Source: Bradyrhizobium sp. B097 (GTDB taxonomy: Bacteria > Pseudomonadota > Alphaproteobacteria > Rhizobiales > Xanthobacteraceae). Taken from it: 64,000 nucleotides of DNA. Shown here piece after piece: positions 1-64,000 of the stretch. The stretch spans positions 2,910,501-2,974,500 of the forward strand of contig NZ_CP152412.1 in assembly GCF_038957035.1 (NCBI RefSeq), in the 5' to 3' direction. The number at the start of each line of letters is the position of its first letter. Position 1 is the stretch's first letter. The translations under genes and the position numbers were made by a program. The notes below the pieces were generated by a model. That model did not search any database. It was given only the letters and a program-made list of their open reading frames with translations, and had not been told where the DNA came from.

Positions 1-1
1 G

Positions 2-205
2 TGGGGCCGGCTGCTCAGGGATTATCCGGCGGCACAGGTGGTGCCGTTCGCGCTGCTGGTGCCGTTCGTCGGCTCCGCCGCCTCCAGCATCGTGTTCGGC
101 GAGAGGTTCGGGCCGCTGCGACTCGCCGGCATGCTCACTGTGATCGCCGGCATCGCCGTGATGTTGCTGTCGAAGCGGCCAAAAGCTCTGCCGAAAGTCG
201 CGTGA
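2..205 (+). CDS. EamA/DMT-family transporter, C-terminal fragment cut by the window edge
   Basis: The reading frame is open from the left edge and ends at a TGA, giving the last 67 residues of a protein whose start lies outside the window. It holds two hydrophobic stretches separated by a short loop containing FGERFG, the pattern of the last two helices of EamA-domain drug/metabolite exporters (a family normally of ten helices). A short basic tail follows. The LysE-type exporter starts 7 bases after the stop, so the two efflux genes are probably co-transcribed. The substrate cannot be told from this fragment. Confidence 0.7.
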   Translation, partial: WGRLLRDYPAAQVVPFALLVPFVGSAASSIVFGERFGPLRLAGMLTVIAGIAVMLLSKRPKALPKVA

Positions 206-212
206 GGGCACT

Positions 213-821
213 ATGTCGAATTCGCTGCTGTTCGCCTTTGTCGTGTTTGCCGTCGTGATGTTCTTCACGCCGGGCCCCAACAACATCATGCTGCTGTCGT
301 CGGGGCTGACCTACGGCTTCCGCCGCACGGTGCCCCACATCGCCGGCATCACGGTCGGCTTCGCCTTCATGGTCGGTGCGGTCGGCGTCGGGCTCGGGGC
401 GGTCTTCATCGCCTATCCGGTGCTGCAGACGATCCTCAAATATGGCGGCGTCGCCTATCTCGTCTATCTCGCGGCCGTCATCGCCATGGCCGAGCCGCCC
501 TCGGCGGACAAGGACGACGGGCCCGGCCGCGGCCCAATGACGTTCTGGGGCGCGGCCATGTTCCAGTGGATCAATGCCAAGGGCTGGGTGATGGTGATCG
601 GCACCATCACGGCCTACGCGGCGATTGCCGCCTTCCCCTGGAACATCGCGATCCAGGTCGGCCTGAGCCTGGCCCTGGGGACGGTGTCCTGCATCGTCTG
701 GGCGCTGTTCGGCACCGCCCTGCGGCCGGTCCTGACCTCGCCCCGGGCGATCCGCGTCTTCAATGTGGTGATGGCCATCCTGCTGCTGGCCTCGCTCTAC
801 CCGGTCTTCATGGACGCATGA
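213..821 (+). CDS. LysE family amino-acid/metabolite exporter
   Basis: The 202-residue product has the length and five-to-six-helix profile of LysE/RhtB exporters, inner-membrane proteins that move amino acids or homoserine lactone-like compounds out of the cell. The family signature near the N terminus is visible as FFTPGPNNIML around residues 18-28, followed by the glycine-rich second helix. A conserved FQWINAKGWVM stretch sits near residue 115, where most members have QFxNPKA. The start follows the preceding exporter gene by 7 bases. A GC-rich hairpin lies just downstream. The exact substrate is unknown. Confidence 0.88.
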   Translation: MSNSLLFAFVVFAVVMFFTPGPNNIMLLSSGLTYGFRRTVPHIAGITVGFAFMVGAVGVGLGAVFIAYPVLQTILKYGGVAYLVYLAAVIAMAEPPSADKDDGPGRGPMTFWGAAMFQWINAKGWVMVIGTITAYAAIAAFPWNIAIQVGLSLALGTVSCIVWALFGTALRPVLTSPRAIRVFNVVMAILLLASLYPVFMDA

Positions 822-849
822 TGCCGCACCGCGCCATGCGAGATGGGGG

Positions 850-866
850 TTTCCCCTGAGGGGAAA
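850..866 (+). terminator. Hairpin after the LysE gene
   Basis: TTTCCCC, a three-base loop TGA, and GGGGAAA form a perfect seven-pair stem 28 bases after the lysE-like stop. No T-run follows, so it may be a weak terminator or an mRNA 3' end stabiliser. It could also lie in the ilvC leader. Confidence 0.4.
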
Positions 867-929
867 AATGCTCTAGACAACGCCGGAAATTCGCGGGCGC
901 CCGGCGGTTCTGACCTTCCGAAAGCCTGA

Positions 930-1991
<1,062 letters not shown>

Positions 1992-2000
1992 GCTCGGGCG

Positions 2001-2085
2001 TGTAGGGTGGGTTAGCCGAAGGCGTAACCCACCAATTCGTTCCGCGGAGACGCGGTGGGTTACGCTTCGCTAACCCACCCTACGC
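2001..2085. repeat. Palindromic intergenic repeat, family C (copy 1 of 3)
   Basis: An 85-base element with outer inverted ends (GTAGGGTGGGTTAGC and GCTAACCCACCCTAC) and inner GTAACCCACC/GGTGGGTTAC arms. It is nested so that each half also folds on itself. Related copies lie at 24181-24265 and 50288-50367. It contains no gene and resembles the short palindromic repeats scattered in Bradyrhizobium intergenic DNA. Confidence 0.85.
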
Positions 2086-2093
2086 ATCGAATC

Positions 2094-2127
2094 AAAAAGG
2101 GTGGGCGCGTTGCCCACCCTTTTTCTT
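2094..2127. terminator. Bidirectional intrinsic terminator between ilvC and the DUF2336 gene
   Basis: AAAAAGGGTGGGC and GCCCACCCTTTTT form a perfect 13-pair stem around the loop GCGTT. Because the arms end in A5 and T5, it provides a U-tract in both directions and serves the converging ilvC and DUF2336 transcripts. Confidence 0.93.
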
Positions 2128-2149
2128 TGTCACGACAAGGCAGCGGCAG

Positions 2150-3256
2150 CTAGCCGGCCGCCATCGGCTGCTTCTCGATCCTGTTGTGCAGCTGCCAGAA
2201 CCGCACCGTGCGCTGTGCGGTCTCCAGCGACAGCCGCCGGTAATCGCGGTGCGCGACCTCGAGGGTCGCGTGGTCGAGCGGATGCGGCAGCGGCCGCTTG
2301 CGCAGGATGGTTTCGACCGTCGGCCAGTTGAGCCGCGCCGAGCGGCACGGGATCAGGAGCAGGTCGGAGCGCAGCCCGAGCATCAGGCGCTCGATCATCG
2401 CGATCGGCATGTCGTTGAGCACGGCGAGCGCGACCGTGACCTCGTCGAACTTGCCGTCCTCGGCGAACTTGTAGACCGCCGCATCGTCGAGCTCGTTCAG
2501 CTGCTTCATCAGCTTGACCAGCTCTTCGGCGATGCCGTAGTTGCGGCGCGGGGCGGCGGCCTCTTCCTGCGCGATGTCGTTCAGCACCTGGCTGATCTCC
2601 TCGCGGGCCCTGGGCGATGCGATCGCGAGCAGGCGGGCGCGTACCGTTTCCTTGGCGCGCTGCAGCAGGTCGCGCAGCAGCTTGGCCGGAATATCGATAC
2701 GCAGCCCGAGGATCTCGACCAGCTCGTCGTCGCCTTCTGCGCGGGCGACGATCGAGGAATAGCCGTTGTCGGAGAACTGCGCGCCGGCGTTCTTGGCAAG
2801 GCGCCGGATCACCTTGTCTTCGCCGCGGTCAATGATCACATCGGTGACGGAAGCCGGCAGGTTCTCCCGCGCCGAGATCGCGAACAGATGGTCCTGGCCC
2901 TTGCTGGCGGCGATCTCGCGCAGTGCGTCGTTTGAAAGGCGGCTGGAGTGGGTCAGCACGTCGCCGGCGACGCCGATGTCGTCGTCCCAGGCGAGGTGCT
3001 GAATCACCTCAAACGGCGCATAGTCGAGCGGCGCGAGCCGCTTGCTGAGCTCGGCCCGCGCACGCGTCTCGACACGCGCGACGAGCAGGCAGAGCACGTC
3101 GTCGAACACCTTGACCTGTTCATCGTTGAGGCGGTCGCCGTCGTTCAGGAACAGATCGGTGACCTGCCGCAGCGTCTGCACGCGCTTGGCGGACGTCCCG
3201 TCCCGGACCGCATCCTCGAGTTCGGCAATAATCGATTGTGACGCCTGTTGCGCCAT
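2150..3256 (-). CDS. DUF2336 domain-containing protein
   Basis: The 368-residue, largely helical, soluble protein matches the alphaproteobacterial DUF2336 family in length and in its HEAT-like character. Short helical units rich in Leu, Ala and Asp recur through residues 40-230, including blocks such as ELSKRLAPLDYAPFEV and RRLAKNAG. It has no signal peptide or membrane segment. The biochemical role of the family is not established. The ATG is the first in the frame and the protein opens with a polar MAQQASQS, as is usual for the family. The stop faces the ilvC terminator. Confidence 0.85.
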   Translation of the reverse strand: MAQQASQSIIAELEDAVRDGTSAKRVQTLRQVTDLFLNDGDRLNDEQVKVFDDVLCLLVARVETRARAELSKRLAPLDYAPFEVIQHLAWDDDIGVAGDVLTHSSRLSNDALREIAASKGQDHLFAISARENLPASVTDVIIDRGEDKVIRRLAKNAGAQFSDNGYSSIVARAEGDDELVEILGLRIDIPAKLLRDLLQRAKETVRARLLAIASPRAREEISQVLNDIAQEEAAAPRRNYGIAEELVKLMKQLNELDDAAVYKFAEDGKFDEVTVALAVLNDMPIAMIERLMLGLRSDLLLIPCRSARLNWPTVETILRKRPLPHPLDHATLEVAHRDYRRLSLETAQRTVRFWQLHNRIEKQPMAAG

Positions 3257-3438
3257 CGATGGGCAACCTTGTTTTTGTTGAATGACACCTGTCTGCGCAC
3301 CATGCAGGGCGTCGTCTTACACCTGCGTTAAGGAGGAACCCGGTGCAAATACGGGTGCACCGCATCCTTAACGGGGCCCGACCGGACAGGACACAATTGG
3401 TGCTTTCGCCACGATGGCGGTGCGCCTTAAGAGATTGT

Positions 3439-4458
3439 TTAGGACGATGCGCGCCGCGTGACGGCGAAGATGTCGATCGAGGCGGCGCGCCCGCGCAACT
3501 GCGTCGAGCCGAGCGGCTCGATGACAAAATCCGGGTCCGGGGGCAGCAGGCGAAGCAGCTCGCCCGAGATCAACAGCGGCCGGCCGGCCTCCTTGCAATG
3601 CGCCTGCAGCCGCGCCGTAACGTTCACGGTATCGCCGAAATAGGCGATCTGCCGCCGCGAGTCGCCGCATTCGCCGATCACGACAGGGCCGGCATGCATC
3701 CCGGCGCGAAACGCCGGCACCACGCCGAACTCCTTGCGATAATGGTCGGCCCGCTTGGCGAGGCGGTCTTCGATCGCGAACACGCAGTCGAGGTAGCGCC
3801 GCGACGGCTGGCCCGTGTCGGCCGGCCAGGTCACGATGACCTCGTCGCCGACATAGGCGTGAACCTCGCCGCCATGCGCCACGATCGGATCGTCGATGTC
3901 GAAGAAGAAGCGCGTCAAGAGCTCCTGCACGCGCAGCTCGCCCATCGCCTCCGCCAGCGACGTCGAGCCGACCAGGTCGAGGAACAGCAGCACGCGTTCC
4001 TCGCGCACCGGCTGGCGGTAGCGTCCGAGCACGATGTTGAGCAGCGTATGCCCACCGATCATCCGGACCAGTTCGTAGATCGTCGTGATCGGGATCGAGA
4101 GCAGCAGGGACAGGCCGACGATCTTCAGGAAGGTCTCGCGAACCCACTTCGCCTCGAGCCCATGCGCATACAGAATGATCTCCAGCGCCATCGCGGCGAC
4201 TGCGACGATGACGGCGATACTGACGGAGCGAACGACCAGCTCGACAACGAGCGGCAGACGCCGCAGCCAGCCGCTGCGCGTGGTCAGATAGAGATGCGTG
4301 GCCCAGACGATCAGGGTGATGACGGCGCCTTCGAGCGCGCTGCGCGCATAGTTCGCAACGGAGGCCTCGTCGGATTGGTCGAAGGCGTAGCGAAACAGCC
4401 CGCCGACGAGCAGGCCGAGCACGGCCAAAACGATTGCAGGCGTCACGGTCCGCCGCAT
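3439..4458 (-). CDS. Membrane-anchored class III adenylate/guanylate cyclase
   Basis: This protein would make cyclic AMP or GMP on the cytoplasmic face of the inner membrane. About four hydrophobic helices occupy residues 8-125, and a class III catalytic domain follows from about residue 155. The first metal aspartate is in LLFLDLVGSTSLAE (D161), the second in AYVGDEVIVTW (D205), and a conserved FGDTVNVTARL block lies in the C-terminal half. The start at 4458 is chosen because GGAGAG lies 5 bases ahead of it; longer starts would run into the divergent LprI-like gene. The domain order (transmembrane then cyclase) is common in Bradyrhizobium, which carries many such cyclases. Confidence 0.88.
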   Translation of the reverse strand: MRRTVTPAIVLAVLGLLVGGLFRYAFDQSDEASVANYARSALEGAVITLIVWATHLYLTTRSGWLRRLPLVVELVVRSVSIAVIVAVAAMALEIILYAHGLEAKWVRETFLKIVGLSLLLSIPITTIYELVRMIGGHTLLNIVLGRYRQPVREERVLLFLDLVGSTSLAEAMGELRVQELLTRFFFDIDDPIVAHGGEVHAYVGDEVIVTWPADTGQPSRRYLDCVFAIEDRLAKRADHYRKEFGVVPAFRAGMHAGPVVIGECGDSRRQIAYFGDTVNVTARLQAHCKEAGRPLLISGELLRLLPPDPDFVIEPLGSTQLRGRAASIDIFAVTRRASS

Positions 4459-4588
4459 GAATCTCTCCATGCCCTGAAATATCCTGCGCGGATCGGGAAG
4501 GCCAGCCGCGGTGCGACTGATATGAACGGGATGGGCTGCGGCGGCACTAACGTATGGCGCCATGGGATCCATCGAAAGGGAAGGCGGC

Positions 4589-4987
4589 ATGAAATCGGCT
4601 CTCACGACAGGCGTGTGCAGGCTCGGGCGCTTGGTTGCGGCCATTTTCATCATCGCCACCTCGTCAGCCTGGGCCGGCGATCAGGGCGATCCCGAACAGT
4701 CCTGCGACGGCAATACCTACCAGATGGTCGAGTGCCTCAAGGCCAAGACCGCGCAATGGGACAAGCGGATGAACGTCGCCTATCAGCAGGCGCTGAAGGA
4801 TGCCGCCGGCGACAAGCAGCGCGAACAACTGCGCACCGCGCAACGGTTATGGATCCAGTACCGTGACGCGAATTGCCTGTATTACGACCTCGGCGAGGGC
4901 ACCATCGCCCGCCTCGACGCCGGCGAATGCATGCGCAGCATGACCGAAATCCGTGCCAAGGAACTGGAGAATCTCGGCCATCAGTGA
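4589..4987 (+). CDS. LprI-like (DUF1311) secreted protein
   Basis: The 132-residue product starts with a signal peptide ending near SSAWA (about residue 29) and continues as a small cysteine-containing domain. The pattern CDGNTYQMVECLKAKTAQWD, then a helical stretch ending in QRLWIQYRDANC, matches the DUF1311/LprI N-terminal family, some members of which inhibit lysozyme. Periplasmic location is expected. GGAAGGCGGC lies just before the chosen ATG; an upstream ATG at 4562 is less likely. It is divergent from the cyclase gene. Confidence 0.85.
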   Translation: MKSALTTGVCRLGRLVAAIFIIATSSAWAGDQGDPEQSCDGNTYQMVECLKAKTAQWDKRMNVAYQQALKDAAGDKQREQLRTAQRLWIQYRDANCLYYDLGEGTIARLDAGECMRSMTEIRAKELENLGHQ

Positions 4988-5014
4988 GCCATCTTCCGGT
5001 GCCAGGACGTGGTC

Positions 5015-5248
5015 ATGACTGACGGAAAGAGCCAGAACGAACTGACCCAGCTTGCGGAGGAGGCGCTGCGCGCCCAGCCCGGCTGCGAGACCGCCCGCGT
5101 GCGGGCGGTCGCCGCGCTGCCCGATGCGCAGATCGGCCGCAACTGGGAGATCCCGAACGTCGTGCTCGGCGACAGCCTGATCAGCGACGTCGATCGCGCG
5201 GTGCTGTCGGTGCATCGCCGGCTCGGCCGCAAGTTTCACCTGGTGTGA
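5015..5248 (+). CDS. Small hypothetical protein
   Basis: A 77-residue soluble protein, rich in Ala, Arg and Val, with no signal peptide and no motif I recognise. It follows the LprI-like gene by 27 bases on the same strand, so it may share that transcript. An in-frame GTG two codons upstream (5009) is an alternative start. Codon use is GC-rich at third positions, as in neighbouring genes, which supports a real gene. Confidence 0.6.
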   Translation: MTDGKSQNELTQLAEEALRAQPGCETARVRAVAALPDAQIGRNWEIPNVVLGDSLISDVDRAVLSVHRRLGRKFHLV

Positions 5249-5270
5249 TCCTATCTGACCCGGTCCCGCC

Positions 5271-5891
5271 TCAGCCCGCCTGTGCCTGACGCGGCACGGG
5301 CCGCGCGGCCATGCTGATCATCCTGAGCGCGAACACCGCGGCGAGCGGCACCAGGAACAGCGCGTAGAGCGGCATCTCGGGAATCCGCTTGCCGAACGAG
5401 ACCGTGAACTGCAGCAGCAGATAGTAGCCGCCGATCAGATGCAGCCTGCGCCAGGCGCGCGGGCCCAGCAGCGCAGCGGTGCGATCGAACGAGGTCGCGG
5501 TCAGCGCGATGATGACGAGATAGCCGATACCGCCGAAGATATAGGAAACGATAGAGGTTGTGGCGGCGAAGCCGGCCGGATCGAGCATTGCGAACGCGGA
5601 TATCGCGACCGCGTGGATGGCGTGCGAGGCGGCGAAGGTGACGCCCAGATGGCGGCGGTTGCGGCGCTGCCAGTGCGTCCAGGCATTCGGCCAGAGCCGC
5701 GCCAGCGCCGCCGCAGAGAAGGCGAGACAGAAGAACAACAGCGAGGTTCGCGCCGTGAAGCGGATCACCATCCGCACGCCCTCGACCTCGAACTGCCGCA
5801 TCGCGGCGATCCAGATCGAAAGCCCGATCAGGGTCAGTGTGAGCAGGCCGAACAGCCGCCAGCCCTCGAACCAGTTTCGACGCGTTGTCAT
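5271..5891 (-). CDS. Ferric-reductase-like transmembrane protein
   Basis: The 206-residue protein has about six hydrophobic helices. Histidines sit inside or beside the helices (FAASHAIHAVAISAF and WRRLHLIGGYYLLL), as expected for haem ligands in the ferric-reductase-like/MsrQ group. It therefore probably carries electrons across the inner membrane, although no partner MsrP-type enzyme is nearby. AGGCAGGA precedes the ATG at 5891. It is divergent from a TetR regulator, and the two operator-like palindromes between them suggest that regulator controls it. Confidence 0.75.
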   Translation of the reverse strand: MTTRRNWFEGWRLFGLLTLTLIGLSIWIAAMRQFEVEGVRMVIRFTARTSLLFFCLAFSAAALARLWPNAWTHWQRRNRRHLGVTFAASHAIHAVAISAFAMLDPAGFAATTSIVSYIFGGIGYLVIIALTATSFDRTAALLGPRAWRRLHLIGGYYLLLQFTVSFGKRIPEMPLYALFLVPLAAVFALRMISMAARPVPRQAQAG

Positions 5892-5911
5892 ATCCTGCCT
5901 CTCATCGTTGA

Positions 5912-5971
5912 TGTAATCGCCAGTTACATTTCGCGATGGAGTGCGGTCAATCCGTGTAATCACCGCTTACA
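5912..5971. promoter_or_regulatory. Paired operator for the adjacent TetR regulator
   Basis: Two copies of TGTAATC-N5-GTTACA-like palindromes occur at 5912-5928 (TGTAATCGCCAGTTACA) and 5955-5971 (TGTAATCACCGCTTACA). Both share TGTAA-N7-TTACA, and their starts are 43 bases apart, about four helical turns. They lie between the divergent membrane-protein gene and the TetR gene, so binding could repress both. Confidence 0.75.
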
Positions 5972-6001
5972 TTCACAAGCGGGTGATGCTAGAGAGGCGC
6001 C

Positions 6002-6703
6002 ATGCGCCGCCCAGCCAAGAAGCCGCCGATCGGGCGCCGGCCCGCCAAGCCGCGTCCGGCCGTCGCGACGCGGGCGCCGGCGGCCAAGCCGTATCACCAC
6101 GGCGACCTCCGCCGGGTGCTGATCGATGCGGCCATGCAGCTGGTCGGCGAGGGCGGGCCGGAGGCGGTCAGCGTCCGCGAGGCCGCCCGCCGTGCCGGGG
6201 TTTCGCCGGGGGCGCCGTTCCGGCATTTCCCGAGCCGGGATGCCCTGATGAATGCGGTGGCCGAGGAGGCGCAGCGCCGCTTCCGCGCCGAGATTGAGAC
6301 GGCGCTGGCCGATGCGCCGCCAGGCGATCCGCTCGGCCGCTTCCGCTGCCTCGGGATCGCCTACCTGCACTGGGCGATCAAGAACCCGACCCATTTCGAG
6401 ATCATCTCCAGCCGCCGCTTTTTCGACCACGACCGCTCGACCGGCGTTTCCAGCGACAATGCGGAGTTGATCGGCCTGACCGAGCGCACGCTGGCGGAGG
6501 CCTTTTCAGCCGGTCAGCTCGCGGCGCGCGACCTGAAGCAGGTCCAGATCGCCGGCCGCGCCCTGGTCTATGGTTTTGCGCGGATGCATGTCGACGGCCA
6601 TTTGCCGCGCTGGGGCGTTGGCGAAGCGGAGGCCGAGCAGATGGCCGTTGATATCGTCGACCTCTTCATCGCCGGCATTGCAAGGGCTGCGGCGAAGGTC
6701 TGA
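6002..6703 (+). CDS. TetR/AcrR family transcriptional regulator
   Basis: A 233-residue regulator with a basic, Pro/Arg-rich N-terminal extension of about 30 residues, then the TetR helix-turn-helix at about residues 35-82. The recognition part reads VSVREAARRAGVSPGAPFRHF, followed by the usual FPSRDALMNAVAEE. The C-terminal ligand domain includes a WHG-like region (AIKNPTHFEIISS). GAGAGG precedes the ATG. It faces the ferric-reductase-like gene across a duplicated operator, the usual layout for a local autoregulated repressor. The effector is unknown. Confidence 0.92.
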   Translation: MRRPAKKPPIGRRPAKPRPAVATRAPAAKPYHHGDLRRVLIDAAMQLVGEGGPEAVSVREAARRAGVSPGAPFRHFPSRDALMNAVAEEAQRRFRAEIETALADAPPGDPLGRFRCLGIAYLHWAIKNPTHFEIISSRRFFDHDRSTGVSSDNAELIGLTERTLAEAFSAGQLAARDLKQVQIAGRALVYGFARMHVDGHLPRWGVGEAEAEQMAVDIVDLFIAGIARAAAKV

Positions 6704-6871
6704 GGCCCGCCGCGCCGGCCGGGCGCGCTCAGGGCGGGCAAATTCATTGCGCGTTCATGACGATTCAATTACGTTTTCATGACACGGCGCAGACTCCGGC
6801 TGTGCGGTGTGCCTCCTGGCCATTGCCAGTCAAGGCCGTGGCATTGCGCCGGGTAGTATTGCGTCCCGCCC

Positions 6872-8584
6872 ATGGCGCCCGCGCCTCAGCAAAACTCTTC
6901 CGTTGCCGCGCTCGCCGGCGGTCTCGCCGCGATCGGCATCTGGCGGTTGATGGCGGTCGCTGCCCCGCATCTCGGAGCGCTGATCGTGATGCTGCGGACC
7001 GAGACCGATTTCGGCTCGCGGCTCTGCTTCCTGCTGACCTGGGGAATCCTGAACTTCCTGTTCATCGCGCTGCTGCGCCGGCCGGCGCTGTCGGGCGCGC
7101 TGTCGCTGACGCTGGTCGTGGTGCTGGTGCTGCTGTCGCGGTTCAAGCACGACGTGGTGCAGATGACCGCGAACTTCGTCGACCTGATGGTGATCGATCG
7201 CGACACCGCGGCGTTCCTGCTCACGATCTTTCCGAACCTGCGCTGGTCGATCATCGGCGCCGGCCTGGTCACACTGCCCTTGATGTACGCGCTGTGGTGG
7301 CTCGATCCGTTTCGCATCCGCCGCCTGCCAGCCGCGGCCGCCTGCCTTGCCTGCGCGGCGGCGCTCTCGGGCTATGCCTTCGCCTGGCCGGATGAAGCCT
7401 GGCGCGGCTATTACGACGACGGCTATCTGTCGAAATTCGCGCGCTCCGGCGTGACCGCGGTGTCAGACTTCGTCGCCTATGGCTTCATGGAGTCGGAGCC
7501 GAGCGCGAGCGACCAGCTCAAGATGCCGCTGGTCGACGCCTGCCATCCCGCTGGGCGGCGGCCGAACATCATCATGATCCATGATGAATCGAGCTTCGAC
7601 ATCCGCGCTGCTTCCGGCGTCAAGGTTCCGCCGGGCTACGGCAGCCAGTTCAAATCCTATGACGGTGTCGAACGAAAATTCCTCGCCGAGAGCAATGGCG
7701 GGCCGAGCTGGTTCACCGAGTACAACGTGCTGGCGGGATTGTCCTCGCGTTCGTTCGGCCGGTTCGCCTATTTCGTCACCCGCATCGCATCGGGCCGGGT
7801 CGAGCGCGGCCTGCCGCTGGCACTGCGCCGCTGCGGCTACGACACGCTGTCGCTCTATCCGGCGTTCGGTGCCTTCATGAGCGCGCGCAGCTTCCAGACC
7901 ACGACCGGTATCCAGCAATTCTACGACGCGCATGATCTGCGTGCGAAGGACGTCGAGCCTGACAGTTTCTTCTACGACAAGGCGCTGAAGCTGATGGCCG
8001 AGCAGAAGACGCTCAGCACGCCGCTGTTCACCTTCGTCTATCTCGCCGCCAATCATTTCCCGTGGGAGACGAAATTCCGCCCCGAGCTGCTGCCGGCATG
8101 GAAGCGGCCCGGCAATACGCCGTCGGTCGACGAATATCTGCGCCGGCAGGCGATGAGTGCCAACGACTATGCCGGCTTCGTCGCGGCGCTGAAGAAGAAG
8201 TTTCCGGCGCAGCCGTTCCTGATCGTGCGCTACGGCGATCATCAGCCGGAGTTCTCGCCGCAGCTGCTCGATCCCGGGCTCGACGAGGCCGGCATCGGCA
8301 AGAAGCTGATGGACTACGATCCGCGCTACTACGCGACCTATTACGCGATCGACGCCATCAACTTCGAACCGGTGAAGAGCCCGACGGTGATGGACACGAT
8401 CGACGCCGCCTATCTGCCGCTGGTGATTCAGGAAGCCGCGGGCATTCCGCTCGATCCGTCGTTCGAGGAGCAGAAGGCGATCATGCTTCGCTGCAACGGC
8501 GCGTTCTACGCCTGCAAGGATGGCGCGGAAGCGCGCCGCTTCAACCGACTGCTGATCGACGCGGGGATCATCAAGGGACTTTAG
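6872..8584 (+). CDS. LTA-synthase-like sulfatase-fold membrane transferase
   Basis: The 570-residue protein has four to five N-terminal helices (roughly residues 10-175) and a periplasmic alkaline-phosphatase-superfamily domain from about residue 225. Visible landmarks are NIIMIHDESSFD, a possible nucleophile loop around GGPSWFTEYNVLAGLSS, and the late metal motif VRYGDHQPEF. Such proteins transfer phosphoglycerol or phosphoethanolamine groups to envelope polymers, for example periplasmic glucans; the substrate here is unknown. It converges on the ABC importer genes with only 11 bases between stops. Confidence 0.82.
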   Translation: MAPAPQQNSSVAALAGGLAAIGIWRLMAVAAPHLGALIVMLRTETDFGSRLCFLLTWGILNFLFIALLRRPALSGALSLTLVVVLVLLSRFKHDVVQMTANFVDLMVIDRDTAAFLLTIFPNLRWSIIGAGLVTLPLMYALWWLDPFRIRRLPAAAACLACAAALSGYAFAWPDEAWRGYYDDGYLSKFARSGVTAVSDFVAYGFMESEPSASDQLKMPLVDACHPAGRRPNIIMIHDESSFDIRAASGVKVPPGYGSQFKSYDGVERKFLAESNGGPSWFTEYNVLAGLSSRSFGRFAYFVTRIASGRVERGLPLALRRCGYDTLSLYPAFGAFMSARSFQTTTGIQQFYDAHDLRAKDVEPDSFFYDKALKLMAEQKTLSTPLFTFVYLAANHFPWETKFRPELLPAWKRPGNTPSVDEYLRRQAMSANDYAGFVAALKKKFPAQPFLIVRYGDHQPEFSPQLLDPGLDEAGIGKKLMDYDPRYYATYYAIDAINFEPVKSPTVMDTIDAAYLPLVIQEAAGIPLDPSFEEQKAIMLRCNGAFYACKDGAEARRFNRLLIDAGIIKGL

Positions 8585-8595
8585 CGGCGATCATC

Positions 8596-10145
8596 CTACG
8601 ATTTTCCGCCAATCTTCTTCCACAGCCAGCGCGCCACGGCGTCGGGCGATGATGATGCGTCGTTGCCCGACGCGCGCAGGTTGGCCTCGCGCATCTCGGC
8701 GATGCCGATCTTGCCGAGCAACGGACGCAGCGCCGCCTTCAGAGTCTCGTCGTCGCGCCGCTTTGGCGATAGCAGCACGATCGCGTCATAGGGCGGGATC
8801 GCGTACCTGTCGTCCGCGAGCGTAACCAGGTCGTATTTCGCAATCAGCCCGTCGCTGGTGTAGCCCGCGATCACGTCGACCTCGCCGGAGGCGACCGCCG
8901 CATACATGAAATCCGGCTGCATCTGGCGCTGGGTACGGAACGTCAGCCCATACGCCTTCTGGATGCCGGCCCATTCCGGCCGTGAGAAGAATTCATAGTC
9001 GCCGGCGATCGACATCGTCGCGGCGTGCGACGCCAGGTCGGCGATCGAATGGATGCCGAGCTGATCGGCGCGCTTCCTCGGCATCACCAGCGCATAGGCA
9101 TTCTCGAAGCCGAGCTCGCCGAACAGCGTGATGTCCTGCTTCGCCAGTGCCGTCTTCAGTTCGCTCAGCAGCTCGGTGCGGGGCCTGATGTCGGTGTGGT
9201 GGAACTGGTTCGCCCACAGCGTGCCGGAATAGTCGACATAGACATCGATGTCGCCGGCGGCGAGCGCATCGAAGATCACGTTGGAGCCGAGGCCGGCGCG
9301 GGTCGTCGTCGGCAGTCCGGTCGCTTGCAGCCGCTGCGCCATCAGCGCCGACAGCACGTATTGCTCGGTGAACGTCTTGGCGCCGACGACATAGCGCGCC
9401 TGCGGCCGCGCGATCGCGGGCACCAGCGTTGCCGCGATCAGGGCGGCAATGCCGAGCCCGCCGAGTGCGGTCCGGGCGCGGCTGCGATTGCGCAGGCCAT
9501 TCTCGATCAGCGCCAGCAATTGGTCGACGACCAGCGCGAGCACGGCGGCGGCGAAGCAGCCGAACAGCACGAACACCCAGTTCTGGGTCTGCAGCCCCGC
9601 GAAGATGTAGTTGCCGAGGCTGGTCTGGCCGATCGGCGTCGACAGCGTCGCGGTGCCGATCACCCACACCGCGGCGGTGCGGATGCCCGCCATCATCACC
9701 GGCAGCGCCAGCGGCAGCTCGACCATGGTGAGCGATTGCCGCGGCGTCATGCCGACGCCCTGGGCAGCCTCCAGCACCGCTAGATCGACGCCCGACAGGC
9801 CAGTGATGGTGTTGCGCAACACCGGCAGCATCGAATAGAGCGCGAGCGCCAGCACCGCCGGCAGAAAGCCGAAGGCGGAGAAGCTGAAGCCGAGCCACGT
9901 CGCGGTCAGCGCCGTGAGCGCCAGCAACAACGGATAGAACAGCGCGAGCAAAGCGAGACCGGGCACGGTCTGCACGATGCTGGCAAGCCCGAGCAGCGTG
10001 CCGCGCAGCACCGGCCGGTTGCGCGCGATGAGCGCAAGCGGCAGGCTGATCAGAAGTCCGAGCGCCAGCGCGGCGACGCTGACCCGGACATGGTTGCCGA
10101 GATAGTCGGGCAGATGCGCAAGCGCCTCGCTCCAGCGTGGATCGC

Positions 10146-10149
<4 letters not shown>
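8596..10149 (-). CDS. Osmoprotectant ABC importer: permease fused to substrate-binding domain
   Basis: The 517-residue protein combines two parts normally encoded separately. Residues 1-215 form a binding-protein-dependent permease with about six helices and the EAA-type loop (LEAAQGVGMTPRQSLTMVEL). After a further helix, residues 250-517 form an OpuAC-type binding domain opening with VVGAKTFTEQYVLSALMA, with DVYVDYSGTLW further on. This architecture is known from glycine-betaine/choline/carnitine importers. The fused domain would sit in the periplasm tethered to the membrane. Its start overlaps the end of the ATPase gene by 4 bases, so the two are translated together. Confidence 0.9.
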
Positions 10150-10934
<785 letters not shown>

Positions 10935-11102
10935 TCTCGGGCCATTCCTGGGCGACCTCACGTCTCACCATCGTGAACGACAGTGATAGCCCATAAAATG
11001 GACTTTGACTCGAGGTGCACGCGCCTGCATCACGTGGTTTCGCAGGCTGTTCCAGGTGGGCACGCGAAGCGGGTCAACCCCTTCGGGGGCTGTGAGCACA
11101 CA

Positions 11103-11318
11103 TCACACTTCGTTCTTGGGTACGTATTTGCCCATGATGCACTTATAGCTCTGCAAGCGCCAATCGTGATACGGGCCCTTGGCGAGCCAGTCGGCGATGC
11201 CGATCTGGGCACTCACAGCGCAGGCGCCCATGGTGATGCCGGATTGGTCGCTGTTGGTGACGACCTTTTCCATGCAGAGCTGAGCATTGCAAAGGATGGC
11301 GACGAGCGTAACAAGCAT
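11103..11318 (-). CDS. Small secreted hypothetical protein
   Basis: A 71-residue product with a short hydrophobic N terminus (MLVTLVAILCNAQLC) that could be a signal peptide, and four cysteines or more. It belongs to no family I can name. The base composition is less GC-rich than its neighbours. It stands alone between the ABC importer and the HD-domain gene. Moderate confidence rests on the signal-like start and the lack of any competing frame. Confidence 0.5.
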   Translation of the reverse strand: MLVTLVAILCNAQLCMEKVVTNSDQSGITMGACAVSAQIGIADWLAKGPYHDWRLQSYKCIMGKYVPKNEV

Positions 11319-11545
11319 GATGGTCTTATCCGTAAGATTAACCCGGTCTGAACCGAATCATGCACGGTTCATGCCATTATCAGCGGCTTTGGTGTCACAG
11401 CCGGCAAGACCGGGAAAGTACGGCGGAACGAATCACGCGCTCGCCGGCGCGTAGCCGCACGCCCGCAGATGCGCTATAGTTGCTCCCCAACTACGACGTA
11501 AGATCGGGGCGAGCGAGGAACGTTGCGCGGTCGGGGGCTGCATCG

Positions 11546-12382
11546 ATGATGACGTTACCTGAGTTGGCGGCAGGTGCTTTGGAGAAGTTTCTCGCCACAT
11601 GGGTCAGCCGCACCTTTGGGGCTTCGCAGGCGCGATTTGGCGAACTGCTGCCCGCCGCCGCGCGCATCGCGCTGGAATGCATCGGCAACAGCGATGCGCT
11701 CTACCACAATGTCGAGCACACCATGCTGGTCACGCTGGCCGGACATGACATCATCCGCGGTCGCGCGCTGCACACCCATGTCACCGCGGAGGATTACACC
11801 CACACGATGATCGCCTGCCTGACGCACGACATCGGCTATGTGCGCGGCCTGCTGAAGGGCGACGGACCGGATGGTTATGTCATCGATGCCTCCGGCAAGA
11901 AGGTCGTGCTGCCGCGCGGTTCGTCGGATGCAGGCCTGATGCCGTATCACGTCGACCGCTCGAAGCTCTATGTGCTCGACAGGCTCGAGGCCGTCCTTCC
12001 GCTTGATCGCGAGCGCGTCGCGCGCAACATCGAGGGCACGCGGTTTCCGGCACCCGAAGGCCAGCAATATGACGACGAGGCGGCGATCGTCCGGGCCGCC
12101 GATTTCATCGGACAGCTCGGCGATCCCAACTACATCAGGAAAGCCAACGCGCTGTATCACGAGTTCGAGGAAGTCGGCATCAACCGCCAGCTCGGCTATG
12201 AATCGCCGGCCGATATCGTCGACCGCTATCCGCAATTCTACTGGAATATGGTGGCGCCGCACATTCAAGGCGCCATCAACTGCCTGAACATGACGGCAAG
12301 TGGCCGTCAGTGGATCGCGAACCTCTACAGCAACGTCTTCCGCGCCGAGCGCGAGGTCACCCTGTCCGGCCCGCAAATCTGA
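11546..12382 (+). CDS. HD-domain metal-dependent phosphohydrolase
   Basis: The 278-residue soluble protein has the HD-superfamily metal site. YHNVEHT lies at residues 53-59 and CLTHDIGY with the HD pair at 94-95, followed by an acidic segment DDEAAIVRAADFIGQLGD near residue 190 that supplies the last aspartate. The YHNxxHT arrangement resembles cyclic-nucleotide phosphodiesterases, so it may hydrolyse a cyclic nucleotide or nucleotide phosphate; this is inference. No convincing ribosome site was seen, so the start (11546, or 11549, or an upstream GTG) is uncertain. Confidence 0.8.
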   Translation: MMTLPELAAGALEKFLATWVSRTFGASQARFGELLPAAARIALECIGNSDALYHNVEHTMLVTLAGHDIIRGRALHTHVTAEDYTHTMIACLTHDIGYVRGLLKGDGPDGYVIDASGKKVVLPRGSSDAGLMPYHVDRSKLYVLDRLEAVLPLDRERVARNIEGTRFPAPEGQQYDDEAAIVRAADFIGQLGDPNYIRKANALYHEFEEVGINRQLGYESPADIVDRYPQFYWNMVAPHIQGAINCLNMTASGRQWIANLYSNVFRAEREVTLSGPQI

Positions 12383-12544
12383 CGCACGGCACCAGCGGCG
12401 CGGCCTTCAGCACGGCTCGCTTGCATTCCCCGGTCGTTTGCGGGACGTCCACATTTCGGCCTGCTTCATCGTTGCACAGTCCGTGGAAATCGGCGACCTT
12501 GCGCCATGGACCTCTCCATCGACCGTGTTCTCGATCGTTTCAGC

Positions 12545-13216
12545 ATGATCTCCCGTTTCGCTCAGTTGATTGCGATTGCTATCGTGTGCTGGCCCGCGCT
12601 CGCCGTTGCCGCCGGGCCGGTCTACGACGTCGACCTGTATGCGTTGATGTCCGGCACCTGCCGCAATGTCAGCGTCGCCGGCCGCAGCTATACCTGCAAG
12701 GCGGTGGCCTACTTCCACACCCTGCGCGGCCGTTCCGAGTTCACCGTGGTGCTCGACGATCCCGCCGACAAGAGCCACATCGTCTCGTTCTCCGGCGAGA
12801 GCACCGAGCGCACCCAGGACAATCTGTTCGAGCTCGCGGTCGACCGCATGTTGCTGAAGTCGAGCGATCGTCCGCGTGTCGATGGTCTGCCGGTGCCGCT
12901 GGTCGAGATGTCGACGGGCTCCTGCCGCCAGGTCGGAAGCTTCATCACGCGGCAGGTGTCGACCATCACCTGCGCCGCCACCGACCAGAACGGCAAGCGG
13001 TACGAGCTGAGCTTCGAGTCGGATGGCTCGCCGATGACCTTGCGCCGGCTGCGGCAATCGACGCTGCCGTCGGAACGGCAACGGGCGCGTCAGATCGCAC
13101 AGCTCGAATGCCGCCTCAAGGCGCGGGCCGCGCAGGTTCTGCCGCGGGACACCACGGCCTTCATGATCCGTTGTCTCGGTGAGGACGACGGTAAGTCGGC
13201 CGGCGAGCAGCGATAG
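12545..13216 (+). CDS. Secreted hypothetical protein with conserved cysteines
   Basis: A 223-residue protein with a clear signal peptide (MISRFAQLIAIAIVCWPALAVAA) and about six cysteines spaced through a probably beta-rich body, suggesting a disulfide-bonded periplasmic protein. I do not recognise the family. An ATG at 12506 would add 13 residues ahead of the signal peptide and is less likely. It is followed after 40 bases by two small secreted DUF3551 genes in the same direction. Confidence 0.7.
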   Translation: MISRFAQLIAIAIVCWPALAVAAGPVYDVDLYALMSGTCRNVSVAGRSYTCKAVAYFHTLRGRSEFTVVLDDPADKSHIVSFSGESTERTQDNLFELAVDRMLLKSSDRPRVDGLPVPLVEMSTGSCRQVGSFITRQVSTITCAATDQNGKRYELSFESDGSPMTLRRLRQSTLPSERQRARQIAQLECRLKARAAQVLPRDTTAFMIRCLGEDDGKSAGEQR

Positions 13217-13256
13217 CCGCGCGCCCGGCGTTGCGGAGCAGCTTGAGGAGAATTCG

Positions 13257-13529
13257 ATGCGCTTGAAATTCACCATCATTGCCGCCATCGGCGTCGGCAT
13301 CGCCGGGCCCGCCGCCGCGCAAATGTACGATCCGAATTATCCGGTCTGCATGGAAGTCTATGGCGGCAGGCTGACGCCCGAGTACATCGATTGCAGCTTC
13401 ACGTCGCTTCCGCAATGCCAGGCAACGGCCTCGGGACGATCGGCGACATGCTCGGTCAATCCCTTCTATAAAGGTCCCAAGAAGCCGACCAGCGAGCGGG
13501 GTCAACGACAGCGTCAGCCTGTCAACTAG
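13257..13529 (+). CDS. DUF3551 family small secreted protein (tandem copy 1)
   Basis: A 90-residue protein: signal peptide to about residue 21 (GPAAAQ), then the DUF3551 core MYDPNYPVCMEVYGG ... YIDCSFTSLPQCQATASGR ... CSVNPFY with four conserved cysteines. The family is abundant in Bradyrhizobium and its function is unknown. GAGGAG precedes the ATG by 6 bases. The gene 100 bases downstream encodes a close paralogue, so the pair arose by tandem duplication. Confidence 0.88.
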   Translation: MRLKFTIIAAIGVGIAGPAAAQMYDPNYPVCMEVYGGRLTPEYIDCSFTSLPQCQATASGRSATCSVNPFYKGPKKPTSERGQRQRQPVN

Positions 13530-13632
13530 CGCGTCTTCGAGCCGCGATGGCCTGCATGGCCGTCGCGTCGCTGGGACAGTTTAATAACTCCGGCAGTTGT
13601 GGGGAAACCTTCGCAACGACAAGGAGACACCG

Positions 13633-13902
13633 ATGCGCCTGAAACTGTTCGCGATCGCCGCAGCTGCGGTCGCCCTGGCCGGACCTGCCGCCGGGCAGGC
13701 CTACGATCCGAATTATCCGGTTTGCATGCACGTCTTTCAGGGCAAGTACGGCGGAAGCTACATCGATTGCAGCTTCACCTCGATCCCGCAGTGCCAGGCG
13801 TCGGCATCGGGCCGGGGTGCGATGTGCTCGGAGAATCCCTTCTTTGCGCCGCCGCCACCTCCGAAGCGCCGGGCGCACCGCGGACGGCATCGTGCCCACT
13901 GA
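13633..13902 (+). CDS. DUF3551 family small secreted protein (tandem copy 2)
   Basis: An 89-residue paralogue of the preceding protein. It shares the signal peptide start MRLK, the AYDPNYPVCMHVFQG block and YIDCSFTSIPQCQASASGR, but its C terminus is Pro/Arg/His-rich (PPPPPKRRAHRGRHRAH) and could bind metal or polyanions; this is inference. AAGGAGA precedes the ATG. A perfect nine-pair hairpin follows the stop. Confidence 0.88.
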   Translation: MRLKLFAIAAAAVALAGPAAGQAYDPNYPVCMHVFQGKYGGSYIDCSFTSIPQCQASASGRGAMCSENPFFAPPPPPKRRAHRGRHRAH

Positions 13903-13909
13903 TGTGGGA

Positions 13910-13936
13910 ACGCCAGGCAGCTCGACCGCCTGGCGT
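13910..13936 (+). terminator. Hairpin after the DUF3551 pair
   Basis: ACGCCAGGC and GCCTGGCGT form a perfect nine-pair stem with an 9-base loop, 7 bases after the second DUF3551 stop. No T-run follows. The rest of the 294-base gap to the calpain-like gene contains no ORF I can support. Confidence 0.45.
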
Positions 13937-14196
13937 GGCGGGTCGGGGGAGCCGACCCTGCCGCTATCTCCGATGGTAGGCGCCGTATCAGGCAGACATT
14001 AACGAATCTTCACGATAATGCGGGTTCCCTGACGGCAGCGGTCGGCGAGATCGACACGCGTCCCGAATTCGTTCACAACTATGGCGATAGTTACGCATTC
14101 TATTGCTGGATTCGTCGCGACGGGACGCGCGCAACCTCGCCAGGGCAGGCCTGGCCGACAGCAATCGTATCGCGTCAAGACTTGCGAAGGAATTCC

Positions 14197-17100
14197 ATGA
14201 CGGCAAGCTGGGTCAATTCCCTGGTCGACAGTGGCATCAAGTCCGACATGCTCAACTTTGCTGCGGACGGCGTCTTCACCGACGCTGAAGCCATCCAGTT
14301 GCTGGCGGATGTCGCCAATCGCGGGAGTGTCACCGCGAATGAGCTGAACTCGCTGCAGCTGATCGCGGCAAATCTGAACAGCGGCCTCTCCACATCGGAC
14401 TATGTCTCCCATCTTGTCGTCCAGCTCGTTGATGGGAATCCGGCCAACGCCACCTGGACAGGGGGCGGCACTGCTCACGTCACGCTCGGCAATCTGCAGG
14501 TCGGCGCGACGTCGACGCAGATGTCTGAACTGATCGGAAAGTGGTTCCAGGGGACCGATCTTCCGGATCCGACTTTGCCGCCCGATGCAGGCGGGAGCGG
14601 CTGGACATTGCAGGGCTACAGCGCGGTTGTCGGGCCGTTGTATTCTTCGGCGGGCGCGGCCACCGTCAACGACATCTGTCAGGGAGCAGACGGCGATTGC
14701 GAGTTGATGTCGGGATTGATCGACGTCGTCGTCTTTCATCCCCAGGTCATGAGTTCCATGATCGTGGACAATGGAAACGGCACCTATGGCGTGCGTTTCT
14801 ATGTCAATGGTCAGGAGACATGGGAAACCGTCAATGACGAGTTTCCGGTCGTCAGTGGCACCGAACTTGACTATGGCCACAACTACAATGAACAGCCCAC
14901 AGCAATGTGGGTTGCCCTGGTGGAAAAGGCCTACGCGCAGCTCAGCTCGACGGGTCAGATCGGGCACCCGGCCGTCAACAGCTACGACAATATCTCCGCT
15001 GATCCCCCGACGAATGTCTTCGAGAACCTGACCGACGCGACGAGCGTCAATTATTACCTGAGCAGCGCGTCCAATTGGTACAGCAACAAGTCCGTCTATA
15101 TCGCAGCACTCTCCAGTCACGACGACGTCATCCTCGAGATTCCTTCAACGTCTCCGTACACGTATGACAGTGCCGGGAACATCCAGCTGGTCCCGGATCA
15201 CGCGTTCGGGGTCGTCGGCTATGACAGCGCGACGGGCAATTTCATCGTTCGTAATCCATGGGGAAACAGCTATCCCGGCCAGAACTGGGATGTGCAATTT
15301 GAGGTTTCGCTGACACAGATCGCCAGTGAGGGCGGTGACTTCGTCATCGACAATTCCGGCGCCGTCGACGTCGCGCCCACGGTGGTCGCGTCGAACATCA
15401 CCGGCCGCGTGCAAACCTCAATTGCAGCGTCGTCCATGTTCTATACGACGGGCGGTACTCTGCCCATCATCGAATATGCGCTTTGGGACTCCACCGGTAA
15501 CGGCCACTTCACCGTGGGCGGGGTGGCGCAGGCGAACGGGGTCGAGATCGACGTCGCTGCCTCACAGTGGTCCAGCATTGCCTATCAGTTCGGTCCCGCG
15601 AGCGACCAGTTGTGGGTGGAGGCGTTCAACGGCGTATTCTGGAGCGCCTGGACCGAATTTACGGCAACCCCGGAAGGGCCCGTGGTGACGGCCGCAAACG
15701 TGACGGCAACGCACGGCCAGAGCTTTGCCGTGTCGTCGCTGTTCACCTATTATGACCCGTTCGGCCTCGCAGCCACCGAATACGATGTCTGGGACAGCGG
15801 CACCGGTGGCGGCCACTTCGTTCTGAACGGGGTGGCGCTTGCCGCCAATCAGGGCAACTACATCACGGCCGCGCAGCTGTCGTCATTGACCTATCAATCC
15901 GGCTCCGGCGCGGACACGCTCTGGATCCGGGCCAACGACAGCACGGTGTGGGGCCAATGGTCGGCTGCTTTCACCGTCACCGCGCCGGTCGACAGCGGTC
16001 CCGTCGAGGCGGTGTCGAACATTGTCGCGGCGCATGGCCAGAGTTATGCGGCCTCGTCCTTGTTCACCTACAGCGATCCGTTCAATAGTCCGGCAACGCT
16101 ATATGACGTCTGGGACAAGGGAACAGGCGGCGGCCACTTCGTTCTCAACGGGGTGGCGCTTGCCGCCAACCAGGACAACTACATCACGCCCGCCCAGCTG
16201 GCCTCGTTGAGCTATCAATCGGGTTCCGGCATCGACACGCTCTGGATCCGCGCCAATGACGGCACGGTGTGGGGAGCGTGGTCGAGCCCCTTCACCGTCA
16301 ATGCGCCAGTTGACAGCGGGCCCGTTGAGACGGTGTCGAACATTGTCGCGGCTCATGGCCAGAGCTATGCGGCCTCGTCCTTGTTCACCTACAGCGATCC
16401 GTTCAACAGTCCTGCAACGCAATATGACGTCTGGGATACCGGTACCGTCGGCGGGAGCTTCGTTCTGAACGGCGTGGCGCTGCCCGCCAATCAGGATAAT
16501 TACATCACGGCCGCCCAGCTGGCGTCGCTGACCTATCAATCCGGCTCCGGCATCGACACGCTCTGGATACGCGCCAATGACGGCACGGTGTGGGGAGCGT
16601 GGTCTAACGCCTTCACGGTCAATGCTCCGGTCGACAGTGGGCCCGTTGAGGCGGTGTCGAACATCGTCGCGACCCACGGCCAGAGCTATGCGGCTTCGTC
16701 GCTGTTCACCTACAGCGATCCGTTCAACAGCGCTGCGACCCAATATGACGTCTGGGACACGGGCACAGGCGGCGGACACTTCGTTCTGAATGGGTCGGCG
16801 CTGTCGGCCAATCAGGGCAACTACGTCACGGCCGCGCAGCTGTCGTCATTGACCTATCAATCCGGCTCGGGGACCGACACGCTCTGGATCCGCGCCAATG
16901 ACGGCACGGTGTGGGGAGCGTGGTCCAACGCCTTCACCGTCAATGCTCCGGTCGACAGCGGGCCCGTTGAGACGGTGTCGAACATCGTTGCGCCGCACGG
17001 TCAGAGCTATGCGGCCTCGTCGCTGTTCACCTACAGCGATCCATTCAACAGCGCTGCGACCCAATATGATGTCTGGGACACGGGCACGGGCGGCGGACAC

Positions 17101-18291
17101 TTCCTTCTGAACGGGTCGGCGTTGTCGGCCAATCAGCACAATTACATCACGGCCGCGCAGCTGTCGTCATTGACCTATCAATCCGGCTCGGGGGCCGACA
17201 CGCTCTGGATCCGCGCCAATGACGGCACGGTGTGGGGGGCGTGGTCGAGCGCCTTCACCGTCAATGCTCCGGTTGACAGCGGGCCCGTTGAAGCGGTGTC
17301 GAGCATCGTTGCGGCTCACGGTCAGAGCTATGCAGCCTCGTCGCTGTTCACCTACAGCGATCCTTTCAACAGCGCTGCGACCCAATATGACGTCTGGGAC
17401 ACGGGCACAGGTGGCGGGCACTTTGCTTTGAGCGGGGTGGCGCTTGCGCCCAACCAGGACAATTACGTCACGGCAGCCCAGCTGGCGTCGCTGAGCTATC
17501 AATCCGGCTCGGGCGCGGACACGCTGTGGGTCCGCGCGAACGACGGCACCGTCTGGGGATCATGGTCAAGTGCTTTCACCGTGACTGCGCCGGTGGACAC
17601 GGGTCCAGTGGTGACCCCGACCAATTCGAGCACGCTGTCCGTTCAAGGCCAGACGTTCTCGGTGTCCTCGCTCTTCACCTATTCGGATCCGTTCGGCAGT
17701 TCCGCGACATCATATGATGTCTGGAATAGTGGAGGCGGCAACGGCTACTTCACGCTGAACGGTGTTGCGCTCGGAGCAAATCAGGGCAATGTCGTCGCGG
17801 CCTCGCAGCTCTCCCAGCTCGCGTATCACGTGGGATCGGACACGGACACGCTGTGGATCAAGGCCAATGACGGGACCGTCTGGGGCGCCTGGTCCAGCGC
17901 CTTCACGATCAGCGATCCCTCGATCATTCCAGCCGGACAGACCCTCGAGCTTGCGTCGGCGAGCGCGGCGCAAATCTCCTTTGCATCAAGCTCCGGGACA
18001 TTGAAGCTCGACGACCCGACAGGCTTCTCCGGCACCGTCGCCGGCATGACCGGAGCCGACGCGATCGATTTCGCCAATATCAGTTTTGCGGCTGGGCAAA
18101 CCGTGGGCTTTGCCGGCAACACCGCGGGCGGATCGCTCTCCGTCTCGGACGGCGTCCACGCCGCCAGCATCGCCTTGCTCGGAAACTACATGGCATCCAC
18201 CTTCGTCGCCGCCAGCGATGGACATGGCGGCACGAGCATCACGGTGCATCCTGATCAGGTCGCCACGCTTGCCCCGCCACAACATGCCTGA
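14197..18291 (+). CDS. Calpain-like cysteine protease with tandem repeats and a type I secretion-type tail
   Basis: The 1364-residue protein has three parts. The N-terminal domain (to about residue 390) has the calpain (C2) catalytic residues: an oxyanion Gln and Cys in QGADGDCELM (Q162, C168), His in VPDHAFGVVGY (H335), and Asn in VRNPWG (N353). Next come one degenerate and seven good repeats of 107 residues (about 390-1240), each containing HGQSYAASSLFTYSDPF and a DTLWIRANDGTVWGAW block. The last 120 residues (LELASASAAQISF, then DAIDFANISF, then SIALLGNYMASTF) resemble tails of rhizobial type I-secreted proteins. There is no N-terminal signal peptide. GAAGGAATTCC precedes the ATG at 14197. 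No secretion ABC/HlyD/TolC genes are adjacent, so export must use distant genes. Substrate unknown. Confidence 0.85.
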   Translation: MTASWVNSLVDSGIKSDMLNFAADGVFTDAEAIQLLADVANRGSVTANELNSLQLIAANLNSGLSTSDYVSHLVVQLVDGNPANATWTGGGTAHVTLGNLQVGATSTQMSELIGKWFQGTDLPDPTLPPDAGGSGWTLQGYSAVVGPLYSSAGAATVNDICQGADGDCELMSGLIDVVVFHPQVMSSMIVDNGNGTYGVRFYVNGQETWETVNDEFPVVSGTELDYGHNYNEQPTAMWVALVEKAYAQLSSTGQIGHPAVNSYDNISADPPTNVFENLTDATSVNYYLSSASNWYSNKSVYIAALSSHDDVILEIPSTSPYTYDSAGNIQLVPDHAFGVVGYDSATGNFIVRNPWGNSYPGQNWDVQFEVSLTQIASEGGDFVIDNSGAVDVAPTVVASNITGRVQTSIAASSMFYTTGGTLPIIEYALWDSTGNGHFTVGGVAQANGVEIDVAASQWSSIAYQFGPASDQLWVEAFNGVFWSAWTEFTATPEGPVVTAANVTATHGQSFAVSSLFTYYDPFGLAATEYDVWDSGTGGGHFVLNGVALAANQGNYITAAQLSSLTYQSGSGADTLWIRANDSTVWGQWSAAFTVTAPVDSGPVEAVSNIVAAHGQSYAASSLFTYSDPFNSPATLYDVWDKGTGGGHFVLNGVALAANQDNYITPAQLASLSYQSGSGIDTLWIRANDGTVWGAWSSPFTVNAPVDSGPVETVSNIVAAHGQSYAASSLFTYSDPFNSPATQYDVWDTGTVGGSFVLNGVALPANQDNYITAAQLASLTYQSGSGIDTLWIRANDGTVWGAWSNAFTVNAPVDSGPVEAVSNIVATHGQSYAASSLFTYSDPFNSAATQYDVWDTGTGGGHFVLNGSALSANQGNYVTAAQLSSLTYQSGSGTDTLWIRANDGTVWGAWSNAFTVNAPVDSGPVETVSNIVAPHGQSYAASSLFTYSDPFNSAATQYDVWDTGTGGGHFLLNGSALSANQHNYITAAQLSSLTYQSGSGADTLWIRANDGTVWGAWSSAFTVNAPVDSGPVEAVSSIVAAHGQSYAASSLFTYSDPFNSAATQYDVWDTGTGGGHFALSGVALAPNQDNYVTAAQLASLSYQSGSGADTLWVRANDGTVWGSWSSAFTVTAPVDTGPVVTPTNSSTLSVQGQTFSVSSLFTYSDPFGSSATSYDVWNSGGGNGYFTLNGVALGANQGNVVAASQLSQLAYHVGSDTDTLWIKANDGTVWGAWSSAFTISDPSIIPAGQTLELASASAAQISFASSSGTLKLDDPTGFSGTVAGMTGADAIDFANISFAAGQTVGFAGNTAGGSLSVSDGVHAASIALLGNYMASTFVAASDGHGGTSITVHPDQVATLAPPQHA
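15676..17915 (+). repeat. In-frame tandem repeat array, 321-bp period, seven copies
   Basis: The block GACGGCACGGTGTGGGG recurs at 16258, 16579, 16900 and 17221, exactly 321 bases apart, with diverged forms one period before and one and two periods after. The middle five units are nearly identical in DNA; the first and last are more diverged. A more degenerate unit precedes the array at about 15370-15675. The pattern is typical of array growth by unequal recombination from the centre. Confidence 0.95.
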
Positions 18292-18324
18292 GCGGCGCCG
18301 CTGCCCCAGCGCGCGGCCGCCTGC

Positions 18325-19248
18325 CTACGACGGCGCACCCATCGCATAGGGCTTCAGCACGGCATAGAGGAAGGCGTGCGTCGGGGTCGGCACGCCGAGC
18401 TTGCGCCCGAGTTCGACCACCTTGCCGCTCAGCCAGGGCAGTTCGAGCCGGTTGCCGCGCTCGAGATCGAGCGCCATCGACGCCTTCATCGCCGGCGGCG
18501 CGTGGCCGATGAAGTCGAGCACTTTCGCAAGCGGGTCCGGCGGGAGCTTGATGCCGCTGGCGTGGGCGATAGCGATGATCTCCTCGCAGGCCGACACGAA
18601 GAACGGGCGCAGGTCGGGATCGTCGCGCAGCCTGCCGATCGGCTGGCGCGTGACCGCGGTCATGCCGGCATTGGTGGCGAGGCCAACGAACTTCATCCAC
18701 AGCTCGGTGTTGATCTGCTCGCTCAGCGTGGCATCGAACCCGGCCTTCAGGCAGAGCGCGAGCAGCGCCTTGCCGCGCGGCGTGATGCGGCCGTCGAGCT
18801 CGCCGAAGATCATCCGCATGAAGGTGCCGACCTGGTTGATCACGCCGGGCTTGATGATCGAGGCAGAGATCTGCGCCACGCCGCCCATTACGGCGTTGCG
18901 GCCCAGGATCGGGATCAGCCGGTCGGGGGCGTCGATGCCGTTCTGCAGCGGAATCACGGCGGTATCGGGACCGACCATCGGCTTGATGTGCTCGCCGGCG
19001 CTCTCGACGTCCCACAGCTTGACGCAGAACAGCACGATATCGACCGGGCCGACGCTTGCGGGGTCGTCGGTCGCCTGGGTCGGGACCAGGTGGGTTTCGC
19101 CGCGGCCGCCCTGAACTTTCAAACCTTCGCTGCGCATGGCGGCGAGGTGCGCGCCGCGCGCGATAAAGGTGACGTCGGCGCCGGCATGCGCCAGCGCCGC
19201 ACCAAAGCCGCCGCCGACGCCTCCGGCGCCCACCACTGCGATCCGCAT
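18325..19248 (-). CDS. Ketopantoate reductase family (2-dehydropantoate 2-reductase)
   Basis: The 307-residue protein would reduce 2-dehydropantoate to pantoate with NADPH in pantothenate synthesis, or a related 2-oxo acid. The N terminus has the nucleotide loop MRIAVVGAGGVGGGFGAAL, and a catalytic-lysine-bearing region with ELWMKFVGLATNAGMTAVTR lies near residue 175. AAGGAGA lies 5 bases before the ATG at 19248. Bradyrhizobium genomes carry several ApbA/PanE paralogues, so the panE assignment is left open. It converges on the calpain-like gene with 33 bases between. Confidence 0.85.
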   Translation of the reverse strand: MRIAVVGAGGVGGGFGAALAHAGADVTFIARGAHLAAMRSEGLKVQGGRGETHLVPTQATDDPASVGPVDIVLFCVKLWDVESAGEHIKPMVGPDTAVIPLQNGIDAPDRLIPILGRNAVMGGVAQISASIIKPGVINQVGTFMRMIFGELDGRITPRGKALLALCLKAGFDATLSEQINTELWMKFVGLATNAGMTAVTRQPIGRLRDDPDLRPFFVSACEEIIAIAHASGIKLPPDPLAKVLDFIGHAPPAMKASMALDLERGNRLELPWLSGKVVELGRKLGVPTPTHAFLYAVLKPYAMGAPS

Positions 19249-19432
19249 GATTGTCTCCTTGTCCACCGCGTTGGCCGCAGCCTCGACGATGTCGGCGCGA
19301 TGCGCAACCCGGCCGGCCTGAAAACTGCGTGACCGCAGTCCCCCGGCACGCGGCCTGCGTCTTCTTCCTGCGTTGACTTGCCCGAGCGAACCGCTAAGCC
19401 ATTTGCCTGATGTTCGGGAGGAATGCGTGGCG

Positions 19433-20248
19433 ATGACGGAGCCGACGGCGGTCGCGCTTGACGGTGCGACGGTGGCGTTTCGGTTGGCGGATGGACGCGT
19501 CTATACCGCGGTCGAGCAAGCCAATCTTTCGGTTGATCATGGCGAGTTCGTCGCCATTGTCGGTCCGACCGGATGCGGAAAATCCACGCTGCTCAACGTC
19601 ACCGCGGGGCTGTTGAAACCGGCCGCCGGGACGGCGCGGATTTTCGACAAGCCGCTCAGTGGCCTCAACCGCGACGCCGGCTATCTGTTTCAGGCCGACG
19701 CGCTGTTCCCGTGGAAGACCGCGATCGACAATGTCGCGATCGGGCTCGAGATCCGGGGTACGCCGCGCACGGATGCGCTTGCGCGCGCGCAGCAATGGCT
19801 GACCTCGGTCGGGCTCGGCGCCTTCGCCGGCCGCTATCCACACATGCTGTCGGGCGGCCAACGCAAGCGCGTCGCGCTGGCGCAAGTCCTGATCCGCGAT
19901 CCGAAGATACTGCTGATGGACGAGCCGTTCGGCCCGCTCGACGCCCAGACCCGGCAGATCATGGGCAATCTGCTGCTGGAATTGTGGACTGCCGACCGCA
20001 AGGCGGTGCTGTTCGTCACCCACGATCTCGAGGAGGCGATCGCGCTTGCCGACCGCGTCGTGATCATGTCGGCCGGGCCCAGCGCGCGCATCATCGGCGA
20101 CTGGCGCATCACGCTGCCGCGGCCGCGCGATATCGCTGAAATCCGGATGGAGAAGGATTTCCATGCCCTGCACCGCGAGATCTGGGGCGTGCTGAAAGAC
20201 GAGGTGATGAAGGGCTATGTCCAGTCGACGCAGGCGGGAGCCGCCTGA
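19433..20248 (+). CDS. ABC importer ATPase (nitrate/sulfonate/taurine type)
   Basis: The 271-residue ATPase shows Walker A GPTGCGKSTLLNV, signature LSGGQRKRVALAQVL, Walker B ILLMDEPFGPLD and the FVTHDLEEAI switch, the pattern of the SsuB/TauB/NrtD group. It pairs with the permease gene that starts on its last base (20248). The matching binding protein is probably the one at 26526-27551. GGGAGGA lies 10 bases ahead of the ATG; a GTG at 19427 is also possible. Confidence 0.92.
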   Translation: MTEPTAVALDGATVAFRLADGRVYTAVEQANLSVDHGEFVAIVGPTGCGKSTLLNVTAGLLKPAAGTARIFDKPLSGLNRDAGYLFQADALFPWKTAIDNVAIGLEIRGTPRTDALARAQQWLTSVGLGAFAGRYPHMLSGGQRKRVALAQVLIRDPKILLMDEPFGPLDAQTRQIMGNLLLELWTADRKAVLFVTHDLEEAIALADRVVIMSAGPSARIIGDWRITLPRPRDIAEIRMEKDFHALHREIWGVLKDEVMKGYVQSTQAGAA

Positions 20249-21033
20249 TGTCACGCTTGACGTTGCTTTCGCTGCAGGTTCTGGTCGCCGTCGTTACACT
20301 GGCCTTGTGGCAGTTCTTTTCCACCGTGCCGGTTTTCGGCAAGGTGCTGCTGCCGCCGTTCTTCTTCTCCAATCCGGTCGACGTCTTCAGCCAGATTGTA
20401 AAATGGTTCTCGACCGGGGTGATCTGGAAGCATCTTGCGATCACCCTGTGGGAATCGATCCTCGCCTTCGTGATCGGCTCGGGCGGCGGCATCCTGGTCG
20501 GCTTCTGGTTCGCGCGACAGCCGCGTGTCGCCGCGGTGTTCGATCCTTATGTGAAGATGGTCAACGCGCTGCCGCGCGTGGTGCTGGCGCCGATCTTCAC
20601 GCTGTGGTTCGGGCTCGGCGTCTGGTCCAAGGTCGCGCTCGGCGTGACCCTGGTGTTCTTCATCGTATTCTTCAACGTCTACCAGGGTGTCAAGGAAGTG
20701 CCCACCACGGTGCTCGACAACGGCCGCATGCTCGGCATGAACGAGCGGCAGCTGATGCGCCACGTCTACTGGCCCTCGGCGCTGTCGTGGATGTTCTCCT
20801 CGCTGCACACCTCGGTCGGCTTTGCGGTGGTCGGCGCCGTGGTCGGCGAATATCTCGGCTCAGCGGCCGGCCTCGGCTATCTGATCCAGCAGGCCGAGGG
20901 TGTGTTCGACGTCGCCGGCGTGTTCGCCGGCATGTTCGTGCTGTCGGCCTTCGTCATCCTGATCGACATGGCGGTGACTGTCGTGGAGAAGCGGCTGCTG
21001 GTTTGGCGGCCGACAGCCGTGACGCGGGATTAA
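20248..21033 (+). CDS. ABC importer permease (SsuC/TauC type)
   Basis: A 261-residue inner-membrane permease with about six helices and the EAA-type cytoplasmic loop LDNGRMLGMNERQLMRHVYWP around residue 155. The ATG overlaps the TGA of the ATPase gene in ATGA fashion, showing translational coupling. Substrate is unknown; this class carries sulfonates, nitrate, thiamine precursors or aromatic acids. No binding protein follows directly, which is unusual for the family. Confidence 0.92.
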   Translation: MSRLTLLSLQVLVAVVTLALWQFFSTVPVFGKVLLPPFFFSNPVDVFSQIVKWFSTGVIWKHLAITLWESILAFVIGSGGGILVGFWFARQPRVAAVFDPYVKMVNALPRVVLAPIFTLWFGLGVWSKVALGVTLVFFIVFFNVYQGVKEVPTTVLDNGRMLGMNERQLMRHVYWPSALSWMFSSLHTSVGFAVVGAVVGEYLGSAAGLGYLIQQAEGVFDVAGVFAGMFVLSAFVILIDMAVTVVEKRLLVWRPTAVTRD

Positions 21034-21109
21034 CACACAAGCTTGGCACGTCAGGAACGAAAGCGGCCGCGAACGAAGGCGGCCTCTACGCATTCCGGGT
21101 GCGAAACTG

Positions 21110-21388
21110 TCAGCTCTTGTATCCCTGGCTGGTGCAAAACCACGAGATGCCATTGGTATCGAAGCCAAGCTTCAGGAAGGATTCCCTGCATTCGTTGAAG
21201 CTGTGGAAACGTTTGACGCGCTCTGGCCAGCAAACCACCGGCGTAGGATTGGGCCAGGTACCGGAGATTGAGCAGCCCGGTCCCGAGGCCGCTTGCTTGG
21301 CGAGTTTGGGTTTGTTCTCAGCATTTGCGGGGGGGGCAATCGACAGGATCGCGACAGCTAGGCCCGCGAGGAGTAACGAGGCTTTCAT
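21110..21388 (-). CDS. Small secreted cysteine-containing protein
   Basis: A 92-residue product with a signal peptide (MKASLLLAGLAVAILSIAPPANA) and a mature part with four cysteines, ending SWFCTSQGYKS. GGAGAGGA precedes the ATG. I do not recognise the family. It lies convergent with the ABC permease gene, is slightly less GC-rich than its neighbours, and stands alone. Confidence 0.65.
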   Translation of the reverse strand: MKASLLLAGLAVAILSIAPPANAENKPKLAKQAASGPGCSISGTWPNPTPVVCWPERVKRFHSFNECRESFLKLGFDTNGISWFCTSQGYKS

Positions 21389-21500
21389 GGCTATCCTCTC
21401 CCAAATCCCACCGTTGGCTCGGTGGTAGGGCGACTATACCTGGGGTCGTGTCAGAGAAGCGATGCAATTTGCGTTTCGTTTTGTGAGAAGCGCGCGACGA

Positions 21501-22361
21501 TCACGCGCGTTCGTGTGCCGGCGCTGCCCCCATCAGCCCGCGGATCTTCTCCGCCACCTCCGGGTCAACAGGATTGTAGACGATCATGCTGAGGTCGGAC
21601 CGGCCGTCGACCGCGAATGCTGAGTATTCGAACTTGACCGGGCCGAGGATCGGATGGCGGAGCTGCTTGACGCCCTCGCCATGGGTTCGCACGTCGTTGT
21701 CGCGCCAGAGCGCCGCGAATTCCGGGCTGAGCCGGCAGAGCTCATCGACAAAAGGTTGGACCTCGGCGGCCGCACCGGCGCGCATCGCGTCCACCCTGAA
21801 GGCGCCGACGACGAAGCGCGCCACGCTGGCCCAGTCGTGTTGCGCGGCGCGGACGCGCCGATCGAGGAACATGAAGCGCAGGATGTTGCGCTCGCTCGGC
21901 GGCAACGATTTATAGTCTGTCAGCATCACGGTGGCCGCCCGGTTCCAGGCGACGACATCCCATATCGCGGTCCTGATGATGGCGGGGCGCGGCTCCAACG
22001 CGTCGAGCACGCGCTGCAGCCGCGGCGAGACGCCCTCACTCTTCTGATAGCGCACGTCGGGCGTACGGCCGAGGCCGAGCAGGAACAGATGCTCGCGCTC
22101 GACATCGGTCAGCATCAGCGCACGCGCGATGCGGTCGAGCACATCGGCCGACGGCGCGCCGCCGCGGCCCTGTTCGAGCCAGGTGTACCAGGTCGCCGAG
22201 ATGTTGGCGCGCTGCGCCACTTCCTCGCGGCGCAGGCCCGGCGTGCGCCGCCGCTCCGGCGGAAAGCCGAACGTTGCAGGATCGAGCTTGCTGCGTCGGT
22301 CCTTTAGATAGGCGCCGAGCAGGTTCTCTTGCGCGAGCGGTTCGCTCATCCTGTTAGCCAT
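21501..22361 (-). CDS. XRE-type regulator with MmyB-like ligand domain
   Basis: The 286-residue regulator has an N-terminal helix-turn-helix (LRREEVAQRANISATWYTWLEQGRG split over residues 44-68) and a C-terminal MmyB-like domain with the WNRAA motif (WDVVAWNRAA) and a late HPILG segment. Such regulators usually sense a small hydrophobic ligand and control a divergent oxidoreductase; here an NAD-binding epimerase-like gene lies divergent 79 bases away. An ATG at 22349 is an alternative start. A TATAAT sequence overlaps the 22361 start, which would favour the shorter protein if it is the -10 element. Confidence 0.9.
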   Translation of the reverse strand: MANRMSEPLAQENLLGAYLKDRRSKLDPATFGFPPERRRTPGLRREEVAQRANISATWYTWLEQGRGGAPSADVLDRIARALMLTDVEREHLFLLGLGRTPDVRYQKSEGVSPRLQRVLDALEPRPAIIRTAIWDVVAWNRAATVMLTDYKSLPPSERNILRFMFLDRRVRAAQHDWASVARFVVGAFRVDAMRAGAAAEVQPFVDELCRLSPEFAALWRDNDVRTHGEGVKQLRHPILGPVKFEYSAFAVDGRSDLSMIVYNPVDPEVAEKIRGLMGAAPAHERA

Positions 22362-22363
22362 TA

Positions 22364-22395
22364 TACCATGATAAGGTCACTACTTTACCACGATA
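22364..22395. promoter_or_regulatory. Possible operator between the XRE regulator and the epimerase-like gene
   Basis: Two direct repeats, TACCATGATA (22364-22373) and TACCACGATA (22386-22395), are 22 bases apart, two helical turns, in the divergent promoter region. They could be binding sites for the XRE regulator. This is a weak, pattern-only call. Confidence 0.3.
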
Positions 22396-22440
22396 GCGCA
22401 ACGACCCAGATTTGTCGCCAGCAAAACCTGGAGATTGCTG

Positions 22441-23331
22441 ATGCGCGTGTTTGTCACTGGAGCCACCGGTTGGGTCGGCTCGGCCGTCACGAATGATCTG
22501 ATTGCCGCCGGCCATCAGGTGCTCGGCATGACCCGTTCCGACAAGGGCGCGGAAGCGCTCGCCGCCGCCGGCGCCGAGGTTCACTACGGAACGCTCGAAG
22601 ATATCGACAGCCTGAAGAGCGGCGCCGCACAAGCGGATGCGGTGATCCATTGCGCCTTCAACCATGACTTTTCGAAGTTCGCCCAGAACTGCGCGGATGA
22701 CCGGCGCGCGATCGAGACGCTCGGTGCCGTACTCGAAGGCTCGAAACGTCCGCTGATCACGACATCGGGCGTCGCACGGGTGGCGCAGGGCCGCGTTGCA
22801 ACCGAAGACGATCCGCCGATTCCGGTCTCCGAGGCCTATCCGCGTGCGTCCGAGGCAACGACGATGGCCGTGGCATCGCGCGGCGTACCCGCGGCCGTCG
22901 TGCGGCTGCCGCCCTCGGTGCATGGTCACGGCGACCACGGCTTCGTGCCGCGCCTCGTCGCCTTTGCGCGCGAGAAGGGCGTCTCCGCCTATATCGGCGA
23001 GGGACAGAACCGCTGGCCCGGCGTGCATCGGCTGGATGCGGCGCGCGTCTACCGGCTCGCGCTCGAGCGCGGCGTCGAAGGCGGTCCGTTCCATGCCGTA
23101 GCGGACGAAGGCGTGCCGTTCAAGGCGATCGCCGAAGTCATCGCCCGCCGGCTCAACGTTCCGCTGGTGTCGAAGTCTTCAGAGGAGGCGGCCGAGCATT
23201 TCGGCATGTTCGGCAGGTTCGTCGCCTTCGATGTGCCGACCTCGAGTGCGCGGACGCGCGCGCGGCTCGACTGGCAGCCGCAGCAGCCCGGGCTGATCGC
23301 CGACATCGATCACCCCGCTTATTTCGCGTAG
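22441..23331 (+). CDS. NAD(P)-dependent epimerase/SDR-like oxidoreductase
   Basis: The 296-residue protein opens with the extended-SDR nucleotide motif [15 protein letters not shown] and is close in length to atypical SDRs related to YwnB and NmrA-like reductases. A catalytic YxxxK is not obvious: [10 protein letters not shown] stands in its place with an Arg where Lys is usual, so activity may be changed or absent. It is divergent from the XRE/MmyB regulator and is followed after 19 bases by another SDR gene, forming a likely two-gene regulated unit. Confidence 0.85.
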
Positions 23332-23350
23332 CTGCGGCGGAGTACGGACC

Positions 23351-24076
23351 ATGACAGACGCCAAGATGTCGCTCGCCGGCAAGCGCGTGATCGCGATCGG
23401 AGGATCGTCGGGGATCGGCTTCGCGGTTGCTGCGCTGGCGCAGGAGCAGGGCGCGGAGGTGGTGATTGCTTCCAGCAAGCCGGCCAATGTCGATGCGGCG
23501 GTCGCGCGGCTGCCGGGATCTTCGGGCAACACCGTCGATCTGTGCGACGAAGCCGGCGTGTCGCGCTTCTTCGAACAGGTCGGCGCCTTCGATCACCTCG
23601 CGATCACGGCGGGCGATCAGGGCCTCCCGGCGTTCGGTGCCACGCGGGATCTCGATCTCGTCGCCGCGCGCGAGGCTCTGACCCTTCGCTTCTGGGGCTC
23701 GCTCGCGGCGGTCAAGCACGCCAGCCGCGTGATCGCAGCGAACGGATCGATCACGCTGACCGGCGGCCTGCTGGCACACCGCCCGCAAAAGGGGATGCCG
23801 TTTGTTACCGCGGCCGCGGGTGCCATGGAGAGCCTGGCCCGCGGCCTTGCCGTCGATCTTGCGCCGGTCCGCGTCAATGCCGTCTGTCCGGGGCTCATTC
23901 TCACCGAGCGCGTCAAGCAGATGCCGGAGGAGAGGGTGCGCGGCTACGTGGCAGGCTTGCCGTTACCGCGCGCCGCATCGCCGAGCGAGGCGGCCGCGGC
24001 TTATGTCTATCTGATGCTGAACAGCTATGTGACCGGGCAGATTCTTGCGGTGGATGGCGGTGGATTGTTGGTGTGA
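23351..24076 (+). CDS. Short-chain dehydrogenase/reductase
   Basis: A 241-residue classical SDR. The cofactor loop reads IAIGGSSGIGFAVAALA and the C terminus has the SDR ending GQILAVDGGGLLV. In the active-site region, ITLTGGLLAHRPQKGMPFVTAA lacks the usual Ser and Tyr of the SxnYxxxK set, so the catalytic residues cannot be confidently assigned. The gene follows the epimerase-like gene by 19 bases and is probably in the same transcript. Substrate unknown. Confidence 0.85.
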   Translation: MTDAKMSLAGKRVIAIGGSSGIGFAVAALAQEQGAEVVIASSKPANVDAAVARLPGSSGNTVDLCDEAGVSRFFEQVGAFDHLAITAGDQGLPAFGATRDLDLVAAREALTLRFWGSLAAVKHASRVIAANGSITLTGGLLAHRPQKGMPFVTAAAGAMESLARGLAVDLAPVRVNAVCPGLILTERVKQMPEERVRGYVAGLPLPRAASPSEAAAAYVYLMLNSYVTGQILAVDGGGLLV

Positions 24077-24086
24077 CCTACGACGC

Positions 24087-24172
24087 CGTCATTGCGAGGA
24101 GCGAAGCGACGAAGCAATCCATCCATCCGCGGACACGAGCAGATGGATTGCTTCGCTTCGCTCGCAATGACG
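24087..24172. repeat. Palindromic intergenic repeat, family D
   Basis: An 86-base imperfect inverted repeat: CGTCATTGCGAGGAGCGAAG at one end and CTTCGCTCGCAATGACG at the other, with GAAGCAATCCATC/GATGGATTGCTTC inside. Only this copy is visible in the window. It lies directly next to a family C repeat, between the SDR gene and the Fe-S protein gene. Confidence 0.8.
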
Positions 24173-24180
24173 TGGAGAGG

Positions 24181-24265
24181 TAGGGCGGGTTAGCGAAGCG
24201 TAACCCACCGATGTTGCGGCGAAGAGGTCATGGCGGGTTACGCCTTCGGCTAACCCACCCTACGC
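24181..24265. repeat. Palindromic intergenic repeat, family C (copy 2 of 3)
   Basis: Begins TAGGGCGGGTTAGCG and ends TAACCCACCCTACGC. It has the same nested arms as the copy at 2001-2085, with the two halves in the opposite arrangement (GCGAAGCG near the left end, GCCTTCGGC near the right). No gene overlaps it. Confidence 0.85.
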
Positions 24266-24271
24266 GGCCAC

Positions 24272-25597
24272 TTACAGCGGGAAGCACCGCATGTAGGCCG
24301 CGAACAGCTTCTCATCGCTGTAGCTCACCAGCTCTGAGGCAGTCGCGTCGGCCAGGTCGAGGTCGCGGTTCTGGATGCGCAGCCATGCCTGGGTATCGGC
24401 GGTGATGTTCAGCGCCGCGTCTCCGACATGACGCCCCGGCACCACCTGCAGATCCTTGCCCTTGATCACGACTGTCATGTCCAGCGCGCTTGACCCGGTG
24501 AAGCGCAGATGCGTCACGAAATCCAGACCACGCGCCCGGCCGCGTTGAAATCCGAGCGAGAGCGAGAAGATGTAGGCCTGGATGCTGCCGGCATGGCGGC
24601 CGGACGTGACATGCTGGACCTTCTTGTGCGGAAAGCGCCGCGTCACCGTGTCCTCGGCGTCGGTATCCGGGATCACGTAGACGAACTCGTCCTTGTCGAT
24701 CAGCGGCTGCACCACCTCAGTGAAATGCGCGTCGCGATCATGCAGGAAGGGGCCGATCACGTCTTCGCCGGCCGGACAGGCCGAGATGCAATAGGCTGCC
24801 TTGTACCCCGGCTTGAACGACAGCGATTGCCAGATGTTCAACGTCTCGGTGCGGGGGACGCGGGCGCGATAATCCTTGGCGTCCTTGGAATCCGCGACCT
24901 TCTCCACCCATTGCGTGAAGTTGCCGAGAAAGTCGTGATAATTGTGGGTGTGGCAGGACAGGAAATCGAAGCCGCCGTCCGGCTTGATGGCGCCGACCGG
25001 GCAGGCGGCGACGCACAGCTTGCACTCCAGGCAGGGATTGTAGTCGATCGGCTGGTCATAGGCGTCCACCTCGGATCCGAGCAGGACGGTGCCGAGCAGG
25101 ACGAAGCTGCCGAATTTCGGGTGGATGATGCTGCGATGGATTCCCATCCGCCCGAGGCCTGCTTCCACCGCGATCGGCTTGTGCTGGACCATCATGATCC
25201 GGGGCAGGTCCATCTCCATCGGGAAGGCCGCGACGGAATTGCAGGCCGGGATGCCGTGCTCGTCGAGCGCGCGAACGATGGCGCGCGCGGTTTCGTTGAC
25301 GTGATCGTAGGTGCCGTGGAATTCCTCGTTGGCGACCGAGCGTGAAGGCGAGCGCACCGGCTCGCGGTTCATGTGGCACACGATCGCAAGCAGGGAGCGC
25401 GTCCGCCCATAGACCTTGCGGATGAAGTCGCGTTGCGGCGCGATGGCGGCCCGGTCGAACTCGATGATGCCGACGTCATCGGCTCCGCACTCGCGCGCGA
25501 TCCGCTTGAGCAGTTCCGAAGAGACCGGGACGTCGTGAACGTGCTGGCTGCTGCGCGCGCGCACCGCCCTGACCGTGGGGTGATCGTCCAGGCTCAT
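24272..25597 (-). CDS. QueG-like Fe-S reductase domain fused to an SCP2 sterol-carrier domain
   Basis: The 441-residue protein contains an epoxyqueuosine-reductase-like region with a ferredoxin cluster motif CLECKLCVAACPVGAI near residue 190 and a second cysteine set in CISACPAGEDV near residue 275. The last 110 residues (from about FVTHLRFTGSSALDMTVVIKG) resemble an SCP2 lipid-binding domain. The combination suggests an electron-transfer or reductive-dehalogenase-like enzyme acting on a hydrophobic substrate; that is inference. It is longer than true QueG (about 350-380), so tRNA modification is not claimed. It stands alone between palindromic repeats. Confidence 0.72.
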   Translation of the reverse strand: MSLDDHPTVRAVRARSSQHVHDVPVSSELLKRIARECGADDVGIIEFDRAAIAPQRDFIRKVYGRTRSLLAIVCHMNREPVRSPSRSVANEEFHGTYDHVNETARAIVRALDEHGIPACNSVAAFPMEMDLPRIMMVQHKPIAVEAGLGRMGIHRSIIHPKFGSFVLLGTVLLGSEVDAYDQPIDYNPCLECKLCVAACPVGAIKPDGGFDFLSCHTHNYHDFLGNFTQWVEKVADSKDAKDYRARVPRTETLNIWQSLSFKPGYKAAYCISACPAGEDVIGPFLHDRDAHFTEVVQPLIDKDEFVYVIPDTDAEDTVTRRFPHKKVQHVTSGRHAGSIQAYIFSLSLGFQRGRARGLDFVTHLRFTGSSALDMTVVIKGKDLQVVPGRHVGDAALNITADTQAWLRIQNRDLDLADATASELVSYSDEKLFAAYMRCFPL

Positions 25598-25720
25598 GGT
25601 CCCGCTCTCTATAAATGACGATCATCATACTATGGAGCGAGCGGAGGTGAGGCAAGCGAATAATCCGTTGATCGTGGTGTCATGGAACCGTCAGTTGCTC
25701 GCCTGACAGCTATGGGCCCT

Positions 25721-25868
25721 TGCAAGCACCGTCATCCCCGCGCAAAGGCTTCGCCTTTGTCGCTGGAGGTGCGAGCGGAGCGAGCCTCGAAGGATGGACG
25801 GCCACAGTCGGGCCGTCGACCCTTCGAGACGGCCGCTTCGCGGCCTCCTCAGGGTGACGGTGCTTGCA
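25721..25868. repeat. Palindromic intergenic repeat, family E (copy 1 of 2)
   Basis: The 148-base element is bounded by a perfect 14-base inverted repeat (TGCAAGCACCGTCA / TGACGGTGCTTGCA). Inside are AAAGGCTTCGCCTTTGTCGC, GAGGTGCGAGCGGAGCGAGC and GAGACGGCCGCTTCGCGGCC hairpins. A relative lies at 50107-50270. It fills most of the 311-base gap between the Fe-S protein and cupin genes; nothing else is visible there. Confidence 0.82.
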
Positions 25869-25908
25869 CGGTCGGACGCGCCTCGCGATGACGGCTGACG
25901 GACCATCG

Positions 25909-26358
25909 TCAATCCAGCAGCTTGGTATCATCCGGCGCCTGCGGCGGCGTCTTGATCGCGATCGACTTGATTGCGCGGCCGTTCGGCTTGGTGCCGCCAT
26001 GCGGCGTGCCCTTCGGGATCACGATCAAATCGCCCGGCTTGACCGTCACTTCCTTGTCGCCGAGCCAGACCGTGCCGGTGCCCTCGAGCACGAATTGCAT
26101 CTCGTTGGTGTTGGGGTGCATGTGCTTCGGCACGTTACCGTCCTGGATCGAGACGGTGGCGCCGTCGGCGGAGACGAACGTCTTGGAGCGGAAGCCGACC
26201 TTGTTGGCGTCGCCGAGCTTGTCGCCCTCCATCTCGCCGGTGTGGATGACCTGCGCGGTGATGCTCTCGGCCGCGAGCGCCGGCCGCAGCAGATGGGTGA
26301 CGCCACAGCCGGCGGCGAAGGCAGTGGCGATCGACAGCGCGGTTGCAATACGATTCAT
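25909..26358 (-). CDS. Secreted cupin-domain protein
   Basis: A 149-residue protein with a signal peptide (residues 1-30, ending PALAAES) followed by a single cupin barrel. The metal-binding pattern is visible as PKHMHPNTNEMQFVLEGTG (HxH...E region) and the second motif PGDLIVIPKGTPHGG. Periplasmic single-domain cupins of this kind may bind or degrade small compounds; function is not known. GGGAGG precedes the ATG at 26358. It is divergent from the ABC binding-protein gene. Confidence 0.85.
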   Translation of the reverse strand: MNRIATALSIATAFAAGCGVTHLLRPALAAESITAQVIHTGEMEGDKLGDANKVGFRSKTFVSADGATVSIQDGNVPKHMHPNTNEMQFVLEGTGTVWLGDKEVTVKPGDLIVIPKGTPHGGTKPNGRAIKSIAIKTPPQAPDDTKLLD

Positions 26359-26525
26359 GAAGACCTCCCTTGGTGTTTCCCTTGAAATATTCTTGGTGCT
26401 TGTTCGGCGTTTTCCTGTATCCGCGATGCTATGCCGTGGCCGCAGGCTTGACCAGTAACCGGAAAGTCGCCTTCTCAAGGCAGGCTTGCTCCTCTATCTT
26501 GCCGGCCAGTCGAACGGAGGACGTC

Positions 26526-27551
26526 ATGAACAAACTGCTGGGCAAGCTTGCCGGAACGCTGCTGGCGCTGACCCTGTCCACGGGCCTTGCCGCGGCGCAA
26601 AGCAAGATCACCATCGCGGTCGGGGGCGGCGCCTGCCTGTGCTATCTGCCCACCGTGCTGGCCAAGCAGCTTGGCGAATATGACAAGGCCGGGCTCGCGG
26701 TCGAGCTGGTCGACCTCAAGGGCGGCTCGGATGCGCTGAAGGCCGTGCTCGGCGGCAGCGCCGACGTCGTCTCCGGCTATTTCGACCATTGCGTCAACCT
26801 CGCGGCCAAGAAGCAGGAGCTGCAGGCTTTCGTGGTCTATGACCGCTATCCCGGCCTCGTGCTGGTGGTGTCGCCCAAGCACACCGGCGAGATCAATTCG
26901 ATCAAGGATCTCGCCGGCAAGAAGGTCGGCGTCAGCGCGCCGGGCTCCTCGACCGACTTCTTCCTGAAATACATGCTGAAGAAGAACGGCCTCGATCCCC
27001 AAGGCACCGCCGTGATCGGCGTCGGCCTCGGCGCCACCGCGGTGGCCGCGATGGAGCAGGGCCAGATCGATGCCGCCGTGATGCTCGATCCCGCCGTCAC
27101 CGTTCTGCAGAGCAGCCATTCCGATCTCAAGATCCTGAGTGACACCCGCACCCAGCACGACACGCTGGCGGTGTTCGGCGGCGAATATCCCGGTGGCGCG
27201 CTCTATTCGACCGCGGCCTGGGTCAACGGCCACGAGAAGGAGGTGCAGGCGCTGACCAATGCGATCATGGCGACGCTGGCCTGGATCCATTCGCACACCG
27301 CCGAAGACATCATGGCCAAGATGCCGGACGAGATCGTTGGAAAGGACAGGGCGCAGTATCTCGCGGCGCTGAAGAACACGATCCCGATGTATTCGGAGAC
27401 CGGCAAGATGGATCCCAAGGGCGCGGAAGCGGTGCTCGCGGTGTTCAGCGAGGGCTCGCCGGAGGTCGCAAAGGCCGGCATCGACGTCACCAAGACCTAC
27501 ACCAACAAGTTCGTCGATCAGGTCAAGAAGACGACCGGAAGCGCGAAGTAG
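26526..27551 (+). CDS. ABC importer substrate-binding protein (NrtA/SsuA/TauA type)
   Basis: The 341-residue periplasmic protein has a signal peptide (to LAAAQ, about residue 25) and the NMT1/SsuA-like fold: YLPTVLAKQLGEYDKAGL near the start, then GGSDALKAVLGGSADVVSGY and KDLAGKKVGVSAPGSSTDFF. GGAGGACGTC precedes the ATG. The matching ATPase and permease of this transporter class are at 19433-21033 without a binding protein, so this gene is their likely partner despite the 5.5 kb between. Ligand unknown. Confidence 0.9.
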   Translation: MNKLLGKLAGTLLALTLSTGLAAAQSKITIAVGGGACLCYLPTVLAKQLGEYDKAGLAVELVDLKGGSDALKAVLGGSADVVSGYFDHCVNLAAKKQELQAFVVYDRYPGLVLVVSPKHTGEINSIKDLAGKKVGVSAPGSSTDFFLKYMLKKNGLDPQGTAVIGVGLGATAVAAMEQGQIDAAVMLDPAVTVLQSSHSDLKILSDTRTQHDTLAVFGGEYPGGALYSTAAWVNGHEKEVQALTNAIMATLAWIHSHTAEDIMAKMPDEIVGKDRAQYLAALKNTIPMYSETGKMDPKGAEAVLAVFSEGSPEVAKAGIDVTKTYTNKFVDQVKKTTGSAK

Positions 27552-27593
27552 TTTGCGCGGAGATCATGCCGAAATGAGTTTGCGGTGAGTGAC

Positions 27594-28295
27594 ATGCAGT
27601 CTCCGCTGGTTTGTCGCGTCACCACGCTCGACCTCGCACTGCAGCAGCGTCCGTGGCCGTTCGCGGACGAACGGCGCGGCGAGATCGACGCGCACTTCGC
27701 CGAGCAGCAGCGGCTCAACCCGAACCTGTGGAACGGCCGCGTCCTGCTCGGGCGCGATCCGGTGTTTGCCGGCGAGCGGCTCAGCGCGAGTTATTTCGAG
27801 ACCGATTTCGCAAGCTTCCTCGCCTGGCGCGACTGGGGCTTTCCCGACAAGGAGATCTTCAACGGCTTCGGCATGGGCGCGCTGCTCTCGAGCGACGGCG
27901 CCTTCGTGTGTGGCGTGATGGGCGAGCGGACCGCGAATGCCGGCCGCATTTATTTTCCCTCCGGTACGCCCGATCTCGACGACATCAGCGGCGAGACGGT
28001 CGATATCGCCGGCAGCGTGATGCGCGAACTCGAGGAGGAGACCGGGCTTACCGCAGCAGATTGCCGCGCGGATGCCGATTGGCACTGCATCTACACCGGC
28101 GTTGCGCTCGCAATGATGCAGATCCTGCGCGTCGACATGCCCGCTGACGCGCTGCGTGCGCGCATCGAATCCAATCTCGCGCGTCAGAAAAACCCCGAAC
28201 TCGCCGGCATCCATCTGGTGCGCAGCCGTGCCGATCTCAACTCCGCGATGCCGCGCTTCGTCACCGCGTTCATCGAAACGCAGCTGCCGGCGTAG
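27594..28295 (+). CDS. NUDIX hydrolase family protein
   Basis: A 233-residue soluble protein whose centre contains a Nudix-box-like segment GETVDIAGSVMRELEEETGL. The REL-EEETGL half is canonical, but the first Glu of the consensus box does not align, so catalytic activity is probable rather than certain. It follows the binding-protein gene by 42 bases. A GTG at 27585 is an alternative start. Likely a nucleoside-diphosphate-derivative pyrophosphatase of unknown substrate. Confidence 0.75.
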   Translation: MQSPLVCRVTTLDLALQQRPWPFADERRGEIDAHFAEQQRLNPNLWNGRVLLGRDPVFAGERLSASYFETDFASFLAWRDWGFPDKEIFNGFGMGALLSSDGAFVCGVMGERTANAGRIYFPSGTPDLDDISGETVDIAGSVMRELEEETGLTAADCRADADWHCIYTGVALAMMQILRVDMPADALRARIESNLARQKNPELAGIHLVRSRADLNSAMPRFVTAFIETQLPA

Positions 28296-28392
28296 GGCGT
28301 GTAGTCTTGGAAGTCAGCTTCTGAGGGTGAAGTGGTTGTTGCCTGGATCGGTCGTCATCGACGGCTTGTGACCCGAGACAACAGTTGGCCGA

Positions 28393-28959
28393 TCATTCGG
28401 CCACTTCAACGATCATTTCGACCTCCACTGCGTTGTTGAATGGAAGGCCCGCCATTCCAACGGCAGATCGCGCGTGTTTGCCGGCCGCCTCGCCGAAGAT
28501 CTCCACCATCAAATCGGAGAATCCATTTACGACTTTCGGCTGATCACCAAAGCCTTCGGCCGAATTGACCATCCCGAAGACCTTGACCACGCGCTTGACG
28601 CGATCGAGGCTCCCAAGTGCGACGCGCACCTTCGCCAACATGATCAGGCCGACCTGACGGGCCGTGTCATAACCTTCCTGCACGGTGAGGTCCTTCCCCA
28701 CCTTGCCCTTGTACTTCCAGTCGGCAGCCGGAGTGTTTCCTGCGAGGAAGAGCAGATTGCCGACCCGGACCGCATCGACGTAGTTGGCGACCGGTGTCGG
28801 AACGGGCGGCAGCGTAATATTCAACTCCTTCAGCCTGGCCTCGGCAGAAGGTGAATTCTGCGCCACCGCAGCCGACGAAGCGGCAAGCCACGCTCCCAAT
28901 CCAAGCACGCACGCACCGAACCATGCGATGAGTCTCGTTCTGCAAAGCAGATGAGTCAT
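28393..28959 (-). CDS. RidA (YjgF/YER057c/UK114) family protein with a signal peptide
   Basis: The 188-residue protein has an N-terminal hydrophobic export signal (residues 9-34, ending SSAAVAQ) followed by a RidA fold: VRVGNLLFLAGNTPA, then RVKRVVKVFGMVNSAEGF and the C-terminal PFNNAVEVEMIVEVAE. The usual catalytic Arg near the C terminus (RxAVGVxxLP) corresponds to HARSAVGMAGLPF. Most RidA proteins are cytoplasmic imine deaminases, so a periplasmic version has an unclear role. Confidence 0.87.
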   Translation of the reverse strand: MTHLLCRTRLIAWFGACVLGLGAWLAASSAAVAQNSPSAEARLKELNITLPPVPTPVANYVDAVRVGNLLFLAGNTPAADWKYKGKVGKDLTVQEGYDTARQVGLIMLAKVRVALGSLDRVKRVVKVFGMVNSAEGFGDQPKVVNGFSDLMVEIFGEAAGKHARSAVGMAGLPFNNAVEVEMIVEVAE

Positions 28960-29072
28960 GTGCCGCCTCCAATGACAATTACTTCGCGGGCCTCAGGATA
29001 AGTCAGAAATAGCGAAGGTTCCTTCCGTAGTTCTCCGGTCTGAAAGGTCGTCGGCAGCGCTTCGCCGAAACT

Positions 29073-29189
29073 TTGCGCAGGCCTGCGCCGTGGCGACGCA
29101 GCCATCGCGTTTGACATCATCGGCCGCTGCCCCTGTGATAGAACGGCACGAAAGCAAAAATGCAGTGCACAATCTCCGGGGAGGGATTC
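29073..29189 (+). promoter_or_regulatory. Promoter and leader duplicated from the Liv binding-protein gene
   Basis: This stretch matches 36436-36550 almost base for base, including the leader GTGCACAATCTC and the ribosome site GGGGAGGGATTC. A sigma-70-like promoter is conserved in both: TTGACA at 29111-29116, a 17-base spacer, and TGTGAT at 29134-29139. Here it drives only a deleted gene remnant. Confidence 0.72.
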
Positions 29190-29276
29190 ATGCCGGTCAG
29201 GAGGGCCGTCCGCCTGCTCGAGCAGAAGAAGGTCGACATGGTGATGGGTTTCTTCAATCGCCTCGGCGGGTTCTAA
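29190..29276 (+). pseudogene. Internally deleted remnant of a Liv-type binding-protein gene
   Basis: The 28-codon frame fuses MPVRRA, the first residues of the binding protein at 36551, to VRLLEQKKVDMVMGFF, which matches residues about 92-108 of the same protein, then runs into unrelated sequence and a TAA. The join falls at a short similarity (GGCTGCCCGC against GGCCGTCCGC), as expected for a deletion of about 270 bases in an ancestral second copy. The product has no transporter function. The rest of the 328-base gap around it holds the duplicated promoter and nothing else I can support. Confidence 0.75.
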
Positions 29277-29287
29277 ATCGCAATCTG

Positions 29288-29839
29288 CTATTTCCCCTGC
29301 CGGGCGCTTTCGAGCAGGGTCATGCAGGCGTCGAGACAGGCTGCTGCAATCGTCCGGCCGAGGGGACCCGGCTTCTTGTTCAGCAGCCGATGCATCACCA
29401 CGCCGTGCAGCATCATCATGATCGGATAGGCAATGTGCGCGGCCCTGCTTTCATCGACACCGGCGCGCACGATATGGGTGGTGTATCGTTCGATCTCGCC
29501 GGCCTGCGCACCCGTGGTGACGCGTTCCATCCAGCCGCGCCCGTAGAGCAATTCATAGTCGCGGGGGTGGGTGCTGCCGAACTCGAGATGCCGTACGCAG
29601 GTGTCCTGAAAGTCGCGGGATTTCGCGAGGTAGGCCGAGAAGCGCTGAAACGCGAGCGCGCGTAACGCCGTCAGCAACGCCTCCCGGTCGGCGTAGTAGC
29701 TATAGACCGTTGGCGTCGTGGTGCCTGCTTCCGCGGCGACGCCGCGGATCGTCACGGCCTCCTCGCCGCCCGACTGCCACAGCGTGTCGGCGGCCTTCAA
29801 GATCCTGTGAGGCAGCTCCGGATCGGCAGTTCTCGGCAT
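29288..29839 (-). CDS. TetR/AcrR family regulator
   Basis: A 183-residue repressor with the TetR helix-turn-helix at residues 8-55 (EEAVTIRGVAAEAG then TTTPTVYSYYADREALL) and a C-terminal domain resembling TetR_C_WHG-type ligand domains. Upstream, 21 bases from its ATG, is a perfect palindrome (29860-29874). A broken second copy of its 5' end plus the same operator lies in front of the RND efflux operon at 32 kb. The inference is that it represses both the divergent DUF2798 gene and the efflux operon. Confidence 0.9.
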   Translation of the reverse strand: MPRTADPELPHRILKAADTLWQSGGEEAVTIRGVAAEAGTTTPTVYSYYADREALLTALRALAFQRFSAYLAKSRDFQDTCVRHLEFGSTHPRDYELLYGRGWMERVTTGAQAGEIERYTTHIVRAGVDESRAAHIAYPIMMMLHGVVMHRLLNKKPGPLGRTIAAACLDACMTLLESARQGK

Positions 29840-29859
29840 TGGCCCTCTTGCTTTTACAT

Positions 29860-29874
29860 TGTATAAGTTATACG
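29860..29874. promoter_or_regulatory. TetR operator, copy 1
   Basis: TGTATAAGTTATACG contains the perfect palindrome GTATAA-G-TTATAC in the gap between the TetR gene and the divergent DUF2798 gene. The same palindrome recurs at 31996-32010, followed there by a second overlapping one. Confidence 0.78.
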
Positions 29875-29911
29875 TCGTCTAAATAATAACCCCGTCCCCA
29901 GGAGCAAGCAA

Positions 29912-30148
29912 ATGGCCCTTTCCCCGAAACTGATTGGACCCTCGATCTCCTTGATCACCGGCCTGATCACGTCGACCAGCATGTCGTTCGTCGGTCTCGC
30001 CATGAACTATGGGTTCCAGCCTGATTTCGCCCTGCGCTGGCTGAAGGCCGCGGCAACGAGCTACGTTGTGATCGTTCCGATGTTGATCATCGTCATCCCG
30101 CGGATCCAGCGCTTCGTCATGCGGCAGGCCGGATTGCCGCCGCGCTGA
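29912..30148 (+). CDS. DUF2798 family small membrane protein
   Basis: A 78-residue protein with two hydrophobic helices (about residues 12-30 and 45-65). It matches the DUF2798 pattern, including SFVGLAMNYGF and a basic end after the second helix. It is probably an inner-membrane protein of unknown function. It is the first gene rightward of the TetR operator, and a reductase gene follows after 103 bases, so this set looks like a TetR-controlled unit. Confidence 0.82.
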   Translation: MALSPKLIGPSISLITGLITSTSMSFVGLAMNYGFQPDFALRWLKAAATSYVVIVPMLIIVIPRIQRFVMRQAGLPPR

Positions 30149-30251
30149 GGTCGGGTCGCAGCACAATGCGCACCGTCTCTGGGTTCAAGCCCCCGGGCAT
30201 CACAGATATCAAGCCAGTTCGTCCTTTGAACGCAACCCAAGGGTCAGCAAC

Positions 30252-31169
30252 ATGACGACGAAACACCAGCACGACAAGCCGATTCTCGTGACCGGAGCAG
30301 CCGGCGCTGTGGGCGGCATCGGCCGCAGCCTCACCGAATTCCTGCTCAAGAATGGCCACAAGGTGCGCGCCTTGGTTCGGCGGGAGGATGCGCGCGCCGA
30401 AGCCTTGCGGCGGCTCGGCGCAGAGGTCGTCAAGGGCGACCTGACGGACCTCGCCTCGATGCACCGCGCCATCGAAGGTTGCCGGCGTATCTATTTCGGT
30501 ATGTCTGTCTCGGCGGCTTACCTGGAAGCCACGATCAACACTGCCGCGGTGGCGCGACACCACGGCGTTGAGGCTTTCGTGAACATGTCGCAGATGACGG
30601 TCTCGCAGATGAGCATCAACGAGACCACCGACAGCCCGCAGCACAGGCTGCACTGGCTGGCGGAGCAGGCTCTGGCCTGGTCGGGACTGCCGGTCGTCAC
30701 GGTGCGGCCGACAGTGTTCCTTGAGGGCTTCTTTCTGATGCTCGCCGCCGCCGGCGTGCGGGCCTCCGACGAGTTGGCGCTTCCGATGGGCGATGGCAAG
30801 ACCTCGCCGATCTCGGCGGTCGATGTGGCGCGCGCGGTCGCGGCGATCCTCGACGATCCCGCACCCCATATCGGACGAATCTACGATCTGACGGGGCCGG
30901 AATCCGCCGATCTGAACCACTATGCGCGTGCTTTCTCCGAGGCGCTCGGCAGGCCCATCCGATATCGCGACGTCCCGCTCGCGGCGTGGAGCGAAGGCCT
31001 TCGGCGGGCGGGGTTTCCCGAGCACGTCGTCAGCCATCTCTCGGCCATGACCGAGTTGAACCGGCAGGGGCGTTACGACCGCATGACGGACACCATATAC
31101 AAGCTCACGGGCAAAGCACCGGTGAACACGCGCGATTTCGTGAAGCTCCATGCCGCCGAATTCAAATAG
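30252..31169 (+). CDS. NmrA-like NAD(P)-binding oxidoreductase
   Basis: A 305-residue atypical SDR of the NmrA/HSCARG type. The Rossmann loop ILVTGAAGAVGGIGRSL, RALVRREDARAEALRRLGAE and VVKGDLTDLASMHRAIEG are typical of NAD(P)H-dependent quinone-reductase-like or sensor proteins. A YxxxK motif is absent, as often in this group. The ATG follows the DUF2798 gene on the same strand. It probably acts in the cytoplasm and responds to redox or xenobiotic conditions, fitting the TetR/efflux surroundings. Confidence 0.87.
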   Translation: MTTKHQHDKPILVTGAAGAVGGIGRSLTEFLLKNGHKVRALVRREDARAEALRRLGAEVVKGDLTDLASMHRAIEGCRRIYFGMSVSAAYLEATINTAAVARHHGVEAFVNMSQMTVSQMSINETTDSPQHRLHWLAEQALAWSGLPVVTVRPTVFLEGFFLMLAAAGVRASDELALPMGDGKTSPISAVDVARAVAAILDDPAPHIGRIYDLTGPESADLNHYARAFSEALGRPIRYRDVPLAAWSEGLRRAGFPEHVVSHLSAMTELNRQGRYDRMTDTIYKLTGKAPVNTRDFVKLHAAEFK

Positions 31170-31369
31170 TATAGAGCGGCGCTTTGATGAGGTGCTCGGC
31201 ACCGACCGAAGCGGAATCCGACCGTTGCGGCGCCAGGATGGCGCGCTTTGGATCGAGGCCGTGCAATGGCTCGGCCGACCGAAACTCCGGCGCAACTATC
31301 TGCCCGCGGTCACGCTCTGTCGCCGGTCTGGCGCAAAGCGTATCGGGGCAATCCGACACAGGCAGTCCA

Positions 31370-31831
31370 ATGAGACCGATGAGGGAAGGGCAGGCGCTTC
31401 TGGCACGCTTCGTTCTGCTGCTCTTGTTGAGCGGCTGTGGCGAAGCGGACCAAATTGCTGAGCAGGAGTGTCGTTCTTCGAATGCCCGCAGTTCGGTACT
31501 CAAGACATTTTCGGACGATCAAAATAACAAGCTGGTGACTTTTACTCTCAAATACTCGAGTTCGCTTGAAGCAATGATGAATGCTGCGAAATCGGAAACT
31601 GAAAAATCGGCGATCTTGGACGGTGCAAAGAAAAGCGCTGCCTACAGCCTGGATGGCACGATACTCGTGAAGTCAAGGGACAAGGCAACGCGAGAAGTCA
31701 CGTGCATTGCGATACTGTCCGTTAGCGTCCTGGATACGAGCGCGGAAAAGGAAATAGAATTTCGAGTGAAGCAAACGAGCGACGGAACGCCGCTCGTTTC
31801 AGTCAGTCCTTTCCTTTTTTCGGTAGATTAG
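31370..31831 (+). CDS. Predicted lipoprotein of low GC content
   Basis: The 153-residue product begins with a lipoprotein signal ending in the lipobox LLSGC, so it should be anchored to a membrane by its Cys (about residue 23). The mature part is a charged, Ser/Lys-rich domain with two further cysteines. I know no family. From about 31490 to 31831 the DNA is much more A+T-rich than the neighbours and uses codons such as AAA, AAT and TTT, which suggests recent acquisition. An ATG at 31379 is an alternative start. Confidence 0.6.
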   Translation: MRPMREGQALLARFVLLLLLSGCGEADQIAEQECRSSNARSSVLKTFSDDQNNKLVTFTLKYSSSLEAMMNAAKSETEKSAILDGAKKSAAYSLDGTILVKSRDKATREVTCIAILSVSVLDTSAEKEIEFRVKQTSDGTPLVSVSPFLFSVD

Positions 31832-31890
31832 TCCTGAAACCCCGAGCGGCCATGCTCGGCATTCGGTCTGATGCACAGCGTAGTCGTGCT

Positions 31891-31976
31891 CCGCCTTCTC
31901 GCCGTCCGACTGCCTCCGGGCGTCGGCGGCCTTCAAGATCCTGTGAGCCAAGCTCCCGATCGGCGTTCTGCCGCAT
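31891..31976 (-). pseudogene. Broken copy of the tetR 5' end
   Basis: Read on the reverse strand from an ATG at 31976, the sequence follows the first 28 codons of the TetR gene at 29839 (shared CACAGGATCTTGAAGGCC), but an inserted base near codon 9 shifts the frame and the rest is missing. The match continues outward through the operator, so 31891-32024 corresponds to about 29756-29887. It is a non-functional fragment. Confidence 0.75.
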
Positions 31977-31995
31977 CAGTCCTTGCTTTTACGCC

Positions 31996-32018
31996 GTATA
32001 AGTTATACGTCGTATAAA
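31996..32018. promoter_or_regulatory. TetR operator, copy 2, upstream of the RND operon
   Basis: CGTATAAGTTATACG (31996-32010) is a perfect 15-base palindrome, and TTATACGTCGTATAA (32004-32018) is a second perfect palindrome overlapping it. The first is shared with 29860-29874. It lies 70 bases before the efflux adaptor gene and probably places the operon under the TetR gene at 29 kb. Confidence 0.78.
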
Positions 32019-32087
32019 TAATGGCTCCGTTCCGAGGGACGCGCCGGCGGAAGGACAAGTCAGCCCCTTCCATGACAGGACAACACG

Positions 32088-33260
32088 ATGAACGCTCCTA
32101 AACTATGGATTGCGGGCCTGTCTGCAGCCGTGCTCGCGGTATCAGGCACTTATCTGTGGCGCGAAGGCATTCCGTCCAGCGTCATGAAACCGGCCGCGAA
32201 GTCCGCACCTGCGCGGCCGGTGCCTGTGACGGCCGGTGTGGTGAGGGATCAGGACTTCGCGATTTCGCGCGTAGGGCTCGGCACGGTCCAGGCCTACAAC
32301 ACCGTGACCGTGAAAGCGCGCGTCGATGGCGAGGTGCAAAAGATCGCCTTTCGCGAAGGCCAGGATGTACAGGTCGGCGACCTGATAGCGCAGATCGATC
32401 CGCGGCCCTATCAGGCGCAACTGCATCAGGCCGAGGCCGACAAGGCGCGCGACGAAGCGCTGCTCGCCAATGCCAGGCTGGACCTGGAGCGCTACAGCAA
32501 GCTCGTTGTCAAGGAGTTCGCCACCCGCCAGAGCGTCGATACCCAGGAAGCGCTGGTCGCGCAATATCAGGCTGCGATCGCGCATGATCAGGCGGTGATC
32601 GACAATGCGCGCGTGCAGCTGGGGTATACGACGATCGTCTCGCCACTCGCCGGCCGCACCGGCATCCGCCTGATCGATCAGGGCAACATTGTTCATGCCT
32701 CCGATCCGGGCGGACTTGTCGTCATCACGCAAGTGGCGCCGATCGGCGTGATCTTCACCTTGCCGCAGAAATATCTCCCGGAGATCGTCGATGCGATGCG
32801 GGGCGGGACGCTCGTCGTATCGGCGTACGATCAGGACGACCGCATCAAGCTTGCCGAAGGCCGTCTCGAACTGATCGACAACCAGATCGATCAAGGCACC
32901 GGCTCGATCCGGCTCAAAGCGATCTTTCAAAATCTCGACGGGCGGCTCTGGCCCGGCCAATTCGTCAGCGCCCGTCTGCTGCTCGGCGTCCGCCGCGGAC
33001 CGGTCGTGCCGGAATCCGCGCTGCAATCGGGACCTAACGGCAGCTACGCGTTCGTCGTCCGGCAGGATTCCACGGTCGAACCCCATCTCGTGCGGATCGC
33101 CGCCAGCAGCAACGGCGAGGCGCTGATCGAGAGCGGTCTCGCTGCCCATGAAACCATCGTCGTCGACGGCCATTACAAGCTGCGGCCCGGCGCCCGGGTC
33201 GTGACCGCGCCCGGTCCCGCGCGGGAGCACGCCGCGTCCACGGCCCAGGGCCGAGAATAA
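32088..33260 (+). CDS. RND efflux periplasmic adaptor (MdtA/AcrA-like)
   Basis: The 390-residue membrane-fusion protein has an N-terminal hydrophobic anchor or signal (about residues 5-24) and no lipobox. It then has the split lipoyl domain (VTVKARVDGEVQKIAFREGQ and TTIVSPLAGRTGIRLID), a coiled-coil hairpin between them, and the barrel domains. It links the RND pump to an outer-membrane channel in the periplasm. It starts the operon after a TetR operator, and the pump gene starts 11 bases after its stop. No TolC-like gene is present. Confidence 0.93.
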   Translation: MNAPKLWIAGLSAAVLAVSGTYLWREGIPSSVMKPAAKSAPARPVPVTAGVVRDQDFAISRVGLGTVQAYNTVTVKARVDGEVQKIAFREGQDVQVGDLIAQIDPRPYQAQLHQAEADKARDEALLANARLDLERYSKLVVKEFATRQSVDTQEALVAQYQAAIAHDQAVIDNARVQLGYTTIVSPLAGRTGIRLIDQGNIVHASDPGGLVVITQVAPIGVIFTLPQKYLPEIVDAMRGGTLVVSAYDQDDRIKLAEGRLELIDNQIDQGTGSIRLKAIFQNLDGRLWPGQFVSARLLLGVRRGPVVPESALQSGPNGSYAFVVRQDSTVEPHLVRIAASSNGEALIESGLAAHETIVVDGHYKLRPGARVVTAPGPAREHAASTAQGRE

Positions 33261-33271
33261 GGCGACACGTG

Positions 33272-36200
33272 ATGAATATTTCCGAGCCCTTTATCCGACG
33301 TCCGATCGCAACTGCGCTGGCGATGTCGGGTCTCGCCATGGTCGGCCTCGTCGCCTATCTGCTGTTGCCGGTCGCGCCGCTGCCGCAGGTCGACTTTCCC
33401 ACCATTCAGGTGACGGCCCAGTTGCCGGGCACGAGCCCGGAGACGATGGCCTCTTCGGTGGCAAGCCCGCTGGAGCGGCAGCTGGCGCAGATGTCGGGCG
33501 TAGCCCAGCTCACCTCCGTGAGCGGCATTGGAATATCGGTGATCTCGATCCAGTTCGACCTTGCCCGCAATATCGACGCTGCCGGACAGGATGTGCAGGC
33601 CGCGATCAACGCCGCCGGTGGGCAATTGCCGAAGAATTTGCCGTCACCGCCGACCTATCGGAAGACCAATCCGTCGGACCCGCCGGTGATGGTGCTGGCG
33701 ATGACCTCGGACACCCTGCCGATGACGACGGTCAGCGATCTTGCCGACAACATCTTCGCGCAGCAACTCTCCCAGGTCGACGGGGTCGGTGCCGTGCTGA
33801 TCGCCGGCGCACAAAAGCCCGCTGTGCGCGTTGAAGCCAATCCGCTCGAACTCGCGGGCCGCGGCCTGAGCCTTGAGGATCTGCGGTCGGCCATCGCGAC
33901 CGCCACGCTCAACGCCCCCAAGGGCACGCTGAACGGCCAGCACCAGGGCTTCACGCTTGAGAACAACGATCAATTGTTCAATGCTGCGGGCTATCGGCCG
34001 GTCATCGTCGCCTGGCGCAACGGCTCGCCGGTCCGGCTCGGCGACGTCAGCACCGTGGTGGACGGCGCCGAAAACATTCGCGGGTCCGGCACCTTCAACG
34101 GACAACCGTCGGCCCTCCTCATCATTCAGCGGCAACCCGGCGCCAACGTCATCGACACCGTCGAGCACATCAAGGCGGCGTTGCCGCGGCTGAAGGCCTC
34201 GATCCCGTCGGCCGTCGATGTCCATGTCGTGACCGACCGCACCCAGACCATCCGCGCCTCGGTCGAGGAGGTTCAGTTCACGCTGATGCTCACCATCGCG
34301 CTGGTGGTGATGGTGATCTTTCTGTTCCTGCGCAACGCCTGGGCCACCGTGATCCCCGGCATCACCGTTCCGTTGTCGCTGGTCGGCACATTCGCGGTGA
34401 TGTATGTCCTCGGCTACAGCCTCGACAACCTCTCACTGATGGCATTGACGATCGCGACAGGATTCGTCGTCGACGACGCCATCGTGATGGTCGAGAATGT
34501 GGCGCGCTACCTGGAGCAGGGCCACTCGCCGCTTGCGGCTGCACTGAAGGGGTCGCGCGAAATCGGCTTCACCATCATCTCGATGAGCCTGTCGCTGATC
34601 GCGGCGTTCATTCCGGTATTGCTGATGGGCGGCATCATCGGGCGGCTGTTCCGCGAATTTGCCGTCACGGTGAGCGTGGCGATCCTGGTGTCGGCCGTCA
34701 TCTCACTGACGCTGACGCCGATGATGTGCGCGCAATTGTTGCAGGAGGAAAAGAGCAAGCGGCACGGCCGGCTCTATGCTTTGAGCGAGAGGTTCTTCGA
34801 TGGCATGCTCGCGGCTTACGAATCCGGCCTGCGCTGGGTGCTGCGTCACCGGCGGCTCACGCTGACTGCGACCATCGCGACCATCATCCTGACCGGCTAT
34901 CTCTATGTCCTGATTCCGAAGGGCTTCTTTCCGCAGCAGGACACCGGATTCATCGTCGCCGTATCGGAATCCTCGCAGGACGTTTCCTATCCAGCCATGC
35001 TGGAGCGGCAATCGCAGCTGGAGCGCATTCTGTTGGCTGATCCCGGCATCGACGGCGTGATGTCGGCGGTCGGCGTCGGCAGCGTCAACCAGACCATGAA
35101 TAACGGCCGCATGTTCGTCAATCTCAAGCCCCGCGACCAGCGCGATGCCAATGCGAGCCAGATCATCGACCGGCTGCGGCCGAAACTTGCCGCCGTGCAG
35201 GGAATTGCGCTGTTCATGCAGGCGTCGCAGGACATCAATGTCGGCGGACGCGCGAGCCGCACGCAGTATCAACTCACGCTCCAGGACAGCGATCTCGACG
35301 AGCTCGATCACTGGGCGCCGCTCCTGCTTCGCACCTTGCAGGGAATTCCGTTGCTGCGCGACGTCGCGACCGACCAGCAGATCGCCGGTCCGACCCTGCG
35401 GCTCGAGATCAATCGAGATACGGCATCGCGGCTCGGCGTTGCCACCCAGGCGATCGACGATACGCTCTACGATGCATTCGGACAGCGCAAGGTCGCGCAA
35501 TTCTTCACCCAGCAAAACAGCTATTGGGTGATCCTGGAGGTCGATCCACAGTTCCAGCTCGATCCTGGCGCGCTCGATTTGATCTACGTGCCATCCAGCA
35601 GCGGGCGGCAGGTGCCGCTGAGCGCGCTGGTCGAACAAAAGCGCACCGTACGGTCGCTATCGGTCAGCCATCAGGGCCAGTTCCCGGCGATCACGCTGTC
35701 GTTCAATCTGGCTGCAGGTGCAGCGCTCGGACAGGCCGTCGAGGCGATCGAGAAGGCAAAGCGTGACCTCAACGTCCCGGCCACCCTGATCACCACGTTC
35801 CAGGGCAATGCCCAGGCCTTTCAGGACTCGCTCAAGACCCAGCCTCTCCTGATCCTCGCGGCGCTGATCGCGGTCTATATCATCCTCGGTGCGCTCTATG
35901 AGAGCCTGATCCATCCGATCACGATCCTTTCGACGATCCCCTCAGCTGGCGTCGGTGCGCTTCTCATCCTGATGGCGTTCAACCTCGAGCTCAGCGTCAT
36001 CGCGCTGATCGGCATCATCCTGTTGATCGGGATCGTCAAGAAGAACGCGATCATGATGATCGATTTTGCAATCCATGCCGAGCTGACCGAGGCGATGGAC
36101 CCGGAGGAGGCGATCTTCCAGGCGGCGCTGAAACGCTTCCGCCCGATCATGATGACGACGTTCGCGGCGCTGCTCGGCGCCCTGCCGCTTGCGCTCGGGC

Positions 36201-36382
36201 ATGGGACCGGCGCGGAGATCCGCCAGCCGCTCGGATACGCGATCGTCGGCGGCCTGCTGGTGTCGCAATTCCTGACGCTCTACACGACGCCGGTGGTCTA
36301 CCTCGCGCTGCACCGCTTCAGCCGCAGCCGAGCCCGTAAGATCGTCCCCCGCCCGGTCGAACCGGCGATCGCGGCGGAATGA
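33272..36382 (+). CDS. RND multidrug efflux pump (MdtB/MdtC-like)
   Basis: The 1036-residue inner-membrane pump has the HAE1-family length and layout: the opening NISEPFIRRPIATALAM, two periplasmic porter halves, and twelve helices. The proton-relay aspartates are visible in helix 4 (GFVVDDAIVMVENVARYLE), and the helix 5-6 region and VKKNAIMMIDFA in the second half are conserved. It resembles the MdtB/MdtC subgroup more than AcrB. A GTG codon directly precedes the chosen ATG. It would expel drugs or plant phenolics together with the adaptor encoded upstream. Confidence 0.95.
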   Translation: MNISEPFIRRPIATALAMSGLAMVGLVAYLLLPVAPLPQVDFPTIQVTAQLPGTSPETMASSVASPLERQLAQMSGVAQLTSVSGIGISVISIQFDLARNIDAAGQDVQAAINAAGGQLPKNLPSPPTYRKTNPSDPPVMVLAMTSDTLPMTTVSDLADNIFAQQLSQVDGVGAVLIAGAQKPAVRVEANPLELAGRGLSLEDLRSAIATATLNAPKGTLNGQHQGFTLENNDQLFNAAGYRPVIVAWRNGSPVRLGDVSTVVDGAENIRGSGTFNGQPSALLIIQRQPGANVIDTVEHIKAALPRLKASIPSAVDVHVVTDRTQTIRASVEEVQFTLMLTIALVVMVIFLFLRNAWATVIPGITVPLSLVGTFAVMYVLGYSLDNLSLMALTIATGFVVDDAIVMVENVARYLEQGHSPLAAALKGSREIGFTIISMSLSLIAAFIPVLLMGGIIGRLFREFAVTVSVAILVSAVISLTLTPMMCAQLLQEEKSKRHGRLYALSERFFDGMLAAYESGLRWVLRHRRLTLTATIATIILTGYLYVLIPKGFFPQQDTGFIVAVSESSQDVSYPAMLERQSQLERILLADPGIDGVMSAVGVGSVNQTMNNGRMFVNLKPRDQRDANASQIIDRLRPKLAAVQGIALFMQASQDINVGGRASRTQYQLTLQDSDLDELDHWAPLLLRTLQGIPLLRDVATDQQIAGPTLRLEINRDTASRLGVATQAIDDTLYDAFGQRKVAQFFTQQNSYWVILEVDPQFQLDPGALDLIYVPSSSGRQVPLSALVEQKRTVRSLSVSHQGQFPAITLSFNLAAGAALGQAVEAIEKAKRDLNVPATLITTFQGNAQAFQDSLKTQPLLILAALIAVYIILGALYESLIHPITILSTIPSAGVGALLILMAFNLELSVIALIGIILLIGIVKKNAIMMIDFAIHAELTEAMDPEEAIFQAALKRFRPIMMTTFAALLGALPLALGHGTGAEIRQPLGYAIVGGLLVSQFLTLYTTPVVYLALHRFSRSRARKIVPRPVEPAIAAE

Positions 36383-36435
36383 AATGGTTGGCTATCGACC
36401 CGCCCGTGCGTCCGCGACCATTTGCTGAAGCTTTG

Positions 36436-36550
36436 ATCAGGCCTGCGCCGTGCGGACGCAGCCATCGCGCTTGACATCATCGGCCGCTCCCCTTGTGATA
36501 GGGCGGCACGAAAACAAAAAATGCAGTGCACAATCTCTGGGGAGGGATTC
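36436..36550 (+). promoter_or_regulatory. Promoter and leader of the Liv-type binding-protein gene
   Basis: TTGACA at 36471-36476, a 17-base spacer and TGTGAT at 36494-36499 form a sigma-70-like promoter; the leader ends with GGGGAGGGATTC before the ATG. The whole stretch is repeated at 29073-29189 with promoter spacing preserved, which supports both elements. Confidence 0.72.
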
Positions 36551-37861
36551 ATGCCAGTCAGGAGGGCTGCCCGCTGGCTCGCGGGTCTGTCTGTCGCGAT
36601 TGCGGTGCTCGGTGTGGCTTGTACCGCGCAGGCGCAAGATAAGAAGATCAAGATCGGCGTGATCTTCGATTTGACCGGACCGCTGGCCGGTGGCGGCTCC
36701 GAGCTGCAATATACCGGCGTCAAGATCATGCTCGACCATTACGCCAAGACCGGCGTCGAAGGGTACAAGGTCGAGGCCGTCTATGCCGACGCGCAGAGCA
36801 AGCCCGACATCGCCATCAACGAGGCCGTCCGCCTGCTCGAGCAGGAGAAGGTCGACATGGTGATGGGCTTCTTCTCCTCGGCGCAATGCGTGCCGGTGGC
36901 GGCCCGGGTCGACCAGATGAAGAAGTTCATGTGGATCACGACCTGCATCTCCTCGGGCGTATTCGACGGCAAGAACTACAAATACGTATTCCGCCCGCAA
37001 GCCGCCGGCAACCAGTACGGCATGATGACGACCGACTTCATCGCGCAATACTCGATGTCCAAGCTCGGCAAGGAGCCGAAAGACCTCCGCGTGGCCATCA
37101 TCCATGAGGACGGCGCCTATGGTGTCGACGTCGCCAAGGGCAACGAAGCCGGTGCAAAGAAGGCCGGCTTCAACATCGTGCTCAAGGAGGGCTATTCGGC
37201 GACCGCGCCCGATCTGTCGGCGCTGGTGACCAAACTGAAGCGCGCCAAGCCCGATGTGATCTTCCACACCGGCTACAATCCGGACATTACGCTGTTGTTT
37301 CGCCAGGCGCGCGAGCAGGGGCTGAAGTTCGGCGCCATCGTCGGCCACGGCGCCGGCTATGGCGTCTATGAGAAGCTGAAGGAAGGCCTCGGCGCCGACG
37401 CCAACTATCTCTTCAACACCGACCCGATCTCGATCTGGCTCGCCAACCAGAACGGCATGGATGCCAAGCTGCCGCCGGTCATCAAGATGGTCGGTGAGGA
37501 GTTTGATCGGCTGAAGCCGGGCGTGCCGATCCGCTCCGCCCATGTCGGCATCGGCGCAGCCAACGCCTACGTGTTCCTCGACGACGTGCTGCCGCGCGCG
37601 ATCAAGAAGTATGGCGGCATCGATCCGGATGCGCTGCGCAAGGCCGCGCTGGACACCGATATTCCCGAGGGCGGCACCATGCTCGGTTACGGCGTGAAGT
37701 TCTACGGCGAGGGCGAGCAGTACGCCGGGCAGAACGCGCGCTCGTTCCCGGTGGTGCTGCAATATATCGACGACAAATCCTATGTGGTGTGGCCGAAGAG
37801 CCAGATGCAGCGCGAGACCGTGCTGCCGCTGCCGGCCGGCACCACCTACAGCTACAAATAG
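36551..37861 (+). CDS. Branched-chain amino-acid-type ABC importer, binding protein
   Basis: The 436-residue periplasmic protein has a signal peptide (to TAQAQ, about residue 28) and a two-lobe Leu/Ile/Val-binding fold. Visible are IKIGVIFDLTGPLAGGG, VEAVYADAQSKPDIAINEA and VDMVMGFFSSAQCVPVA. The ATG at 36551 is preferred over one at 36521 because GGGGAGGG lies just ahead. It is the first gene of the operon whose ATPases and permeases lie at 39292-42834; an insertion sequence now separates them. The true ligand may be an amino acid, amide or aromatic acid. Confidence 0.93.
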   Translation: MPVRRAARWLAGLSVAIAVLGVACTAQAQDKKIKIGVIFDLTGPLAGGGSELQYTGVKIMLDHYAKTGVEGYKVEAVYADAQSKPDIAINEAVRLLEQEKVDMVMGFFSSAQCVPVAARVDQMKKFMWITTCISSGVFDGKNYKYVFRPQAAGNQYGMMTTDFIAQYSMSKLGKEPKDLRVAIIHEDGAYGVDVAKGNEAGAKKAGFNIVLKEGYSATAPDLSALVTKLKRAKPDVIFHTGYNPDITLLFRQAREQGLKFGAIVGHGAGYGVYEKLKEGLGADANYLFNTDPISIWLANQNGMDAKLPPVIKMVGEEFDRLKPGVPIRSAHVGIGAANAYVFLDDVLPRAIKKYGGIDPDALRKAALDTDIPEGGTMLGYGVKFYGEGEQYAGQNARSFPVVLQYIDDKSYVVWPKSQMQRETVLPLPAGTTYSYK

Positions 37862-37929
37862 CTCGCACAAGATGACATTAGATCGAATAGCTGCCGCGAA
37901 AAAACTGCGCTCCCTCTCCCGCTTGCGGG

Positions 37930-39108
37930 TAGGGCTATCGCATATGGCCAAGTACGGAGAGAAAGAATTCGTTGTTCCATCTGGCCTGGAGCATTTTGTG
38001 ACTGATGCGAGACGGACCTGGGGTTGCCTGCAGGGCATTGATGGCCAGCTTGCGCATGACCGCGAGATTTTCCGCGGCATGACCCTTGCGGCTGCGGCAG
38101 GCATCCTCATCGAACAGAACGTCGAGAACCCAGTGCAGATTGTTCTCGATCCCCCAGTGGGCGCGCACGACGTCGAGCAATTTCTTGGCCGACAGCAGGC
38201 GCGAGGCCAAGAAATATCGGGCCGTGTGCTTAGCGGCCTTGCCGGCGCTGGCGCGCCAACTGTCGATCCGGCCGACGGCGGCGATAGCAGGGAAGTCGTA
38301 TTGTTTTGCCAGGTTCGGCGCTGGCGCGACGGTGGCCTGCCGGCGCTCAATGCGGCCGTGAGCGGATGTCGGTCGCTGGCTCGCCCGCATCGGCTTTTGA
38401 ACGGTGTCGAGCAGTGTCTTGACGGCTTTGAACAGCCGACCGCGATTGCTCTTGATGGCCAACACGTAGTGACCCTTCCGGTCACGGATGCGTTGTGCCG
38501 TGTCGGGTCGGCAATGCAAGGCGTCTGCGGTGACAAGAGCACCGTCCAGATCGAGAAGGGCAAGGACTTCGAGAACGCCGGCAACCTCGTTGCGGTTGGG
38601 AGCCTTCCGCTGAGCCAACGCCATGCGCGTGCCTGCGGCCCAGACGTTGACCATATGCAACGGCGTGGCCTGCCGTCCACGCGCGTAGGCCCCGCGCAGA
38701 GCCTTGCCGTCGATGCTGACTACTCCCTTGATGCCGAAGCCCTTGCTGAACTTGCGCAAAACCGCTTCCAGCCCCTTCGGGTCCAGCACCCGGAAGACGT
38801 TGCTGAAGGTGTCGTGGCTGGGGATACCGCATCTGAGTTCCAGGAATTGCCGCAGCAACTCCTCTCGGCCTTTGCCGAAGAACTCGAACTCGGTGCAGGT
38901 CTTGGCGCCAGCCAGCGTCGCCGCCAAGGCGATGACGAGAATCTCAACCAGATCGTGTCGGGTGTTGCTGGCGCGCGGGTCTTTGAGCGGACGAAACAGG
39001 CGCTTGAGCTTGCGCATTCCGGTCTCCCTCGGGAATCGAGAGACACCCAAAGAATCCAGTTCCAACCGCTTGGCAACACCACTCCACAGCCATATGCGAT
39101 TCCCCTAC
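37930..39108 (-). mobile_element. ISAs1-family insertion sequence, complete
   Basis: The 1179-base element ends in 19-base imperfect inverted repeats (TAGGGCTATCGCATATGGC at the left; the complement of the right end reads TAGGGGAATCGCATATGGC; 17 of 19 match). It is flanked by a 10-base direct duplication CGCTTGCGGG at 37920-37929 and 39109-39118. It has one intact transposase gene on the reverse strand, whose stop codon lies in the left repeat. It sits between the Liv binding-protein gene and its ATPase genes. Confidence 0.96.
37935..39017 (-). CDS. ISAs1-family transposase
   Basis: The 360-residue DDE transposase shows the family opening ILVIALAATLAGAKTCTEFE and RCGIPSHDTFSNVFRVLDP, then the catalytic aspartates in VSIDGKALRG and VTADALHC, and the glutamate in AHWGIENNLHWVLDVLFDED. 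The start at 39017 has GGGAG 7 bases ahead; the frame also opens at 39065. It is intact, with no frameshift, so the element may still be active. Confidence 0.94.
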   Translation of the reverse strand: MRKLKRLFRPLKDPRASNTRHDLVEILVIALAATLAGAKTCTEFEFFGKGREELLRQFLELRCGIPSHDTFSNVFRVLDPKGLEAVLRKFSKGFGIKGVVSIDGKALRGAYARGRQATPLHMVNVWAAGTRMALAQRKAPNRNEVAGVLEVLALLDLDGALVTADALHCRPDTAQRIRDRKGHYVLAIKSNRGRLFKAVKTLLDTVQKPMRASQRPTSAHGRIERRQATVAPAPNLAKQYDFPAIAAVGRIDSWRASAGKAAKHTARYFLASRLLSAKKLLDVVRAHWGIENNLHWVLDVLFDEDACRSRKGHAAENLAVMRKLAINALQATPGPSRISHKMLQARWNNEFFLSVLGHMR

Positions 39109-39291
39109 GCTTGCGGGGGAGGGCTGGGGTGGGGGCTCTCTCCGCGAGTCTCATTGTGGAGAGAGCCCCCACCCGGACCGCATCTTCGATGCGTTCCGAC
39201 CTCCCCCGCAAGCGGGAGAGGTGCAGCGAGTCCGCGGCCAAGCTGTCTCCACCTGACTTCTTCCTGCTCTAGCGCTCGCGAAAGGGACGCC

Positions 39292-40065
39292 GTGCTCGCC
39301 GTCGAAGGCCTGGTCAAGCGGTTTGGCGGCTTTTGCGCCGTCAACAACGTGTCGTTCCGCGTCGAGCAGGGCGAGATTCTCGGCCTGATCGGCCCGAACG
39401 GCTCGGGCAAGAGCACGATCTTCAACATGCTGTCGGGCACGCTGCCGCCGACCGAGGGCTCGATCCTGTTCGACGGCCGCGAGATCGCAGGCCTCGCCCC
39501 GCACCGGATCATCGTCGGCGGCATCGGCCGCACCTTCCAGATCCCGCGGCCGTTCCATCGGCTGAGCATTTTCGAGAATGTCGTGCTCGCCGGCTTCTAT
39601 GGCCAGGGCCGCCACAGCCGCAGCAAGGCCGAGGAGGCGGCCGAGCGCGCGCTGGCGATGGTCGGCCTGCCGACCGATCGCCACAGCAGCGTCGAAGGCT
39701 TGGGCGCCGCCGGGTTGAAGAAGCTCGAACTCGCCAAGGCGCTCGCCACCGGCCCGAAACTCTTGCTCGCCGATGAAAGCCTCGGCGGTCTCGACGAGAC
39801 CGAGATGGACCAGGCCGCCGACATGCTGCGCCGGATCCGCGACGAGCTCGGCATCACCATCATCTGGGTCGAGCACATCATGGGTGTCTTGATGCGGGTG
39901 GTCGACCGGGTGATGGTGCTCGATCACGGCGAGAAGATCGCCGAAGGCTTGCCGGCCGATGTCGCCGGCGATGCCAGGGTGATCGAAGTCTATCTCGGCA
40001 CCGATGCGGATGCGAGCCTGGCTGCCGCCGTCGCCGAGCAGGCGCGCCGCCGGATCGGGGCGTGA
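39292..40065 (+). CDS. livG: Branched-chain amino-acid-type ABC importer, ATPase LivG
   Basis: The 257-residue ATPase begins at a GTG with AAAGGGA 5 bases upstream. It contains Walker A GPNGSGKSTIFNM, the GRTFQIPRPF block typical of LivG, and Walker B KLLLADESLGGLDETEMD. In the signature region GLGAAGLKKLELAKAL replaces the usual LSGGQ/LSYGQ-like motif, a clear deviation in this position. With livF (overlapping or 5 bases on) it energises LivHM. The frame is open far upstream through the repeat, but nothing there looks coding. Confidence 0.9.
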   Translation: MLAVEGLVKRFGGFCAVNNVSFRVEQGEILGLIGPNGSGKSTIFNMLSGTLPPTEGSILFDGREIAGLAPHRIIVGGIGRTFQIPRPFHRLSIFENVVLAGFYGQGRHSRSKAEEAAERALAMVGLPTDRHSSVEGLGAAGLKKLELAKALATGPKLLLADESLGGLDETEMDQAADMLRRIRDELGITIIWVEHIMGVLMRVVDRVMVLDHGEKIAEGLPADVAGDARVIEVYLGTDADASLAAAVAEQARRRIGA

Positions 40066-40070
40066 CCGGC

Positions 40071-40775
40071 ATGCTGGAGCTCCGATCGATCGACGCGGGC
40101 TATGGCAGCTTCCAGGCGCTGTTCGACGTCAGCCTCGACGTCAAGGCGGGCGAGGCGGTCGGCGTGATCGGTCCGAACGGCGCCGGCAAGACCACCTTGA
40201 TGCGCGTGATCTCGGGCCTGATCCGCCCGAGTAACGGCAAGATATCGATGGAGGGGGCCGACGTCGTCAAGACGCCGGCGCATCGCATCGTCAGCCTCGG
40301 GATTGCGCATGTGCCGGAGAACCGCCGGCTGTTTCCGCGGCTCACCGTGGCAGACAATCTGAAGATGGGCGCCTACATGCCCGGCGCGCGCGCACACTAC
40401 GCCGAGCGGCTCGATTTCGTGTTCGAGCTGTTCCCGCGCATGAAGGAGCGTCGCCACCAGATGGCCGGCACCATGTCGGGTGGCGAGCAGCAGATGTGCG
40501 CGATCGGCCGGGCGCTGATGTCGAACCCGAAACTGCTGCTGCTCGATGAGCCCTCGGCCGGGCTCGCGCCGGTCGTGGTGCAGCAGGTGTTCGAGCTCGT
40601 CAAGCGCATCCGCGCCAGTGGGCTGACGGTGCTGATCGTCGAGCAGAACGTGCAGCAGGTGCTGCGCGTGGTCGACCGCGCGTATCTCCTGGAAGCCGGC
40701 AGCATCCGTGCCGCCGGCACGGCGGCGGAACTCGCGGCGAGCGACACCATCAAGCAGGCGTATCTCGGGGTGTAG
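40071..40775 (+). CDS. livF: Branched-chain amino-acid-type ABC importer, ATPase LivF
   Basis: The 234-residue ATPase has Walker A GPNGAGKTTLMRV, the LivF-type IAHVPENRRLFPRLTV, signature MSGGEQQMCAIGRAL and Walker B LLLLDEPSAGLAP. A GTG at 40062 overlapping the livG stop is an alternative start. Its signature is canonical, so in the LivG-LivF pair this subunit supplies the clearly conserved LSGGQ-like motif. A palindromic repeat separates it from livH. Confidence 0.93.
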   Translation: MLELRSIDAGYGSFQALFDVSLDVKAGEAVGVIGPNGAGKTTLMRVISGLIRPSNGKISMEGADVVKTPAHRIVSLGIAHVPENRRLFPRLTVADNLKMGAYMPGARAHYAERLDFVFELFPRMKERRHQMAGTMSGGEQQMCAIGRALMSNPKLLLLDEPSAGLAPVVVQQVFELVKRIRASGLTVLIVEQNVQQVLRVVDRAYLLEAGSIRAAGTAAELAASDTIKQAYLGV

Positions 40776-40802
40776 GGGATGATTGGATCAACTCGGATGG
40801 TA

Positions 40803-40929
40803 CTCTCCCTCTCCCGCTTGCGGGGGAGGGCTGGGGTGGGGGTCTCTCCGCGAATCGCATTGTGGAAAGAGCCCCCACCCGGATCGCATCTGAAGATGCG
40901 ATCCGACCTCCCCCGCAAGCGGGAGAGGT
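40803..40929. repeat. Palindromic intergenic repeat, family B (copy 2 of 2)
   Basis: A 127-base element with outer arms CTCTCCCGCTTGCGGGGGAGG and its near-complement at the right end, and inner TGGGTGGGGGTCTCT / AGAGCCCCCACCC arms, between livF and livH. The intact form shows what the copy interrupted by the insertion sequence looked like. Confidence 0.9.
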
Positions 40930-40945
40930 AAGAAAGGCAGCGGCC

Positions 40946-41827
40946 ATGCAATCCTTCCTCGACATCTTCGACATCTACCTGCTGGAGGCCGTCATCAACG
41001 GCATCCTGCTCGGCGGCGTGCTGGCGCTCCTGGCGCTCGGGCTCAACCTGATCTTCGGCGTCATCGACGTCACCTGGATCTGCTACGCCGAGCTCGTGAT
41101 GATCGGCATGTACGGCATGTACTACCTCGTGCAGGTGTTCCATTTGCCATACTGGGCCGCCGCGCCGCTCGTCATCCTGCTGGTGGCGCTGCTAGGCGCC
41201 GCGCTGCATTTCCTGGTCATCGCGCCGCTCTTGACCGCGCCGCCGATCAACCAGCTGCTCGCCACCGGCGGCGTGCTGTTCATCCTGCAGAGCTTTGCCA
41301 CCGTCGCCTTCGGCATCGACTTCCGCAATCTCGGCATCCGCCTGCCGGTGCTGGCGCTCGGCGAGATGAATTTCAGCTACGCACGACTATTGTCGTTCGG
41401 CGCGGCGCTGGTCGGCATGATCGGGGTCTATCTGTTCCTGACCCGCACCTTCACCGGCACCGCGATCCGCGCCATCGCGCAGGACCGCCAGATCATGCCG
41501 CTGATGGGCGTCGATCCCAAGCGGATCTATCTCGTCACCTCGGCGATCGGCGGCGGGCTCGCCGGGCTCGCCGCGTGCCTTCTGGTGCTGCAATATGACG
41601 TGCATCCGTTCGTCGGGCTGTCGTTCGGGCCGATCACCTTCCTGATCTGCGTGCTCGGGGGGCTCGGCAATTTCATCGGCGGCTTCATCGCGGCCTTCGT
41701 GTTCGCCGAGATCATCTCGCTCGGCGGCCTGTTTTCCGATCTCGAATGGGGCTACGTGCTGGCGTTCGCCTTCTTCATCGTCATGATGTTCATCCGGCCC
41801 GCGGGCCTCTTGGCGAGGCGCTCGTGA
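40946..41827 (+). CDS. livH: Branched-chain amino-acid-type ABC importer, permease LivH
   Basis: The 293-residue permease has about eight hydrophobic helices and the LivH pattern NGILLGGVLALLALGLNLIFGV near the N terminus, with TFTGTAIRAIAQDRQIMPLMG (the ATPase-contact loop) near residue 180. The ATG at 40946 follows AAAGGCAGCGGCC. Its stop overlaps the GTG of livM, so the two permeases are translationally coupled. Confidence 0.93.
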   Translation: MQSFLDIFDIYLLEAVINGILLGGVLALLALGLNLIFGVIDVTWICYAELVMIGMYGMYYLVQVFHLPYWAAAPLVILLVALLGAALHFLVIAPLLTAPPINQLLATGGVLFILQSFATVAFGIDFRNLGIRLPVLALGEMNFSYARLLSFGAALVGMIGVYLFLTRTFTGTAIRAIAQDRQIMPLMGVDPKRIYLVTSAIGGGLAGLAACLLVLQYDVHPFVGLSFGPITFLICVLGGLGNFIGGFIAAFVFAEIISLGGLFSDLEWGYVLAFAFFIVMMFIRPAGLLARRS

Positions 41828-42834
41828 ACAGGCAGGCCGCCGGCTGGATCATCGCGCTGCTCGCGCTCGTCGCGCTGCCCTTCGTGCACCGCGACCCCTA
41901 TCATTTGCACGTGCTGGTGCTGATCCTGATCTGGTCGTTCGCCTATACGTCGTGGTCGATCATGGGCCGCTTCGGCCTGGTCTCGCTCGGCCATGGCGGC
42001 TTCATGGGCATCGGCGCCTATGTCACCGCGCTGCTGTGGAATCACCTCGGCGTCTCGCCCTGGATTGGCATTCCCCTCAGCATGGCGACCGCGGGTGTGC
42101 TCGCGCTCGTCGTCGCCTATCCCTGCTTCCGCTTCCGCATCACCGGCCACTATTTCGTGCTGGTGACTCTGGCGCTGTCGGGCATCGTGCTCCAGGTCAT
42201 CACCGCGACCCGCGACTATACCGGCGGCTCGCTGGGCTACACGCCGCAGCGCGCGCCGAGCGGCAAGGGGCTGTTGGCGCTGCAATTCGACGACAAGATC
42301 ACCTGGTATCTGATCGCGCTCGCAGTCTGGGTCGCAGGCCTCGTGATCTGGCGCGCGATCGACCGCAGCATGATCCGCCACGCCATGGAGGCGATCTCGG
42401 AAGATGAGGACGCGGCGGCCGCGGCCGGCGTCAATGTCACCGCCGAGAAGCTCAAGATCACCCTGATTAGCGCGCTGATGACCGCGCTCGCCGGTGCGCT
42501 CTACTGCCAGTACCAGATGTTCATCTCGCCGGACACGGTGAGCGGCATCGCGGTCTCGCTGCAAATGGTGTTCGCGGCGATCGTCGGCGGCGTCTATGTG
42601 GCGCTGGGACCGACGGTTGGGGCCGTCATCACCATCGTGCTGGCGGAGGTGCTGCGCATTTCGTTCGGCACCAAGGCGGTCGGCTGGGACAATCTGGTCT
42701 ATGGCGTGCTGCTGGTGCTTTTCATCATCTTCCTGCCCAAAGGCATTCTTGGTAGCGTGATCGACCGGATCAAATCGCCACGCAAGCCGTCGAGAGGCCA
42801 TGAGCAGCAAACCGTCCCCATCGCTCGCCGATGA
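41824..42834 (+). CDS. livM: Branched-chain amino-acid-type ABC importer, permease LivM
   Basis: The 336-residue permease starts at a GTG overlapping the livH stop by 4 bases. It has about ten helices, the LVSLGHGGFMGIGAYVTALL motif characteristic of LivM, and an ATPase-contact segment AMEAISEDEDAAAAAGVNV near residue 205. Its last 35 bases overlap the start of the PPK2 gene, tying the kinase to the operon. Confidence 0.93.
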   Translation: MNRQAAGWIIALLALVALPFVHRDPYHLHVLVLILIWSFAYTSWSIMGRFGLVSLGHGGFMGIGAYVTALLWNHLGVSPWIGIPLSMATAGVLALVVAYPCFRFRITGHYFVLVTLALSGIVLQVITATRDYTGGSLGYTPQRAPSGKGLLALQFDDKITWYLIALAVWVAGLVIWRAIDRSMIRHAMEAISEDEDAAAAAGVNVTAEKLKITLISALMTALAGALYCQYQMFISPDTVSGIAVSLQMVFAAIVGGVYVALGPTVGAVITIVLAEVLRISFGTKAVGWDNLVYGVLLVLFIIFLPKGILGSVIDRIKSPRKPSRGHEQQTVPIARR

Positions 42835-43744
42835 ACTGAAGCCCTTCGTCGCGCCGTTCCGTTTCGACGGGTCGGGCGAATTTCACCTCAAATCGTATCC
42901 GACCGCCGAGAAGGGCGGCATCGACAAGGACGCCGGCGGCAAGATCATCGAGACCAACCGCAAGCGGCTCAACGATTTCCAGGAGAAGCTCTACGCCCAG
43001 GACCGCTGGTCGCTGCTGCTGATCTTCCAGGGCATGGATGCCGCCGGCAAGGACAGTGCGATCAAGAGCGTGTTCGAGGGCGTCAACCCGCAGGGCTGCG
43101 AGGTCTCCTCGTTCAAGCAGCCCTCGACCAAGGAGCTCGACCACGATTTCATGTGGCGCGCCATGATCGCGCTGCCGGAGCGCGGCCACATCGGCATCTT
43201 CAACCGCTCCTATTACGAGGAATGCCTGGTGGTGCGGGTACATCCAGAGGTGCTCGGCAAGCAGAAGCTCCCGAAGAAGCTGGTGACCAAGGATATCTGG
43301 CGCGAACGCTTCGAGGACATCTCCGCGATCGAGCGCTATCTGTCCCGCAACGGCACCATGATCCTGAAATTCTTCCTGCATGTCTCCAAGGAGGAGCAGC
43401 GCCGGCGTTTCCTCGACCGGCTCGAGGAGCCGGCCAAGAACTGGAAGTTCTCGATGGCCGACGTCACCGAGCGCGCGCTGTGGGCCAAGTACCAGGCCGC
43501 CTACCAGGACATGATCCACCACACCGCGACCGGGGAGGCACCCTGGCACATCGTGCCCGCCGACCACAAATGGTTCGCCCGCGTCGTGATCGGCTCGACC
43601 ATCGTCAATGCGCTCGACAGGCTCGAGCTGAAATTCCCCGAGGTCGACAAGGCCGAGTTGAGCGAATTCAAGCGCGTCCGCGCGGCGCTGGAAGCGGAAG
43701 CCAAGGGCGGCGCAGCCGAGAAGAAGGCGCCCGCCAAGAAGTAG
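42800..43744 (+). CDS. PPK2 family polyphosphate kinase
   Basis: A 314-residue kinase that transfers phosphate between polyphosphate and nucleotides. The Walker A loop GMDAAGKDS is at residues 78-86, followed by FKQPSTKELDHDFMWR and GIFNRSYYEECLVVRVHP, all typical of PPK2. It is a single-domain form with an Ala/Lys-rich tail. The ATG lies inside livM, overlapping by 35 bases in another frame, so it is co-transcribed with the importer. Whether it makes ATP/GTP from polyphosphate or the reverse cannot be told from sequence. Confidence 0.93.
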   Translation: MSSKPSPSLADELKPFVAPFRFDGSGEFHLKSYPTAEKGGIDKDAGGKIIETNRKRLNDFQEKLYAQDRWSLLLIFQGMDAAGKDSAIKSVFEGVNPQGCEVSSFKQPSTKELDHDFMWRAMIALPERGHIGIFNRSYYEECLVVRVHPEVLGKQKLPKKLVTKDIWRERFEDISAIERYLSRNGTMILKFFLHVSKEEQRRRFLDRLEEPAKNWKFSMADVTERALWAKYQAAYQDMIHHTATGEAPWHIVPADHKWFARVVIGSTIVNALDRLELKFPEVDKAELSEFKRVRAALEAEAKGGAAEKKAPAKK

Positions 43745-43776
43745 CGTGCGCCGTCTGTCGTTCGCGTCGTCATCAA

Positions 43777-43983
43777 GTGAGGTGAGCACGCCGGTCAGGC
43801 TCCCTCCCCCCTTGCGGGGGAGGGCGGGGAGAGGGGTGGCCCCCGGGCGAGATGATCGACGTGAGCACCTTCGGAATCTCGAGCGTCGTCGACAGACAAA
43901 CCGAGAGCACGCCGTGCGGCACCCCTCTCCCTAACCCTCCCCCGCAAGGGGGGAGGGAACCCTACTTCCGGTGCGTCCCTTAC
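43777..43983. repeat. Palindromic intergenic repeat, family A (copy 1 of 3)
   Basis: The element starts with GTGAGGTGAGCAC, then CTCCCTCCCCCCTTGCGGGG, and ends CCTCCCCCGCAAGGGGGGAGG followed by GGTGCGTCCCTTAC. Copies at 46464-46679 and 47844-48057 share this order and a middle CAATCTCGA-like segment. The 270-base gap after the PPK2 gene holds only this element. Confidence 0.88.
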
Positions 43984-44014
43984 TCCCGCGCGGCATCAAG
44001 TGCACCAGCCGCCG

Positions 44015-46234
44015 CTATCCCTTCCGCGAGGGCATCCAGGCGGACAGCAGATAGAAGCCGATCGCGACGATCAGGAGATAGCGGAAGCCGAGCAGGGTCG
44101 AGCACGACTCGGCGAGGCCGCCGATCACGGATCCCGCGATGTTGGAGCCGAACGCCTGATCGGGATTGGCTTCGTCGCGGAACGAGCGGGCGAAGATCAC
44201 GCCGGCGAAGAACATCGGGCCGAGCGCCAGCGCGCACGGGATCACGTAGCGCCAGACGATGCCGCCGCTGAGGAACGTGTCGAGCGGCACCAGCACCGAG
44301 ACCGCCAGCAGCGCCAGCAGCCCGGCATAGTGCCGCGCCAGCCGGGTCGACGGCACCTTGATCACGTACAAATTGGCGGCGAGGATCAACAATAACGCGG
44401 TGAAGAACACCGCCGAGTTGACCAGCCAGGTGCTGCCGAACAGCAGCGCCATCTGCACCACCGCCTTGGTCTCGAGCAGCATGAACGCTGCGCCGAGGAA
44501 GAACATCCGGTTGTTGGGCCGCCAGGCGCCCTTCGGCTTGAACAGATAGACGAGGCCAAGCCCGAGCACGCCGAGCAGGATCATCGAGCGAACGGTCAGA
44601 TCGGGGATCAGCCGGCCGCTGACATAGAGGAACGGCCAGTCGTCGCTGGTCGATTGCTTGGCGCCATCATTGTCGACCACCAGTTTCGCCGGCGCCAGCG
44701 GCACCCAGTCGCCGTGCTGGGCGGCAGCCTTGCCCTGTCCCTTGTCCTGTCCCTTTTCTTGCGGCTTGTCGAAGCCGTTGACCGCCAGGTTTTCCGGCGG
44801 AATGCTGTTCAGCCAGAACTGGCCGCGGTCGCGGAATGCGGTCGAGATGCGCGGATTGCAGCCCGCGATGATGGTGGTGAAGCCGACCGCTTCGGACGAG
44901 GTCAGCGTTTCCTTGTAGGGCAGCGGCAGGACCAGCGGATCGCAGCCGAACACCTGCTTGGCCATCTCGGCCACGCGTTGCACGATCCAGCCCTGGCGAT
45001 AGTAGTTGTACATCACGAAGACGCCGTCCTGCTTCAGCACGCGGCGGACGTCCTGGAACGCCTGTTCGGTGAACAGATAGCTTTCGAGGCGGATGTTGGC
45101 GTAGCCGCTGTGCAGGATCAGCGAGTCGACGAGCGCATACACGACCAGATCGTATTTGCGTTCGGTGGTGCGCAGGAAATGCCGGCCGTCGTCGAGATGC
45201 GGCACCACCCTCGGGTCCTGATAGGGCTTGTCGGGATGGTTGTGGATGCCGATGTTCTGGATCACGGGATCGATCTCGACTGCATCGATGCGCTCGACGC
45301 CGAAGCGCAACGCGTGCGCCAGGTCGTTGCCGGAGCCGGCGCCGATGATCATGACGTTCTTGAACGGCGCGCCGCCGCTGTGCTTCTGCAGCAGGTGGAT
45401 CAGTGAATAGGACGAGCCGCGTTCGCTGAACGGCATCATCTCCTGATGGCCGATGCTGTTGACGGTGATCACGCCGTTCGATTTGTTGAGGTCGACGGCG
45501 TAGTAGGGCGACCAGCGGATGTCGTGGCTGTCGGAACGATCGGTGTAGTAGGCGGTAAATCCCACCACGATGATGATCGTCGCAAGGCGCAGGATCGACA
45601 GCGCCTTGTCCTGGTAGAGCAGGTAGACGATGCCGGCGCAGCTGATTCCGAACCAGACCACCGGCGGTGCCTGCGCGAACGACAGCAGCGAGAACCCGAC
45701 GATCCCCGCGAGGCTGCCGCCGATATTCAGCGAATAGCCGGCGACGCGGTTGGGGTAGGCGTCGAAGGCGCGGCCGAGCGTCTGGCCGAGGCCGACGAAC
45801 ATCAGCGCGATCAGCACGAAGAACAGCCCGGCGATCGCCTCGATCGGCACGACGAACTTGGCGAGATCCGGGTTGCGATACTCGGTGCCGAAAAACACCT
45901 CCTGGGGCGAGGCCTGATGGCCGACGTCGACCGCGAACTGGCCCCAGTTGGAATACAGCACCATGATCGTGGCCACTGCAGCGAAGGTCACGAGGGCGAG
46001 CCCCGGAAACAGCGCAAGCCAGTTGGTGGTCCGCCGCGCGGCAAGGCAGCCGCAGGACATGCCGAGGAAGGCCGCGAGCAGCACGATATTGGTGAAGAAT
46101 TGCAGGAACACGACCTTGGCCGAGAACCAGCGGATGCAGGCCAGTTCGAGAAACAGGATCAGGAATCCGACCAGGAAGAGATTGAAGCCGGCTTGGCGCT
46201 GATTGGGCCCATCGGCCAGGTTCGTCGTGGGCAT
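44015..46234 (-). CDS. Polytopic membrane protein with a spermidine-synthase-like domain
   Basis: The 739-residue protein has about six N-terminal helices (residues 15-235), a central spermidine-synthase/methyltransferase-like Rossmann domain with NVMIIGAGSGNDLAHALRFG and RIDAVEIDP near residues 295-325, and a second helix set (residues 555-735). Proteins with this sandwich are found widely, but their substrates are mostly undefined. The conserved D and Y residues for aminopropyl transfer cannot be confirmed, so polyamine synthesis is not claimed. It stands alone. Confidence 0.8.
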   Translation of the reverse strand: MPTTNLADGPNQRQAGFNLFLVGFLILFLELACIRWFSAKVVFLQFFTNIVLLAAFLGMSCGCLAARRTTNWLALFPGLALVTFAAVATIMVLYSNWGQFAVDVGHQASPQEVFFGTEYRNPDLAKFVVPIEAIAGLFFVLIALMFVGLGQTLGRAFDAYPNRVAGYSLNIGGSLAGIVGFSLLSFAQAPPVVWFGISCAGIVYLLYQDKALSILRLATIIIVVGFTAYYTDRSDSHDIRWSPYYAVDLNKSNGVITVNSIGHQEMMPFSERGSSYSLIHLLQKHSGGAPFKNVMIIGAGSGNDLAHALRFGVERIDAVEIDPVIQNIGIHNHPDKPYQDPRVVPHLDDGRHFLRTTERKYDLVVYALVDSLILHSGYANIRLESYLFTEQAFQDVRRVLKQDGVFVMYNYYRQGWIVQRVAEMAKQVFGCDPLVLPLPYKETLTSSEAVGFTTIIAGCNPRISTAFRDRGQFWLNSIPPENLAVNGFDKPQEKGQDKGQGKAAAQHGDWVPLAPAKLVVDNDGAKQSTSDDWPFLYVSGRLIPDLTVRSMILLGVLGLGLVYLFKPKGAWRPNNRMFFLGAAFMLLETKAVVQMALLFGSTWLVNSAVFFTALLLILAANLYVIKVPSTRLARHYAGLLALLAVSVLVPLDTFLSGGIVWRYVIPCALALGPMFFAGVIFARSFRDEANPDQAFGSNIAGSVIGGLAESCSTLLGFRYLLIVAIGFYLLSAWMPSRKG

Positions 46235-46463
46235 GATCCTGATATCTCCTTAACCAACCAAAGGACGCGCCCTAACACCCGGTCGCCGCCGGCACACTAG
46301 ATGCAACCAGTTGAGCAAAGATTGATTTGCCCGGCCGCGTACGTGCCGCGGTTGACGCCGCTGCCACGCACGGAGTCATGGTGTAGGAAAGGTTTCGCTG
46401 CGGGGGAGTCACGCCCGCCTTTGTCCCGGCGTCGATTGTCGATGTGAGGACCGACAGGGTCAC

Positions 46464-46679
46464 GTGAGGCGAGCACTCTCTTCGGCTCCCTCCCCCCTTG
46501 CGGGGGAGGGTGGGGAGAGGGCTAAGCCCCAGGCGAGATGATCGTGGGAGTGTCGCCTTCGCAATCTCGATCGTGCGTTGTTGTAGAAGCGTACATCGAG
46601 AGAGGGCGCCATGCGGCCACCCCTCTCCCTAACCCTCCCCCGCAAGCGGGAGGGAACCCTTCGCCTGTGCGTCCCTCAC
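46464..46679. repeat. Palindromic intergenic repeat, family A (copy 2 of 3)
   Basis: Begins GTGAGGCGAGCAC and carries the same CTCCCTCCCCCCTTGCGGGG and CCTCCCCCGCAAGCGGGAGG arms as the other copies, ending CTGTGCGTCCCTCAC. It occupies the right half of the 478-base gap between the spermidine-synthase-like and SnoaL genes. I see no gene or signal in the left half (46235-46463) beyond the promoter region of the leftward gene. Confidence 0.88.
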
Positions 46680-46712
46680 AAGAGCGCCAGAGTGTCGGCG
46701 CAGGTGCACCAA

Positions 46713-47138
46713 TCACGCCGCAGCCTCTCCGAACACCATCTGCCAGCCCTTGCGCGTATCCATGTATTCCCGAACCTGCTTGATGCGGCCTGCCTCGACC
46801 ACGAACACGAAGCAGTAGTCATTGTCATAGCGCCGGCCGTCCGGCAGCGTCGCGCGCATGCGCTCCTCGACGATCACGCTGTCGCCGTCGGCATGAACGG
46901 CGCGGAACGCGATGTCGATCTCGGTGAACAGGCGATGCATCTCGGTTGCGATGAAGCGGGCGATCGCATCCGCGCCGATCATGTGATCGGTGTGATCGAG
47001 CGCGACCGCGGTGGCGTTGCGGGCCGGCGCGATCCATTCGGCATCCGGTGCGAACAATGCGGCGATCAGGTTGGCGTCGCGGGTCCTGAACGTCTGCCAG
47101 GCGTTGAGGACGATTTGCTTGTTGGTTGGGCTCGTCAT
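46713..47138 (-). CDS. SnoaL-like (NTF2-fold) protein
   Basis: A 141-residue single-domain protein with the NTF2-like cone fold pattern: NAWQTFRTRDANLIAALFAPDAEW at the start, IGADAIARFIATEMHRLF in the middle and GRIKQVREYMDTRKGWQM near the end. These act as small isomerases, hydrolases or ligand binders, with no activity predictable here. The ATG at 47138 is supported by the fold beginning directly after it; a longer frame to 47195 adds a non-conserved Arg/Asp-rich stretch. Confidence 0.85.
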   Translation of the reverse strand: MTSPTNKQIVLNAWQTFRTRDANLIAALFAPDAEWIAPARNATAVALDHTDHMIGADAIARFIATEMHRLFTEIDIAFRAVHADGDSVIVEERMRATLPDGRRYDNDYCFVFVVEAGRIKQVREYMDTRKGWQMVFGEAAA

Positions 47139-47264
47139 TGCGATGTCTCCAGGGGGTGACCGATCGGCTCGATCTAGGGCAGCGCGGCGAGGCACGCTGG
47201 CCGAAATCGGACCTCATCATCGCCGGCCACTTTCCCCGATCGTGCGATGCGCTAGTGTGCGGCC

Positions 47265-47834
47265 ATGCTCAGCTTCGAGGTCTGCAACGCTGCGCGGCTG
47301 CGGCGCGACGCGCGCTATGACGGCCGCTTCTTCACCGCGGTGAAGACGACCCGGATCTATTGCCGCCCGGTCTGTCCGGTGAAGCACCCGCTGCCGCGCA
47401 ACGTCACCTACTACCCGACAGCTGCCGCGGCCGAGGCGGCGGGCTATCGGCCGTGCCTGCGCTGCCGTCCCGAAACCGCGCCGTTCTGTCCGGCCTGGAA
47501 CGGCACGCGCTCCACAGTTGCGCGCGCGCTGAAGCTGATCGACGGCGGCGCGCTGGAGCGCGGCTCGGTTGCTGCCCTGGCCGACCGGCTCGGCATCACC
47601 TCGCGCCATCTCGGGCGGCTGTTCGAGCGCCATGTCGGCGCCAGCCCGCAGCAGGTCGCGACCACCCGCCGCGTGCAGCGCGCCAAGCGGCTGATCGACA
47701 CCACCGATGACGCGATGACCGAGATCGCCTTCCGCGCCGGCTTCGGCAGCGTCCGCCGTTTCAACGCCGCCTTCGCCGGTCTCTATGGCCGCTCGCCGTC
47801 GAGCCTGCGCGCGTCTTCGCGCGGGCGGAGGTGA
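47265..47834 (+). CDS. Ada-type metal-binding domain with AraC helix-turn-helix, no methyltransferase domain
   Basis: The 189-residue protein starts with the Ada N-terminal zinc domain. The four cysteines are C33, C37, C64 and C67 (IYCRPVCPVK, YRPCLRCRPE), matching C38, C42, C69 and C72 of E. coli Ada. The AraC-type helix-turn-helix pair follows (residues 100-185: VAALADRLGITSRHLGRLFE, then MTEIAFRAGFGSVRRF). The O6-methylguanine methyltransferase domain is absent. By analogy with AdaA, C33 would accept a methyl group from phosphotriesters and turn the protein into an activator. No alkylation-repair gene is next to it. Confidence 0.9.
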   Translation: MLSFEVCNAARLRRDARYDGRFFTAVKTTRIYCRPVCPVKHPLPRNVTYYPTAAAAEAAGYRPCLRCRPETAPFCPAWNGTRSTVARALKLIDGGALERGSVAALADRLGITSRHLGRLFERHVGASPQQVATTRRVQRAKRLIDTTDDAMTEIAFRAGFGSVRRFNAAFAGLYGRSPSSLRASSRGRR

Positions 47835-47843
47835 GGTGGCAGG

Positions 47844-48057
47844 TGTGAGGTGAGCACATCGGTTTGGCTCCCTCCCCCCTTGCGGGGGAGGGTTGGGGAG
47901 AGGGGTAGGCCCCGGGCGCGATCGTTGGTGGGAGCGCTGCTTTCGCAATCTCGACCGCGCATCGTCGAAAGCCAAATCGAAGGAGCGCGTCGGCACCCCC
48001 CTCCCTAACCCTCCCCCGCAAGGGGGGAGGGAACCCTTCCACCAGTGCACCCCTTAC
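47844..48057. repeat. Palindromic intergenic repeat, family A (copy 3 of 3)
   Basis: Begins GTGAGGTGAGCAC and ends CCTCCCCCGCAAGGGGGGAGG then AGTGCACCCCTTACCG. It shares the order of arms with the copies at 43.8 and 46.5 kb and fills most of the gap between the Ada-like gene and the leuA leader. Confidence 0.88.
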
Positions 48058-48225
48058 CGTGGCGGCTGTCCCATATGCTCACCGTTGATAGGTCAACCCC
48101 GTTGACCATCTTTACCCATTGCGGCGGCTTGCCATAATCGTCTAGAACGACGACGCATAGCGCGTCCCGGCAACCAATCGTCAAGGGTTTTGACCGAGGA
48201 TTTCGGCGCTCAACAGGGTCTGGCA

Positions 48226-48342
48226 ATGCTGATTCGCGGCCAAATCGATGGGATTTCGGGGGAGGTGGCCCAGGCTACCGCCACGATCCCGGCCGCGGCG
48301 CCCACCCTGCTTATTGGCGGCCTTCTTCTTACCTGCCCCTGA
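48226..48342 (+). CDS. Leucine-rich leader peptide of leuA
   Basis: A 38-codon frame ends PTLLIGGLLLTCP followed by TGA: five leucine codons (CTG, CTT, CTT, CTT, CTT) and an isoleucine codon within eleven positions just before the stop. It lies 125 bases upstream of leuA, on the same strand, and its stop codon is inside the first arm of a hairpin (CCCCTGAG, 48336-48343). Ribosome stalling at the leucine codons when charged tRNA-Leu is scarce would free this arm. This is the arrangement of amino-acid-responsive attenuators. The ribosome site before the ATG is weak; a shorter peptide is possible. Confidence 0.72.
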   Translation: MLIRGQIDGISGEVAQATATIPAAAPTLLIGGLLLTCP

Positions 48343-48432
48343 GGGCCGGCTGGGCGTTTGCGCCTGGGCACTCAGGGGTTTGTACGAGATCACCGGACCC
48401 TGATAATCGCCCAGTAATTGCTCAAGGAGCAA
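48336..48432 (+). promoter_or_regulatory. leuA: leuA attenuator: competing hairpins
   Basis: Arm CCCCTGAG (48336-48343), overlapping the leader stop, pairs perfectly with CTCAGGGG (48371-48378). The second arm can instead pair through CAGGG (48373-48377) with CCCTG (48398-48402), extended by CTGGGC (48364-48369) with GCCCAG (48409-48414). A further hairpin, TTGCTC-AAG-GAGCAA (48418-48432), lies ahead of leuA. The two main pairings exclude each other. No long T-run follows, so control could be by weak termination or by translation. Confidence 0.65.
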
Positions 48433-48467
48433 CATGACGGGCGCAGAAGCTTAAAGGAATTTCTCAC

Positions 48468-50030
48468 ATGGCCACCGTGAACAAGTCCGAGAAGGACCGC
48501 GTCATCATTTTCGACACCACCCTGCGCGACGGCGAGCAGTGCCCCGGCGCCACCATGACCTTCGAGGAGAAGCTCGAGGTCGCCGAGCTGCTGGACGATA
48601 TGGGCGTCGACGTCATCGAGGCCGGCTTCCCCATCACCTCGGAAGGCGACTTCCAGGCAGTCAGCGAGATCGCCCGCCGCTCCAAGAACGCGGTCATCGC
48701 GGGGCTGTCCCGCGCCCATCCGGCCGACATCGACCGCTGCGCCGAAGCCGTCAAGTTCGCCCGCCGCGGCCGCGTCCACACCGTGATCGCGACCTCGCCG
48801 CTGCACATGCGGGTGAAGTTGAACAAGACGCCTGAGGAGGTGCTGGAGACCTCGGTCGCAATGGTCGCCCGCGCCCGCAACCAGATCGACGACGTCGAAT
48901 GGTCGGCCGAGGACGGCACCCGCAGCGAGATGGACTATCTGTGCCGGATCGTCGAAGCGGTGATCAAGGCCGGCGCCACCACGGTGAACATCCCCGACAC
49001 CGTCGGCTACACCGTGCCGGAGGAATACACCCACTTCATGCGGACGCTGATCGAGCGGGTGCCGAACTCCGACAAGGCGATCTTCTCGGTGCACTGCCAC
49101 AACGATCTCGGCATGGCGGTCGCGAACTCGCTGGCCGGCATCGTCGGCGGCGCGCGTCAGGTCGAGTGCACCGTCAACGGCATCGGCGAGCGCGCCGGCA
49201 ATGCCGCGCTGGAAGAGATCGTGATGGCGATCAATGTGCGGAACGACAAGTTTCCGTACTGGAACAAGATCGACACCACCCAGCTGACCCGCGCCTCGAA
49301 GGTCGTGTCGGCCGCCACCTCGTTCCCGGTGCAGTATAACAAGGCGATCGTCGGCCGTAACGCGTTCGCCCATGAGAGCGGCATCCATCAGGACGGCGTG
49401 CTGAAGGACGCCTCGACCTACGAGATCATGCGGCCCGAGATGGTCGGCCTGAAGCAGTCCTCGCTGGTGCTCGGCAAGCATTCCGGCCGCCACGCCTTCA
49501 TCCACAAGCTGGAGGAGATGGGCTACAAGCTCGGCGCCAACCAGCTGGAGGACGCCTTTACGCGGATGAAGGCGTTGGCCGACCGCAAGAAGGACATCTA
49601 CGACGAGGACATCGAGGCGCTGGTCGACCAGGAGATGGCGGCCGCGCACGACCGCATCAAGCTGGCCTCGCTGACCGTGATCGCCGGCACCCATGGTCCG
49701 CAGCGCGCGACCATGAAGCTCGACGTCGACGGCCAGATCAAGATCGAGGAAGCCGAGGGCAACGGTCCGGTCGATGCCGTCTTCAACTGCATCAAGCGTC
49801 TGGTGCCGCACGAGGCCAAGCTGGAGCTGTATCAGGTCCACGCCGTGACCGAAGGCACCGACGCACAGGCCGAAGTCTCGGTGCGTCTCGCCCATGAAGG
49901 CCGTTCGATGACCGCGCGCGCCGCCGATCCGGACACGCTGGTCGCGTCCGCCAAGGCCTATCTCGGCGCGCTGAACAAGATCGTGATGAAGCGCCAGCGC
50001 GACGTCCCGGCGACCAAGGTCGCGGGCTGA
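48468..50030 (+). CDS. leuA: 2-isopropylmalate synthase
   Basis: The 520-residue enzyme condenses acetyl-CoA with 2-oxoisovalerate, the first committed step of leucine synthesis. The catalytic barrel opens with IIFDTTLRDGEQCPGATM and contains the metal motif HCHNDLGMAVANSLAG and HESGIHQDGVLKD. The C-terminal regulatory (allosteric) domain spans about residues 390-510. Length matches the type LeuA1. The ATG has AAAGGAA about 8 bases ahead. A leader peptide and attenuator-like hairpins precede it and a strong intrinsic terminator follows. Confidence 0.98.
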   Translation: MATVNKSEKDRVIIFDTTLRDGEQCPGATMTFEEKLEVAELLDDMGVDVIEAGFPITSEGDFQAVSEIARRSKNAVIAGLSRAHPADIDRCAEAVKFARRGRVHTVIATSPLHMRVKLNKTPEEVLETSVAMVARARNQIDDVEWSAEDGTRSEMDYLCRIVEAVIKAGATTVNIPDTVGYTVPEEYTHFMRTLIERVPNSDKAIFSVHCHNDLGMAVANSLAGIVGGARQVECTVNGIGERAGNAALEEIVMAINVRNDKFPYWNKIDTTQLTRASKVVSAATSFPVQYNKAIVGRNAFAHESGIHQDGVLKDASTYEIMRPEMVGLKQSSLVLGKHSGRHAFIHKLEEMGYKLGANQLEDAFTRMKALADRKKDIYDEDIEALVDQEMAAAHDRIKLASLTVIAGTHGPQRATMKLDVDGQIKIEEAEGNGPVDAVFNCIKRLVPHEAKLELYQVHAVTEGTDAQAEVSVRLAHEGRSMTARAADPDTLVASAKAYLGALNKIVMKRQRDVPATKVAG

Positions 50031-50055
50031 CCGTTCGCTCGATCAAAGCATTCGG

Positions 50056-50087
50056 AAACGCGGCGCCTCGGCGCCGCGTTTTTGTTT
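50056..50087 (+). terminator. leuA intrinsic terminator
   Basis: AAACGCGGCGCC and GGCGCCGCGTTT form a twelve-pair stem around TC, followed by TTGTTT. It lies 26 bases after the leuA stop. Confidence 0.93.
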
Positions 50088-50106
50088 GGGTGCGCAGATC
50101 TAAATC

Positions 50107-50270
50107 CGTCATCCTGAGGTGCGAGCGAAGCGAGCCTCGAAGGATGAATCGGCCCCACCGTTGCAACGCGGGGCGGTCGCCTCGCGGAAAAAGCCGGGCC
50201 ATCGCCCTTCGAGGCTCGCTACGCGAGCACCTCCAGCGACAAAGGCAAAGCCTTTGCGCGGGGGTGACGG
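50107..50270. repeat. Palindromic intergenic repeat, family E (copy 2 of 2)
   Basis: Starts CGTCATCCTGAGGTGCGAGC and ends CAAAGCCTTTGCGCGGGGGTGACGG, with CGAGCCTCGAAGGATG and CCTTCGAGGCTCG arms inside. It is related to 25721-25868 with parts in the other order. Confidence 0.8.
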
Positions 50271-50287
50271 TGAGAGATTGCGTGCAG

Positions 50288-50367
50288 CGGGTTAGGCGCA
50301 GCCGTAATCCGCCGCTCCTTGCGCGGAACCGAGATGGCGGGTTACGCTTCGCTAACCTGCGCTACCC
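50288..50367. repeat. Palindromic intergenic repeat, family C (copy 3 of 3), diverged
   Basis: Contains GGGTTAGGCGCAGCC and GGCGGGTTACGCTTCGCTAACC, recognisable as the element at 2001-2085 with several changes. Together with the family E copy it fills the 355-base gap after leuA. Confidence 0.75.
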
Positions 50368-50385
50368 TTTCCGCTGGAGTGCATC

Positions 50386-50583
50386 GTGAACGTTCCCGCG
50401 ATCAGCTTTGTCGACAAAGAATTAGGAGATGAGGGGCTGGTGCTCGTCCGCGTGACCGGAGCCGCAGTCGGACTGGCCGTCTCGCTGCGAAAGAATGGAG
50501 ATATCGAGGTCGTATTCGGAGCAGAGGAGTTGGATCGCATCATCGGCGCGTTGGAAGCGGCGCGTTTGGCGCTTCGTGCTTGA
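50386..50583 (+). CDS. Small hypothetical protein
   Basis: A 65-residue frame from a GTG start gives a small soluble alpha/beta protein ending in an amphipathic helix (LDRIIGALEAARLAL). CTGGAG lies about 8 bases before the start. I do not recognise a family. It lies alone between the repeats and the LysR gene. It is plausible but only weakly supported. Confidence 0.5.
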   Translation: MNVPAISFVDKELGDEGLVLVRVTGAAVGLAVSLRKNGDIEVVFGAEELDRIIGALEAARLALRA

Positions 50584-50773
50584 AAAGAAGCTCCGTCGCT
50601 GAGCGACGGCGGGGGCGCCGACGCCTCGCTCTTCAATCGGCTTGGGATGGAATTCGTAGTTCTGCTTCATTTTTGGAGTAATTTCCCAACAATCCGCTTT
50701 ATCCCGCATTGCTTTGGAATCTTCCGCGCCACCTCCAGCGCTACCCTGCGGTCTTTCCGCGGGGACATCGCTC

Positions 50774-51763
50774 ATGCCGCTTGCCTCCATCGACGTCGAC
50801 ATCCCGCGCGCCGCCACGCCGGCGGAGACCGCGCTCACCCGCCGGGTCGATCTCACCACGCTTCGCCTGTTCGTCGCCGTCTGCGACGAGCAGAACCTCA
50901 CCCGCGCCGCGCAGCGCGAGGGGATCGCGGCTTCCGCAGTGTCGAAGCGGATGAATGATTTCGAGCTGGCGTTCGGCGTCACGCTGTTCAAGCGGCTCGC
51001 CAAGGGCATGGCGCTGACGCCGGCCGGCGAGGCGCTGCTGCATCACGCCCGGGTCACGCTGCTCAATGTCGAGAAGATCGCGGTCGAGCTGTCGGAATAT
51101 TCGCAAGGCGTGCGCGGCCATGTCCGCATGCTCGCCAACCTCTCGGCGATCGTGCAGTATCTGCCCGAGGACCTCTCCGCCTTCTTCGCGGCGCACGAGC
51201 TGCTCCGCGTCGATCTGCAGGAGCGGCCGAGCGGGCAGGTGGTGCGCGGCATCGAGGAGGGCGCGGCCGAGCTCGGCATCTGCTCGGCCGAGGCCGACAG
51301 CCGCGCGCTCGAAACCTTTCATTACCGCTACGACAATCTGGTTGTCGTGATGCGGCCGGACCATCCGCTGGCCGGCCGCGGGAAACTGCTGTTCACCGAG
51401 ACGCTCGATTTCGACCACATCGGCCTGCACACCGCGAGCTCGATCTATCTGCGCTCGCAATATGCGGCGACGCAAGCCGGCAAGACGATGCGGCTGCGCA
51501 TCAACGTGCCCGGCTTCGATGCAGTCTGCCGCATGGTGCAGGCCAATATGGGCCTCGGCCTGATTCCCGATCGCGCCTTCGCGGTGGTCGGCGCCGGCAT
51601 GGGTCTTCGTGCCATCCCCCTGCGGGACGATTGGGGGCGGCGCGAGCTGAAGATCGTGGTCCGCGATGCCGCGCACCTGTCCGCAACCGGCCGCCTGATG
51701 CTGGACTATCTGCGCGCCGTGGAAACGGATCGGAGAGGGCGGGCCGGCGGACAGCTCGGCTAG
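50774..51763 (+). CDS. LysR-type transcriptional regulator
   Basis: The 329-residue regulator has a winged helix-turn-helix at about residues 30-88 (LRLFVAVCDEQNLTRAAQRE and SAVSKRMNDFELAFGVTLFKR), then a two-lobe effector domain with MVQANMGLGLIPDRA near the end. It begins the formate dehydrogenase locus and is transcribed toward mobA. LysR regulators commonly control NAD-linked formate dehydrogenases, so it is the best candidate for that role here; this is inference. An upstream ATG at 50714 is less likely. Confidence 0.9.
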   Translation: MPLASIDVDIPRAATPAETALTRRVDLTTLRLFVAVCDEQNLTRAAQREGIAASAVSKRMNDFELAFGVTLFKRLAKGMALTPAGEALLHHARVTLLNVEKIAVELSEYSQGVRGHVRMLANLSAIVQYLPEDLSAFFAAHELLRVDLQERPSGQVVRGIEEGAAELGICSAEADSRALETFHYRYDNLVVVMRPDHPLAGRGKLLFTETLDFDHIGLHTASSIYLRSQYAATQAGKTMRLRINVPGFDAVCRMVQANMGLGLIPDRAFAVVGAGMGLRAIPLRDDWGRRELKIVVRDAAHLSATGRLMLDYLRAVETDRRGRAGGQLG

Positions 51764-51815
51764 CTGCGTGCGTGCTCGCAGCCGGGGATGTCCGTTCCGG
51801 ACGCAAGCGAGCGTC

Positions 51816-52448
51816 TTAGCCGCCGTCGAGTGCGGCGAGGCGATCGGCTTCCATGATGTCTTCAACGGTGTTGGCGTTGAAGAACGGATCCAGCGGCTCG
51901 CTCGGCCATTCGACCGTCGCCAGCGGATAGCGCGCGGTCCAGCGATCGATCTTGCGCACGTCCTCAACGACCAGCGCATGGCGCAATTCGTTCCGCAGAC
52001 GCACGCTCCAGAGACCGATGACCGGATGCGTCTGGCCGCCGGATGAGGCGACCGCGAGTTCGGCATTCCGCGCGCTGCGTGCTTGCTCGAGGCGCGCGAC
52101 AAGATCGCGCGGGAGAAACGGACAGTCGCCCGCCGCGCTCAGCACCCATTTCGCATCCGGCCGGTTGGCGGCGGTCCAGTCGAGCGCGGCCAGGATGCCG
52201 GCGAGGGGGCCGGGATAATCGGCGACATCGTCGGCGACGACCGGAAGGCCGAAGGCGGCGAAGCGCGTGGGGTCGCCGTTAGCGTTGATGATCAGCCCGC
52301 TGCATTGCGGAGCGAGACGGTCGATCACCCGCTGCAGAATGGTCCGGCCGGCGATCTTGCGCATCGGCTTGTCGCCGCCGCCCATCCGCCGCGCGAGGCC
52401 GCCGGCAAGCAGCACGCCCGGGATGCCAGTGCCCGGGATATCAGTCAT
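51816..52448 (-). CDS. mobA: Molybdenum cofactor guanylyltransferase
   Basis: The 210-residue enzyme attaches GMP to molybdopterin to form the dinucleotide cofactor used by formate dehydrogenase. The nucleotide-binding motif [17 protein letters not shown] is at residues 12-28, and [14 protein letters not shown] around residue 104 holds the metal-binding aspartate. It overlaps the end of fdhD by 8 bases on the same strand, so both are co-translated. It is convergent with the LysR gene. Confidence 0.93.
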
Positions 52449-53325
52449 TGTCGGCCTCGCCTTTGCGCTTGTGCCGCATCGATTCCTCTTCGACGTAATC
52501 AAGGTTCTGGTCGTAGACGATCCGCTCCTGGCCCGACAGCGCGATAAAGCGCTTGCCGCGCGCGCGCCCGACCAGCGTCAGCCCGACCTGCCGCGCCAGA
52601 TCGACGCCCCAGGCGGTGAATCCGGAGCGGGAGACCAGGATCGGGATGCCCATCCGCACCGTCTTGATCACCATCTCGGAGGTGAGCCGCCCAGTGGTGT
52701 AGAGGATCTTGTCGGTCGGATCGACATTGTGGCGATAGATCCAGCCCGCGATCTTGTCGACGGCGTTGTGCCGGCCGACATCCTCGGTGTAGCAGACCGG
52801 CGTGCTCTCCTTGCACAGCACGCAGCCGTGGATGGCGCCCGCTTCCAGATAGAGTGACGGCATCGTGTTGATGGTGTGCGTCATCCGGTAGAGCCACGAG
52901 GTCCGCAGCTCGGCCTTCGGCAGCGCGACCTTCTCGACGGCTTCGAGCAGGTCGCCGAACGCCGTGCCCTGGGCGCAGCCCGAGGTCTGCGTGCGCTTCT
53001 TCAGCTTCGCCTCGAAATTGGTGTGGTGCTCGGTGCGGACCACCACCACCTGGAGATCGTCGTCATATTCGACCTCGGTGACGACGTCGTCGTATTTCAG
53101 CATGTTCTGATTCAGGAGGTAGCCGAGCGCGAGGTATTCTGGATAGTCGTTGATCGTCATCATCGTGACGATCTCCTGCGCGTTGAGATACAGCGTCAGC
53201 GGTCGCTCGACCGGTACCCTGATCTCGGTCGGCGCGCCGGTCTGATCGATGCCGATGACGCGCTCGGTCAGTCGCGGATCGTCCGGGTCTGGAACAATAA
53301 CGGGCGCGGTGGTCTTCTTGGTCAC
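52441..53325 (-). CDS. fdhD: Formate dehydrogenase accessory sulfurtransferase FdhD
   Basis: The 294-residue protein delivers sulfur from a cysteine desulfurase to the molybdenum cofactor before it enters formate dehydrogenase. It shows the substrate cysteine pair in [12 protein letters not shown], preceded by [18 protein letters not shown], and [12 protein letters not shown] with the conserved RHNAxDK. Two GTG starts are possible, 53325 and 53349; the first has GGGACG nearby. It sits divergent from moeA, 195 bases away. The target enzyme is encoded 1.7 kb to the right. Confidence 0.95.
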
Positions 53326-53520
53326 AGGTCGGCGTCCCAATGGGTTCACATGGCAGCGAAGCAGGGGATATAAGCACGATCGGAGACGGACTGGCCACTC
53401 TCCGCCGCCTCGCCGGAACTGCCAATGATTCGTCACGGATGGTCCGGCTTTGAGGATAACGCCGCGGTTCGCGATGTGGGTCGAACAAATCTTGTCGATG
53501 GCCGAGGACTGAGGGACATC

Positions 53521-54774
53521 ATGGCGCAGCTTTCCGACGACTGCTTCGCTTTCGGCGGACCGATGATGTCGGTCGACGAGGCCGTCGCGATCATCGCCTC
53601 GCGCGTCAAGCCGGTCGGCGAGACGGAAGCTGTTGCCTTGGTCGACGCCGACGGGCGCATCCTTAGCCACGACGTGGCAGCGCCGCTGCCGCTGCCGCCT
53701 TTCATGAATTCCGCCGTCGACGGCTACGCGGTGTCAGGCGCAGACCTGCCGGCGAGCGGCGAGCGCGCGTTTGCCGTCGCGGGGCGTGTGCAGGCGGGAG
53801 CGCCGGCCGAGCCCGCGCGGCCCGGCCAGGCGGTGCGGATCTTCACCGGTGCGCCGATGCCCGACGGCACCGACACCGTGTTCATGCAGGAAGACGTGCG
53901 GATCGACGATGCGGGCAACGTGATCCTGCCGTCGGGCCTGAAGGTCGGCGCCAACGTGCGTCCTGCTGGCGAGGACATTCCGCGCGGCCATGTCGCACTG
54001 GCGGCGGGTCGGCGGCTGCGCCCGCAGGACATCGCGGTCGCCGCGGCCTTCGGGCTCACCACGCTCGACGTGGTGCGACGCCTGCGCGTCGGGGTGTTCT
54101 CGACCGGCGACGAGCTGGCCGTGCCGGGGAGCCCGCGCGCCGAAGCGCAGCTGTTCGATTCCAACCGCTTCATGCTGATCGCGATGTTGCGGCGGCTCGG
54201 TTGCGAGGTCGGCGATCTCGGCATCCTGCGCGACGAACGGGCCGAACTTGCTGCCGCGCTCAAGCAGGCCGCACGACGCTACGACCTGATCCTGACCACC
54301 GGCGGCGTCTCGACCGGCGAAGAGGACCACGTCAAGGCCGGCATCGAACAGGCCGGTTCGCTGGTGCTGTGGCGGATGGCGATCAAGCCGGGCCGCCCGG
54401 TGGCGATGGGAATCATCGACGGCACGCCGCTGATCGGCCTGCCCGGCAATCCGGTGGCGAGCTTCGTCACCTTCGTTCACGTGGTGCGGCCGACCGTGCT
54501 GGCGCTGTCGGGAGCGGTGCCGTCCGGCTTGCTGCCGATGCCGGTTCGGGCCGCCTTCAGCTACAAGAAGAAGAGCGGGCGCCGCGAATATGTCCGCGCC
54601 TCGCTGCGCCGGGCGACGGACGGCGCGCTGGAGGCGATCAAGTTTCCGCGCGAAGGGGCCGGCCTGTTGTCGTCGCTGATCGAGACGGATGGGCTGATCG
54701 AGCTCAGCGAAGCCGTCGTGCGGGTCGAGCCGGGCGATGCGGTCGGCTTTCTCGGCTACGCCGACCTGCTCTGA
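53521..54774 (+). CDS. moeA: Molybdopterin molybdotransferase MoeA
   Basis: The 417-residue enzyme inserts molybdate into adenylated molybdopterin. Domain signatures are FMNSAVDGYAV near residue 61, GAPMPDGTDTVFMQED near residue 115, TTGGVSTGEEDHVK near residue 260 and LPGNPVASFVTF near residue 305. The ATG at 53521 is preferred because homologues begin near this point. It completes a local supply of cofactor enzymes for the formate dehydrogenase. A perfect ten-pair hairpin follows its stop. Confidence 0.95.
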   Translation: MAQLSDDCFAFGGPMMSVDEAVAIIASRVKPVGETEAVALVDADGRILSHDVAAPLPLPPFMNSAVDGYAVSGADLPASGERAFAVAGRVQAGAPAEPARPGQAVRIFTGAPMPDGTDTVFMQEDVRIDDAGNVILPSGLKVGANVRPAGEDIPRGHVALAAGRRLRPQDIAVAAAFGLTTLDVVRRLRVGVFSTGDELAVPGSPRAEAQLFDSNRFMLIAMLRRLGCEVGDLGILRDERAELAAALKQAARRYDLILTTGGVSTGEEDHVKAGIEQAGSLVLWRMAIKPGRPVAMGIIDGTPLIGLPGNPVASFVTFVHVVRPTVLALSGAVPSGLLPMPVRAAFSYKKKSGRREYVRASLRRATDGALEAIKFPREGAGLLSSLIETDGLIELSEAVVRVEPGDAVGFLGYADLL

Positions 54775-54793
54775 GGCCGCGGACGCGGTCGAG

Positions 54794-54820
54794 ATCGCGC
54801 GAGCCGGATGCTCGCGCGAT
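54794..54820 (+). terminator. Hairpin after moeA
   Basis: ATCGCGCGAG, loop CCGGATG, and CTCGCGCGAT form a perfect ten-pair stem 20 bases past the moeA stop. No run of T follows. It may separate moeA from the formate dehydrogenase transcript. Confidence 0.5.
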
Positions 54821-54943
54821 TGGGAATTCAGATCGACCGATAGGCAAACATTAACAACGGCCTGCGCGGCAACCCGACGCTGCTAGAGGCGTTCTAAATG
54901 TGCTTGCCTGTGGCATGCCAGAGAATAGAGTTGGGTCGAACCG

Positions 54944-54956
54944 GCGCAACTTGCGC
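54944..54956. promoter_or_regulatory. Possible regulator-binding palindrome before the formate dehydrogenase genes
   Basis: GCGCAA-C-TTGCGC is a perfect 13-base palindrome 27 bases before the diaphorase subunit ATG. It could be a regulator site, for instance for the LysR protein at 50774, but it is short and unsupported by a second copy. Confidence 0.3.
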
Positions 54957-54982
54957 AAAGCCGGGTTCCAAGGCGAGGTTTC

Positions 54983-56695
54983 ATGAGTGGAGACGACGTT
55001 CACAAGGTCCGCGCGTTCGAGCATCCTGGAGCAGGCAGGAAGCGCGCGAAAGCCACGCCCAAAGGACGCCAGGTCGACCCTGCGGCCGCTCATGAGATCG
55101 AGGCGCTGCTCGCGGATCGGCCGAGGCGTCGCGACCTGCTGATCGAATACCTGCATCTGATCCAGGACAAGTATCACCAGATCTCGGCGCAGCATCTTGC
55201 GGCGCTCGCCGACGAGATGAAGCTGTCATTCGCCGAAGTGTTCGAGACCGCGACCTTTTATGCGCATTTCGACATCGTGAAGGAAGGCGAGCCTGACATC
55301 GCGCCGCTCACCGTGCGTGTCTGCGATTCGCTGACCTGCGCGATGCTCGGCGGCGAGAAGCTTTTGAAGGACCTCCAGAATCGCGCCGGCCCCGGCATCC
55401 GCGTGGTGCGGGCGCCGTGCGTCGGCCGATGCGACACCGCACCCACCGCCGAGGTCGGCCACAACTTCGTCGATCATGCGACCGTCAGCAACGTGCTCGC
55501 TGCGACGAAGAGCGGCGACACCCATGTGCATCTACCCGCCTACATCGACTACGACGCCTATGTCGCCGACGGCGGATACAAGCTGCTGGCGCGGCTGCGC
55601 TCGGGCGAGTTGCCGCGGGAAGACCTTTTGAAGGCACTCGACGATGCGTCGCTGCGCGGTCTCGGCGGTGCCGGTTTCCCGACCGGCCGCAAATGGCGCG
55701 CCGTGCTCGGCGAGCCCGGTCCGCGGCTGATGGCGGTGAACGGCGACGAAGGCGAGCCCGGCACGTTCAAGGACCGATACTATCTCGAGACCGATCCGCA
55801 TCGTTTCCTCGAGGGCATGCTGATCGGGGCCCACGTGGTCGAGGCGCCCGAAGTCTACATCTACATCCGCGACGAGTACCCGGCCTGCCGCGAGATCCTT
55901 GCGCGCGAGATCGCAAAGCTTCCGCCTGGTGGACCTGTGCTGCATCTGCGGCGTGGCGCCGGCGCCTATATCTGCGGCGAGGAATCCTCGCTGCTGGAAT
56001 CGATCGAGGGCAAGCGCGGCCTGCCGCGGCACAAGCCGCCATATCCGTTCCAGGTCGGGCTGTTCGGCCTGCCGACGCTGATCAACAACATCGAGACGCT
56101 GTGGTGGGTGCGCGACATCGTCGAGAAGGGCGCCGAGTGGTGGAAGAGCCACGGCCGCAACGAGCGCCACGGCCTGCGCAGCTTCTCGGTGTCGGGACGT
56201 GTCAAGGATCCCGGCGTCAAGCTCGCGCCGGCCGGCATCACCCTGCGCCAGCTGATCGACGAGTTCTGCGGCGGCATGGCCGACGGCCATACTTTGCAGG
56301 CCTATCTGCCGGGCGGCGCGTCCGGCGGCATCCTGCCGGCCTCGATGGACGACATCCCGCTCGATTTCGGCACGCTGGAGAAATACGGCTGCTTCATCGG
56401 CTCCGCCGCGGTCATCGTGCTCTCGCAGGCCGATGACGTCAGGGAGGCCGCGCTGAACCTGATGAAGTTCTTCGAGGATGAGAGCTGCGGGCAATGCACG
56501 CCTTGCCGCGCAGGAACCGAGAAGGCGGCGCTCTTGATGCAGCAACCGGTCTGGAACAAGGAGCTGCTCGACCAATTGAGCCAGGCGATGCGCGATGCGT
56601 CGATCTGCGGGCTCGGTCAGGCGGCCTCCAATCCGCTGACCTCGGTGATCAAATATTTTCCGGACGGGTTTCGTCCGCAGCAAGCCGCCGAATAG
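54983..56695 (+). CDS. NAD-dependent formate dehydrogenase, diaphorase (NuoE-NuoF-like) subunit
   Basis: The 570-residue protein fuses two domains that are separate genes in FdsG/FdsB systems. Residues 50-170 are NuoE-like with a 2Fe-2S site CDSLTC and CVGRC. Residues 200-560 are NuoF-like, with GLGGAGFPTGRKW and GDEGEPGTFKDR for FMN/NADH, and a 4Fe-4S site CGQCTPC. It passes electrons from the catalytic subunit to NAD. This two-subunit form is like the Fdh1 enzyme of methylotrophs. The catalytic subunit follows 36 bases later. Confidence 0.93.
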   Translation: MSGDDVHKVRAFEHPGAGRKRAKATPKGRQVDPAAAHEIEALLADRPRRRDLLIEYLHLIQDKYHQISAQHLAALADEMKLSFAEVFETATFYAHFDIVKEGEPDIAPLTVRVCDSLTCAMLGGEKLLKDLQNRAGPGIRVVRAPCVGRCDTAPTAEVGHNFVDHATVSNVLAATKSGDTHVHLPAYIDYDAYVADGGYKLLARLRSGELPREDLLKALDDASLRGLGGAGFPTGRKWRAVLGEPGPRLMAVNGDEGEPGTFKDRYYLETDPHRFLEGMLIGAHVVEAPEVYIYIRDEYPACREILAREIAKLPPGGPVLHLRRGAGAYICGEESSLLESIEGKRGLPRHKPPYPFQVGLFGLPTLINNIETLWWVRDIVEKGAEWWKSHGRNERHGLRSFSVSGRVKDPGVKLAPAGITLRQLIDEFCGGMADGHTLQAYLPGGASGGILPASMDDIPLDFGTLEKYGCFIGSAAVIVLSQADDVREAALNLMKFFEDESCGQCTPCRAGTEKAALLMQQPVWNKELLDQLSQAMRDASICGLGQAASNPLTSVIKYFPDGFRPQQAAE

Positions 56696-56731
56696 GCGGA
56701 CCACGCAGGCGAACTTCGACGAGGATCTTGA

Positions 56732-59518
56732 ATGAGCAACAGTCAGAACTCCGGCCAGACGATCCAGTTCGAGCTCGACGGCCACCAGGTCGAAGCGCGG
56801 ACCGGCGAGACGATCTGGCAGGTCGCCAAGCGCCGGGGCACCGAGATCCCGCATCTGTGCTATTCGCCGGAGCCGGATTACAGGCCGGACGGCAATTGCC
56901 GCGCCTGCATGGTCGAGATCGAAGGCGAGCGCGTGCTGGCGGCGTCCTGCAAGCGGACGCCATCGGTCGGCATGAAGGTGAAGTCGGCCAGCCAGCGCGC
57001 GGTCGCGGCGCAGAAGATGGTGATGGAGCTGCTCGTCGCCGACCAGCCGGCGCGCGAGACCTCGCACGATCCGGACTCGAAATTCTGGCACTGGGCCGAG
57101 AAGACCGGCGTCACCGAGAGCCGCTTCCCCGCCACCGAACGCTGGCATGCCGACACCAGCCATCCGGCGATGCGCGTCAATCTCGACGCCTGCATCCAGT
57201 GTGGCCTGTGCGTGCGGGCGTGCCGCGAGGTCCAGGTCAACGATGTGATCGGCATGGCTTATCGTAGTCACGGCTCGAAAATCGTGTTCGACTTCGACGA
57301 TCCGATGGGCGAATCGACCTGCGTCGCCTGCGGCGAATGCGTCCAGGCGTGTCCGACCGGCGCGCTGATGCCGGCTGTCATGCTCGACGACAAGCAGACC
57401 CGCGTCGTCTATCCCGACCGCAAGGTGGACTCGCTGTGCCCGTATTGCGGCGTCGGCTGCCAGGTCACCTACGAGGTCAAGGACGAGAAGGTGATCTACG
57501 CGGAAGGCCGTGATGGTCCCGCCAATCACAACCGGCTCTGCGTCAAGGGCCGCTTCGGCTTCGACTACATCCACCATCCGAACCGGCTGACCAAGCCGCT
57601 GGTGCGGCTGCCGGGCGTGAAGAAGGATGCCAACGACCAGGTCGATCCGGCCAATCCCTACACCCATTTCCGCGAGGCCTCCTGGGAAGAGGCGCTCGAT
57701 CTGGCCGCGGCGGGCCTGACGAAAATCCGCGACGAGAAGGGCGCCAAGGCGCTCGCCGGGTTCGGCTCGGCCAAGGGCTCGAACGAGGAAGCCTATCTGT
57801 TCCAGAAGCTGGTCCGCACCGGCTTCGGCTCCAACAATGTCGATCACTGCACGCGGCTGTGTCACGCCTCGTCGGTGGCGGCCTTGTTCGAGGGGCTGAG
57901 CTCCGGCGCGGTGTCGGCGCCGTTCTCGGCCGCCGCCGACGCCGAGGTGATCTGGGTGATCGGCGCCAATCCGACCGTGAACCATCCGGTTGCCGCGACC
58001 TTCATCAAGAACGCCGCCAAGCGCGGCGCCAAGCTGTACGTGATGGATCCGCGGCGGCAGGCGCTGTCGCGCCACGCCACGCAGCATCTCGCCTTCAAGC
58101 CGGGCAGCGACGTCGCGATGCTGAACGCGATGATCCACACCATCATCACCGAAGGCCTGACCGACGAGCAGTACATCGCCGGCTACACCGAGGGCTACGA
58201 AGACCTCAAGGCCAAGATCGTCGACTTCACGCCCGAGAAGATGTCGCCGATCTGCGGCATCCCGGCCGAGACGCTGCGCGAGGTGGCGCGTGACTACGCC
58301 CGCGCCAAGTCGTCGATCATCTTCTGGGGCATGGGCATCAGCCAGCATGTCCACGGCACTGACAATGCGCGCTGCCTGATTGCGCTCGCACTGATCACCG
58401 GCCAGGTCGGCCGCCCCGGCACCGGACTGCATCCGCTGCGCGGCCAGAACAATGTGCAGGGCGCTTCCGACGCCGGCCTGATCCCGATGTTCCTGCCGGA
58501 CTATCAGCCGGTCGGCCGCGACGACATGCGCGGCGCCTTCGAAAAGCTGTGGGGGCAGCAGCTCGATCCGGTGCGCGGGCTGACCGTCGTCGAGATCATG
58601 AACGCGATCCACGCCGGCGAAATCCACGGCATGTATGTCGAGGGCGAAAATCCGGCGATGTCCGATCCGGATTTGCAGCACGCGCGCCAGGCGCTGGCGA
58701 AGCTCGATCATCTCGTGGTGCAGGATTTGTTCGTCACCGAGACCGCGTTCCACGCCGACGTCATCCTGCCGGCCTCGGCGTTTGCCGAAAAGTCCGGCTC
58801 CTTCACCAACACCGATCGCCGCGTGCAACTGGCGCGCGAGGTGATCAAGCCGCCGGGCGACGCAAGGCAGGATCTCTGGATCATCCAGGAGATCGCCAAG
58901 CGGATGGGACTGCAGTGGAATTATGCCGGGCCGGGTGAGGTCTTCACCGAGATGGCGGAGCTGATGCCGTCGCTCAAGAACATCACCTGGGAGCGGCTGG
59001 TTCGCGAGGGCGCGGTGACCTATCCGGTCGACGATCCCGACAAGCCGGGTAATGAGATCATCTTCACGACCGGTTTTCCCACCGAGAGCGGCCGCGGCAA
59101 GATCGTGCCGGCCAAGGTGATCCCGCCGGACGAATTGCCCGACGACGAGTACCCGATGGTGCTGTCGACCGGCCGCGTGCTCGAGCATTGGCACACCGGC
59201 TCGATGACGCGTCGCGCGCAGGTGCTGGACCAGATCGAGCCCGAAGCGGTCGCGTTCATGACGCCGAAGGACATGCGCAAGAAGGGGCTCGCACCCGGCG
59301 ACTTCATCCGCCTCGAGACGCGCCGCGGCGCGGTCGAGGTCAAGGTGCGCGCCGACCGCGACGTGCCGGAGAACATGGTCTTCATGCCGTTCTGCTACGC
59401 GGAAGCGGCGGCGAATTTGCTGACCAACCCGGCGCTCGATCCGTTCGGCAAGATTCCGGAGTTCAAGTTCTGCGCGGTCCGCGCCGAGAAGATCGATATC
59501 CGGACGGCGGCGGAATAG
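56732..59518 (+). CDS. NAD-dependent formate dehydrogenase, catalytic (alpha) subunit
   Basis: The 928-residue molybdo- or tungsto-enzyme oxidises formate to CO2 in the cytoplasm. The N-terminal NuoG-like region carries a 2Fe-2S site (CYSPEP, NCRACMVEI) and two ferredoxin clusters (CIQCGLCVRAC, CVACGECVQAC). A further 4Fe-4S site (CPYCGVGC) opens the bis-MGD domain. The metal ligand is cysteine, C377 in VDHCTRLCHASS, followed by the conserved H378, so no selenocysteine is needed. It follows its diaphorase subunit, and MobA, FdhD and MoeA encoded upstream mature it. No FdsD-like small subunit is seen. Confidence 0.96.
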   Translation: MSNSQNSGQTIQFELDGHQVEARTGETIWQVAKRRGTEIPHLCYSPEPDYRPDGNCRACMVEIEGERVLAASCKRTPSVGMKVKSASQRAVAAQKMVMELLVADQPARETSHDPDSKFWHWAEKTGVTESRFPATERWHADTSHPAMRVNLDACIQCGLCVRACREVQVNDVIGMAYRSHGSKIVFDFDDPMGESTCVACGECVQACPTGALMPAVMLDDKQTRVVYPDRKVDSLCPYCGVGCQVTYEVKDEKVIYAEGRDGPANHNRLCVKGRFGFDYIHHPNRLTKPLVRLPGVKKDANDQVDPANPYTHFREASWEEALDLAAAGLTKIRDEKGAKALAGFGSAKGSNEEAYLFQKLVRTGFGSNNVDHCTRLCHASSVAALFEGLSSGAVSAPFSAAADAEVIWVIGANPTVNHPVAATFIKNAAKRGAKLYVMDPRRQALSRHATQHLAFKPGSDVAMLNAMIHTIITEGLTDEQYIAGYTEGYEDLKAKIVDFTPEKMSPICGIPAETLREVARDYARAKSSIIFWGMGISQHVHGTDNARCLIALALITGQVGRPGTGLHPLRGQNNVQGASDAGLIPMFLPDYQPVGRDDMRGAFEKLWGQQLDPVRGLTVVEIMNAIHAGEIHGMYVEGENPAMSDPDLQHARQALAKLDHLVVQDLFVTETAFHADVILPASAFAEKSGSFTNTDRRVQLAREVIKPPGDARQDLWIIQEIAKRMGLQWNYAGPGEVFTEMAELMPSLKNITWERLVREGAVTYPVDDPDKPGNEIIFTTGFPTESGRGKIVPAKVIPPDELPDDEYPMVLSTGRVLEHWHTGSMTRRAQVLDQIEPEAVAFMTPKDMRKKGLAPGDFIRLETRRGAVEVKVRADRDVPENMVFMPFCYAEAAANLLTNPALDPFGKIPEFKFCAVRAEKIDIRTAAE

Positions 59519-59574
59519 CCGTCCGGGCCAAAACAAAACGCAACGCGGCGACGCGAACCCGCAGGGAGATCAGC

Positions 59575-60369
59575 ATGCGAACGATCATCGTCGGAGCACT
59601 TTGCGCCATCGCAATGGTCGCGAGCGCACACGCCGCGGTCAAGGAAGAGCTGGTCACCTACTCGGACGGCGAGACCACGATGAAGGGCTTCGTGGTCTAT
59701 GACGACGCGAGCCAGGCCAAGCGGCCCGGCATCGTCATGGTGCACGAATGGTGGGGCATCACCCCGCATATCCACAACGAGGCGCGGAAGTTCGCGGAGC
59801 AGGGGTACGTGGCCTTCATTGCGGACATGTACGGCGACGCCAAGACCGCCGACAACCCGAAGGACGCCGGCGCGCTCGCGGGGTCGGTGATGAAGGATGC
59901 GAAGGTGATGGAGCAGCGCTTCAACGCCGCGCGCGAGCAGCTCGCCAAGCAGGCCTCGGTCAATCCGCAGCGGATCGGCGCCGTCGGCTACTGCTTCGGC
60001 GGCGCGGTGGTGCTGAACATGGCGCGCACCGGCGCCGATCTCGCCGCCGTTGCCGGCTTTCACGCTACGCTCGGTCTCAATACTCCCGCACCGGCGCCAG
60101 GCACCGTCAAGGCGAAAATCCTGATTCTGAACGGCGCCGACGACCCGTTCGTGAAACGCGAGCAGTACGATGCGCTGAAGAAGGATTTCGACGCAGCGAA
60201 GGCCGATTACCGGATCATCGAATATCCGGGCGCCGTGCACGCGTTCACGAACCCCGAAGCCACCGAGCTCGGCAAGAAGTTCAACCTGCCGCTCAGATAC
60301 GACGCCAAGGCCGATCAGGAATCGAAGGCCGCGGCAGCCAAGCTGTTTGCTGCGAACCTTCAGAAATGA
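59575..60369 (+). CDS. Dienelactone hydrolase family protein, exported
   Basis: A 264-residue protein with a signal peptide (to SAHAA, about residue 22) and an alpha/beta-hydrolase core. The cysteine nucleophile is in GAVGYCFGGAVV and the histidine in PGAVHAFTNPEA; an aspartate lies in LNGADDPFV. The dienelactone hydrolase group opens cyclic lactones, but the natural substrate here is unknown. GGGAGATC precedes the ATG. It follows the formate dehydrogenase gene by 56 bases and might be read through from it. Confidence 0.9.
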   Translation: MRTIIVGALCAIAMVASAHAAVKEELVTYSDGETTMKGFVVYDDASQAKRPGIVMVHEWWGITPHIHNEARKFAEQGYVAFIADMYGDAKTADNPKDAGALAGSVMKDAKVMEQRFNAAREQLAKQASVNPQRIGAVGYCFGGAVVLNMARTGADLAAVAGFHATLGLNTPAPAPGTVKAKILILNGADDPFVKREQYDALKKDFDAAKADYRIIEYPGAVHAFTNPEATELGKKFNLPLRYDAKADQESKAAAAKLFAANLQK

Positions 60370-60400
60370 GCCAACGGGCCGCCGACATGGTGCCGCAGCC

Positions 60401-61135
60401 TTGACGCCGGCAATCGCAGATCCCCCGGAAACGATCAGGGTCATCATTTCCGGCGGCTTCGCGGCGGTCTATCGGGAAGTGCTGCCCGAATTCGAGCGCA
60501 GCACCGGCATCAAGGTGGAAACCGGATCCGGCGCGTCGGAGGGCACCGGTCCGAAAACGATCAGGCACCAGCTTGCGCACGGCATCAAGGCGGATGTGGT
60601 GATCCTTTCGCGCGAGGGACTTCGCGGGCTGAACGAAGACGGGCGGATCCGTGCGGGATCCGACACCGGCCTCGCGACGGCTCCCTTGGCGGCCGCGGTT
60701 CGCTCAGGCTCTGCGAAGCCGGACATCGGCAACGCTGCCGCGCTCAGGACAACCTTGATCGATGCGGGCCAGGTGGTGGCGCCAAGCAGCACGAGCGGAC
60801 AATTCGTCCGCGACAAGGTCTTCCCCAGGCTGAACCTGCCGGACACGGTGCAGCTCACCCTCGAGGCGCGCGGAATCGAGGCGGCCGAAGCGCTGCGCGC
60901 GGGCAAGGCGAATGTCTCGATCGGACCGACCAGCGAGCTGGTTCAGGAGACCGGCATCGAGGTCGTCGGTCTGCTGCCTGCGGATCTGCAGCTTGTGCAG
61001 ACCTTCACCGCCGCTGTCGTCAGCGACTCAAAGTCGCCTGACGCAGCCAGGCGTCTGATCGATTTTCTTTCCTCGGATACCGCTATCTTGCGCGCGGCAA
61101 TCAAGCGGGCCGGCATGGAGCGGCCCGGCGGATAG
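60401..61135 (+). CDS. ModA-like/extracellular substrate-binding protein lacking an evident signal peptide
   Basis: The 244-residue frame begins at or before a TTG and matches a type II periplasmic binding protein from IRVIISGGFAAVYREVLPEF onward, with NVSIGPTSELVQETG near the end. No ATG or GTG lies in frame upstream, and the residues before the fold (GAAALTPAIADPPE) look like only the end of a signal peptide. Reading upstream at 60347 only enters the hydrolase gene. So the gene may have lost its start and signal hydrophobic part. It may bind molybdate or a related anion, which would fit the locus, but this is not shown. Confidence 0.6.
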   Translation: MTPAIADPPETIRVIISGGFAAVYREVLPEFERSTGIKVETGSGASEGTGPKTIRHQLAHGIKADVVILSREGLRGLNEDGRIRAGSDTGLATAPLAAAVRSGSAKPDIGNAAALRTTLIDAGQVVAPSSTSGQFVRDKVFPRLNLPDTVQLTLEARGIEAAEALRAGKANVSIGPTSELVQETGIEVVGLLPADLQLVQTFTAAVVSDSKSPDAARRLIDFLSSDTAILRAAIKRAGMERPGG

Positions 61136-61175
61136 GCTGCCGTCGCCGACTGTTGCGCTGATCTCGCGGCGCAGC

Positions 61176-61712
61176 TCAGCGATCGCTGGCGCCGGGTGCC
61201 ACGTTGAGCGGTGCGCCACCGGTCGAAATCGGACCTGCCGGTTTTGGCGCCCGAGCCGGCGGCGGCTTTCGGGGCTTCGGGGCAGCCTGCGCGACCGGCG
61301 CGCGCGGCTGGTCGGCCGCTGCGGTGGCCGGCAATGGCACGGGGGCTGGAGCCGGGCGCTGTAGCGCGTCGACCTTCGACGTCAGGCTCGCCAATTGGTC
61401 GACGACGGCCTTCAGCTGCTCCTGCTGGTCCGCGACCGACTTGCCGAGTGCGCCGATGTCATCCTCGAGCTTCTGCTGGGTCGCGAGCAGATCCGGCAAC
61501 GTCTCCTTGTCGCCTGCGGCCACCCTGTCGCTGGCCGCAGCGTTGCCCAGGGACGGGACCAGCGGCGCGATCTGCGGCCAGGCGTAGACACCCCCGGCGC
61601 CCGCACAGGCGAGGACGACGATCAGCAGGAACCACGGCCAGCGGCGCCGCGCGGCGGGAATCGGGCTTGACGGCGCATGGTGCTGCCATGCCTGGTCGGA
61701 ATCGTTGGTCAC
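61176..61712 (-). CDS. Membrane-anchored coiled-coil, proline-rich protein
   Basis: A 178-residue protein with one N-terminal transmembrane helix (about residues 25-45), then a coiled-coil region (residues 70-115, DLLATQQKLEDDIGALGKSV and following), then a Pro/Ala/Lys-rich tail. It probably projects into the periplasm. I do not recognise a named family. It is divergent from exoD and shares the promoter region with it. Confidence 0.65.
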   Translation of the reverse strand: MTNDSDQAWQHHAPSSPIPAARRRWPWFLLIVVLACAGAGGVYAWPQIAPLVPSLGNAAASDRVAAGDKETLPDLLATQQKLEDDIGALGKSVADQQEQLKAVVDQLASLTSKVDALQRPAPAPVPLPATAAADQPRAPVAQAAPKPRKPPPARAPKPAGPISTGGAPLNVAPGASDR

Positions 61713-61777
61713 CCATGCTTCCTAGTCTGCTTCGGCAGCTGTTGCAATCGATGCCGAGTCTGACCACTTTGGCAGCT

Positions 61778-62389
61778 ATGTCCCCTTCGTCCGGAGCCCC
61801 ATTGGCGCCCACGCACACGTCCCAACTTCTTGAGGAACTCGTCGCTCAAGCACCGGACGGCCCCGTCGATCTCGAATGGCTCCTCAGCAACCTGGACAAG
61901 CGGTCGTTCGGCCTGCTCCTGCTGCTGCTGGGGCTGCTGGTCATCATCCCCGGCGTGGCGACGGTTGCGACGCTGGCGCTGCTGTTTCCGGCGGTCGAGA
62001 TGATGCGTGGCCGCAGCGCGCCGTCGTTTCCGCGCTTCCTGTCGAAGCGACAGTTCGATTTCAAGCGCTTCAAGCGGTTCACCGTCCTCGTGCGTCCAAT
62101 GTTGCAGGCGATCGAGCGCATCAGCCGGCCGCGCTGGGACGCGCGCCGCGACGTGATCGACCGCCTCGTCGGATTGGTGGTGTTTCTCCTCGCCTTCTCG
62201 GCAGGCTGGCCGCTGCCTCTGGTCAACGTCATTCCGGGAATGGTGGTCGTCCTGATCGCGGTCGCCTACCTGCAGGAGGACGGCCTGCTGTTGACGATCG
62301 CGATGGCGGCGGCGCTGATCTGCCTGCTCGGGCTCGGATGGACGCTCTGGGCGACGTTCGGAGCCGTGATGAGCTGGATGGGGCTTTGA
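61778..62389 (+). CDS. ExoD family membrane protein
   Basis: The 203-residue protein has a soluble start, LLEELVAQAPDGPVDLEWLLSNLDKRSFG, then hydrophobic helices with LLLLLGLLVIIPGVATVATL and a C-terminal pair ending MGL. This is the exopolysaccharide-synthesis ExoD pattern, found in rhizobia and needed for normal exopolysaccharide and nodule invasion in Sinorhizobium. An ATG at 61715, 3 bases from the divergent gene, is an alternative start; the shorter product matches family length better. Confidence 0.85.
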   Translation: MSPSSGAPLAPTHTSQLLEELVAQAPDGPVDLEWLLSNLDKRSFGLLLLLLGLLVIIPGVATVATLALLFPAVEMMRGRSAPSFPRFLSKRQFDFKRFKRFTVLVRPMLQAIERISRPRWDARRDVIDRLVGLVVFLLAFSAGWPLPLVNVIPGMVVVLIAVAYLQEDGLLLTIAMAAALICLLGLGWTLWATFGAVMSWMGL

Positions 62390-62504
62390 CGTTCGACGGC
62401 TAGAGCAGTTCGATGTCCCGACTTCAGGGGTCGACATCTCGCGCGGGCTTGATCATGATCTCGCCCGACGTCGCGGCAAACAGCGACGCGAATGGGGAGA
62501 ACAC

Positions 62505-63716
62505 ATGCGTTGCATCACGCTCGCGGCCATCGCCGCGCTTAGCCTTGTTTCCACTTCGGCGGTTCTCGCTGCCGACAAGAAATACGATCCCGGCGCCAGC
62601 GATACCGAAATCAAGATCGGGCAGACCATGCCTTACAGCGGTCCGGCTTCGGCGTATGGCACGCAGGGCAGGGCCGAGGCCGCATACTGGAAGATGATCA
62701 ACAGCCAGGGCGGAATCAACGGCCGGAAGATCACGCTGCTGAGCATGGACGACGGCTATAGCCCGCCGAAGACGGTGGAGCAGACACGCAAGCTCGTGGA
62801 GCAGGATGAGATCCTTGCCAATATCGGCTCACTGGGCACACCGACAAATTCGTCGATCCAAAAATATCTGAACGGCAAGAAGATCCCGCATCTGTTGATC
62901 TCCACCGGGGCCTCGAAGTGGAACGATGCGAAGGAATTCCCGTGGACCACGCCGTTCTATCCGCCCTATGCGCAGGAAGCGAAGATCTACGCCAAGTACA
63001 TCGCCAAGGAGCTGCCCAACGCGAAGATCGGCGTGATCTACCAGAACGACGACTTCGGCAAGGACTATCTGAAGGGCTTCAAGGAGGGGCTGGGTGAGAA
63101 GGCCGGTCTCATCGTCAAGGAGCTCAGCTACGAGGTGACCGATCCCACGATCGATTCCCAGATCGTCAATCTGAAAGCCGCGGGCGCCGATGTCCTGATG
63201 ACGATCACGACGCCGAAGTTCGGCGCGCAGGCGATCCGTAAGGTTACCGATCTCGGCTGGAAGCCGACGCACTTCATCGTATCCGTCGCCAGTTCGATCG
63301 GCGGTGTGCTCGAGCCTGCCGGCCTGGAAGCATCCACCGGCCTCATGACGGCGTTGGCGACCAAGGTGGTGGGCGACCCGGCATGGGACACCGACAAGGG
63401 CGTGCAGGATTATCTCGCCTTCATGAAGCAGTGGTATCCGGAAGGCAATCCGATCGATGGCAGCAACCAGATCGGTTATCTGTCCGCGCAGTTCACGGCG
63501 ATCATCCTGAAGAACTGCGGAGACGTGCTGACCCGCGAGAATCTGCTGAAGCAGGCCACCAACCTGAGCAAGGTCTCGCTGCCGCTGTTGCTGCCGGGCA
63601 TCACGGTATCGGTGTCGCCGACGGACTATTCCACCTTCGACACGTTCAAGCTCGCGAAGTTCGACGGCAAGACATGGAAGTTCTTTGGCGAGAACATCAG
63701 CACCGCGTCGCGGTGA
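62505..63716 (+). CDS. Branched-chain amino-acid-type ABC importer, binding protein (second)
   Basis: The 403-residue periplasmic protein has a signal peptide (to TSAVLAA, about residue 23) and a Liv-type fold: EIKIGQTMPYSGPASAYGTQ, NSQGGINGRKITLLSMDDGY and VIYQNDDFGKDYLKGFKEG. It differs clearly from the binding protein at 36551. GGGGAGAAC precedes the ATG. No ATPase or permease lies beside it within the window, so it is an orphan binding protein or its partners are beyond the right edge. Confidence 0.93.
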   Translation: MRCITLAAIAALSLVSTSAVLAADKKYDPGASDTEIKIGQTMPYSGPASAYGTQGRAEAAYWKMINSQGGINGRKITLLSMDDGYSPPKTVEQTRKLVEQDEILANIGSLGTPTNSSIQKYLNGKKIPHLLISTGASKWNDAKEFPWTTPFYPPYAQEAKIYAKYIAKELPNAKIGVIYQNDDFGKDYLKGFKEGLGEKAGLIVKELSYEVTDPTIDSQIVNLKAAGADVLMTITTPKFGAQAIRKVTDLGWKPTHFIVSVASSIGGVLEPAGLEASTGLMTALATKVVGDPAWDTDKGVQDYLAFMKQWYPEGNPIDGSNQIGYLSAQFTAIILKNCGDVLTRENLLKQATNLSKVSLPLLLPGITVSVSPTDYSTFDTFKLAKFDGKTWKFFGENISTASR

Positions 63717-64000
63717 GGACAGGCGAGCGGCGGCCATGCCGGCCGGCATCCATGGACGCAGCAAGTTCGCTGCGTCCATGCGAAGCGTTTGCCGATGTCG
63801 CCGTGTGGCCCAGGCGGTCAGCGGAACGCCCTAGCTTCTTGTTGACGCGTTTCTTCGCGCGAACCGGTATCCACTTCACTCGAAAACGTTCTAGTGCGGA
63901 TGTCTGGATCGCTTGAGTTCGGCGACTTGAAACTTCCCGGCGGCGGACAGACTGCTGCAAACCCAGTGGGCCCGATTTCGGTACTCGCCCAGGAACACCT
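63717..64000. other. Non-coding tail with a perfect hairpin and a rhizobial repeat-like motif
   Basis: CATGGACGCAGC and GCTGCGTCCATG form a perfect twelve-pair stem around AAGTTC (63751-63780), without a T-run. Further on, GAACCGGTATCCACTTCACT followed by CGAAAACGTTCTAG resembles a short motif common downstream of Bradyrhizobium genes. I see no gene to the window edge. Confidence 0.5.

Follow-up and report, generated by a model that had tools for sequence, protein, structure and literature searches.

Introduction

Calpains have been studied mostly as calcium-controlled enzymes within eukaryotic cells, and to our knowledge little is known about their bacterial relatives. The passages on bacteria in Rawlings 2015 (PMC4631099) describe members of calpain family C2 (PF00648) that combine a peptidase core carrying Q/C/H/N with varied architecture and sporadic distribution, and mention that some may be secreted, such as a Gloeobacter homologue with hemolysin-type repeats. 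The terms "Bradyrhizobium" and "type I secretion" do not occur in the main text of that paper. Among enzymes exported by type I secretion systems (T1SS), the proteases of the RTX kind are zinc metalloproteases with RTX repeats, as outlined in PMC3034196. In Rhizobium leguminosarum, the Rap and Ply proteins are substrates of the PrsDE T1SS, and some of them are fusions between cadherin-like domains (~110 aa) and an enzyme or lectin, according to the sections of PMC9298526 on these proteins. The genes of T1SS substrates are often found near transporter genes, as stated in the relevant part of PMC2275737.

In this work, we describe a calpain-type protein encoded in a 64,000-nucleotide stretch of the Bradyrhizobium sp. 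B097 chromosome, the whole of which is referred to below as the window. Database entries for its orthologs already describe them as C2 family cysteine proteases. In the open-access literature we found, among the matches listed, no description of a type I-exported calpain or of calpains encoded beside T1SS genes, and it is the latter arrangement that we consider new.

The gene and its calpain core

The coding sequence (14197..18291, + strand) is complete and encodes a calpain-family (C2) protein of 1364 aa. It forms a single long open reading frame that ends at 18291 and could start either at TTG 14182 or at ATG 14197; the latter is favoured because a Shine-Dalgarno-like AAGGA, read directly in the sequence (14187..14191, + strand), lies 5 nt ahead of it. 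The favoured start is the one given in the initial annotation. The protein is strongly acidic (17 K+R vs 110 D+E) and has 2 Cys. Its N-terminus has no strongly hydrophobic stretch (the best 12-mer within the first 56 residues scores 1.1), and the best 19-mer in the whole protein reaches 1.36, so that, judged by hydropathy only, neither a Sec signal nor a membrane helix is present. Residues 1-66 (14197..14394, + strand), delimited by HMM domain bounds, are predicted by the structure model to be a helical segment, which is retained in most relatives scanned; the structure search, dominated by the core, identified no fold for this segment and gave no evidence of a new one.

The protease core comprises residues 67-390 (14395..15366, + strand). 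Its Peptidase_C2 match of 59.6 bits exceeds the curated cut-off of 23.8 and places the protein in family C2, and the structure model predicts the calpain core fold. This is the sole Peptidase_C2 match in its own genome, a single contig of 9.25 Mb. Alignment, which was also extended to the relatives, confirmed all four catalytic residues at exactly the positions proposed earlier: Q162, the equivalent of the oxyanion-hole glutamine (14680..14682), C168, the nucleophile (14698..14700), H335, the catalytic histidine (15199..15201), and N353, the catalytic asparagine (15253..15255), all on the + strand. Calcium site 1 of the core is half replaced: A152, A154, D159 and A236 align with Ile89, Gly91, Asp96 and Glu175 of calpain 2 in a mapping based on the core alignment and a numbering offset worked out by hand. 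As stated in the part of PMC4631099 dealing with this site, it is kept in only some bacterial homologues. Bacterial members are not required to have it.

In two of the 73 aligned relatives (P0082 and P0088), the catalytic Cys is replaced by Gly, with Q, H and N retained. Judging from their sequences, they are probably non-peptidase or inactive members, which means that activity is not universal in this group. Between orthologs, with L066 left out since its start motif was not found, the median dN/dS is 0.198 in the tail, 0.097 in residues 1-66 and 0.087 in the core; all three values correspond to purifying selection, which among these regions is strongest on the core.

Repeat modules and C-terminal tail

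The core is followed by a tandem array (15710-17603; period 321, 5.9 copies, TRF score 2510). The initial annotation had described seven near-identical modules of 107 residues; the 321-bp array is real, but only six modules have exactly this length, a seventh has 109 aa and an eighth 101 aa. The shortest of them, a divergent Ig/FN3-like module (residues 393-493; 15373..15675, + strand), shows 37-42% identity to the others. The six 107-aa modules (residues 494-1135; 15676..17601, + strand), defined by TRF, identity comparison and a model of the sixth, are 74.8-93.5% identical to each other (mean 84.5%, 15 pairs), and the last module (residues 1136-1244; 17602..17928, + strand) is 59-64% identical to the six. 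At the DNA level, the six modules of equal length share 76-93% identity, and their pairwise dS of 0.19-1.04 indicates that most copies are old. The fourth and fifth 107-aa modules both match one single ortholog module, in a comparison that for L063 covered only four modules; from these sequences, the fourth/fifth module pair is read as a recent duplication. The structure prediction that had been suggested for the repeat was made for the sixth 107-aa module, the only one of the six modelled, and it gave an Ig/FN3-like fold.

Several candidate domains in this region were rejected. The Pfam matches to NupH_GANP, YpzG and AbiEi_4 in the repeats were all below cut-off. The Pfam search found no PF00353 match in the window protein, which is accordingly not classed as an RTX protein, and the 0-3 hits obtained in window-type proteins with a loose RTX pattern were read as the GSGxDTL stretch of the module.

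The C-terminal tail (residues 1245-1364; 17929..18288, + strand), ending in LAPPQHA, is common to many repeat proteins. The earlier description of this part as type I secretion-like holds insofar as the region is common to other proteins, but no RTX (PF00353) match was found in the protein. With the last 141 residues as query, three other strong places (59-65% identity) and one weaker place (42%) were found in the same genome, together with module matches. Residues 1240-1364 match 208 database proteins at E <=0.001, calpain orthologs among them, and the Pfam domains carried by the best 120 of these 208 matches are diverse; we take them to include sortilin-like, AIDA, Calx-beta and galactose oxidase-like domains. 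The last 121 residues were matched at 1e-12 in 30 of 60 sampled Bradyrhizobium genomes. Around such tails, an HlyD-type match was present at 11 of 40 loci, and both ABC and HlyD-type matches at 9 of 40, vs 0 of 20 random 20-kb regions with an HlyD-type or ABC match, the controls being from Bradyrhizobium only and the loci being related by descent, so that p-values can serve for guidance only. These 40 loci were taken from 60 rows after omission of own-genome rows, calpain orthologs and some others, and several are cut by contig ends.

Distribution and phylogeny

Peptidase_C2 exceeded the family cut-off in 4 of 398 sampled genomes of the phylum, the host genome included. Within the genus, a relative was found in 27 of 265 Bradyrhizobium genomes: 18 carry the window type, and in the other 9 the relative is more distant and shorter, its frame spanning 584-746 aa. 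The 13 fetched window-type loci (L055-L067) share one chromosomal place. The calpain gene is missing from that place in G036 and G098, neither of which is among the 27 matching genomes; in G098, an IclR-like gene directly follows the flank. Upstream of the calpain gene (window 13257-13902), there are two similar small proteins of ~90 aa, each starting with MRLK, whose DNA cross-matches a counterpart pair in G036 at ~71-72%. The gene on the downstream side is kept in 13/13 ortholog loci and the upstream neighbours vary; some loci have upstream genes for an IclR-type regulator and an aromatic dioxygenase (named by eye) that the window does not have. A functional link to the neighbouring genes was rejected, as the upstream neighbours differ despite the constant downstream side. 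In G259 (B. viridifuturi; L067 / L099), the ortholog is split over two frames near residue 155 and its C-terminal end is changed, so that it is either broken or affected by a sequencing error.

A tree was built from 83 rows, omitting three pieces of <231 residues (L137 twice, L099 once) as well as L068-L070, which are near-copies of public loci. All 14 rows of the window type group in a single clade (100/100), and T1SS-linked rows occur in most main branches outside it. The single change counted for the T1SS label is trivial because unlabelled rows were not counted. Siculibacillus L102, itself T1SS-linked, is placed as the outgroup closest to the window type with moderate support (82/89).

Type I secretion genes near calpain relatives

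Among 80 public loci encoding calpain relatives outside the host genome (scanned after ambiguous residues X had been replaced by A ahead of the HMM search), 24 have both an ABC and an HlyD-type match within their flanks; the other 56 have no such pair, though flanks are cut in 44 of the 80. All 24 belong to the 67 relatives that are not of the window type, and when only loci with full flanks are considered, the fraction is 13/28. The pair is absent from all 13 public window-type loci, 8 of which have full 10-kb flanks, and likewise from the window and from the loci L055-L067. All seven scanned short-type Bradyrhizobium loci (L068-L074) have it.

In 11 loci, the three genes lie on one strand in the order calpain, ABC, HlyD, and the calpain frame is separated from the ABC match by 28-418 bp. 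Bradyrhizobium BTAi1, a photosynthetic strain, belongs to this set with a gap of 346 bp. Four further pair-bearing loci are divergent, at 186-645 bp. T1SS-linked relatives are present in Aquitalea, Sphaerotilus, Magnetospirillum and further genera. Their C-terminal end is unlike that of the window protein, so the window tail is not their C-terminus. Individual loci also illustrate the range of arrangements: L113:9569-15281 (BTAi1), L128 and L151 show a row of calpain (~600 aa), HlyB-like ABC and HlyD in Bradyrhizobium. In Aquitalea L140-L142 and L144, the calpain frame is 945-1148 aa long, and genes for a PrtD-type ABC and an HlyD-type protein lie downstream on the opposite strand. In L140, an ORF resembling, by eye, a TolC-family protein lies between these genes.

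The host genome contains seven HlyD-type, one PrtD-type ABC and three TolC-type genes over cut-off, and further HlyB-like ABCs besides the PrtD-type one. One HlyB/HlyD pair, at 1.22 Mb (L021:655-17322), lies between two module-repeat proteins. It is flanked by a divergent gene for a 998-aa protein rich in modules of the kind seen in the window protein (best stretch: 47% identity over 216 columns); on the other side, beyond one further ORF, lies the gene for a 2410-aa protein that shares both modules and tail (51% over 344 columns). The 998-aa protein also gives a Tox-PLDMTX match (818-858), which lies inside the array of modules and is likely to be spurious.

Proposed function and alternative explanations

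We propose, with a probability of about 0.7, that the window protein is a calpain-type cysteine protease that works extracellularly after one-step export via an HlyB/HlyD-type T1SS. The C-terminal region of this acidic, low-cysteine chain, which has no Sec signal, would be recognised by the T1SS, and the chain would emerge with its C-terminus leading. Calpain core and Ig-like modules would then fold outside the cell, where the modules may form a stalk that serves as a spacer or binds the matrix and that drifts in length through duplication and loss of units, and where the core would cut proteins in the matrix or close to the cell. As no secretion genes are adjacent in the window lineage, a T1SS encoded elsewhere would be used. 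The export step is proposed because tail and modules are common to other proteins and because relatives are linked to T1SS genes, not because of a neighbouring transporter. By analogy, the substrate would most likely be a protein located in the bacterial matrix, on the surface or in the surroundings, since rhizobial T1SS cargo, as presented in the parts of PMC9298526 on this subject, includes matrix-processing enzymes and cadherin-like proteins. The interpretation as a secreted effector or surface enzyme in the initial annotation is supported in part.

A less likely alternative is a secreted adhesin or matrix protein whose modules carry the main function by binding polysaccharide or surfaces, the calpain core being minor or regulatory and trimming the protein itself or its neighbours. 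The modules of the window protein do account for a large part of bigger repeat proteins encoded by this genome, and Rap proteins with cadherin-like domains are rhizobial T1SS substrates that bind exopolysaccharide, as summarised in PMC9298526. The core is, however, under the strongest constraint of the regions measured (dN/dS 0.087 vs 0.097 and 0.198), and the ~600-aa relatives, which have the protease and, by pattern, none of these modules, still adjoin T1SS genes, which makes the protease the constant part. An absence of export, with a cytoplasmic or inactive calpain-like protein and chance fusions of tail and modules, is the least probable possibility. It would fit the lack of adjacent secretion genes, the metabolic appearance of the neighbours, the half-replaced calcium site 1 and the loss of Cys in 2 of 73 aligned relatives; the four retained catalytic residues, purifying selection, the residue composition (17 K+R vs 110 D+E, 2 Cys) and the T1SS linkage of relatives speak against it.

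An apoplastic or host-directed effector role in legume symbiosis is hardly more probable. The host genus is Bradyrhizobium, and several ortholog strains are legume isolates; yet no more than 18 of the 265 Bradyrhizobium genomes sampled carry the window type, T1SS-linked relatives are found in genera such as Aquitalea, Sphaerotilus and Magnetospirillum, and a T1SS as such releases proteins into the medium. NodO, exported by a T1SS, can nevertheless widen rhizobial host range, as reported in the section of PMC2275737 on this protein. For delivery into a host, no support was found in the sequence and gene-neighbourhood comparisons made here.

Returning to the proposed exported protease, a broader and more tentative idea, to which we give somewhat less than an even chance, is that a wide Pseudomonadota branch of calpains consists of dedicated T1SS cargo, that extracellular proteolysis rather than cytoplasmic signalling is a main task of bacterial calpains, and that the window protein represents a branch that departed from its operon and acquired a stalk and a tail that are exchangeable. 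Under this view, any calpain domain passed from bacteria to eukaryotes could have an exported enzyme as its ancestor. The recurrent T1SS link gives one calpain branch a testable location.

Comparison with known systems

By analogy with the RTX proteases, an enzyme exported by a T1SS with a C-terminal signal is proposed here; the window protein differs in that it belongs to the cysteine proteases and gave no RTX match. The likeness to Rap is drawn from published descriptions, any kinship of the modules being conjectural, and the Ply proteins are glycanases, unlike the window protein. The large Bradyrhizobium AIDA/cadherin repeat proteins P0036 and P0041 have the same kind of modules and a tail of 61-64% identity; unlike the window protein, they show no calpain domain in their precomputed Pfam listing. 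The same tail and the same stalk module occur on different enzymes and repeat proteins, and stalk length differs between close species. Compared with the bacterial C2 members of Rawlings 2015, the window protein adds an Ig-like stalk and a common C-terminal tail, and some of its relatives adjoin T1SS genes.
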